A stretch of 64,000 nt of DNA from Hypomesus transpacificus (taxonomy: Eukaryota; Chordata; Actinopteri; Osmeriformes; Osmeridae). The first letter of the stretch is position 1. Every line of letters starts with the position of its first letter. Below are positions 1 through 64,000 of the stretch, in pieces. Location of the stretch: contig NC_061074.1 in the NCBI RefSeq assembly GCF_021917145.1, forward strand, positions 2,231,487 to 2,295,486. Reading direction: 5' to 3'. A model generated the notes under the pieces. It had not been told where the DNA came from, searched no databases, and was given only the letters and a program-made list of their open reading frames with translations. A program made the position numbers and the translations under genes.

Positions 1-40
1 TGCTGTGCCATTAGTCTTTCTCCTCATTCCCTTCCTGCAG

Positions 41-1723
41 AAAGGGGCACTTGGTTTCAAGGGAATTTCTTGGATTGAAAGTGGCTCAAAAACTCACCAA
101 CAAATCACAGTTGAAGCAATCTTGGAGACCACTGTACAGGTCTGCAGAGATGTGGCCATCGCTGAGGGACGAGACATTTCATCAGCGGTAAGTCACCAAG
201 GATTAAAAAAAATACAATTTTGGAGTGTACGTAAATGTGTCTGTGTTTATGTGTCTGTGTAGCCCAGACCCTTGACTACTGAGGGTGTTGCTCTAGCCTG
301 CCAGTCCTCAGGGTCTGAGAGTTTCTCCAGAGCCCAAGGAGACTTAAAATGGAGCAACACATTAGTGGACTCCCAGAGGCTGCATAGTCCCAGTTATCAC
401 TTTGACAGTGAGACGTTCGAGGAGGGACGTAAACTCATAACTGATGGTATGTCAGTGGTCAAAAAGAATATAATCCAAGGAAATTTACAGGCAGCAAGAG
501 AGAAACTGGGAGAAATCTCACACACATTGCAGTTAATGACATTATAATTGACTGTAATACTTACAATTTAAGATAACTTAAACATTTTACATTTATTCAT
601 TTATCAGATAGTTTTAGCGATATAAATAATTATTTGTCTATATTAATAGAAATGACTTAATCTGGAAGTTGGAATTTTGTGGCATTTCAATGAATAACGT
701 ATGAATCTTTCATCATTTACCCTAAAGGATTTCTACAGCCACAGTAATTGGATTGAATTAGGAAATCAACTTCCCCATCCCAGTCTTATCAGATCTGACA
801 TTTCCATTGGCCCAGTTGCAGGTATATGTACATACCCTGCCAAAAGTACAATATGTGATCAAGAGCAATACCATTGCCATCATTTCAATGTAATATAATT
901 ATTTTATTCATTAATTGTTTTCTCCACCAGATAGCAGCACACCCACCTGTAGGAGCTGTGTTGAGGATGACTGTCGGAACAACATTCTGGACAACATTAT
1001 TAGAGACAAGATACTAACCTCAGGATATTTCAACATTTTTTCATTTAAACCCAAAGGTAAATCGCCATCTGCATTTGTAAGAAACTCTAGGGGATTTAAT
1101 ATTAGCCAAACAACCAAAATTAATTCCCCTATGTTTGAAGGAAGAGGGGAAACTGAAAAGTGTATTTACCATTATGCCAATTCTAATGGAATTGCAATTA
1201 TTTGATTTCAAATCATAGCATAGAGTGGTCAAAAGTGAGGTTAAATCAAATATATATTTAATAACATTGCAAATGAATGAATGAAATCAATTACGAGGCA
1301 AACAAAATGAAGACTTTAAATCTTACCTACTCTACCATGATTATTAAATCAGAGAGAGAGAAAAAGCTGATCAGAAAGCTTTTCTCTTTTTTTCCCCTTT
1401 TCTCTCATGATCTGCACTTTTTGATAGGGAAGTGCAGCCATGGAGACTTATTGGACACAGCCAGTTTAATTGAGCCAACGGGAGGCATTAACAAGGACGA
1501 CCTTGACGCTAAGCACGGGTTTTTACACCTGACTGCTGCGAACGTGGCGATGGCCGCCACCAGAGAACTCCTGGAGGACATCCGAGGTGCTGCTGGAGAC
1601 AGAAACTTCCTGTGGTACAAGACCGAGAACACATGACAATGGTGTGTTACACAGCTGTAGCATGGATTTCTGTACACTCTTGTAATCTCTCTCTCTTTCT
1701 CTTTCTCTTTTTCTCTTTCTCTT

Positions 1724-1807
<84 letters not shown>

Positions 1808-4800
1808 CCTCTCTCAGGATGATTGGGATCTCCAATGGAACCAAGGCTCTATGTTTAGTGATCGACACCACAGGCAGCATGTCTGATGACATTGCTGAGG
1901 TGAAGAGGGTGTCTTCCTTCATTGTTGACAGCAGGAGAGGAACAAAAGCTGAGCCCTCACTCTACATCCTGGTCCCCTTCAACGATCCAGGTGAGACATT
2001 CTCATTGGTCGAAGATCAGTAGATTATTTAAGTGTGCCATTTCTTGTAATCATGGTTTCTCTGTTTCTAATCCAGAATTTGGGCCACTAACGAGGACAAC
2101 AGATCCAGACTACTTCAAGACCCAGATAAACAGTCTTACTGCTTCAGGTGGTGACGATATTCCTGAGTTGAGTCTGTCAGGACTCCAGGTGAGCCTACAC
2201 CAACAATTAAAACACTAGTCACATGTGACAAAAAGGCTTGACCAGGTCCACACTTACAGCACCCAGTGTCCCTTGTGTTTTGCAGCTGGCGCTAACAGCT
2301 GCTCCTCCATCCTCGGATATCTTCCTCTTCACTGATGCCCCGGCCAAAGATACGCACCTAAGAGGCACGGTGACTGCACTGATAGAGCGCAGCAAGTCAG
2401 TGGTGAGTAGCTATTCTTTCTTGAGAGGAAAGCAACAACTCATACAGCATATCCCCAACACCAAACTTGAGGCCCAGAGACAGTGTACTGATGTCTGTAC
2501 TGTCATTAATACAGTATACTATGGTCACAAACACTCCCACCGGTGTATCTGACAATACATATGTCATACTAAATATAACAGGGAAAAATTGAGGTAATTT
2601 TTAACTGGAATTTTCTTTGTCAATCTTAACCCTACATGTACCTTTTGATGTCATTCATTTGATGTGTCTAATTTTAGGTGAATTTCATGTTGACTGGGGG
2701 CCTTGCGTCCAGAAGGAGAAGAAGAAGCATTGGAAGTATTGACACCCAGCTGTACAGGGACTTGGCCCAAGCCTCCGGGGGACAGGCCATCCAGGTCACA
2801 AAGACCCAGCTGCCCCAGGCGACCAGCCTGATCTTGCAGTCCACCAGCCCCAACCTGGTACTGTACCACTGAGATGAGAAACTATTCCGTAGTAACTGAC
2901 TCAGACTTGATTACTCTGTGTTGGTAGCTTATCTGTATTTTACTGTGCGCATCCACGCCCCTTTTATTAAATTTATATGCAGTTCTATGGCCAAAAATTT
3001 TAAAAATACTAAATATCTATAGGCGTGTGAAGCCCTCTGTGACATCGCTTGTAAAAAGGGCTATACAAATAACATTTGATTTGATTTATTTCTTTCTCGT
3101 GCTTCTTTCATTGTCTTTTGTTCTCTCTTTCTCAGGTGACTCTTCTGCAGGCTGTAAGGAGCCCTGGAAAACCAGATAACTTCTCCTTTGTTGTGGACGT
3201 GTCTGTGACCAATGTGACCGTCTACATTGTTGGGTCCGCCCCCTCATTTACTCTTATTAATCCTGCAGGTGACAACAGTCTTTACAATATGTATTTTTCT
3301 TGGTATGACATATATAACTATTGTTTAAACTGCTAATATTACTAATGATGTATTAGTATTTGTATTCTGTGACTTGTACAGTGATGAAACCAGAGCCCAT
3401 TATGTCTGTTTCAAACAACCTTTCAAAACAAGTATATTGTTTTATTTATCCACAGGTGTGTCACAGAGTAACCTTGACATCAATGACCTGCTGGCATCAG
3501 TCTAAAGTGTGGGGACATTTCAAACATTGCTGCTGAATAAAAAAGTGGGGCTCTGGGAAATCAGAGTTGACTCAGCGAGGCCCTACACTCTAAAGGTTGT
3601 AGGTGAGAATGAATACATATTGGGAGAGGGTTAAATAATCCTTCCATGCCCTTGTTAAATCTATTCTAATATAATGTAACTGTTTTACTTTTGCTCATTA
3701 ATGATAATACCGGTAAGTGACATTCATTAACATTGTTATCTTATTAATCACCTGTGTCAAAAGTGTAATTTGTTTTAATGATGTATGCAGAGTCCAAAAT
3801 GTACTTTGTACATAAATAATCAGACATATTTTTTACCAGCCCCCAAAAATATATATTGGTTTTGACTAGCTATTGTAATTTGCTTTTGGTAGTAATTATC
3901 ATGTCATCTTGGTCGCATATGCGATTCTCAATCAATATTATAGTCATGTACAGTGATAATGGTTATTATGGTAATTTACCATTAAACTACCATAACTTAA
4001 TGGTTTTAGCTACTATAAGCGTACATCACAAAAAAATACTGTATGATGACTGACGTGATTAACGTTAGGTATGCGCACAACACATGCAGCTAGGCATACC
4101 CAATCAGATTAAAGTGACAGCAGAACCAGCAGCTTTCTCTAGCGTATGTAGGAAATTATATTTTTTTACCCCCCAGTGTGGTGTGTAGTGACTGTAATTT
4201 ACCCACCGAAAAGAAAATGTATGCATTTTTACTATATTATTCTACTTCCAGGTCAGAGCACTCTCAATTTTCTGTTTGAACTTGTGGAGGTTGCCCAAGG
4301 CTCAAGTCTGGCAATTTTAAACACCCGTCCAGCATCTGGTGAGAGAGGAAGATTCTATGTGCCATTGCAGATGCGTTCATATCAACACAGATTGGGCTGA
4401 TATTGGCTTTCTCTCAGTTCCTCATCATTCTTGTTTAATCTGCTACCAGGCAGCAACGCCACCCTGGTGGTCACGGTAACAGGCAGCGACTCTGCGGAAG
4501 TGACGGAGGTGGCATTGGTAGAGTCCTCGGGGACGCAGGAGATCAAAGGCAGCGTGCAGCCAATAGGGGGCGAAGATTTCCTGGTGACGATGGGTAAACT
4601 ACCCGCCGGCGACTTTTTAGTGCGTTTTAGTGGAATAGACAGCAGCAGCAGAACCCGGGCTGCACCAATCAGCTTCCAGAGACAGTCCTCCACTCGTGTC
4701 CGGACCTCCAGTTTCTCGGTTACGGTAAACCCTCGGGTCATTCAGATATCACTTTATCACAGCTCTTCCACCAGCTTTCTATCCAGAGACACCTATCCTG

Positions 4801-6035
4801 GATTATCTACATTATATAGTATAATCTCACCTCATTATTATTTAATGTAATTTGCTGTCTGACCACAGTGTGGATGACTGTCTATGCTGTGTCCCTCGTC
4901 ATCAGGCTGTATTTGACGGTGTCTTTGAGCCAGGATCGTCCCCTGTAGTCCCATTCACAGTGTCAACCAATGGCACGGGAGGAGAATTTGTTATCCAAGC
5001 CACCAACAACCAGGGGTTCAGATCCTCCTTTCCGTCCAGCCTGTTTGTGGAGACTGGGGGGAGCGCTAACGGAACTGTCACCCTCACAGTGCCCGCCGAC
5101 ACGCCCTCCGGCAGTGACGTCACCCTGACCATTGAAGCTCAGGCCCCAGGGACGGTTGAAACCAATTATGCTGTGCTGCGCCTCTCTATCACACGCCAGG
5201 TAACACACCAAAGACACAGGAAAACCGTTTTTTCTCCAAAAAATCCTCTCACAAGTAGGGCAGTGTGGGTCAGATAGCTTGTTTGTAGAATACCATTTAA
5301 ACCAGTCTTGACTACACGTCACTTCAAACAGCTCCTCCTGTTCTTGTCTTTTCTTCCTCTAAGGCAACAGACGTGACTCGCCCTGTTTGCCAGATCGTCA
5401 GCGTAACGGCCAACTGTTCCGCCAACTGCAGCCTGTCCACATGGCAGCTCTCTGCCAACCTCTCAGACGGTAATGGGACGGGCATCCAGCGGATCAGCCT
5501 GCGCCAGGGTGACGGCACCCTCAACACCACTAGGGTGTTGGACCCTGAGGGTGAAAACGTGACCCTGGCACTCTACAGTGCCTCCTGCTGCTCTCCAGAT
5601 GTAGAGCTGGTGGCTGTGGATGGTGAGGGGAATGTGGGCACGTGTTTCCGGTCCATCAGGGTGGCGACGACAACGGCACCTAACACCACTGTCTTTACCT
5701 CTCTGCCTATGACCAATGCTACAACGGTGGCTACCACCAGCCAGGCACCTAACACTACTGTCTTTACCTCTCTGCCTATGGCCAATGCTACAACGGTGGC
5801 TACCACCATCCAGGCACCTAACACCACTGTCTTTACCTCTCTGCCTATGACCAATGCTACAATGGTGGCTACCACCAGCCAGGCACCTAACACCACTGTC
5901 TTTACCTCTCTGCCTATGACCAATGCTACAACGGTTCCTGTAAGCAATCCCACCAGCAGTGGGAATACTTTAGATGTGTTTGCTTCCATCTATCTCACTG
6001 CTGTTCCTCTTGTAATCCTTAAACTTGGCATTTAG
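41..6035 (+). CDS. vwa7-like: VWA7-like von Willebrand factor A domain protein (5' partial, with in-frame stop)
   Basis: Fifteen exons are visible: 41-187, 263-531/532, 728-821, 931-1056, 1428-1614, 1818-1990, 2076-2188, 2286-2402, 2678-2857, 3136-3268, 3456-3602, 4252-4338, 4450-4724, 4906-5199 and 5364-6035. Exons 1-5 resemble the N-terminal region of VWA7 (a DFYSHSNW motif, then a cysteine pair CRSC). Exon 6 opens the VWA domain with a MIDAS-type motif DTTGSMSDD, followed by FLFTDAP in exon 8. Later exons look like Ig/adhesion-type beta domains with many N-glycosylation sequons. The last exon has a Thr/Asn-rich repeat stalk and ends in a hydrophobic tail, suggesting an extracellular, perhaps GPI-anchored protein. 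The true start is left of the window. Exon 11 has an in-frame TAA at 3503-3505, and the exon 2/3 junction lacks GT-AG. It may therefore be a decaying paralogue, a null allele or a sequencing error. Confidence 0.8.
1687..1817. repeat. (CT)n microsatellite before VWA7-like exon 6
   Basis: Almost pure CT dinucleotide run with a few TTT and CCC interruptions. It directly abuts the acceptor of exon 6 and so doubles as an unusually long polypyrimidine tract. Confidence 0.95.
3020..3092 (+). repeat. LINE 3' tail fragment in VWA7-like intron
   Basis: The sequence around GGGCTATACAAATAACATTT followed by a TTGATTTGATT-type tail is the familiar 3' end of fish L2/CR1-like LINEs. Only the tail is present, so this is a severely 5'-truncated insertion in the intron before exon 10. 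Confidence 0.6.
5676..5936 (+). repeat. 69-bp coding tandem repeat (four units of 23 residues)
   Basis: Near-identical 69-bp units start at 5676, 5745, 5814 and 5883 (the last is truncated). Each encodes a unit beginning APNTTVFTSLPM and containing two N-x-T sequons plus many Thr residues. This is a mucin-like stalk just before the hydrophobic C-terminus of the VWA7-like protein. Unit number is likely polymorphic. Confidence 0.95.
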
Positions 6036-6429
6036 CTATTTGGTGGATTACAATGTGATATTGCGAGTATCACAACAGTATGTGTGTATGTAGAAGTTAT
6101 GATTACTATTGAGTAATTATTCTATATAAGATTCTATATTCGAGTATTCTTTATTATTATTAGATCAAGGAGCCAAATATTATCATTATTTGGTATCCAT
6201 CCAATCATCATCTTCTGTTTATCCGGGGTCGGTGTGTGTAATTTAAATACATGAAAATATCTATTTCTGAAAAAAAAATCAGAATTCCTGTTTAAATGAT
6301 AGACTAGGCCTATAAAAGTGGCCTAGTTAATGAAAAAGAAGTCAGATAAAGATGTTGAAAAAAGTGCATTTATAAGAACTCAATTCACATTTTTGCTGCT
6401 TTCTGTTATTTTGTGGCCTAGATTAACAT

Positions 6430-6632
6430 TTAAAATTTTAACATTTAGTCATTTAGCGGACGCTTTTATCCAGAGTGACTTACAGTAAGTACAGAGACAT
6501 TCCCCCCGAGGCAAGTAGGGTGAAGTGCCTTGCCCAAGGACACAGCGTCATTTAGCACGGCGGGGAATCAATCCAGCAACTTTCTGATTACTAGCCCAAC
6601 TCCCTCACCACTCAGCCATCTGACTTCCGCCA
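6430..6632 (+). repeat. Dispersed fish repeat (copy 1)
   Basis: Starts with an ACATTTAGTCATTTAGCGG-type end and contains CCCCCGAGGCAAGTAGGGTG and GCCTTGCCCAAGGACACA. The same sequence recurs at 22,441-22,620. The remaining bases of 6,036-7,475 are AT-rich and show no gene that I can support. Confidence 0.75.
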
Positions 6633-7475
6633 GGTTAAAAGGCAAATGTTATTTGACAATAATGAATTATTCATTTTAGCATCCCCTGTGTGCCAGTGTA
6701 GGTCAGTTAGCTGTCGCCTACTGATTACTAGCCTAGTTCAACCCTAGTGTAAAAAATGTTTGTTCGGTTGTGCCTGCCTTTTTTCAATATTATCGCTAAC
6801 TAGTTTATTTTGAGCAACATCCTAAAATCGACAAAAGTCAAAAGCTACTCCTGTAGCACACAGAAAATATAGCTCTAGTGCTAATGTGACAGACACAAAA
6901 TTAATTATTAGTGGGCTTATTTGTCTACAATCACCAATTGACAGTTTTTTGCTTGTACAAAAGGTGACAAAATGTGATTTTCTCGCCCTATAGAGAATGA
7001 TTGGAGGAAGTATGGTTTGAACATGGGGGAGAGGCAGTTGTCTGCCTCTCCGAGAGAGGCGTTAAACCTCAGGAATCCCAAATCCACAATATCCTTTTCT
7101 AATTATGAATATGTAATTTAGGTTGTGGGCTAAAAAATTATCATGTGTGAAGCAATAATATTAACTTCTTTTAATCACTTTTCTTACAAAATTGTTCATA
7201 CCTTTATGATGCTGGTGATGATCATTATACATTCTTACTTGCCATAGGGCCTACTGTTCAGAAAATGTTTGGGTTCGGGTTGAAGCTCACATTTTCTATG
7301 GCAAGCCGATAGAACAGTGCCCCCTTCCTGGTCAGTTTTCTAGGTCAACAATTTTGGTGAACATTCGGACATCTTGAATCCAAGGCTATTTTACTAATGA
7401 AATACTGTCTAGCTAACTAAGGAAAAGACAATATTTAAAGTGGATGGTTTATTGCAGTAGGTAGGCAGGAAGGTA

Positions 7476-10400
7476 TTAGCTATCCGCTGAAAAGTGGATG
7501 TCCCTGTCTGAGCTAGCAAAATGGTGAACGCCAAGCCGTTGCTTCATAATGAGTGCTTCGACACGTTGCTTAAGATGGAGAATCTCTTCTTTGAGAGATT
7601 CGTTTTCTTGGAGTGCATGAACAGCGGGATCCAGAACCGAAGCGTAGTCGTGGTCTGCCAGTAATTCATCCATCTTCTTACCCTGTGGTGGGTCTTCTCC
7701 CACGCCTCGATCTATCCTCTCCCACACACCCAGTCTGAGGTGAAACAGTATTATGAACAAATGAAAGTGATAGCAGAAAATGAATGTACATTAGAGTGAA
7801 CCAATTAGATCATATACGCTTTGGGTGTTTTTACTCTGACTCATCTGATTCTTCGCCCAGTCCATCCTCTCCACAGGTGGCAGTGGTAACATGACTGAAA
7901 AAAAAAACTGTCGCATTAATTCGATTCAGTAGTAGGCTATTTAGTTAAATCGATGGTTTGTTTGTTTGTTTAATTTGGATACCCATTAGCTCCAACATAA
8001 GCTGAAAGCTATTCTTCCTGGGGTCCTACAATCTATCATGTGACAACACAATTTACGACATCACATTTCACACCATACACATTATTCAGATTACAAATCA
8101 TATTTACAATTAACACAATTAATCACACACACAAAAAGAAAAAATCTAAAAATAAATAATATTGAGAAAGTTGACAAGATACCGCTACCCCAAATAGATT
8201 TTTAAATGTTATATTAAATATATTTTTAAATGAGATATAACAAAAGCCCTATGACTGAATATTTCTTAACTGATCTTAATTATTGCAATGTCTTTGAAGG
8301 TAATAGTTCTTCAGTAATTTTTTAAAACCATACTCTGGGTGTTTTGTTGTTTGATGGTAGTTGGAAGAGAGTTCCATTCACACATTGCTCTATACCTGAC
8401 TGAACGTTGAATTGATTTGGTTTTCACTTTAGGTGACATAAAACTACCTCCTACTGCATGCTTTGTTGGATAATGATGTATATCATTGCTAAACGATAAT
8501 TTTGAATATACAGTAAAAGGTGTTTTGTTTGTTATAACATTGTAAAAAAATGTTTATATTAGTGAATACAAAAATCAGTTTTTAACTGTAAACCATGAGA
8601 GGCTTTCATGCATTTTATCCACATTTTATCTAAACCCACATGAGAGAGCCACATGTGCCACTTTATTCTGTATTACTTGTAGTTTTCTTATATTAAGTGT
8701 TGAGGTGCTGGACCAAACAACAGAACAATAATCAAGGTGTGAAAAAAACTAAGCATGAATTACTTGTTTGACAGTCTGTGATGTAAAGTGTTTAGCACAC
8801 CTTTTAATAACAGACAAAGTGTTGCCCATTTTAGTTACCAGTTTTTGAACATGTCTATCCCAACACAATCTATGATCAATCGTCACTCCCAAACGTTTAG
8901 CCTCTTCTTTTTGCTCTACAGAATTTTTCTCTATGCTGAGTTCAAGTTTTGGTTTGGAACATAAAGAAAAAGGAGTTCCAACCACTAAACAAGTAGTTTT
9001 AGAGATATTGAGAATCAATTTGTTACTCCTTATCCAGTCCACCACAAACTGTAGCTCTTTTTGTAGGTTTGTATTTAAATCACCAATATCAGTTCCTGCT
9101 AAATATATAGTGGAATCATCAGCAAACATTGAAATGCTTGCTTTATCTAAAAACAATGGAAGATCATTGGTAAAGATTGAGTAGAGGAGCGGCCCAAGAC
9201 AACTTCCTTGAGGCACGCCATGTTCTACAACCCTTACCTCTGAAAAACTTCCATTAAAGTAAACTAATTGTCTTCTCTCTGTCAAATAACTTTCCATCCA
9301 TAATAATGCGGTTCCTGAAAAACCATAATATTTCAATTTTTTTTTTACAGTAAATCATGATCAATGATATCAAATTCTGCAGTCAAATCCAGATTTACAA
9401 CACCTATTATTTTCCTTTCCTCCATATCCTTGAACCAGTCATTTACCATCTGAGTCAAGGCAGTGGCTGTTGAGTGTTTTCCTCTATATGCATGCTGAAA
9501 ATGTGTAATTAAATCGTTGTTAAAAAAATAAGACTGAATCTGTTCATAAACAATTCTTTCCATTATTTTACTGAGAATTGGTAATAAACTTATTGGTCTA
9601 CTTTTTGAGCCAGAGAAAGACATTTTCTTATTTTTAGATATTGGCGCCACATTACATATTTTCCATGCTTGCAAACATATATTTTCCATAAAACACATAT
9701 TAATTATATGAGCAATAGTAGGAGCAATGATTGAAACTATTGGTTTAAGCAACTTATATTCAAGATAGTCAACATCAGGCGGTTTGTTTTTACAATTCAT
9801 CAGAAGTAATTCCACTTTGGAATCACTGACACATTTAAAACCAAATGTTTTACCTTCCATCATCTTAATTATCAATGTAGTTGATACATCTATTTTATAT
9901 GACTGTGTTATATTTTAAAGATTATTTATTTTATTTATGAAATAGTCGTTGAGATGATTCGCTATATCACTTGGATTAGTAAAAAATTCACCTTCACTTT
10001 CTAAATAACCTGAAGTTGATTTATTATTTCCTCTTACTATATTATTCAATGTATTCCATAATTGTTTACTATCATGTTTTGTTTCTGTAATTTTCTTACA
10101 GTAATACAATTGCCCTCCGTCCGTCTCTCTGTCACTCATGCGTCTTTCTCACATATGCACAGTCACAACGTCAGCACACGTTAGCAACAATGCATACATA
10201 CGGCGTTCTAGTAAGACCGAAAGCTATATCAGCGAGCTTTCAGCATTAGTGTCGTAGCTAAAAGTCGAGGAAAGTTGAGGCTACTTTTCGCTAGGTACCT
10301 TACTCGAAGGTTCCCCTTCGTTCTTTTTGTGAGAAGTCTCAGGAGCTAGCTACTTACCCGGCGTCCTGGAGCCGACCAATTAAATAGTTGTTTAGCACTA

Positions 10401-11298
10401 GCGTGGCTATATGCATAATGGAGAAATTATATCTGACAACCCCTACCCCCCTCCCCGCCACAACTAGATTTCTAATCTGTGGGAAACACTGCATGATTTT
10501 CTACTATTGTCATTAAAGTTCTAACAAAGAACTGAAATGCTTTTCTCTGGATCCTTAGGTACCTCTGACCAATTTGCATTTCTAATATCATCTAACAGGT
10601 CCTACTGACTGTTGGACTGAAATGAATACCTTGCCGTTCTAACAATCGTGCGCCTGCCATGCTTGATTGAGGACCATGTGAAGAGAGTTGGTACAACACC
10701 CTCCCTCAGTTTCCTGATGCCACATAGCGTCTTAGTAAAGGACTCTTCAGGAAAGTGATCGGAACACACTCTGGTGTTGTCTGCGATCTGTAAAAACAAT
10801 GATCATAACAACTAGTATCAAAACAAATCAGTAATTGATACATATCTAGCCAGCCCGACTTGCATTTGGCTGGTATCTTCGTGTCCTGCTTGCTAGCTAG
10901 CGTAGCTAACATTAGTTAGCTGACTTGTCACTGATGTTAACGAAGTTAAAAATATCTATTGTTTACTTTAGTGTTAATGTTGACTAGTTTTGCTTGAGTA
11001 ACATTATGCTCTTATAATAAAAATATATTTACACCAATCATTCACGATGTTACGTTAACTAGCTCTAACTACTACTTGCTAACTTTTGGTAGCTAATGCA
11101 CCGGTTGCTAGCTACTGTGACGTTAGCTGTTAACAGTAGCCTTTGTCTAACCTTAAAATGCGGACCAATATCTCTCCTTATTTTAATAACCCATTCTCGA
11201 CGAATTGCAGAATTGACAGGGAAGCGGTGAAATGTTTTCCGTTTGCCAGATTCCTTCTTTTTGTTGGACTTGCACTCGGGGACGCAGCAGTAGGACAT
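7476..11298 (-). pseudogene. THAP-domain/DDE-type transposase remnant or truncated THAP gene
   Basis: Exon A (about 11,152-11,298) and exon B (about 10,625-10,787) join in frame to give a complete THAP zinc finger. Exon A carries CCVPEC and FHRFP; exon B carries VCSDHF and the VVPTLF box. Downstream, 7,840-7,900 has an acidic stretch ending GEESDESE. Bases 7,476-7,735 encode a coiled coil (ALQENESLKEEILHLKQRVE), then FASSDRD, and stop at 7,476. In fish THAP transposases of the ISL2EU/DDE_Tnp_4 type, a helix-turn-helix and DDE domain would follow that point. Here they are missing. A LINE occupies the intron. It could be a dead transposon or a host gene that kept only DNA-binding and coiled-coil parts. 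Exon B/C joining is inferred. Confidence 0.6.
7955..10139 (-). mobile_element. Jockey-superfamily non-LTR retrotransposon, 5'-truncated and frameshifted
   Basis: Three minus-strand reading-frame blocks (10,139-9,915; 9,875-9,345; 9,336-8,749) carry reverse transcriptase motifs in order: RPISLLPILSK, a finger segment HAYRGKHSTATAL, VPQGSCLGPLLYSIFTNDLP and the catalytic FADD box. The blocks are separated by frameshifts, one at a T-rich run near 9,340. In RT motif A the usual D-S-A-F is changed to T-A-E-F (near 9,375), so the enzyme is dead. The 3' untranslated part runs to about 7,955 and includes the fish LINE-like segment GGATACCCATTAGC and CTTCCTGGGGTCC. Clade (Rex1, L2 or CR1) is not certain. 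Confidence 0.8.
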
Positions 11299-11689
11299 CA
11301 CTCTGTTTTGTTGTCCAATCGAGCCTCCTTTTCGTTGAGCTCGATATCAAAATGGCGACGCATGTGAAGCTGAAGGGCGGAGTCAGACGTTCTTAACATT
11401 TTAGGACCTAGTCAGAGCCTGTTTAAATAACAAGTCACAGGTGATGTTGTGCTGAAAAAAAGATACCAAACATTGGAATGGTAAACATTTCTTCATGTAT
11501 TATATCAAGGGCAAATCAAAGGCCTACTCAAAAACGTCCGTGTGAATAGGTGTGTTCGACTTCATGCAGCACCGGCGGCGCAGAGAGCCGTCTGGCTCGA
11601 AGTTGAGAATGCCATTGGCTATGGCGAGCGGATATGGCGAGCGGAAAGGGACATTCCTAGGCTTACCAGGAGAAGGAGCAATCTAACCA

Positions 11690-12070
11690 TACGTCGCCGC
11701 CAGACCGTGTGGATTTTTTGAATGGAAGTGAATGGGACTGCAAACGAGAGACTGGCGGCGACGTGGCGGCGACGGCATGTAAGGGACGTCTACCGGCGGC
11801 GACGTCGCGGCGACGCATGTTCGAAAGTATACAAAATTCTTACGCCTACTAAGTACGTCTGAGATAAGTACGTCGTCACTAAGCCGTCGTCGCCAAACAA
11901 CACACCTACTAAGTAGCTACGTCGCCGCCGTCACTGACTTTTTTTTTCAAACCTTATTGAGTGAAATAAAGTCGCAAAATTCGCCAAACAACACACCTAC
12001 TAAGTAGCTACGTTGCCGCCGTCACTGACTTGTTTTTTCAAACCTTAATGAGTGAAATAAACTCGCAAGG
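11690..12070. repeat. GC-rich subterminal motif cluster, left end of foldback element
   Basis: Many copies of GGCGGCGACG or its complement CGTCGCCGCC lie in otherwise AT-rich DNA. They are followed by a tandem pair (11,892 and 11,980) containing CAACACACCTACTAAGTAGC. The mirror cluster is at 17,505-17,775 with only one such unit. Such subterminal arrays are typical transposase-binding regions; that role here is inferred. Confidence 0.7.
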
Positions 12071-13634
12071 CTACATGTTTCATATGTTAAAATGTCTTTA
12101 TTTAGAACTATAGTGTAAGAGTAGCCAACTGTGCACAGTCTATAGCATAGAGGATTTTACAACAGGTGCAGGGGGTGCTTTTGCACCCCCTACTGTTGGG
12201 ATGAAAAAAATACATTTTCAAACTAATGTAGGCTACACAAACGATTAAAGGTTTTTAGAACATGTTAAAGTGATGTCGGAGTTTTATGTTCTATCATGGT
12301 TTGTTGTACTCTAATAATTAATTATACATTGTAAGATCCAGTATTCATTTTGAGCATGTTTTAAAACCTAGCCTGTAGTATGCTAATTGTTTGTAGGCTT
12401 TTTGAACATTTTGACATTTAATAATTATAGATTGATATGTGGATATAATCATTCAAACCTTTCAAAGTGCCAATACACACATCTGTACAAGCCCAGCATG
12501 AGGTGTGTAGCCAACCAGTGCTTATTTAAAGCTGTCATAACCGGGTTCATATATGAAGGAAGAATAGATAGATACGTAGGCACTCCAGGCAGTGACAAGG
12601 CACAGAAAATAAGGATAACAGTGTATTTATTCAATAAAAAGGGCTTCCAAAGAAACAGTTGGATGTGAGGGTCATGTAAATTAGTAGTGAAGGGAGTGGA
12701 TGTGGGATCAGTGCAAGTGTAGAGTGTGTAGAGAATCATTACAAACTAAAAAGCAAGCAGTGATGATGTTTCTGCTATAGAGAGACTCAGCATATTAAGA
12801 ACCGAGGCACAGATCCCAGGTGTACCCTTGCAGCAATCACAGCTCCTCTACCTGCCTGCCATCCTGCAACAGAAACAGACACAGAAACAGACCAGGAGAA
12901 GAGAACCAAACAATGCTCAGAGCCAACAATCTAACATGGTTTATGCCATCATCAGAACAGGCATAACCTCCCGATCACTACAAGTCATTCAGGTAATTGT
13001 AATGTCCTATTGACATCTGTGAACATATGCTTTCTCAAGTAGTATTTAGCCAACTGAAGAAGCTGTGCTTTCACTGAACCACAACCTAGCATAGTCTAGG
13101 TGACCACAATACAGTGTATTTGGTGCTTGTAAAGTTTGCATTCATTACAATTGTTATATTGCTTGTATTTGGTTATTTCCCAACATGTGGCAACAGTATA
13201 GTCTAGTTGTATTGAGTTTGTTTGATGTGTTTGCTAACTTGGTGGTTCTAATAAATTACTAATGAATGTAGCCTATTGCTAATGGAGTTTTAATTGATAA
13301 TTTTGCCTTCTGACTACACTTTTCTGCTTAGCTCTGGTGTAGAAGTGCAAGACAGCAAATTAAACATATTCAGACCATCAGTGAAGGTTTTCATTTTTTG
13401 TGTGGACGCTACACTAACAGAACCTAGCACACTGTTATAACAGGATACCAAAGTTTATTTGTCACTAGCCTATTGATATTGCTTTAAACATGATTCTATA
13501 CCATTAAATTCACAACTTTCAGGGTTAATACTGAAGATGTATTAGATAGTACCCAATTGCTGTGAAAGTACCAAGTCAATGAAGTGAATCACCAAGTACA
13601 AGTTCAAGATAAATTCAACGTTTTTATTATAGAT

Positions 13635-13769
13635 CTATAAAGTGCAGGTGTCTGCACCTTTAGTACTGGTGTCTTCCAGCTCCTCAGCTCTCTCAATACC
13701 TAGATATGTTTCTGTAACTTTTTTATTTACTGGGGCAAAAAAGGCTGCAATGTCCCTTCCACAGTTCAT
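13635..13769 (-). pseudogene. 44-codon ORF in left arm, hAT/TTF-type transposase start-like
   Basis: Open from ATG to TAG, beginning MNCGRDIAAFFAPVNKK and rich in acidic residues after that. The basic-plus-SFF/AFF-P pattern resembles the extreme N-terminus of zinc-finger hAT transposases. An ORF of identical length lies in the right arm at 15,769-15,903. Too short to be a functional enzyme. Confidence 0.35.
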
Positions 13770-13894
13770 GATGACTACTCGAAGAAGAAAAACAATGTAA
13801 TGTGTAAAATGACTAGTGAGTGTGTCGACAATGTATCAATATACATATCAATGTGCATTCTGAAGGCAACAGGGGGAAAAGACTCAAGGATGGG

Positions 13895-14055
13895 TGCTAA
13901 CAGTCTCTTAGGATCCTGCCAGCTTTCCTGAGGCATCGTGTGTCGTAGGTGTCCTGTAGGGCAGGGAGCATCCTGCCAATGATGAACTTAGCAGGCCGGA
14001 CCACACTACGTGGGGCCTTGCGAGTGAGTCCCATCAAGCAGAGACTGTCTCCAGA
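13895..14055 (-). mobile_element. L2/Maui LINE 3' fragment in left arm
   Basis: The complementary strand encodes a block of the form SVVRPAKFIIGRMLPALQDT followed by [13 protein letters not shown]. It matches the C-terminal part of the L2 element at 26,341-27,690. The inverted twin is at about 15,485-15,645 (+). Confidence 0.75.
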
Positions 14056-14592
14056 TTTTAGAATGAGAGGTGGGGACAGGGTGACACCCAGCCTTACAAG
14101 CTCTATAAATTATGATGGTGTCCAACCATCAATGTGCTTTGTAGGTGAGATGAAGGATTTATTATTAGATTCTGTATTTACAGGGAGGCAGTTGAGAGAA
14201 GCTATTAATGGAAGAAATATGATCTCTCTTCCTAGTTAAATTGACATGTTTAGCAAAATATTAGCCTAATTGTTTATACAGGTCTATCTTATTGTAAGGC
14301 CTGGGCTATAAATCAGTTATTCTACTTAGTCCATAGATGTAAAGTGAAGAAAACTTAAGGCCAACTCTAAATGATCTGGCAGGCTAGTTAGTAGGCCTAT
14401 CTAGCAATAGATAGAATAGGCTGTTACTTTCATATGGGCTTCTCCCGCCATCCACTCTTGGAACTGGAGTCCCAATGTTTCTCAACACATTCTCAACCAG
14501 TATTTTATCCACTGCCTGTCTTGTCCTTCTGAAGTTGTTAAATTGAATAGGCTAAACATCAACATGTAACATAAAGTATAGCCTAGACTGTC

Positions 14593-14933
14593 TAAGCTAT
14601 ACTTTATAACGTCGTCGCCATACTTTCCTACATTTTAGAGTAAATTTATAGTTATAAGGTTTTTGCCAGTTCATCATTTTGGAGCTTTTAACACGAAGCA
14701 AAGGCATTGTCAGAAGATGACTAGTCGTAGCCCGACATTAAAAACATTTTATAGTCGGTTGACTGATCGCGTTGTTGTACCCAGTCAAAGGAATAAACAC
14801 ACAGGAACATCATGAACATTCAATGGTCTAGCCCAGTTATCCTGGCAAAACATGTAACATAATGTTCTATATGTATTGCCAGGACACGGAGTAGCCTAGG
14901 CATACGTAAAATTGAAAGCTAATTCGTTTGGAA
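14593..14933. other. Unpaired spacer of foldback element
   Basis: Unique 341-bp AT-rich centre between the two arms. No ORF of note and no recognised repeat. Its presence argues against a simple assembly reflection at the centre. Confidence 0.7.
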
Positions 14934-15484
14934 TGTCTAGGCTATACTTGATGTTACATGTTGATGTTTAGCCTATTCAATTTAACAACTTCAGAAGGAC
15001 AAGACAGGCAGTGGATAAAATACTGGTTGAGAATGTCTATTGTGATGCTATTACTAGAAACATTGGGACTCCAGTTCCAAGAGTGGATGGCGGGAGAAGC
15101 CCATATGAAAGTAACAGCCTATTATATCTATTGCTAGATAGGCCTACTAACTAGCCTGCCAGATCATTTAGAGTTGGCCTTAAGTTTTCTTCACTTTACA
15201 TCTATGGACTAAGTAGAATAACTGATTTATAGCCTAGGCCTTATAATAAGATAGACCTGTATAAACGATTAGGCTAATATTTTGCTAAACATGTCAATCT
15301 AACTAGAAAGAGAGATCATATTTCTTCCATTAATATCTTCTCTCAACTGCCTCCCTGTAAATACAGAATCTAATAATAAATCCTTCATCTCACCTACGAA
15401 GCACATTGATGGTTGGACACCATCATAATTTATAGAGCTTGTAAGGCTGGGTGTCACCCTGTCCCCACCTCTCATTCTAAAATC

Positions 15485-15645
15485 TGGAGACAGTCTCTGC
15501 TTGATGGGACTAACTCGCAAGGCCCTACGTAGTGTGGTCCGGCCTGCTAAGTTCATCATTGGCAGGATGCTCCCTGCCCTACAGGACACCTACCACACAC
15601 GATGCCTCAGGAAAGCTGGCAGGATCCTAAGAGACTGTTATCACC
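15485..15645 (+). mobile_element. L2/Maui LINE 3' fragment in right arm
   Basis: Inverted duplicate of the left-arm fragment, encoding the same FIIGRMLPALQDT and CLRKAGRI blocks in forward orientation. Confidence 0.75.
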
Positions 15646-15768
15646 CATGCTTCAGTCTTTTCCCCCTGTTGCCTTCTGAATGCACATTGATATGTATATT
15701 GATACATTGTCGACACACTCACTAGTCATTTTACACATTACATTGTTTTTCTTCTTCGAGTAGTCATC

Positions 15769-15903
15769 ATGAACTGTGGAAGGGACATTGCAGCCTTTTT
15801 TGCCCCAGTAAATAAAAAAGTTACAGAAACATATCTAGGTATTGAGAGAGCTGAGGAGCTGGAAGACACCAGTACTAAAGGTGCAGACACCTGCACTTTA
15901 TAG
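15769..15903 (+). pseudogene. 44-codon ORF in right arm (twin of 13,635-13,769)
   Basis: Same length and same reading as the left-arm copy, ending in TAG. The frame is unchanged between arms, as expected if the arms diverged recently. Confidence 0.35.
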
Positions 15904-18180
15904 ATCTATAATAAATACGTTGAATTTATCTTGAACTTACTTGGTGATTCACTTCATTGACTTGGTACTTTCACAGCAATTGGGTACTATCTAATACATC
16001 TTCAGTATTAACCCTGAAAGTTGTGAATTTAATGGTATAGAATCATGTTTAAAGCAATATCAATAGGCTAGTGACAAATAAACTTTGGTATCCTGTTATA
16101 ACAGTGTGCTAGGTTCTGTTAGTGTAGCGTCCACACAAAAAATGAAAACCTTCACTGATGGTCTGAATATGTTTAATTTGCTGTCTTGCACTTCTACACC
16201 AGAGCTAAGCAGAAAAGTGTAGTCAGAAGGCAAAATTATCAATTAGAACTCCATTAGCAATAGGCTACATTCATTAGTAATTTATTAGAACCACCAAGTT
16301 AGCAAACACATCAAACAAACTCAATACAACTAAACTATACTGTTGCCACATGTTGGGAAATAACCAAATACAAGCAATATAACAATTGTAATGAATGCAA
16401 ACTTTACAAGCACCAAATACACTGTATTGTGGTCACCTAGACTATTCTAGGTTGTGGTTCAGTGAAAGCACAGCTTCTTCAGTTGGCTAAATACTACTTG
16501 AGAAAGCATATGTTCACAGATGTCAATAGGACATTACAATTACCTGAATGACTTGTAGTGATCGGGAGGTTATGCCTGTTCTGATGATGGCATAAACCAT
16601 GTTAGATTGTTGGCTCTGAGCATTGTTTGGTTCTCTTCTCCCTGTCTGTTTCTGTGTCTTTGTTTCTGTTGCAGGATGGCAGGCAGGTAGAGGAGCTGTG
16701 ATTGCTGCAAGGGTACACCTAGGATCTGTGCCTCGGTTCTTAATAAGCTGTGCCCTAAAATGCTTGGTCTCTCTATTACTAGCAGGAACATCATCACTGT
16801 TTGCTTTTTAGTTTGTAATGATTCTCTACACACTCTACACTTGCACTGATCCCACATCCACTCCCTACACTACTAATTTACATGACCCTCACATCCAACT
16901 GTTTCTTTGGAAGCCCTTTTTATTGAATAAATACACTGTTATCCTTATTTTCTGTGCCTTGTCACTGCCTGAAGTGCTTACGTATCTATTCTTCCTTCAT
17001 ATATGAACCCGGTTATGACAGCTTTAAACAAGCACTGGTTGGCTACACACCTCATGCCGGGCTTATACAGATGTGTGTATTGGCACTTTGAAAGGTTTAA
17101 ATGATTATATCCACATATCAATGTTTAATTATTATATGTCAAAATGTTCAAAATGTGAATAGCCTACAAACAATTAGCAAAGGCCTACTACAGGCTAGAG
17201 GCGATTCTAGGTTTTAAAACATGCTCAAAATGAACACTGGATCTTAATGTATAATTAATCATTAGAGTAGCCTACAACAAACCATGATAGAACATACAAC
17301 TCTGACATCACTTTAACATGTTCTAAAAACCTTTAATCGTTTGTGTACATTAGTTTGAAAATGTATTTTTTTCATCCCAACAGTAGGGGGTGCAAAAGCA
17401 CCCCCTGCACCTGTTGTAAAATCCTCAATGCTACTGACTGTGCACAGTTGGCTACTCTTAAACTATGGCTCTCAATAAAGAAATGTTAACATATTAAACA
17501 TGTAGCCTTGCGACTTTATTTCACTCAATAAGGTTTGAAAAAACAAGTCAGTGACGGCGGCGATGTAGCTACTTAGTAGGTGTGTTGTTTGGCGACGACG
17601 GCTTAGTGACGACGTACTTATCTCAGACGTACTTAGTAGGCGTAAGTATTTTGTATACTTTCGAACATGCGTCGCCGCGACGTCGCCGCCGGTAGACGTT
17701 CCTTACATGCCGTCGCCGCCAGTCTCTCGTTTGCATTCACTTCCATTCAAAAAATCCACACGGTCTGGCGGCGACGTATGGTTAGGCTGCTCCTTCTCCT
17801 GGTAAGCCTAGGAATGTCCCTTTCCGCTCGCCATACATTGGCTGCTTCAAGTCAGCCGGGCTGCAGGCGACGCCGGCGCTGCTTGAAGTCGAACGCACCT
17901 GTTGTATTTGTATGATCTATCATTTATTGTAACCCGTAGTACGGTGGCCGACATGTGCAAACGCGCTGCAAATTAAGAAAACACATGCAAATGTACAAAA
18001 CACAAGCAAATTAAGAAAACGTCTTCATTAATTTGACAACACATGCGCAGCCTTCAGCAAAGGCGCTGCAAATACACACAACACAACCAAATACACAAAC
18101 GCGCTGCAAATACATAAATGCGTTGCAATAACGAAAGCAGCAAACCAAAAACGTTGCAGTACACATACGCTTTGCAAAAA

Positions 18181-20350
18181 CGTCCGTCCGTCCGTCATCT
18201 GCCGCTTGTCCGGGATCGGGTCGCGGGGGCAGCGACCTAAGCAGGGAGGCCCAGACTTCCCTCAACCCGGCCACTTCCACCAGCTCTTCCTGGGGGACCC
18301 CGAGGCGTTCCCAGGCCAGCCGAGAGACATAGTCCCTCCAGCGTGTTCCTCACCAGGGAGGCGTCCAGGAGGCATCCTTATCAGATGCCCGAGCCACCTC
18401 AGCTGGCTCCTCTCAACGCTAAGGAGCAGCGGTTCTACTCTGAGCCCCTCCCGGATGACCGAGCTTCTCACCCTATCTCTAAGGTAGAGCCCGGACACCC
18501 TGCGGAGAAAGCTCATTTCGGCCGCTTGTATACGCGATCTCGTTCTTTCGGTCACTACCCATAGTTCGTGACCATAGGTGAGGGTAGGAACGTAGATCGA
18601 CTGGTAAATAGAGAGCTTCGCCTTTCGACTCAGCTCCTTCTTCACCACGACGGACCGATGCAGAGCCCGCATCACTGCGGACGCCGCACCGATCCGCCTG
18701 TCGACCTCGCGCTCCATTCTTCCCTCACTCGTGAACAAGACACCGAGATACTTGAACTCCTCTGCTTGGTTCAGGATCTCCTCCCCGAACCGGAGATGGC
18801 ACTCCACCCCTTTCCGGTCGATTACCATGGCCTCAGATTTGGAGGTGCTGATTCGCATCCCAGCCGCTTCACATTCGGTTGCGAACCGCTCCAGTGAGAG
18901 CTGAAGGGCACGGCCCGATGAAGCCAACAGGACCACATCATCCGCAAAAAGCAGCGACCCGGTCCTGAGGTCACCAAACCGGACCCCCTCAACACCCTGG
19001 CTGCGCCTAGAAATTCTGTCCATATAGGTAATGAACAGAATCGTTGACATAGGGCAGCCCTGGCGGAGTCCAACCCTCACCGGAAGCAAGTTCGACTTAC
19101 TACCGGCAATGCGGACCAAACTCTGGCACCGGTCGTACAGGGACCAGACAGCCCCGATCAGGGAATCCGGTACCCCGTACTCTCGGACCACCCCCCACAT
19201 GAGCCCCCGAGGGACACGGTCGAACGCCTTTTCCAAATCCACAAAACATGTGTAGACTGGTTGGGCGAACTCCCATGTACCCTCCAGGACTCCGCGGAGG
19301 GTATAAAGCTGGTCCACTGTTCCACGGCCAGGACGAAAACCACATTGCTCCTCCTGAAAGCCGCGTTCCGCTTGGCCTGCCGGTACACATCAGCTGCCTC
19401 TGGAGTCCTACCAGCCAATAAAGTCCGATAGGCCTCCTTCTTCAGCTTGACGGCATCCTTCACCTCCGGAGTCCACCACTGGGTCCGAGGGTTACCGCCG
19501 CAACATGCACCGACCGCCTTGCGGCCGCAGCTCCGGTCAGCCGCTTCAACAATGGAGGCCTGGAACATGGCCCATTCGGACTCAATGTCCCCGGCTCCCC
19601 CCGAGACATGATCGAAGCTCTCCCGGAGGTGGGAGTTGAAGCTCCTTCTGACAGAGGGTTCCGCCAGCCGTTCCCAGCAGACCCTCACATTACGTTTGGG
19701 CCTGCCAGGCCTGACCGGTGTCCTCCCCCACCATCGAAGCCAACTCACCACCAGGTGGTGATCAGTTGACAGCTCCGCCCCTCCCCACACCCGAGTGCCC
19801 AAGACTTGCGGCCCAAGTCCGACGACACGACTACAAAGTCGATCATCGAACTGAGATCTCGGGTGTCCTGGTGCCAGGTGCACATATGGACACCCTTATG
19901 CTTGAACATGGTGTGAACATGGTGGACAAGCCGTGTCTAGCACAGAAGTCCAACAACAAAACACAACTCGGGTTCAGATCGGGGGGGCCGTTCCTCCTAA
20001 TCACGCCCCTCCAGGTCTCACTGTCATTGCCCACATGAGCATTGAAGTCCCCCAGGAGGACGAGGGAATCCCCGGGAGGAGCGCTTTCCAGCACCCCCCC
20101 CCCAGAGACTCCAAAAAGGGTGGGTACTCTGAGCTGCCGTTTGGTGCATAAGCACAAACGACAGTGAGGACCCGTCCCCCCAACCGAAGGCGGAGGGAGG
20201 CTACCCTCTCGTCCACCGGGGTGAACCCCAATGTACAGGCGCCGAACCGAGGGGAAACAAAAATTCCCACCCCAGCTCGACGCCTCTCACCAAGGGCAAC
20301 TCCAGAGTGGAAGAGAGTCTGGGCCTGGCTCCAGGGCAGGGGCAACTGAG
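18181..20350 (-). mobile_element. Rex3-like (RTE-clade) non-LTR retrotransposon, degraded
   Basis: The minus-strand frame 19,317-18,262 encodes reverse transcriptase: DLEKAFDRVPRGL, VGLRQGCPMSTILF, LLFADDVVLLASS, then the Rex3-typical C-terminal block with LTYGHELWV and WLGHLIRMPPGRLP. Upstream frames (20,495-19,843) carry apurinic endonuclease pieces ([19 protein letters not shown]). Frameshifts split the endonuclease and linker, and the C-terminus is also shifted. The 3' end at 18,181 is a short CGTC/GACG tetranucleotide tail, comparable to the GATG-type tails of Rex3. It sits inside an arm of a long-TIR element, so it inserted later. Confidence 0.85.
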
Positions 20351-21552
20351 AACCATTGTTGTTTTTCTTCATGGTTGGTTTTTTGAGCCAAACGAAAGCA
20401 CGAAAACCAAAAACGCTGCATCCAGTTTTCACAACGGAAGTTGTCCAGGCCTCTAGGGGGAGCGCTAAGTGGAACAGCTTGATTTTCGACCCCACGGAGC
20501 AAGAGAGAGAGGCTGTGGCTGTTTATCAATCCACGTTTTTTTCCATTCTTGTGTTCTTGCAAACCCGTTTGACGTCATCTTTTATTGCCCAAGTACGGTT
20601 CCAGTCCAAAGAACACAAGTCACCAAGAACGCCAAAAATACCCAGGAATGTTCCTGATCCGCCCCTTTTTTCGAGGATGCATCGGATGGTGACTTGACCA
20701 GCGAGAACGCTTCTGATTTCCCAGAAGTCATTGCAAGATGTCAAGTGAGGCGGACAAACCTCACAACTGTAATTTTTTACTTTTCATGTTTCAGCTAAAT
20801 GGTTCGTGTAAATCAGCATCTGAATTAAAATGTGACAAGAAATAGGCAGTTCAGTCGCTGAAAATGGTCTTATTTTATTGATCAAACGGCTCATTTGTAA
20901 ATTTGCTCCCGACTTGTCGATAACCTATCTAGTAGCATCTCAGTGCAGTGCAGACACTAGTTAACAGGTACTGTAAGTTAGCAAGGGCTACAAAAAAAAC
21001 TTAAAATTACAGGTAGACGGACCATTTTTCAGCTTTGTTATCAGGTTTTTGTAGTTAGTCATATGTGTTATCATAATGCTGCGAGTCCAGGAAAACCCTA
21101 ACCATCTCAATTAATTCTCCGTCCTTGCGTCCTTACAAGACCATTCTCGCAAGGAGGCTTGCCAGAACGTTCTTCAAAATAATGTACTTTGCGTTCTCAC
21201 TGCAAAACAGTGCACTTACATATTCAGTGCACTCCGTCGCTGATAAGTGCTGTCTCAAATGGAACACTTACGTTAAACACTTCGCGACCCCCGCAAAACC
21301 TGTCAAAATGAACGCGCTTCTCCACTCAAGTGGAAAAAGCTGCCGAAAGGGCTCCTCCTTTTCCGCTACGTAGCCAAGATGGCGCCTGTTTAGGGCGAGT
21401 AGTGTCCACCGTTGTACACTGTTTTTTTGGACCGTTTGCAGTGCGCCATCCGGGTACATTCAGTGCACTGAATTCTGCAGGTTTTGTGAATGAAGCGCCC
21501 TAAGCACTGAAAGTTAGTGCTCGAAGTGCACAAGTGCGCGGTAGTAGACACA

Positions 21553-21717
21553 GCTAGAGAGAGCATATGAGAAGTTTGTTTTGGAAATGGGACCAAAATC
21601 GAAGTTGCTCTTTTGAAAACCTGTAAAAGAGGAGGGCCACATGTAAAAATGATTATAACATTTTTGTGTCGCCTCTTTACTTCGATGTTGGTCCAAACTT
21701 CTCATATGCTCTCTCTC
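21553..21717. repeat. Hairpin inside the long-TIR element
   Basis: AGAGAGAGCATATGAGAAGT near 21,557 is repeated in reverse complement at 21,693-21,715, with about 110 bp between. The surrounding 21,180-21,550 has further mirrored CAGTGCACT motifs. Confidence 0.7.
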
Positions 21718-21924
21718 TCTCGCTCCGTAGGGCCGAAAATCAAGCTGTTCCACTTATGAGAACTTCCGTTATGTATAGGTGCTTTAGTTTTTGCAACGCC
21801 TTCATGTAGCTATTGCAGCGTTTTTGTTTTGCGTGCTTTCGTTTTTGCAATGTGTTTATGTATTTGCAGCGCGTTTATGTATTTGGTTGTGTTGTGTGTA
21901 TTTGTCGCGCGTTTGCTGAATGCT

Positions 21925-22303
21925 GTAGCCTGGCTGCCACCCAACTTAGCCCCGCCCACTAAAAAAGGTGGTCGGGAAGTTGGGTCTGGGAAATCTCCGT
22001 TGGGGAAAAAGTATGTCCGAACAGGAGCTGTTCGGACCAATAAAATTGTCAGGGCGGGCCTTATACGATGATGGACAGATGATCAACAGTAACGTAATCA
22101 AGTACGTCACCAAAGAGTGCTTGGGTTGAATTCGTTTTCAACAAACAACATACTACGTTGCTCTGATTGGTTGTAGGTCTATCCAATTGAGCAAAGAGTT
22201 ATTTGTTTAACAGATCGGTTGAAACACGCCCCATACTCACAGCCCAACGGAGAGTTCTCAGACTCTATATTCTGAATAGAATGAGATTGACAACGTCAGT
22301 CTA
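21925..22303. mobile_element. hAT-like non-autonomous insert with target duplication
   Basis: Flanked by TGAATGCT and TGAATACT, an 8-bp duplication with one mismatch. The matching sequence of the opposite arm is an empty site with one copy. Ends read TAGCCTGGC and its imperfect complement. An 8-bp duplication is the hAT hallmark. No coding capacity. Confidence 0.7.
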
Positions 22304-22440
22304 TGAATACTGCGCATGTGTTGTAAAATTTATGAAGATGTTTTCTTAATTTGCTTGTGCTTTGACTATTTGCATGTGTTTTCTTAATTTGCCTTAAGTT
22401 CCCTTGAGAATGTATTTATTTATTTTTTACTCGCTGTGAT

Positions 22441-22905
22441 ATTTGACATTTAGACATTTAGCAGACACTCTTATCCAGAGTGACTTACAGTAAGTACAGG
22501 GACATTCCCCCCGAGGCAAGTAGGGTGAAGTGCCTTGCCCAAGGACACATCATTTGGCACCAGCGACCTTCCGATTACTAGCCCGATTCCCTAACCGCTC
22601 AGCCATCTGACTCCCTTATGACTTATTTTGTTTTTATTGTTGCTTGTTGCTTGTTTTTCTACAGGTACACCTGCACTTATAGCGGTTCATGTTGTTTAGT
22701 TGTAACTTGTTTAACTACATGCTCTTATGGTTCTTCCTTTTGTCACTTATTTTGTTTGTTCAGAATATGTGCTCCATGTTTTGTCTACTCGTTATGTTTT
22801 GGGGCTATCTCGTTGTTATTATCAGTGACCTATGCACTTTGTAAAGCTCTGTCTTGGAAGTTGCTTTGGATAAGAGCATCTGCTAAATGAATACATGTAA
22901 ATGTA
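22441..22905 (+). repeat. Dispersed fish repeat (copy 2) with inverted ends
   Basis: The left end (ATTTAGCAGACACTCTTATCC) and the right end (GGATAAGAGCATCTGCTAAAT) are inverted versions of each other. The left 180 bp match 6,430-6,632. The middle is T-rich with no supported gene. Confidence 0.65.
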
Positions 22906-23115
22906 TTTGATAAGGAAGGTTGGCTTTCAAACAAAAAATTCCTTTAGTTATAACCAATAACAATTTCCCTTAGTTATTAACTATAGTTATTACAGTAACG
23001 TAAAAAAATTATTTGTTATATTCTCTCACCAACAGAATGGTCCATTCAACGTAACGTTCCATTGTGATCAAGCAGGTGCACGTAAGCCAGCAAGAACAAT
23101 TATAGAGACAACAAA

Positions 23116-23708
23116 ATGGCGAAACGGTTGGGAAAGAGAAAGTTGATTCAGAATGCAGGCTATTTAACCAAAAGTGGACAAGTGATAATTTTTTTGTTCA
23201 ATGCAAAGAAATGTCTGTTTGTCTCATCTGTCAAGAAACTGTCTGTGGCAGCACGTATATCAGTGAGCAAACCTTTTCACGCATGAAACTGATGAAAAAT
23301 CCAATGAGATCAAGACTCACTGATGAACATTTGCATCAGTCTTTGAGACTGGCTGTGACAGGAATGGAACCTGACATTTGACTTCTCACTAGCCAAAAGC
23401 AAACCCACAGTTCACACTGATTAATATGCATAAGTTCATTTTTGATTTCAATAGCAATGAATATGAAAAAAGGTCATTACGATATTAATAATGTTCTTTT
23501 AATGTCTATATATCCCTTAATATGTACGGATGTACGGTGCATAACAAAATATTAAACCAATCTAGCGTAATCAATACATTTAAAATCTTCACAATAATAC
23601 TGGTAGTCACTCCGGCCCATGTAATGTTCTGTTACAGATCGACCCGGCCCCACAATAAAGAAAGGACAAATTATCTGGCCCTCGCAGAAATAGGTTTGGA
23701 GACCCCTG
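23116..23708 (+). pseudogene. Internally deleted hAT transposase (BED finger fused to C-terminal dimerisation tail)
   Basis: A frame entered at about 23,142 reads VDSECRLFNQKWTSDNFFVQ, then a CLICQ finger half, and jumps directly to FSRMKLMKNPMRSRLTDEHL, the conserved C-terminal block of ZBED/GTF2IRD2-like hAT transposases. It ends at a stop at 23,379-23,381. The ATG at 23,116 is one frame off. The catalytic middle is gone. The 3' end of the element is at about 23,708, where the reverse strand starts CAGGGGTCTCCAAACC, a hAT-type terminal repeat. The left terminus is not identified. Confidence 0.7.
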
Positions 23709-24019
23709 ATGTAGTCCAAATATTGAGGAAGGAGATAAGGTGGAAAAAGAAATAACAACAATAAATAAATGTGAGATAACCTAGTGTTTGCCTTGCTGAC
23801 ACAAGCACACCCAAATATGTTATGTGGAAGTAAGTTGTTTCTCATGAGTCACAAAGGCTTTTCTAAAATGTGGGTTTTCTGTGTGTGAGTGTATATGTGT
23901 CTGTCTGTAGGAAGTTATGATAATGTACTGTGTTTTTATGCTGTGTGCTATCTCATAATCATGCAAACTAGTTGACCTTTGCAAATGCAAACATTGACCT
24001 ACGGACTTTTGTAAAGATC

Positions 24020-24077
24020 TCTCTTTGTAGTCGATTTGGATAAAAACGTCTACTAAATGAATAAATGTAAATGTAGT
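24020..24077 (+). repeat. Fish repeat tail fragment
   Basis: Contains TTTGGATAAAAACGTCTACT followed by an AAATGAATAAATG tail, the same kind of end as at 22,850-22,905. Confidence 0.55.
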
Positions 24078-24672
24078 TACAGTGGAATGAATTTTAGGTT
24101 GTTAACCATTTAAATAGCAGACACCCATACATGAGAAGCAAAACATTTCCAACCCACCTCCAGGTAAGAACATTGCAATACTTTTTTTATAAAAAAAAGT
24201 TTGATAAATGTAAAACACCAGGAACATAAAAAACGCATAATAAGAGTTAATGAGAATTGTCTTCAAATTTCAAGTAGATGAATATTCTTCTACATTTGGA
24301 AAGGTTTTATGAAACAATTTGAAAATATTTCTCTTCAGAAACATTCTATTTTGATTTGGTTGTCAAATATTTGTAGTTGACCTGCAGAGACAGAGTAGGA
24401 AACAAACTTCCCTATAGTTTTTCTACAGTTTTAGCGGAATTATCCATATCTATACTATGATGTGTGTGGAGAGATACACAGTTACACAAATACCAAGATC
24501 TGGGTTTGTTCTGATAGTGTTTTGCTCAGGTATTTTTACACTGTATTTCACTGCAGGAAAATCCTATGAATTAGTTATATCATCAGATCTGGTAGAACGT
24601 AACAAAACCTTGTGACTCATTACAGTAACTAAACTAAACTGTCTCTTTAGCACCACAGAACACAACTCAAGA

Positions 24673-25530
24673 ATGGACTTAATTTGCTTCGAAAACGTTG
24701 AAAACGACACACTGAATGAGTTTGGCCATGCGGTTTACGTGATGGGCTGGGTAGTCTTTTCCTTGGGCATCCCAGTCACCTTCCTGGCCATTTGTCTACT
24801 CTACTGCCTGATCTGTGCTAATCACGTTGCGCCCATCTTCATCATCAATCTGCTGATCTCAGACCTCCTACAGATGTGTGTTATACCGCTCAGCCTCAAG
24901 GGCTACTGCCATTTTGTGGTGTCGCTTGGGTACTACATTGGCCTGACAACAAGTGTGTGCTTCATGGTGTGCATCGCTCTGGAGAGGTACCTGGTGGTTG
25001 TCTTTCCCCTCTGGTACCGTTTCCGATGCAAAGTTAAGTATTGCGTCATTGTGTCCTCCATCATCTGGCTGTTCCCCTTTGTCAAGATCGGCATGGAATC
25101 CTACCTGCTGTCTGGTGAGGCCTCGCTGATCCTAACCTCTGTCCTGATCCTGATCCCACTTCCGCTGCTGATCTTCTTCTTGGTGGGAACGCTGAGAGCT
25201 CTGTCCGTCTCCATTTCTGTTCCCCTGCTGGAGAAGATACGCATTATTGGCGTATTGGTGCTGGTTCTGGGGATCTACTGTCTTCTCTTCCTCCCACGAG
25301 TCATATTTTTCCTGTTGGTTGCTATGCACAGCCCTGTGGCGACACCGCTGGGGGGATTCCTGGTGCTGCTCAACCCCTTGGTGGATCCCCTTCTCTATGT
25401 GTTTATACGGAGGGGGGCCTGTCCCTGTTCCTGTCTGGATAGGCTGCTGCCTGGAGAGCACAACCTTACCCAGACCACCACAAGCGTGACTAATAATCCC
25501 ACTTTGACCACTGTGACTGGAACCTTGTGA
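24673..25530 (+). CDS. Class A (rhodopsin-like) G-protein-coupled receptor, single exon, 285 aa
   Basis: Intact intronless ORF with seven hydrophobic segments at about residues 22-46, 54-75, 85-108, 122-142, 152-174, 190-215 and 225-246. Family marks are the TM2 aspartate (SDLL, D64), E-R-Y at 104-106 ending TM3, and DPLLY at 238-242 as a variant of NPxxY. One N-glycosylation sequon (NDT) lies in a very short extracellular N-terminus. It lacks the usual TM1 GN motif and the TM6 CWxP (FLPR here). The C-tail is Thr-rich with a CPCSC cysteine cluster suited to palmitoylation. General look is of the small peptide/lipid or proton-sensing-like receptors expanded in fish. Ligand and orthology are unknown. 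A polyadenylation signal lies 62 bp downstream. Confidence 0.85.
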   Translation: MDLICFENVENDTLNEFGHAVYVMGWVVFSLGIPVTFLAICLLYCLICANHVAPIFIINLLISDLLQMCVIPLSLKGYCHFVVSLGYYIGLTTSVCFMVCIALERYLVVVFPLWYRFRCKVKYCVIVSSIIWLFPFVKIGMESYLLSGEASLILTSVLILIPLPLLIFFLVGTLRALSVSISVPLLEKIRIIGVLVLVLGIYCLLFLPRVIFFLLVAMHSPVATPLGGFLVLLNPLVDPLLYVFIRRGACPCSCLDRLLPGEHNLTQTTTSVTNNPTLTTVTGTL

Positions 25531-25591
25531 GGAGGAAATGAGATAGAGCACAAAGGTTTGGTTGCAGGAAGTGTGGTACTAAAATCAACTA

Positions 25592-25597
25592 AATAAA
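25592..25597 (+). terminator. Polyadenylation signal of the GPCR gene
   Basis: AATAAA shortly after the stop codon. No other candidate is closer. Confidence 0.6.
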
Positions 25598-25859
25598 GTG
25601 TTGGTAGTGACCATGATTCAACTGGAAAAAAGCCATCAGATGGTTCCAGACATTTACAGACCAAACTATAAAAATAAAAAGTTGGAGAACATTTATTGAT
25701 ATAAGACATAAGAAATTGAACATTTACAAAATAAATTGTGTTTTATTGGAATTGTATTCATAAATCAATAAGATTCCCAAAAACAGTTTTCATCTTCATA
25801 ATTTAAGCTCCTGGTATCACCAGATGATTAGTAATAGGCAGGCTCAAAAGCCATTTGGG

Positions 25860-27740
25860 TCAAGTTCAAGTCTTTTATGTGTCAGGTACACAGAACAACA
25901 CAAGGTTAGACTGGGCACTGAAATTCTTAAGACAAGACAATGCAAGCACCTGGCATTACATAACATATAAGTACACGGAACACAATTTACATCAATACTG
26001 AGCTTAGATAAGTGAAACTTCCTAAATATACAGAGAGCAATAAATATCGACTATACTAACCCTAATACTAAAACTTCCTAAATTACAGATAACAATAGAT
26101 AGTACACTATACTAACCCTAAATGCACAAAAAAAACTGTTTCAACCCTATAACCTATTCTAACCTAAGTGGAGTACAGTACAAAAGTGCAAATTTGCAGA
26201 TCAGTGACTATGTCAATGACCATACAGGAGCCTGTTGGCGAGGTACAGTGAGGTACAGTAGTGCAAGTTACTGATTGAGCAACCAGTAGCTGAAAGTGAC
26301 AGTGTATAAGTGACTAGTGTGCAGAAAAACAATGTCCATATCAGTGTCCACTCAGAAGCCTGATGGCCCTTGGGTAGAAACTGTTGTCCAGTCTGCGTGT
26401 GCGCGACCGGATGCTGCGGTAACGCCTGCCAGAAGACAACGGGGTAAAGAGACTAAAGGATGGGTGGGAACAGTCTGTTAGAATCCTGCCAACTTTCCTT
26501 AAGCAACGTGTGTGGTAGGTGTCCTGTAGGGCTGGGAGCTTCCTGCCGATGATGAACTCAGCAGAACGGACCACACTTCGTAGGGCCTTGCGGTCCCGGT
26601 CTGTGCAGCTCCCATACCACACTGTAATACAACCAGTCAGAATGCTCTCTATAGTGCATCTGTAAAAGTTAGTGAGGATGACTGAGTCCATAACAAACTT
26701 CTTCAGTCTCCTCAGGAAGAAGAGGCGCTTACGGGCCGCTTTGACCACCTTGTCCGTGTGAACAGACCAGGTGAGGTCATTGCTGATGTTCACCCCGAGG
26801 AACTTGAGGCAGCTGACCTTCTCCACTTCCGATCCATTGATGAGTAGGGGTGCATGCTCCTCCTCCTGCCGCCTCCTATAGTCCACAATCATCTCCTTGG
26901 TCTTGCTGATGTTAAGAGAGAGGTTATTGTCTTGACACCATGATGTCAGGGTGTCAACCTCCCCTCTGTAGGCTAACTCGTCACTGTCAGAGATGAGGCC
27001 TACGATGGTTGTGTCGTCAGCAAACTTGACAAGGAGGTTGGAGCTGTGCGTTGCCGCACAGTCGTTGGTGAACAAGGAGAACAGGAGAGGGCTGAGCACA
27101 CAGCCCTGGGGGGTGCCTGTGTTGGTGATCAGTACGGATGAGGTGCGGTCCCCGATTCTCACCACCTGTGGCCTCCCCGTCAGGAAGTGGAAGATCCACT
27201 TGCAGAGGGAGGTGCTCAGTCCCAGGTCCACAAGCTTGGAGACCAGTCTGGAGGGGATGATGGTGTTGAATGCAGAGCTGTAGTCAATGAACAGCATCCT
27301 CACATATGTATTCCCCTTGTCCAGGTGGGAGAGAGCGGTGTGCATAGTTAGAGCGATGGCATCGTCTGTAGACCTGTTGGACCGGTATGCAAACTGCATA
27401 GGGTCCAGTGTGGGGGGCAGCGAGGAGCAGATGAATGATTTGACTAGCCGCTCAAAGCACTTCATGATGACAGAGGTCAGTGCTATTGGGCGATAGTCGT
27501 TCAAACATGTGACCTTGGTATTCTTGGGCACAAGGATAATGGTGGTCCTCTTGAAGCAGGTGGGCAGTACAGACAGGTTAAGGGAGAGGTTGAAGCAGGA
27601 GTCTGGCTTCAGACTCGATGGGGCAGTCCATGGTGTCCATGGTGCACATGTTGCATTCACAGCTCAGCGCTACGGGGAAGGTGACAAAAGGGTCGACATT
27701 GGGGGGGCAGTCAGGCAGGCGAGCCTCCCCAAGCATATAC
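25860..27740 (-). mobile_element. L2/Maui-type LINE, 5'-truncated, long RT frame intact
   Basis: The minus-strand frame 27,660-26,341 (439 codons) is open throughout. It shows [27 protein letters not shown] (motif A), [25 protein letters not shown] (motif C), LKFLGVNIS and a C-terminal block ending in a basic tail. The endonuclease is missing. About 480 bp of 3' untranslated sequence follows to near 25,860. Absence of internal stops suggests a relatively young copy. Confidence 0.85.
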
Positions 27741-27784
27741 AATGCCTTTTAAAATTCAAAATATGATGTCACTGATTTGCTTCT

Positions 27785-27975
27785 GTGACGGTATGTAATG
27801 GACGTTGCCACGCTCCGTCACTACAAGGCGTCGTTCGCCACTCGCTGGGCTTGAACGCACGACCTCTGACTTGCCAAGCGCGACCACTACCAGCTACGCC
27901 GAAGAAAAACTAGCTATTCTTTGACGCGGGTAGCCCATCAATACCTGAGGAGTGAGTTTCACAGGTTCGCATCCG
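27785..27975 (-). repeat. tRNA-like SINE
   Basis: The minus strand between 27,905 and 27,835 reads like a tRNA head: an A-box-like TAGCTGGTAGTGG and a B-box-like GTGCGTTCAAGCCC. The outer ends contain GTGACGG and GTAACGG. No functional tRNA is expected. Confidence 0.5.
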
Positions 27976-28061
27976 TTACACTTCCATATCCTTGTCTTTG
28001 TCCCGTATCCATGCAATAGTGCGGTCCTGAAACTGCAGCTCTCCGGCTCTCCTGGGAGCCA

Positions 28062-28159
28062 GGGCTAAAGTGAGACTGAGGACTTCAAATTGACGTCAAA
28101 CCTTTTGACTCAGAGAATGTTTATTTTTCCGCTAGAGATCCTCAGTCTCACTTTAGCCC
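28062..28159. repeat. Perfect 21-bp hairpin
   Basis: The stem GGGCTAAAGTGAGACTGAGG at 28,062 is exactly complementary to 28,139-28,159, with a 56-bp loop that contains a TGACGTCA palindrome. Confidence 0.8.
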
Positions 28160-28172
28160 ATGGATTTTTTCA

Positions 28173-28420
28173 CAGAAATATGTGTGTGTCACTGACATCA
28201 TCATGGGCACTGTGCCCAATAATTACAGGAATCTGTGTGTGTGCCACCAATTTTATCACAGGCACTGTGCACTATCTACAGTTCAAGTAATCTGTATTTG
28301 TGTTTCACTGACATTTTAATCACCAACAGCATCACGGCACTGTGCACTAGTCGATCTATAATTCCAGAAATGTGTGTGCCACCAACTGCATCATGGACAC
28401 TGCAATAGTCAAGTAAAGTT
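28173..28420 (+). repeat. 248-bp direct repeat, left copy
   Basis: Nearly identical in sequence and length to 29,598-29,845. Internally made of about four degenerate 55-60-bp units built around GGCACTGTGC and TCTGTGTGTG. Confidence 0.85.
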
Positions 28421-28935
28421 CCCACATAAATTGTTTTGGATGAATTTGAGCGCTATTGTAATATAAACACGAAGACTCATATTATTATATTTGCCGAAAA
28501 TTACAACCAAAATGTTTACCTAAAAGATTCAGACTTTTGATAAAATATGCAGGGATCAAGCCTCAGTTCTTATTTGTGCGAAATGGGAACAGAAAATACA
28601 ATACTATTTTACAGCATTGCATAGCACCAATAAAAAAATACAGACGTTAATGTAAACTCAGCAAACGTCCCTTAGGCAGATCTGTACGTGCAAGAGCTGT
28701 ATGGTGAATTTCGCCAACAATTATGACAACTGACTCAACCATTGGCATGTAATGACGTTTGTTATGAACTAAATGTCTAGATGTTTGTCTAAGTCTAAGA
28801 CTGTTATAACAGGAAACCAATAAAATACATTTTGATCAACATAACACAAGCAATTGATAACATAGGAAACAAAAGACAATACATAATAATTTGCATGAAG
28901 ATTTGTTGCATGAAGATTAGTTGCATAAAGATTAG

Positions 28936-29409
28936 TTATGGAGTTAGATTAGTTTCATAATTCAAACAAACAAACGCAACACGATTCAAACAAACTTAAC
29001 ATGATCCAAACAAACGTAAATTGTAGCTAAAATTGTAGACATCTGATAGGCTGCAGAGGATATCTTTTAGAAAAAATGCATTTGTGGATCAAAGCGCGTC
29101 AGGAAAGTTCCAAAAATCCACACGAACGAATGCAAGGATTCACACCAACGAATGCAGGGATTTGTAACTTGTGTTTGTCAGGTTGCAAACGAATGTAATA
29201 GGGTCATTTATTTGTGAATCGCGTTACATTTGTGAATCACGAAATACATTTGTGAATCGTGTTACGTTTGTTTGAATCGTGTTACGTTTGTTTGTTTGAA
29301 TCGTGTTATGTTTGTATGAATCGTGTTACGTTTGTTTGGATCGTGTTAAGTTTGTTTGAATCGTGTTGCGTTCGTTTGTTTGAATTATGAAACTAATCTA
29401 ACTCCATAA
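28936..29409. mobile_element. MITE with TTAG target duplication
   Basis: About 80-bp terminal inverted repeats begin TTATGGAGTTAGATTAG and contain repeated ACAAACAAACG motifs. TTAG flanks both ends. The right arm continues as a tandem array of roughly 20-bp TTTGAATCGTGTTACG units. No ORF. Confidence 0.75.
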
Positions 29410-29597
29410 TTAGTTGCCATCTAGCAAATGTGTTTAAAATAATGAGAAATTGCTTCTGTGATGTGCAAAAGTGACTAGAATTGATGATGTGGAGGTTGAA
29501 CAACTAGCCTACTTCAGAGATGACAGACAAAGCCTGAGAAGGATTGTCATCACCAGTTGCAGCACAGGAACTACACTATCTAGCCTACCTATAATTC

Positions 29598-29845
29598 CAG
29601 AAATCTGTGTGTGTCACTGACATAATCACGGGCACTGTGCCCTATAATTACAGGAATCTGTGTGTGTGCCACCAATTTCATCACAGGCACTGTGCACTAT
29701 CTACAGTTCAAGTAATCTGTATTTGTGTTTCACTGACATTTTAATCACCAACAGCATCACGGCACTGTGCACTAGTCGATCTATAATTCCAGAAATTTGT
29801 GTGCCACCAACTGCATCACGGACACTGCAATAGTCAAGTAAAGTT
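29598..29845 (+). repeat. 248-bp direct repeat, right copy
   Basis: Pairs with 28,173-28,420; only a few substitutions. From 29,846 to 30,878 there is no further gene or clear repeat. This interval is the upstream region of PANX1. Confidence 0.85.
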
Positions 29846-30878
29846 TTAACGTTAGCTACCTAAATTTAGTGTCGTCCTTGCACTTACATATAGCCTCGTT
29901 TTGTGGAACTCAATAGTAACTTAGTCAACCATGTCCTTTTTTCACAACTTGCAACTCTAAAGCCTAAAGCCTGAACTAGCCATAACATCAACTTCAGCTA
30001 GCGTTAGCTATTAGCTACGGAACCTATGCCAGTGAAAGAGCGACTTGTGATTGGATAGAATATTCGCTGGAGGGGGGCGTGTACAGTGAAAGGTTTATTC
30101 GTTTCAAGTTACTAGACCTCTCTACGGTGCACTTTAGTACACCAAATACTTATATGCATTAGCTGAACATGAAGGCTTTACAAAATAATTTTTGAAATGC
30201 ATATGCTTACTCCTGTCGTCGGTTATGTTATCTAGATGTTTTATGTACTTCTACTGCCCCTGGACAGAAAACAAAAACTCAAAAGTGGTAAGGAAATAGA
30301 AAAGTAAAAAAAAAAATGGATACCGTCTCTTAAAACTTTGTTTATTTTGTTTTAAACATCTCAAATCTTTCCAATTTGAAACAAAAACGGCCTACAAACA
30401 ATTATGTAAATATTTGTTGAAGGTTTCACACAAACGTACCTGAAATTTGAACATAATTAACTCTATGGGTAAAGGAAGGAAGGATGGAAGAGGACAAGAG
30501 AGGAATATTCGAACAACGTTTTGGAATGTAGCCGCACATCTTCCGGAAGGTAGGTAGTAGCAACATCAAAGTTGCGAGAAGAAAAGTTGTTGATTGTCGT
30601 TGTTGTTCAGGACTCACTATGATTATATTTGCAACCGAGGTCGGGCTACTGGCTACATGAATTAAACAACTTGAAAGAGTTTGGGTAAATATAAATGAAA
30701 AGTTATTTAATTTCAGAGGCTTTAGCCTACGTTAAACTTTTCGAAGCGGTTTCTACAATGGCCCGATTCCATCTCAAGGGCGCATGATCTACAGAAAAAC
30801 TTCTAACTTAGTTTCGATTTAATTTGATCTACGATCAACACTACGGACTTAACAATTGAGAAAAATACAACAACAACC

Positions 30879-33226
30879 ATGGCAATCGCACATGTCGCAA
30901 CTGAATACATGTTCAGCGATTTTCTCCTGAAAGAGCCTGCTCAGGGAGGCTATCGCACCCTGCGCACAGACCTTGCCGTGGATAAGATGGTCACATGTGT
31001 GGCTGTGGGACTCCCTCTCCTTCTCATCTCTTTAGCCTTCGCGCAGGAAGTCTCAGTTGGTGAGGTTACGTCTGATACAGTTAATGCTGTCTGTTGTGTT
31101 TAAGTTTCATGTGGTAATTTGTCGTGATCTGATGATCTCCCTGTTAACTACTCTCTCCCAGGTGCTCAGATAAGCTGTTTCCCACCCAGCAATTTTTCCT
31201 GGCGGCAAGCAACATATGTGGATTCCTATTGTTGGGCAGCAGTACATACACACACACTACCTTTATGGTTACATAAGGTGAGACAAGCACGCGCACACAC
31301 ATTCAGACTTCATGTCACACATTTGGTTATAAATAGCCTACTACAAAGGCACACTAATGATAGTTTATTTGTCTAACAACAATCTAGTTCTTCAATGCAT
31401 TTGATAGTTGCTATGTTAGCCCCGATACTGTATTTGCGCACCATGTTTTTGGGCCTGTATGCGTTCAACCCTCTCCAACTCTTGATATTTTCCTCTTCTC
31501 CCTCCCCCTCCGTCCCTCCCGGCAGTTCTTCCCTTACATGTTGCTGCTTGTTGCGGTGATGATGTACGGCCCGGCACTGTTCTGGCGTTTCTCCGCGGCT
31601 CCCAGACTGCAGTCTGACCTCAGCTTCATCATGGAGGAGCTCGACCGCAGCTACAACCGGGCCGTCACTCTGGCCAAACGCATGGCCACCTCAAGGGTCC
31701 TGGCCACCGACAGGTAGCCACAGAAGCTGTTGTTAGTAGTCCGTTGAAATTGAATTGTTTATTATGATGTTTAACACAGCGCTATTCACGGAAGGTATGA
31801 CGATCGGAAAACAAAATCCGGCCAATCTTTCTACTTACTATGTGCGTTGTTATGCGCCAAAGCAAAGCAAATTCTTCATGTGTAAACCTACTTGGCAATA
31901 AACTAGATTCAAATTTTGATCTACTCTTCCCCTTGACTTTGCCATCTGTTGCGGTCTGTCTCTCCCCCGCCTCCCTCCAGCGACCCCACCGAGGGGTGTT
32001 TCATGTACCCTGTGGTGGAGAAGTACCTGATGACCAAGCGCTGCTCACGGGTGTTGCTGTGGCGCTACCTGTTGTGTCGTGGTCTGACCCTGATCACTCT
32101 GCTGTGTGCCTGCGTCTACCTGGGCTACTACCTCCGTCTGGCGTCCGTCACAGACCAGTTTGGCTGTCGGCTGCGCTCCGGCCTGCTGGCCTCAGACATG
32201 TCCATCCCAGAACAGGTCCAGTGCAAACTCATTGCAGTGGGGGTGTTCTCATTGTTGAGGTAACTCAAATGACTCAAATCACCTGAACTAATTACCTCTA
32301 GCGAAGAGTTTTTTATTAATTTGTTTTGTGCCTGTATTCAGGCTTGTCAGTATTGTTGTAAATGTGTACACGTTCATTTCTAAATTTGAGTGTGTCATTT
32401 CAGCTTCGTCAACCTAGTGCTGTTCATTGCACTGGTTCCTGTGGTGATATACGCCAGTATCCGACCTCTCCTCTGCCAAAGATTTGACTACTTCCTAAAA
32501 CCTTACCAATCCCTGCCCACTGTGAGTGTTCTGCCCACTCCTGATGGCCATTGGGACGACCTTGCCCTGTATCTGCTTTTCCTGGAGGAAAACCTCAGCG
32601 AACTCAAGTCCTACAAGTACATTAAGGTGTGTGTGTGTAACCTGTGATGAAAATCAATTTATATGTTTTATCAATATAAATCTGCATGTTTGTTCACATG
32701 CCGGTGTGTATGTTGAAATATGAAATATAAGTGTGTATACTGTACGATATATATTAATATAACACTAACTGTGTTTCAGGTGTTGGAGTTGCTCAGGAAG
32801 CGGGGTTTGTGTGAGGGGGAGGACTTTGACTCAATGGGACTGCTACAAACGCTCTGTCTGGTGAAAACAGATACCATTGATGGGAAGAACCCCAATACTA
32901 GCGATACCATTAAAACGAATGCTAACCCCAATGGGAACCCTGATTCTAAAGCTAACCCTGGATTAGCCAGACCGAGCAATGAGGCTGTAGCTCCCAGGAC
33001 AATCTCCCTGAACCCAGACCAGGGTCAGGGCGAAGGAATCGAGATGGAGGGTAAGTCTTGAAGTCTAATGAGTTGTTAGCATTTTTTATCTCCTCCAATC
33101 ATGGTCTCAATTTCACAAATGTGTTTGCGTGCCTTTTCAGAGTTATCTGCTATGTTGCGTAGAACCAGTGGGATGACAGGCAGTACAACAACTGAAGAAG
33201 GGGGTGTGCGACAGCGAGTAATCTGA
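30879..33226 (+). CDS. panx1: Pannexin 1 (447 aa), large-pore ATP-release channel
   Basis: Seven exons close in frame: 30,879-31,059; 31,162-31,277; 31,526-31,713; 31,981-32,259; 32,404-32,626; 32,780-33,050; 33,141-33,226. The start [20 protein letters not shown] is the conserved pannexin-1 N-terminus. Four membrane segments are visible, near residues 39-57, 100-120, 205-225 and 262-285. The two extracellular loops have paired cysteines (ISC...DSYC; FGC...VQC). The [14 protein letters not shown] block before the C-tail is also pannexin-typical. The second-loop glycosylation site of mammalian PANX1 is missing (LASDMS here), but loop 1 has N-F-S. The C-tail is long and Asn/Pro-rich, unlike mammals. 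Orthology to fish panx1a or panx1b is not decided. Confidence 0.93.
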
Positions 33227-33932
33227 GTTTCTGCTGACATGACGATAAAAGGACAGCCCCACCGAATTCACATCAGGGTCACCCGTATTGTCTCTGGAAC
33301 TGTTGACCCTAAACCTGGAGGACAGTACTTGTTTACAACTCTGCCAATGCCATGCCAAGCTGTTTATGACTTGGTTGCACTGCTTTAAAAGTTTTATTGC
33401 TGCAAAATTGGGAGAATTTGCTCTGTGTACTTTCACTGTTTAATCAAGTTAACAGGAATAATATACTTTGTATTATTGAATCTGTATTATTGGTCACTGA
33501 ACACTGAATGTAACTCTGACTGCAGTTCAGTGACTTGACATTATCTTGCCATTGCTCAGGAACCTTGCCAACATTATGGCTCATAATTTGGCTTTTTGGG
33601 GGGAAGGTGGGGAGAAGTAATTTTAATGCGACTGAACCACGAAAGCTAAAGGGGATGAAGATCGGGGTTTTGGTGCCTAGGTACATTTGTGTAAAATATT
33701 GAACCTGCATATCTGAAGAAGATAGTTTTTGTGTATTTGTGTTTGATGGTTTTACGTAGTAAATATAGATTATTATTTAGAAGAATTGTGTGTCTAATTA
33801 TTTTCTCTCTTGTCTTATTATTTTCTCTCTTTTTTTATTGAGTTATTATTTCGGATAAGTTTAGGATTTAGGAGCAACGTTAAATACTCCACCCACCCGG
33901 CCAACGCCGTGTAACGAAACGTGGTTTATTAT

Positions 33933-33940
33933 TGACGTCA
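33933..33940. promoter_or_regulatory. Full CRE palindrome upstream of AAMDC
   Basis: TGACGTCA lies about 200 bp before the AAMDC start codon, in a CpG-containing stretch. A CREB/ATF role is inferred from the motif only. Confidence 0.4.
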
Positions 33941-34092
33941 CTATACCAAAAGGCGAAACGCGTTGTTTACTTTGATTAATCGTAGCAAACGATTTTATAT
34001 CGTTGCTTTTTTGGTATGTAGAATTTTACATAATTCGAAAGACCTAAAAGCTAAATAGCTGTTGTTTGTTTTCTACTGCTGTTGTATTGTAA

Positions 34093-34797
<705 letters not shown>

Positions 34798-35011
34798 TGA
34801 TGTCATAGCTGTCAGGATGTTAACTCACCTGTGCCAACGCTGTGGAGGTTAATAGAGTACCATAACTGTGCCTGTGATGCAAAAAACAAAGCTGGTCAAT
34901 TAATGACATTTGTGTTGTACAACCTTTTATTATGGTGTGTGAAGCCAAGTACATTTAAAACCAGAAAAATTGACAATTAATAATGCACCTTTGCAGTTCA
35001 TTTGCACTCCA

Positions 35012-35017
35012 AATAAA
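35012..35017 (+). terminator. Polyadenylation signal of AAMDC
   Basis: AATAAA about 215 bp after the stop. On the opposite strand, TTTATT at 35,204-35,209 is the likely INTS4 signal. The two transcripts therefore end about 190 bp apart without obvious overlap. Confidence 0.6.
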
Positions 35018-35579
35018 AGTCTTATATTTTGGCAACATCTTTAACCTACAAATATGTTCTTGCAATTGTAACAAAGGAGTATATGAAACCAGTGTGTCAA
35101 AATCCTCTGCTGTAAGAAACAAATGTAATCCTGAATAATACCAAACACTTTTATACTACTAATCAGTCTCATTGATGTTGTGGACTGTGTTGCATAAGCT
35201 TGTTTTATTACATTACAATTGAGTGAGTCATTATGGAACAAGAAGTCCCATTCATTATTTGTCTCAGACAACTGGTGGGGAAGCAAACACAGTCCTTAAC
35301 TGTCAACCTGTCAGTGCTCCATACAAACTGTGGCTTTGTCTCCAAGGGACTTGCTTGAGTTGTATTTCGATCAGAAAGTCATAGAGCAGGGCAAGAACTA
35401 GCCTCTAAAACCCCTCACACTGTACACAGCTCCAGACAGGATCATCTCATTCACTGTAGGAAGGCTGTCAGCTCTTCTCCTCCCACCTCTCCAGACTCCA
35501 GCTTGGAGGTTCCTTTGTGGCCAGATCATGACTCTGCAGTGTCTGGGATATCAGGGTAGACAAGAGCAGGCTGCTGGGG

Positions 35580-37835
35580 CTAGCGGCGTGCCGGTTTGGG
35601 CATGATGAAGACCTTGACGGCCTTGCTGAAGGGGATGGTCCCCTCGGTGGCGCCTTCTGCGGTCGGGAGGCCCTCTGTGCTGTCGCTCCATCCGGGCTTG
35701 AAAGAGGAGGAGGAGGAGAGACGTCCGGAACTGGAGCTGTAAGCCAGGAGCAGTCTCACCTCGACCTGACAAGGCTCTGGTGGAGAGATTTAAAGACAGA
35801 CAGAAACGATGAGTTACTGCTCTAGTATCAGTTACTGCTGTAATATTGACAAGATTTCTTTACTTACTCCTTGGACATGCTTGCTTTAACTTTGATTGTA
35901 TAAATATCTAAGACATTCTGTCTTACCATTGTCGAAAAACCTCCAGAGACACAGCTTTTCACGACTGGAAGGACAATAATGTGGATAGGAGGACATGAGA
36001 CGGTGTGGTGTGTGTGTCCTCACCCGTCCATGCGGTGTGCGAGAGGTAGACTTGGGTGATGAGGCGGTGTCGACCCGGCCCAGGGTTTCTAAAGTCTCCT
36101 GGTTTGGGGTGAATCACATGGGACTGTCCATCCGGATACAGCACCTAGGTACAGTGTGTGTGTTTGATCGAGTGAGGGGGTGAAGAAAGAAAAACAATTC
36201 TGTCGATTTTTTGAACAAAAACACATGGCCCCGAGTCCAGACACACACAGAAGAAGAAGAGGAGTAACTCGGCCACAGTGAGGCGACAGCCCCTATCGCT
36301 CACCTGCACTTTGACGGTAGTCTGAGGGTCCTGGACGTGCTCTAGAGTGGCGTCGATGTCCAGCGCCACCACCAGGCCAGTGGTGAACTTCAGAGGGTTG
36401 TCTGACTCGCCCGTTGGCTCGATGATGGTGGCGGTCGCCCTCTGAACCTGTCAGCCCGTATGGAGTCAGATCGGTTCATGGTGGATGTGGATATAATGCT
36501 TTGGTTGGTAGAAAATGGGAGTATGTTTGTGTGACAGACCTGTTTTGGCAGTTTGAGGTGTAGCAGGCTACTCTGCCTCAGCGTGGTCTGCAGGATCTTG
36601 ACGAGCTCCACCGGCTTGCAGGCCGTGAGCCTGGGCATCAATTCCAACAGCTTCTCCACGAACGTGTCCTGGAAGTGGGGCAGCTCGGAGACAAACAACC
36701 TGGAGGAACGGGAGGGAGACGTGGGAGGGCGGCATGACGAGTTGAAGGCTTGTACGTTCAAGACGAGGACGGCGCATCACAAACCACGTTTGGTGTTGAC
36801 GGGCTAGTTTCAAAACTCGGGGAGTACGGAGAGCTTTTGACACTTAAGTTGGCAGCATGTGAGCACACATACCTCTGGAAGGTCTCCACCTCCTGTAGGA
36901 ACTTCTCACAGAGGCCGATGAGGGGTTCCACCCTGAGGAGGAGGTTGGAGGGTTGAACAGGGTCAGAACTCGCCCTCCTGAGCCATGTATTCTAACTGAC
37001 CAAGTCACTGGGACGAGTAGGCGTTTATTCAACAGAAGCGCGTTTCGAAAATGCGCGGCTGGTCTACACGGCTGTTCTGGCATGTGTGTGTGCGTGCGCC
37101 TACTAACCCACGCTTGGTCCTTGCAGTGAGGACTAGCTGGAGGGCCTTAGCCTGCAGGCGTACGTGGTGGATGGTGGCAACCAGTCTGTTCTCCAGCCCG
37201 CTATACAGGAACTCCAGCTTATAGGTCTCCTCCAGGATCTACACAAACACACACACAGTTTACAGGTTATTGCAGATGAGCGTCTATGTAGGTCTACGGG
37301 CATTTCAGTGTGCTCAAGCGTACTGATGTCCCCCCCCCCCCCCCTCACCTGTCGAGTGGCAGCGGTTGCCATGGCGTTCTGTTTGAGGCAGAGAGGGACA
37401 GCCATGTTCCACAGCTTCTCCTGCAGGGCCTGAAGGGAAGAAGTCACAAAAGGTCACAAAAACGATACGGGTGAACACTGAAATAACTATAGGTCGGTGG
37501 ACAGGCCCACGACACACACACACACCTTCATGAGAAGCAGCTGGCAGCGCAGGTAGGTGGCACAGAAGTGTGCCACCCCAGCCAGCTCCGTCTGCAGCTC
37601 CCCCAGCCTCAGCAGGTCTCTGGGAGAGACACACAGGAGATACACGCTACTGACGCTGACACGGCACCGGCAGGATGAGCCGTGGGAGGTAAACAAACAC
37701 GCGAGGGCTACGGCTACGAATATGGAAGAGAAACCCGGAGTGAGAGACACCGTGTGCATAGTATGAACGAGTGTATTGCGTGTAAAAGGAGAGAGCGATC
37801 ATGCATCGAGTGTGTGTCGTGTATGTGTGTGTGTC

Positions 37836-37866
<31 letters not shown>

Positions 37867-40800
37867 GTGTGCGACCTCACCTGATGGTGAGGTCCAGGAG
37901 GTCCTGGGCTCCTGGCGTCTCCAGGTTGTGGATGGTGCTGACCCGGCTCAGGCTCTGCTGCAGGAACTGCTCTGCCGCCTCCACGCTGCCCGAACCAGAG
38001 GCCGCCGCTGCACCCTCCAGCCCAAACATCTGCTTTCTGCCCGGCAACTGCGGCACCGGAGAAACAAACCATCGATGGCTGTTTCACTCTCACTATTGTC
38101 TCTCGTGCTTATCGTCATTAGACCTGGTATGGGTTGGATTGTAGAGGAGAGGTGTGTGTGTGTGTTACCCTGAGAGGGGGCACCAGGTGAGACAGGCTGT
38201 CTCGGAGGTAGGCGTAGTGTCTGAAGGTGTGGTCAGAGAACAGGGCTGACATGGTGGGGCAAGATGTAGCAGCGTTGAACACCAACACCAGCACAGCTAT
38301 GTCTGATACACACACAGTCAAGGATGCAGATGAGGATGTGTGTGTGTGTGTGTTGGTATTGATAGGTCGGGGGGAGGAGAGTGTCCTAGGGGAGGTGTGT
38401 GTGTTTGTGTGTAAGGATACAGGCTGGGTCGTCCATATCGGGCTCTGGCGTGTCAAAGTAAGGGTGTGTGCTCAGGAGCTCAGGAACCAGGGGCAGAACC
38501 AGGTTCGGATGACGACAACCCAGGAACTTCAGACACCTGGGAAGACAGGGCCATGAAAAACACACACGCCCACGCACCCACACAAACAGAGAGAGAGACA
38601 GAGAGAGAGATAGAGAGAGACAGAGAGAGTCTTACTTCCACACAGAGTTGCGGTCTGTGGGGTACTTGGTGAGGTTCTTGAGCAGCTCCAGCAGGGCCAT
38701 CTGGATGCACTCCTTGGTGGACACGTTGGTGTAGCACAGCAGCTCGTGGAGCGCCTCCCGGATGTCCCGGGACGAGTCCTACAGGGGCGCATGGGTCACA
38801 GGTCAAGCCCACCACGTCTAGGCCTAGGGTATGTTTGCGTGATCCTGTGTCTAGATATATTTTTTTGGGGGGGAGGGGGGCGGGTGGTATTTCTACCATA
38901 GAACGTTTCTCTATTTATGAAAGAGATGGTGTGTGTTTTGGAGAAGACTGCAAATGTGGAAAGAGAAAGAGAGGGGGGATGACATGTGGTAAGGGACCTG
39001 GGTCGGATTTGAACCCAGCCTCAGGTGCATGCAATGGTCAGGTGAGACACCAGGCCACCCCCATGTGCCTGTTTCTATGTTAGAGTGTGTGTCTGTATCT
39101 GCGCGCGTGTGCCTGCGCGTGTGGCAAATCTACCTCCAGCACGGCCAGCACGGTGTCCAACTGGTCTTCTCTCAGGGTGATGTTGGTGGAGATCTGCCGC
39201 AGCACGTGGATGGACTGCAGACGCACCTCTTCGATCTCGTCGTTGAACATGTCCACCAGGAAGTCCAGGCACTTCTCAGCGAAGCCGGCCGATGACTGGG
39301 CCAGGGCACACAGAGCCTCCACTGCTGATATACGCACCTCTGGAGGAGGACGAGAGGAGAGAAGAGGAGGGGAGATGAGGGGAAGGAAGGAGGACAAGAG
39401 AAGAGAAGAGGAGGGGAGATGAGGGGGAGAAGGGGGGGAAAGGAGGACAAGAGAAGACGGAAGAAAATGAGAAAAGACGAGGCAGACGATAATTGACGCT
39501 TTGCTGTTGTGTCCACACACACACACACACTCACTCTCGCTCTCCGTCCCTCTCCCTTACCGTACATCTCGTCCTCCAGGCCGTGCACGAAGGCCCCGCA
39601 GGCCCCCGAGGCGATGAGGTTGACGGCGTTGGTGTCCACCTTCTCCTTGGGGGCGTCGTCCGCCCACTTCCTGCCGGAGGAGAACTCGCCGGACGCGTAC
39701 AGCTCCTTGGCTCTCTCGTGGGCCGTGCGCTTCCTCTGCGGGGGCGCGAGGAAACGTCAGAAGAGACAGACGGCGCAAGAGAGGTGGGGACAACTGTGAT
39801 TCGCTAGGTCAGTGGTTCCCAACCCTGGTCCTCAGGGACACCCTGCCCTGCATGTTTTAGATGTGTCCCTGCTCCAAAAACACCTGATTTAAATATATGG
39901 GTCGTTACCAGGCTTCTGCTGAGCTTGATAACGACCCATTCATTTGAATAAGGTGTATGAGAGCAGGGAAACATCTAAAACATGCAGGACGGGGGGGGGT
40001 TTGGAAACCCGGTTTGGGAAAGACTGCGCTAGATAAGGTTATGGGTAGAGCTGCCCTGCTCCTCCTCTCACCCTGAGGTCTGACATCAGCTTCTTGTCCA
40101 GAGTCTGCTCCAGGAAGTGGGGGCTCACCTGCAGCATGGACCCCTGCAGGAACACAACAGCTAGAGTCCTTATCAATTCTTATTTTAAAGATATATTTTT
40201 GGTGGCATTTCTGCCTTTATTATTGTGTTTGGAGAGGACAGGAAATGAGCCTGGGACGGATTCGAACCCAGGCCACCGCGAGGCCTCAGCCTGCATTATG
40301 CGCTCATTAGTCTGGTGAGTCACCGGGGCACAGCCCATATCATTTCTAATGGCTCGTGTGTATTTGTGTGTGTGGGAGTACACCAACCAGTGTCTTGGCC
40401 GCTTGCACTCTGACCACCCAGGAGCCGTCGCTGACCATGTGACTGATCTTCCCAAACGAGTCATCCACCAGCCTGATCTCCTCATTGGATGAGGGGATGG
40501 GAACGATGCTAAAAAAAAAAAAAAAAAAAGAAATACGTAATCGTCGAATATCGTATAGGGTGGTGCTGCCTCCAGGAGGTGGTGTGACTATGTTACTGTG
40601 TGTGTGTGTGTGTCTCACCTCTCCGGGTACAGCTGGCTCAGAACCCACACCATCTGGACAGCTGCCGAACGCACCTGCTCAAAGTCATCACACAGCAGCC
40701 TACAGGCCTGGTAGGACACACACACACAGCATCAGGTTTACCACAAGTGTGCATTTCATGATCTACTGCTGTCAGGGATAGAACATCTCATATCCTTACA

Positions 40801-42672
40801 TGTTCATAGATGTTCTGCTGGATCTTCATCCCTCTCTCATGGAGCTGCAACTGAAAGCCAAGCAGCAATAACAATAAGACAAGAAACCGACTATGCACTT
40901 TGAATACTCTGAACTTTATCGACTACTTCAGCAGGAGGAAGTGATGTCATACCATGGCCTTGATGGCTGCTGTGCGCACTCGAGGATCCTGGTCTCCAAA
41001 GTAGTCGCTGATGATACTCTGGACATCCCTGGCACACACTCCCCCAGACGTACCCGGAACTGCTACAACAGCAATATACGTATATCAACGACAATATGCA
41101 TAAACTGCTGTACTACGTGTCGAACACCAGATGGCGTGCGCTTGCCTGTACCCCCGCCTCACTCATACCTGTGGATAATCCCTCTCCATCTTTGGTTAGA
41201 GGCGTGTCCACGGTACCCAGACAGCCCAGGAGCTGTAAGCACTTGTTCCTCACCCCAAAGTAGGTATCTGACAGGTGCTGAAGGAGATTGAGGAGGGGAC
41301 AATTCAAACTTTCCACAAGCAGGACCGGGTAGACATCGACGACAGGAACTTTGAAAGACGCTCTCCGTTCCTGCATGCGTGTTTTAGGTGTACGGGTGTG
41401 TTAGGTGTGTCTCACCTTGCAGGCCACCTCGATGAGTCTCTGTCGGACCGCGGGGTTGTCTGGTAGCTGGGTGCCGATCACCAGCAGAGTGTCCAGCAGC
41501 TGGGCCAGCACCTGGTGAGATTCTGGTCGAAGAAAGAGCCCACAGTCATGCAAACCAATCAATAGACACCGTCTCTTAGTCCTATGTCCACCAGCGCGTA
41601 TCGGAGTTTGTGAGTTTGGCGTAGTCTTACTCTCGCTGTTGAGAGTGCCGATGGCATCGTCCACGATGCTGTCAGGACTGAAGCCCTGGGTCTTGGACAG
41701 AAGGCCCAGCAGAGAGGCGATCTTCAGCCTCACTGAATGGTCTGTCTCCTGTGGAGGGACAAGACGGCTGTGGGCTTAGACATGGCTGAGAAACTAAGAC
41801 ACTGAAAAGTATCTTGACAACTGGAGGAAGATATGCTTCAGATGGAAGTGTCTGCGAAATCAAAACGTGTTTAAACACGTAAAGGATGGGAAGCACTGAA
41901 GTCTTGGTCGCTATTGTGGCTTGCCTTGTAATAATGCTCCAACAGGATCCGGACAACCCCTTCTACGCTCTCCACCTCCACGGGCTTGCGGGCGAACTGG
42001 AGTAGGTACTGCAGGGCATCAGTGGAGTTGGTGGCCTTGCATAAGTCAATGTGCAGCGCCGCTGATTTGCTGGGTTTAGACAGACGGAGCTTCTTGGCCG
42101 GAACCTCCTCTGGAGGAAGCTGCAGTAAAGAACGACAGATGGATAGCTTGTTTACTACCTAGATAGGCTAGTCAAATTCCCAAGTATGAGATTAACATTG
42201 CACGAATTGATAGTCACAGTTGACATTTGGAAAACTAGTTTCTGACAAGAGTGGGTAGCAAGCTAAGCCAGGAGACCCAACTGGCAAGTGAACTTATACG
42301 AGTTGCACTTTGTCTTTATCAGTTATCTTACGTTTGCCGTCTAACAATAGCTATCAGACATAAAATGTTCCCTTGATTTATAAGTTCCTATTTGATAGAC
42401 AACTTAACTAGTCTACGTGTCACCAAAAGTGCCACAGAATGATTTTGACAATCCTGACTTGATTGCTCGCTAGCTAGCTAGCTAGGCTAGTTCTAGTACT
42501 ACTACTGAAACATGGCAGCCAGCACCGTTACAGTTCTAAGCAATTTTCAACATGTCAGAAGTGCCACTGTACAATATCATAAACTGGATATAAATGCACT
42601 GTGTTACTAAATAGATACCTGAACAACTTTAGAGAATTCCTCGTACACTCGTTTTTTTAGATGCGCTGCCAT
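35580..42672 (-). CDS. ints4: Integrator complex subunit 4 (983 aa)
   Basis: Twenty-four coding exons close in frame, from 42,672-42,619 ([18 protein letters not shown]) through 42,119-41,925; 41,748-41,631; 41,522-41,416; 41,277-41,169; 41,059-40,953; 40,850-40,800; 40,707-40,619; 40,508-40,388; 40,143-40,072; 39,735-39,561; 39,339-39,134; 38,778-38,636; 38,536-38,421; 38,302-38,169; 38,047-37,881; 37,619-37,526; 37,429-37,349; 37,238-37,108; 36,932-36,873; 36,699-36,540; 36,447-36,304; 36,144-36,024; to 35,776-35,580 ([10 protein letters not shown]). The N-terminal two thirds are HEAT/ARM repeats ([34 protein letters not shown]). The C-terminal beta domain is also conserved. INTS4 scaffolds the INTS9/INTS11 cleavage module in nuclear snRNA 3'-end processing. 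Intron 2 has a GC donor. Length is close to the mammalian protein. Confidence 0.97.
37815..37867. repeat. (TG)n microsatellite in INTS4 intron
   Basis: TG repeat with a TCGTATG interruption between the 37,526 and 37,881 exons. Confidence 0.9.
39811..40025. mobile_element. Palindromic MITE in INTS4 intron
   Basis: The ends AGTGGTTCCCAACCCTGGTC and the imperfect mirror near 40,005-40,025, plus inner mirrored blocks GCATGTTTTAGATGT and ACATCTAAAACATGC, form one hairpin. This is a common fish MITE type. No splice site is disturbed. Confidence 0.8.
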
Positions 42673-43065
42673 TTCGTAGCCGCCTGAAAGCAGCTAGTTA
42701 GCACTAGCTCACACGCTAACAACACCTCTAAATGTCCTTTCTGACGACCAGTAGAGGCAGTACTATGTCAACCTCAGTCAAGGGTTTGGTTCCAGTTTCT
42801 TTATCATATGCAGTTAAAATCCCCAAATAACATTTTGGAACATCACATTTGGGATTACAGAATGCAAAATGCTCTTTTTAATAAGACATTTAATAGCACA
42901 TTTCAGAAAACAGTATTTAGATGTACCTTTTGTGTTTGCTTTTCTCTCACAGTGCAAAAGAGAAAGCATCAGTCTTTTTTCCTTATATATTTTGCACGTA
43001 AATAAATGTAATCTGTACAGTAGTCCCCAGTTTCCTGCAGCCAAGCCAGTATACACAGTACCAGT

Positions 43066-44711
43066 TTACCACCAGGTGAATGTGAGTTTATAGAAGCAGT
43101 CATAGCTCTTATAGAGGACCCCCCTGTTTGTGCTGTGGGGCTGGACACTGACTCTGTAGCCCTGGGCCTCAACATCCATCCTGACGCAGTCTAGGAGGTC
43201 TGCCACAGTGGGAACAGCCTTCCAGGGGCCGAAGGTCACCACAGACTCCTTGTCCGCATCCAGGCTGTTAATCGCGTCACCATAGACACTCGCGTCTTCC
43301 TCTGTCCGCAGCACACAGATGATGATTGTGGAATGGCGGGCAGCAATGGCCTCAGCTCTGGCGATTCTAATCAGCACCTGGAGTAGCACCAAGGCCATGA
43401 ACCATTTGTTCATGTTAAAGGTATGTTAATTAGACTGCAATAAAGATCTAAATATCCTCAATATCATGACACACGAGGTTGGTGAACCAGTTGTGCATTG
43501 TGTTGCATGCTATATTGCATGCACCATTGCGTAGCAGTGGCAAATGTCATTGTGAGAAATTATGAAAGGATTAAGTCACGCTGACTTTAGGGACCTCAAT
43601 GTTTTCCTTGTAGTTGGGCAATCTGGATAAAAAGGGCTGCCTCCCCACTGCCTCCCCGAAAAACTGTGGCGTCTCCTCCAGCTGTTTCACTAAAGGTTTG
43701 ATGTTGTAGTGGACTGCCTCACTGTGTACCTGTACGCAACACACACAAACACACACACGCACAGTGTGAGTCTTGATAAAAGTCAAGTTGCCTGAGCAGA
43801 CTGCTATGCTGCTGTGTGTCTACCTGTAATACGTTCTCTGTAGGCAAGCGTTCAGTGCGCAGGAACTCAAGGATGGCTCCAAAATGTGTCCCATCACGGT
43901 CAATAAAGTACCGGCCTTCAGCATCTGAGCGTAGTTTAGGCTGGCCACTGAACAAGTCTTCCAGTTTGGAACCAGGGTGTTTGCGTAGGGTGCTCAAAGT
44001 TGTTGTGAAAAAATGGCCACCGATGTTCAGTTGCACTATAGGAGAATGCTGAAGAAAGGATGTACAACCATACATTGATTCAGAGAAAGTCAACACAAGA
44101 AAATTGGCATTTCAAAACATGACTTGGAAAAAGTTAGTGTATTTAACAAGAATGTGAAGAATAGGACCGGTCCAGTCACAAGCAACAAAATGACATGGAA
44201 TAATCAAACTTATTTGCTTTAAGAAAATAGCCATGACATGAGTCATTTATTCAGTTGGCCTCCCAAGAAATAGACATTGGAGAGGCGTCACCTAAATTAC
44301 TGCTAAATGACTAAATGTAAATGTCACCAGATGTTTGCGCTTTATCAACAGGTGATAAGGCCCAATTCCCCTACTGTTACAAATTCAAGGATGCCTAGCC
44401 GACTGACACCGCCCGTCGCTTAGTCTTAGTTTGCAAAAATACAGTAATAATAAAGTAACGTCGTTAATTTATAAACCATTTTTGACCGGAGTTTAAGTGT
44501 TACTTATAGCATGTCGCCTTCTGCTAACAGGAGAAAAATCCTAAACCGAAAAATATGCTGCTAAATATACGCGACTGTCCCAGCGCCTGTGTACTGTCAT
44601 AGCCAATCACAATGAGACGAGTTGTACTAACTCAAAATGTAAAACTAATACATTTACCGAAAGTGCAGGGGAGGACTGCTTCCCTGGAGATTTGTAGTCT
44701 GGAAGACTCAT
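43066..44711 (-). CDS. kctd14: BTB/POZ (T1-type) KCTD protein, KCTD14 (241 aa)
   Basis: Exons 44,711-44,658, 44,048-43,824, 43,729-43,595 and 43,377-43,066 join in frame. Exon 2 is the BTB/T1 domain: IVQLNIGGHFFTTTLSTLRK, EGRYFIDRDGTHFGAILEFLR. The remainder carries NYKENIE, IARAEAIAARH, VTFGPWKAV and the terminal FTWW shared by the KCTD7/KCTD14 pair. Position directly beside INTS4 supports KCTD14 over KCTD7. KCTD proteins form pentamers and often act as CUL3 adaptors; CUL3 binding here is not shown. The donor after NYKENIE is a weak GTCCCT. About 390 bp separate its stop from the INTS4 start. Confidence 0.92.
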
Positions 44712-45034
44712 TTCGGCTTCTGGTCTTGTCGAGTGTGAAGTAAGGTGAATGTAAAACCGCAGGTAGACTTCAGTGGGTGTGGCCTAATCCTGTTTTCCCC
44801 GGTGGGTGGAAGGATAATCAGGCGTTTCTGACCATAATTTTAAATAGTGTGGTGTGATTTTCATGGTTAAAATCACTATGATGGGATTTGACAAGTTGTT
44901 AAGGCCGTTGTTTTACATTATTCATAGTTTTATCGGCTTGTCAAAATGACTAGTTTGGATATGAATAGGCTACATGCTATAAAGACACAATATGTACATG
45001 ACACCTGAGTTTAAGAATACACAACACCCAAACA

Positions 45035-48490
<3,456 letters not shown>

Positions 48491-49097
48491 TTACATTGGA
48501 GGCGGAAATGAATTTATAGCACACTGGTGACTTCCGCTGACACTGCTGTTATGGTAGTTGTAGTTTACAACCCAAAACATTGCAGGCTTGAGTAGCGGAG
48601 CTTCGAAGAGATCAAACAAAATGTATCTTGCATTCTACTATATGCCTACATTGAGTGCGTTTACATGAACACTAATACGCCGATCATAACCCGATAATGG
48701 CAATGATGCGATTATTAAAGTGATCATGTGAACACCTCACTCTGCTTTCTTGCGGGTTTTGAAAACTGCGCATCTCTGGCACTTGTTTTGATGTTACAGC
48801 GCATATAAATAAACTATATGTACAGAACAAGTAGGCTAGAAGATGGATGCCGAGCAGAGGTTTTTAGTATGTAACGCTAGGCCCAACCAGTGGGATTCAA
48901 CGTGTTGATTGAATAAAACATCGGCCTACACGGCGACATAAACCGAAAGATGAAAGATAACAAATGAGGCCTGTTTAATGCAAGTTATTGGACAATTGTT
49001 TTTATTTACATTTAAAAATAATAATACATGTAAACATGTTAGCCTACATAATAGTGTAACATTCATAGTTCTGACTTTGATGATGAGGAACACAATA

Positions 49098-52000
49098 CTA
49101 GACCATTTGAGATTGCTCAAGCCATGTTGTACTAGGCGTTGCTAGTGGTAACCATGTAAGTGGCTCATTGTCACATTGGCATGGCCTCGGTAGACCAGTC
49201 AGATTCAACTTTCCCCAGACAGCCCCTCTTCTGGTCCTCATGGCATCAAAGGTTGCATACACACCCACAGACCCATCCTGAAACCCAACATACACAAAAA
49301 ACTCCTTGCATATCATAAGAGTCAGAGGCATCTTACACAGACACAACCTCCCTACTTTGCTCCCGTCTCTGAGCCGGACCACAGTCAGGACTGGCTCACT
49401 GTGCAGGTCACAGGTACAGCCCTTATTCTGAGCTAGAGGTTGGGAGATGTAGACGACATAGTGCCCGGTGTCATCCAGGCAGACTTTGAGGACTGGGCCC
49501 TCAGCCCTCACTGAACACAATCTGGAACTGAAGAAATCCAGAAGGGTGATGACATCGTCATCAATGGACAGGAGAGCGTAGCTTCCATCAGAGGACATCT
49601 GGAAGACCTGAGGTTGGCACAGAAAGGGGGGGGGGAGCTGGAACTGTCGGCACACTGTCTCCTCTGCCACCCTCCATGTGTACAGTGCCCCTGAGGCAGT
49701 CATCACCATCACAAAGTCAGGGTGTTCCGGAAGGGTCTGGAAGGCCAGAACATGCTCTGGGCATTCTGAGGAGGAGAAACGTTTACTGATGGAACCTGAC
49801 CATAGACTGGCAGCCAGCAGATCACCTCGATGTAGACCAATCAGGAAGGTGCTCTCAGTTGAGATCTGGGCATCTTTCAGATACAGGTGTATGTTACAGA
49901 CAATGGCCCCTGTGGCCAGCTTCCAAACTCTGGTGAGACCATGCTCTGAAAAACACACCCCGATGTTCCAATTAGGGGTGATCAGGATGTCTCTGGCCTT
50001 GCCACAATGGATACGGTGAAGGTTTTTTCCTGTTCTGCATTCCCACACGTTAACTTCGCGCCCTGACAGAGTCACAAGATGGCTGCCGTCTGGAGAAAGG
50101 CAGAGCTTTTCCACAGGGAGGTCATGCAGAAATATCGCTTCTGGACTTCCTGTCTGTAAGTCCCACCTCCACACTCTCTCTGACCCGTCAGACACATAGA
50201 AAGTGGATCTCTCTCCCATTGGCTCAGTCACTACCTGCCTCACCCCAGCCTGCATTCTTGGGGCCATGCCTGCAGCATACACCAGCTCTGAATCCCATGT
50301 TGTGAGACTACCGTTTCCAGTGACAGCACAGAGGGTGGACCCCATTTTGAGGAGTGTGAGGGGCTTAGAGAGTGTGCAGGTGTCTAAGGAGAGAACACAC
50401 TGGCCTGTAGTGATCCTCCACACCAACACTGAGGGACAGGCCTCTACCGTAGCCAGGAGGAGGTGACTGTCCTGGGATACCATCACCTGGGTGAATGCCC
50501 TACCTTGTGGAGCCAGGAACTGGTCCCATTGTTCCCAGTCATGGGTATCCCATAGTAAGATTTGCTGGGCTTCACACACCAGGAGAATGTGAGCCTCCTT
50601 TGAATGATCTATGTTTCTAATGGCAGTAGAGCAGTTCCTGCTATAGCATTCTCTGATGAAACTGGGCTCCTCCCCTTTGTTTGTCATCTCCCATAAGAAG
50701 ATGTTTCCTATGTGGTCAATGCATGCCATTTCCTCCTCATCCTGACTGAGAATCACAGAGATGAAGGCATTTTCCGTTGGCCCAGAGCATGACGCTAGAA
50801 GACTGCAACTCTTCATATCAAACATGGAGACCATTCCTTTCTCCTGCCCACAGTACAATAAGCAACCACCAGGGGAGGACAAAACACACGTGACAGTGTT
50901 CTGGCACTGCAGGTAGGTGAGAGGCTCACCCTGGAGTCCCCACACACTTAAAAAGTTGAAACCCTTCCACCACACACACACCCTGTCCTCACAAACAACA
51001 AACCCTGCAACTGTTGGATGTGTATTTTGGTCTGGACCTGATTGAAGTCCCCTTGTATCCTTTAACTCCTGAATGGTTTCCAGATCCTTCACATCCCACA
51101 GGAGAACCCTGTTACACTTTGTTGTCATAAGGATGAATCTCCCACTGTTTTTCACACTGACAAAGCACATGTTGGGCTCATGGGTAAGCATCAGCTCCTG
51201 TACATTGCTCCCCTTCCACACCCAGACAGAACCGTCACCCAGGGAGATGACCACAGTCCCACACTCTGTCCCTGCCACTGCCGTAACGGTACGCTTTCCT
51301 TCCCCTGTCTCTAGAACATACCGCATGGAGGGAACTGTGGAGGGAGCAGGAGAGAGCACCGCTCCTATCCCACTGCCCGTCCTCCTCCTCTCCTGCTCCA
51401 CCTCCCTAACATAACTCTCCAGCCCAGGGCACACCCCCAGGAAAGGATGCAGCTTCATCTCCATCACCGTGGGTGGCTCCAGGGGGGAGCTCCAGAGAAG
51501 GCAGGCGGAGGCTCTTAGCATCCCTGCTAATAGCACCCTCTCCCTGGACAAGGCACCCACCTCCAGAAGGCATATCAGTTCACCCAGGAGTCCTGCTCTC
51601 AGCATGGCCTGGTGGAACCCTAGTGAAATCAACAGTCCATTCCTTAGCTCCTTCCCTCTGTTACTCTTTTGTAAGTGATGGGGAAGTTCTAGAAGCTTCC
51701 GGAAGTTGATATGCGAATGCTCAGAAGAAGAAACAGAGGAAGAGCAGGAGGGGAGTTGCACAGTGTTAAACACATATGGTTGGCTGTTAGGCTGCCTGTC
51801 AATGTATATTTTTGCAGCTGGGTTCGAGACAGCCCCAGTTTGGTTGGGTCCAGTGGTTGGGTTTATGACCAACGGTTTAGCTCTCCCATAGGCCCAACGG
51901 TCGCTGAAATAGTCTGCCATTTCTGAGTGAAACTCAACTCTGGCCTCAACGACTTGCAGGTACCTCTTGCACACCACCAACCCAAAATGCCTGCTGACCC

Positions 52001-54565
52001 AGAACAGCACTCTTGCCCCTGCCACGGTCCTCTTCTCCAGAAACCCCTTCAGATCCAGCAGCAGCCTCTCCACATCCACCTCCGGCACCCTAAACCTGGA
52101 GGGGGGGCCCTCATTCTGCTGGACATAGCCTGCCAGCACATCATCATGGCTGGACAGCAGGTCAGTGAGCTCGCCCTCTGTGAGGCCAGCCCTGGAGAGG
52201 GTGAGGTAGCTCAGGGCTACAGAAACCAAGGTGGAGCCGTGCTTCTCCTCCAGGTGCATCAGAAGGGCCGAGATGCTGGAGTGGACTCCCACAGGGAGGG
52301 ATGACTCAGTCACCTCCGTTGCTAAGAGACCGAAAGAAGAGAGAGGAGGGGAAGAGAGAGAGAGAAATGGATTCCTAACTGGACGGCTAGGTTACATCAT
52401 GCGTGTGTGTGAGCGCATGCGTGTGAACATGTACCTGAGCTCCACAGTGATGTGTGCATGTGCAGGAGGCGTGCGTACAGGGTCAAAGGGCAGGAGGCCA
52501 AAGCTCGGTTGACCACCGCCTGTTGTCCCGACGTCACCTTCCTCCCCGACGCGCTCAACAGACTCGCCAGCATCCTCACACACCCCGTCCTCTCCACCGA
52601 CTCCAGCTCCACACGCACACAGCCGTCTGCTGTCGAGGACTGTGGGTAGTGTAGTTTAAGGGCCCGCAGGGTCTCAGTTTGTGCGGGGGAGACGGAGAGC
52701 ACAAGTTTGACGTTGGGCGGGAGGGGAGAGGGAAGATGCTGGATAATCTGGGCATCTGATGTGTGGCCACCCAGGTTCAGACCATCCAGAATGAGAATGA
52801 GAGGTCGCTTGGAGGAAGGGAGGGTGGAGAGAAGACCGAGCAGTTTGTGTCTGAGCTGGGGAAGGGAGAGGTTAGGGTCGGGATAGAGGGGGTTGGTGAT
52901 GGGCCTTTGGTCAGGATCAGGGTGGTTGTAGCTTTGAGATATCTGGCACATCAGGCTGAGGAGGAGGTGTTTGGGGGACGAGTGGATTGACAGGTCAGTG
53001 AAAAAGATGATCACTTCAGGATCCCTGTCGGATAGCCAAGACCTCACCTGTGGAGAAAGAGATAGAGACCAGGCTGTCAGGACACTTATGATAATGGCAG
53101 CTGTCAGACTAACTCATACAGAGTGATAGGTCCCTTCATCCACCTGCCAAGCACAGTGGGAGAGCAGCACTGTTTTCCCGGTGCAAGGGCCTCCCACCAC
53201 CAGTAGAGGGCGACGTATGTCCCTCTGATCCAGGTACTTCCTGACCTCCTCTTCCTCTGGGCGCTTGACATCGTAGAGACGAGACAAGATAGAACACAAC
53301 TCCCTCCACTCAGCCTGCTCTCTGGCTAACACATCACCGGGAACACACTGCGGTGACCGTTGACCGGTTTCCAAGGTGACCGACCTGGCGATCAAACGTC
53401 GGAGGTCAGAGTGTATCTGCTCGCAGAGTTCCTCAATGTAACTCAGCTTTTTGGGTAGCGTGGAACGTTGACGGCGGTCACATTCCGAGGTCGCGGTGTA
53501 GACCTGGAGCTGACAGGAAGTCACTAGGTCGGGCAGGAAGTGGTCACAGAGCTGGGAAAGAAGCTTGTTTTCTCTCTGGCTGCTCCTGTTGGAGGTCTTG
53601 TGGACGTAGACCAGGCACCGGTTGATTATGTTTTCAGGGGGACGGTTCTCCAGAGCGAATCGTAGGTCCATATCAAGGACTGATGAGAAACACAAAAATC
53701 CTTCAATGACATCACGACAAACCAGAAATATGTGTATATCACACTGTATAACCCACACACGCATACACACACATACACACACACAAACCCTGACCTGATC
53801 TGCAGTAGGTCTGGGCTCTCTCCGTGGTCATGAGACCCTCCAGAACACACTGACTCACTGCAGCCTTCAAAGCTTCAGTCAACTTCTCCTGTCCGCCCAT
53901 CTCTTCACAAAGGCTGTCTGTATCTCCTGTCGTCCCGTTTGACTGAATAATCACCCGTCAAGTACAGTTACCATCTACTTTACAGCTATCAGTGTCCTTT
54001 GATGCGTCTGCCATGCTCCGAGTTGTCCCCTCACCTGCGCACCAGGCGGCTGAGGTGTGTGCGATCGTCCCTGCAGGCGGAAGCAGGGCGGTGTGGCGTT
54101 CTCGTCCCGGACGTATGCACCTTCCAGGCCACGGGTGCTGACGCCCGCTCGCTGGCCCGTCTGAAGGATCTGCTGGAACTCTGCCACCTCCATCTGGGCA
54201 GGGAGACAGGCCGGTCCATACTTGTCCCCCAGCAAGGCCTACAGCACCCCTAACAGGACACACAGGGGACAACAGGAGATGATGCATGTTGCAAGAGGGC
54301 AGTCTAGCAAATACAACAAACAACCACAAGCACATACTCAACAGAAATACTACACATTGACTTGAAAGGGTGTTCTGTTAAGAGGTGATGAGTTGACAAT
54401 GGTTGGAACAGGAAGTGTCTGACCACCAGGAAGGGTCCAGGGGAGCTCTCTCTGCAGGCCTGCAGGACGTGCTCCCTGCTCTGCTGCCCTGGCCAGCGCC
54501 TCTGGTCAGTAGCCTCGTACGGGTCCATCACCTGGGTGGGGAGACACAGGCACACAGGCACGGAC

Positions 54566-54625
<60 letters not shown>

Positions 54626-55189
54626 ACACACACACACAACAAGGTGGGTCATGCACTAAATTAAATGGCAAGAATAAAGGTGTTTATACACCTACATTGT
54701 GGCAATATCCTGATCAAACTCATTATCGGTAACGCTGAATAGAAAATGACAAGCTCAAACACACTGTAGATAATCTAGAGCCTGGGGGCTAAGTCAAACA
54801 CTAAACTCCAACACTCAACACCTTTTCATTTTAACAATAGCCCCTTTCCACCCTCCTCTTCCTGTCAGTAGAGTAGTGTGTTGTTGGGAGAACTATGCCC
54901 CTCCCATTCTACTGAACACTAGCTTACATCTACTGAGAAAGGATCTGTAGGATATCACTTTTTCTTTGGCATCACCTTTCGTGAAACTGATTTGCAGTTT
55001 TTGTCTGTATAAAAGCATGTCTTTATTATAAAGTATCTACATGAGTCAATGTGTAATACATTTAGTATCAAACTAAAAGGAAGAGACGGTGTTACCCTGA
55101 AGTCCAGTCCGTGTGTGTGTCTGCAGTATTCCCTCAGTCTGGGGAACACACACTCTCTCAGAGCCCTTCGTTCCTGCACAGAGTCTAGT

Positions 55190-55229
<40 letters not shown>

Positions 55230-55356
55230 CATGTCACAGTTCTCTTGCTGTCTTACACCGGTGACACTAACAGTCAGACCTACCTTCTGGGTTGGAGCAC
55301 AGGTAGACCTTCACACAGGAGGACCTGAAGAAGAACCCCTCTTCAGAACCTTCCAT
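49098..55356 (-). CDS. nwd1-like: NACHT and WD-repeat protein, NWD1-like (1,671 aa)
   Basis: Eight exons close in frame: 55,356-55,284; 55,184-55,096; 54,531-54,427; 54,238-54,035; 53,942-53,795; 53,679-53,120; 53,047-52,435; 52,321-49,098. The N-terminal part has the NWD-type blocks KVYLCSNPE, ERRALRECVFPRLREYC, DPYEATDQ and LLGDKYGPACLP. The NACHT NTPase has Walker A GGPCTGKT (about residues 368-375) and Walker B PLILILDG (D near 481). The last exon alone encodes over 1,000 residues: a winged-helix/helical part, then degenerate WD repeats (VWVWKGSN, ILLWDTHDW, VWRWDLQTG, VNVWECRTG). The protein is a STAND ATPase, probably cytosolic. Mammalian NWD1 is tied to androgen receptor and neuronal signalling. 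Which NWD paralogue this is remains open. Confidence 0.88.
54568..54637. repeat. (CA)n microsatellite in NWD1-like intron
   Basis: Long CA run between exons 2 and 3, starting about 40 bp from the exon-3 acceptor. Confidence 0.95.
55188..55226. repeat. (CA)n microsatellite in NWD1-like intron 1
   Basis: Read on the transcribed strand it is a TG run that ends only a few bases before the exon-2 acceptor at 55,185. Confidence 0.95.
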
Positions 55357-55556
55357 GAGTCTCTCCGAAACGGGACACGGTGGCTTGACACAGAAATGAC
55401 ACGTTGAACAGCAGGTCCTACTCCAACACTTTCCTCTCCTCTGCCTTCTCGCATTCCTCTCAGGGAACTCTGGGTCTGTTGTTTATAATCACGCCCCTTC
55501 ACTGGGTCACACACGCGTCGGCACACACACACACACAAACGACGCCTCACGATAGA

Positions 55557-62450
<6,894 letters not shown>

Positions 62451-62618
62451 CTGCAGGGAGACACACACACACACACACATGTAGAGTTCACTAAGATGTC
62501 TGGAGCATACAAGCCCCATAGCCAGCCAATCACACTTAGTGTTCTTCTTTACATGATGCAGGTGTGTGTTCATGGAACACCTAGATAGCAACCTCTACTG
62601 ACTGGTCCATCTGTCTCC

Positions 62619-63137
62619 AGAACATCTCCTGTTCTATCTAGACCCAGAACATATCCTGTTCTACCAGGACCCAGAACATCTCCTGCTCTATCTAGACCCA
62701 GAACATCTCCTGTTCTACCAGGACCCAGAACATCTCCTGTTCTATCTAAACCCAGAACATCTCCTCTCTATCTAGACCCAGAACATCTCCTGTTCTATCT
62801 AAACCCAGAACATCTCCTGTACTATCTAAACCCAGAACATCTCCTGCTCTATCAAGACCCAGAACATCTCCTGTTCTATCTAAACCCAGAACATCTCCTG
62901 TACTATCTAAACCCAGAACATCTCCTGTACTATCTAAACCCAGAACATCTCCTGTTCTATCTAAACCCAGAACATCTCCTGTACTATCTAAACCCAGAAC
63001 ATCTCCTGTACTATCTAAAATCTAAACCCAGAACATCTCCTGTACTATCTAAACCCAGAACATCTCCTGTACTATCTAAACCCAGAACATCTCCTGTACT
63101 ATCTAAACCCAGAACATCTCCTGTACTATCTAAACCC
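62619..63137. repeat. 27-bp minisatellite, about 19 units
   Basis: Units follow CCAGAACATCTCCTGTTCTA plus TCTAAAC, with GTACT/GTTCT/GCTCT variants and one 7-bp partial duplication near 63,018. Lies in an FCHSD2 intron. Bases 63,140-63,880 show no gene. Confidence 0.95.
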
Positions 63138-63878
63138 TCTCCTCCCTACAGGGAAGATGGATCCATGGGAGGGCCCACTAAACAGTCCCACTGCCTGCTG
63201 GGTAATCTATAAGATTGACAGGCGCCCTCAATCCATGCTATCTGTCGGCCCTGTCAACACTCACTCACTCACCCGCCGCCAGTACCCCCCCCCCCCCCGC
63301 CCTTTATCTTATCCCAGCCTGTCAGCATAAGATCCAGCTGGGACAGACTGCTAGATCAGCGCTGGTCAGACAAAGAGGAGCCTTCTCTCTAATCGTCCTC
63401 GCAGATTTCAAAGCCTCTCTCTGCCACACTCATCACACCAGGCCTTTCCCTTCAGACCTAGGAGGGGTTCTGAAGAGGCATGAGAGTGCACGGCGAAGCC
63501 TCCTTACCAGGAAGTGGGGTTAGTGATGGATAACCACACTCCTCTCACTTCCTGTTATGGCCAACGCCCACTGTGTGTGTGTGTAGGCGGCTTTAGAGGT
63601 AGTGGTCTGAAAAAAGGGAATCATTTGAAAAAGATCTCGCCCATCTGGCAATAACCGTGTCGACGCCATCGTTCTCATCGCCACCGCCAACTTGTTTTCA
63701 CAGTGTAGTGAATGCCATGGTGAGGCTCCATCAGGGAAAGGGTGTGTGTTTGTGTGTGGGCTCTGCTCGGCATAGGCCAGAGCTTGGTGATGTAGCTTTC
63801 TCATGTGGACCCATTAGAGCTTAATGGACTCATCAAATATTCAGCCTCTCTGAGCTGCTGGTGCCTCTGTAATGAGGA

Positions 63879-63883
<5 letters not shown>

Positions 63884-63951
<68 letters not shown>
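63884..63951. repeat. (GA)n microsatellite
   Basis: Long pure GA run near the right edge, continuing into degenerate GACA/GAGA sequence up to 64,000. Confidence 0.95.
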
Positions 63952-63956
<5 letters not shown>

Positions 63957-64000
63957 AACAGACACGAGACAGAGAGAAATTGAGATACAGAGAGACAGAA

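What the first reader, a model, noticed from the sequence alone, without database searches (positions are those of the whole stretch)
11545..17905. A 6.4-kb foldback element with 3-kb near-identical arms
Two arms of about 3 kb in inverted orientation with a 341-bp unique spacer are rare in vertebrate DNA. The arm ends coincide with a GTTCGACTTCA-type terminus and GGCGGCGACG arrays, so the arms look like a mobile unit and not random duplication. Both arms carry the same L2 fragment and the same 44-codon ORF. The duplication therefore post-dates those insertions. It could be a new foldback transposon family, two head-to-head copies of one element, or an inverted duplication. The family could not be named from sight.
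Basis: partly seen in the sequence, partly recalled or inferred. Interest (0 to 1): 0.75.

Follow-up and report, generated by a model that had tools for sequence, protein, structure and literature searches.

The report
Two-copy chimeric foldback fish transposon
A 6.2-kb mirror-image stretch of fish DNA is not a duplicated piece but two different copies of one small jumping element joined tail to tail and sitting as a single insertion inside a third, tiny element; it hints at how foldback transposons can arise but is a variant of known things.

Summary
The inverted arms are real: 11633-14588 and 14935-17835, 97.95% identical outside gaps. Boundaries and interpretation change. Searching the host genome (437 Mb, apparently a fish) shows that each arm is a copy of a low-copy, ~3.4-kb element with 22-bp TIRs, usually found singly. 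The window holds two copies, tail to tail, both lacking 3' ends; the 'spacer' is mostly the right copy's 3' region. The GTTCGACTTCA sequence belongs to a flanking MITE. The unit (11620-17835) lies between two CATTGGC repeats, and its joined flanks rebuild an intact ~130-bp MITE (40 of 40 scored genomic copies span the joint). The junction occurs once in the genome and carries an inverted 17-bp filler, suggesting template-switching repair. TA..TA ends and 6-bp TSDs at three other loci fit IS3EU; no transposase was identified. One other 5'-5' pair (C17) and a separate multi-copy foldback family exist. Best reading: chimeric foldback transposon formed by aberrant repair, in place or before a jump; new variant of a known kind.

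The parts
11545..11619 (+). left half of the ~130-bp palindromic host MITE (ends like AGGTGTGTTCGACTTCATGCAGC); last 7 bases 11613-11619 = target-site duplication CATTGGC
   Evidence: joined flanks match intact MITE copies across the joint, 40 of 40 scored; sequence checks
11620..11632 (+). extra 13-bp copy of the element tip (TATGGCGAGCGGA), inside the target-site duplication
11633..14588 (+). left element copy, element positions 1-2895 of the 3471-bp reference copy C22; outer part in subfamily-A state, inner part B-like; 3' end missing
11890..12068 (+). tandem subterminal repeat in the left copy (two 88-bp units, spacing 91)
14589..14605 (.). 17-bp filler at the junction; 16 of its bases are an inverted copy (one mismatch) of the adjoining end of the left arm: templated insertion
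   Evidence: junction matched in full only here
17836..17905 (+). right half of the host MITE; first 7 bases 17836-17842 = target-site duplication CATTGGC

Best explanation
A chimeric foldback transposon. SHOWN: two copies of a ~3.4-kb TIR transposon, whose outer parts belong to different subfamilies, are joined tail to tail with both 3' ends lost; the outer ends are both of the 5' type; the unit occupies a single site in a MITE between identical 7-bp repeats. INFERRED: the mobilising enzyme is an IS3EU-type transposase acting in trans, and because the outermost 22 bp of both element ends are identical, two 5' ends can serve as a pair. INFERRED mechanism: an ordinary element sat in the MITE; after excision or breakage the gap was refilled from both sides by copying different family members, the right side priming on a 5' TIR instead of a 3' TIR, and the unfinished strands were joined by templated end joining, leaving the snap-back filler. 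The alternative order (the pair formed elsewhere and then jumped as a unit) gives the same product and is the first rival.
For: Of the 12 loci with near-full copies that I read, 10 hold one such copy; of these only C22, C29 and C21 have both ends and no large insert, the rest are truncated at an end or interrupted, and C21's copy is nested in an older ~80% relative. Intact 3471-bp copy with perfect 22-bp TIRs and a 6-bp TSD at C22. TSD CATTGGC and empty-site MITE: 40 of 40 scored copies span the joint; of six fetched, five have one CATTGGC and no gap, one has a 1-base deletion there. Different subfamilies: 100/99 branch, AU p=0.011; outer part winL-C17a2 15/1063, winR-C29 13/1080, winL-winR 35/1036. 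The left arm is mosaic: subfamily-A state at 11 of 12 diagnostic sites up to 12792 and at 0 of 4 from 13334 to 14554, as template switching predicts. Junction matched in full once in the genome, with an inverted filler.
Against: No empty or single-element allele of this very site has been seen, so repair in place is not shown. The mosaic left arm could be ordinary gene conversion before pairing, and a mosaic row strains a single tree. The inner 1.78 kb alone does not separate the arms from the other copies. The AU p is moderate and I had seen the pairwise distances before testing. No transposase found. TSD is 7 bp here against 6 bp at C22, C21 and C17a; C29 has none, C62 one base, C23 an ambiguous 15-bp repeat. 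The pair is not shown to have jumped more than once.
Confidence: 0.6

Rival explanations
1. Composite transposition: the tail-to-tail pair formed at another place (for example adjacent insertions, then loss of the two 3' ends) and transposed as one unit, using the two outer 5' TIRs, into the MITE.
For: TSD and intact-MITE reconstruction. A second 5'-5' pair at C17 also sits between 6-bp repeats AAAAAT, in a tandem repeat whose joined flanks match uninterrupted copies. A related foldback family has 34 spacer matches of 380 bases or more, so foldback units with such ends can multiply.
Against: No other full match to this junction in the assembly.
Confidence: 0.3
2. Two independent neighbouring insertions later fused by deletion or ectopic crossover, as proposed for chimeric Galileo copies.
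For: Different subfamilies in the two arms; such chimeras are reported for Galileo (PMC3573991, passages).
Against: Galileo chimeras have non-matching flanks; here the flanks match for 7 bp and rebuild one MITE. Among seven loci, 0 of 42 mismatched flank pairs share 4 bp or more; one shares 3.
Confidence: 0.05
3. Assembly artefact (misjoined inverted copies or haplotypes).
For: Reads were not available; inverted repeats are hard to assemble.
Against: Arms differ by 58 substitutions and 16 gap events and in their outer parts each is closest to a different other copy; the TSD is exact; no N in the window; the contig is at least 2.29 Mb long.
Confidence: 0.04

Closest known systems
IS3EU / GingerRoot DNA transposons (PMC10045372, passages seen)
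   Same: TA..TA termini and 6-bp target-site duplications
   Different: no transposase identified in these copies; 7-bp TSD for the window unit; classification rests on termini and TSD only
Galileo chimeric copies, Drosophila (PMC3573991, passages seen)
   Same: long inverted arms whose two halves belong to different subfamilies
   Different: [quoted passage not shown] this unit has matching ones. Galileo is a P-superfamily element with its own transposase sequence
Foldback elements such as Tetris (PMC4079207, search listing with start of abstract) and FB4 (PMC8277862, passages seen)
   Same: long inverted arms forming one unit
   Different: here the arms are two separate copies of an element usually found singly, and this pairing was found once
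Pack-TIR gap filling / FoSTeST (PMC8277862, passages seen)
   Same: proposed template switching inside a TIR transposon, guided by microhomology
   Different: there non-TE sequence is captured; here a second family member lies in inverse orientation

Membership tests
IS3EU superfamily | TA..TA termini | tested here: met
   TATGGCG...CGCCATA at C22, C21, C29 and the window
IS3EU superfamily | usually 6-bp TSD | tested here: inconclusive
   7 loci: 6 bp at C22, C21, C17a; 7 bp at window; 0 at C29; 1 base at C62; 15-bp ambiguous repeat at C23
IS3EU superfamily | IS3EU-type DDE transposase (autonomous member) | not tested
   right copy read in six frames gave no Pfam family above its cut-off; an autonomous partner in the genome was not searched for
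Foldback transposon | long inverted arms bounded together by one TSD | tested here: met
Foldback transposon | repeated occurrence of the same paired unit | tested here: not met
   junction query matched in full only at the window
Dada superfamily | insertion in multicopy small-RNA genes | tested here: not met
   targets seen are a MITE, a tandem repeat and an older relative; definition from starts of abstracts in the listing
Simple inverted duplication | arms are each other's closest relatives | tested here: not met
   AU p=0.011; left arm in a 4-row clade at 100/99; outer-part distances

The most novel reading that the evidence does not exclude
In this genome IS3EU-type elements turn into foldback elements repeatedly: identical 22-bp tips let two 5' ends pair, so chimeric 5'-5' units with proper target-site duplications arise by mis-templated repair and remain mobile; the window unit is one caught near its birth, and the multi-copy TATGGAAGGCC foldback family is what a successful one becomes.
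Probability: 0.3. Interest if true: 0.6.

Novelty: new variant of a known kind. Interest (0 to 1): 0.45.

Why it matters
The origin of foldback elements is hard to read from old, homogenised arms (general knowledge). Here the two arms still show different parents, a repair-like junction and a clean target-site duplication, which separates 'chimera by repair or unit transposition' from 'inverted duplication' and from 'ectopic crossover'. It also corrects the dating logic: a shared insertion in both arms need not mean duplication after that insertion.

Tried and rejected
Simple inverted duplication rejected. Gene conversion between the arms in the inner part: not supported, winL-winR 25/1778 is no closer than winL-C13 22/1780 or winL-C17b 26/1777. 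Coding content: in six frames of the right copy no Pfam family reached its cut-off; one weak Nmad2 match, E 0.0037, 17.3 bits against a cut-off of 26.1. C371's 5-kb insert was thought to be this family's own transposase; it holds a hAT-like ORF (by eye) nested in a 1.28-kb segment shared with C23 and partly with C328. Searching the terminus string in papers gave 13 papers, none on transposons by title or start of abstract. Dada considered and dropped. I saw no paper on a teleost foldback or an IS3EU foldback among the rows listed by searches (20 of 393 papers; 15 of 62; 12 of 30,238; 12 of 138); only titles and starts of abstracts were seen there, in an open-access library. One search's script failed (division by zero) and was replaced; one search's script failed part-way and was completed. 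In one search two of six MITE copies (L035, L037) were aligned on the wrong strand; one search did them again.
Full report
OBSERVATION. The inverted repeat is real. Best coordinates: left arm 11633-14588, right arm 14935-17835, 97.95% identical without gap columns, 58 mismatches and 16 gap events. There are no Ns in the window. The differences make a trivial assembly copy unlikely, but reads were not available.

THE GENOME. The window lies in a 437-Mb genome, G000:C15:2231487-2295486. Four SNORD15 matches and the gene content (by eye) point to a fish. A 321-bp arm probe gave 30 scored matches, a capped list, of which 14 are near full length at 97% or more; two of these are the window's own arms. 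The 14 lie at 12 loci. I read 20 kb around ten of them and 9.5 kb at C21; the window is the twelfth.

THE ELEMENT. Ten of the 12 loci hold one near-full copy; two (window, and C17 at 10.52-10.53 Mb, 'C17a') hold two copies in 5'-5' arrangement. Among the ten, C22, C29 and C21 have both ends and no large insert; the others are truncated at an end or interrupted, C328 also carries inverted end pieces, and the C21 copy is nested in an older relative. The intact copy C22 is 3471 bp with perfect 22-bp TIRs TATGGCGAGCGGAAAGGGACAT. The exact tip occurs 32 times in the genome (17 forward, 15 reverse; 0 for the backwards-pattern control), so this is a low-copy family. No Pfam family reaches its cut-off in six frames of the right window copy.

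TERMINI AND TARGET. At seven of the loci read, both outer ends could be placed to the base. TSDs: window CATTGGC 7 bp; C17a AAAAAT, C22 CCCTCT, C21 AGGAAT, 6 bp each; C29 none; C62 one base; C23 a 15-bp repeat that looks like the tip of another element and is ambiguous. Of 42 mismatched flank pairs none shares 4 bp or more. At C21 the young copy lies in the 5' tip of an older relative about 80% identical. Joining the window flanks with one TSD copy removed gives a ~130-bp palindromic MITE; the search had 697 candidates and scored 40, and the 40 best rows all span the joint, at 89-94%. Of six copies fetched, five carry a single CATTGGC without gaps and one has a one-base deletion there. The joined flanks of the C17 pair likewise match uninterrupted copies (the 41 best rows cover at least positions 6-138 of 140; list cut), but they are part of a tandem repeat, which makes that evidence weaker.

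TWO COPIES, NOT ONE DUPLICATED. In a tree of 13 copies the left arm falls with C22, C17a1 and C17a2 (100/99), the right arm elsewhere, with C29 (88/85); the best tree with the two arms together is rejected (AU p=0.011). In the outer part (11645-12800) the left arm differs from C17a2 at 15/1063 and from the right arm at 35/1036; the right arm differs from C29 at 13/1080. In the inner part (12800-14580) the arms differ at 25/1778, no less than from several other copies, so neither a recent duplication nor arm-to-arm conversion is indicated there, and the inner part alone cannot tell subfamilies apart well. At sites where C22, C17a1 and C17a2 agree against the eight other copies (one exception allowed), the left arm has the A state at 11 of 12 sites up to 12792 and at 0 of 4 from 13334 to 14554; the right arm has the B state at all but one (12647) of these 16.

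JUNCTION. The left copy stops at element position 2895, the right at 3230. Of the 17 bp between them, 16 repeat, inverted and with one mismatch, the adjoining left-arm end. The 91-bp junction query matches in full only at the window; the other 37 rows cover parts, mostly the 3' element part.

MECHANISM. Shown: two copies, different subfamilies in their outer parts, both truncated at 3', in one MITE with matching flanks. Inferred: mobilisation by an IS3EU-type transposase (termini and TSDs as described in PMC10045372, passages) and formation by template-switching repair. Whether the pair formed in place (gap repair priming on a 5' TIR) or formed elsewhere and jumped as a unit cannot be decided; I favour repair in place because the junction is found once, carries filler, and the left arm is mosaic. 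The contrast with chimeric Galileo copies, which have non-matching flanks (PMC3573991, passages), argues against ectopic crossover.

WIDER SETTING. A different foldback family with TATGGAAGGCC..GGCCTTCCATA ends shares a ~580-bp region (about 80%) with this element. A 501-bp piece of its spacer gave 42 matches (40 of 43 candidates scored; some rows are pieces of one copy), 34 of them over 380 bases or more and ten at 100% (rounded) over all 501, the query's own place included. I read three copies: C62 (arms 89% over 2230 columns), C11 (arm pieces 87, 91 and 97%) and C14 (arms 95.3% over 2067 columns; outermost tips bounded by GATCTT on both sides, by eye). C62 also carries 69-bp tips of the window family at both ends.

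VERDICT. Real, mobile-looking, chimeric; a new variant of a known kind. Interest 0.45.

Noticed in passing
L030 (C62), L031 (C11), L038 (C14); spacer L030:2500-3000: A separate, apparently recently active foldback family (~5.7 kb, ~2-kb arms, TATGGAAGGCC ends): 42 spacer matches, 34 over 380 bases or more, ten at 100% (rounded) including the query's own place. The C14 copy is bounded by GATCTT repeats.
   Followed up: partly
L030:212-280 and 6015-6083: The C62 foldback carries 69-bp 5' tips of the window family at both ends, symmetrically, as if terminal tips were swapped between families.
   Followed up: partly
11620-11645; also C17a2, C17b, C91 (5' ends), C13, C371 (3' ends): Element tips are often repeated in tandem (such as TATGGCGAGCGGA twice), at the window and C17a inside the TSD; C17a1 has a 33-bp inverted repeat of its own 3' tip.
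   Followed up: partly
L029 (C21) 2332-7667: A young copy is nested in the 5' tip of an older, ~80% identical relative with TATGGGGTGCGG tips, TSD AGGAAT.
   Followed up: partly
L009-L010 (C371), joined 20 kb, 9948-14936: A hAT-like transposase ORF (by eye, not scanned) nested in a 1.28-kb segment that also interrupts the C23 copy at the same place.
   Followed up: no
11065-11346 (-): THAP-domain fragment, Pfam E 1.2e-8, about 200 bp outside the left MITE half.
   Followed up: no
45222-47339 (-): Four SNORD15 matches in a row.
   Followed up: no
15670-15834 (-): Weak sub-threshold match to Nmad2 (E 0.0037, 17.3 bits, cut-off 26.1) in a read-through frame of the right copy; probably chance.
   Followed up: no
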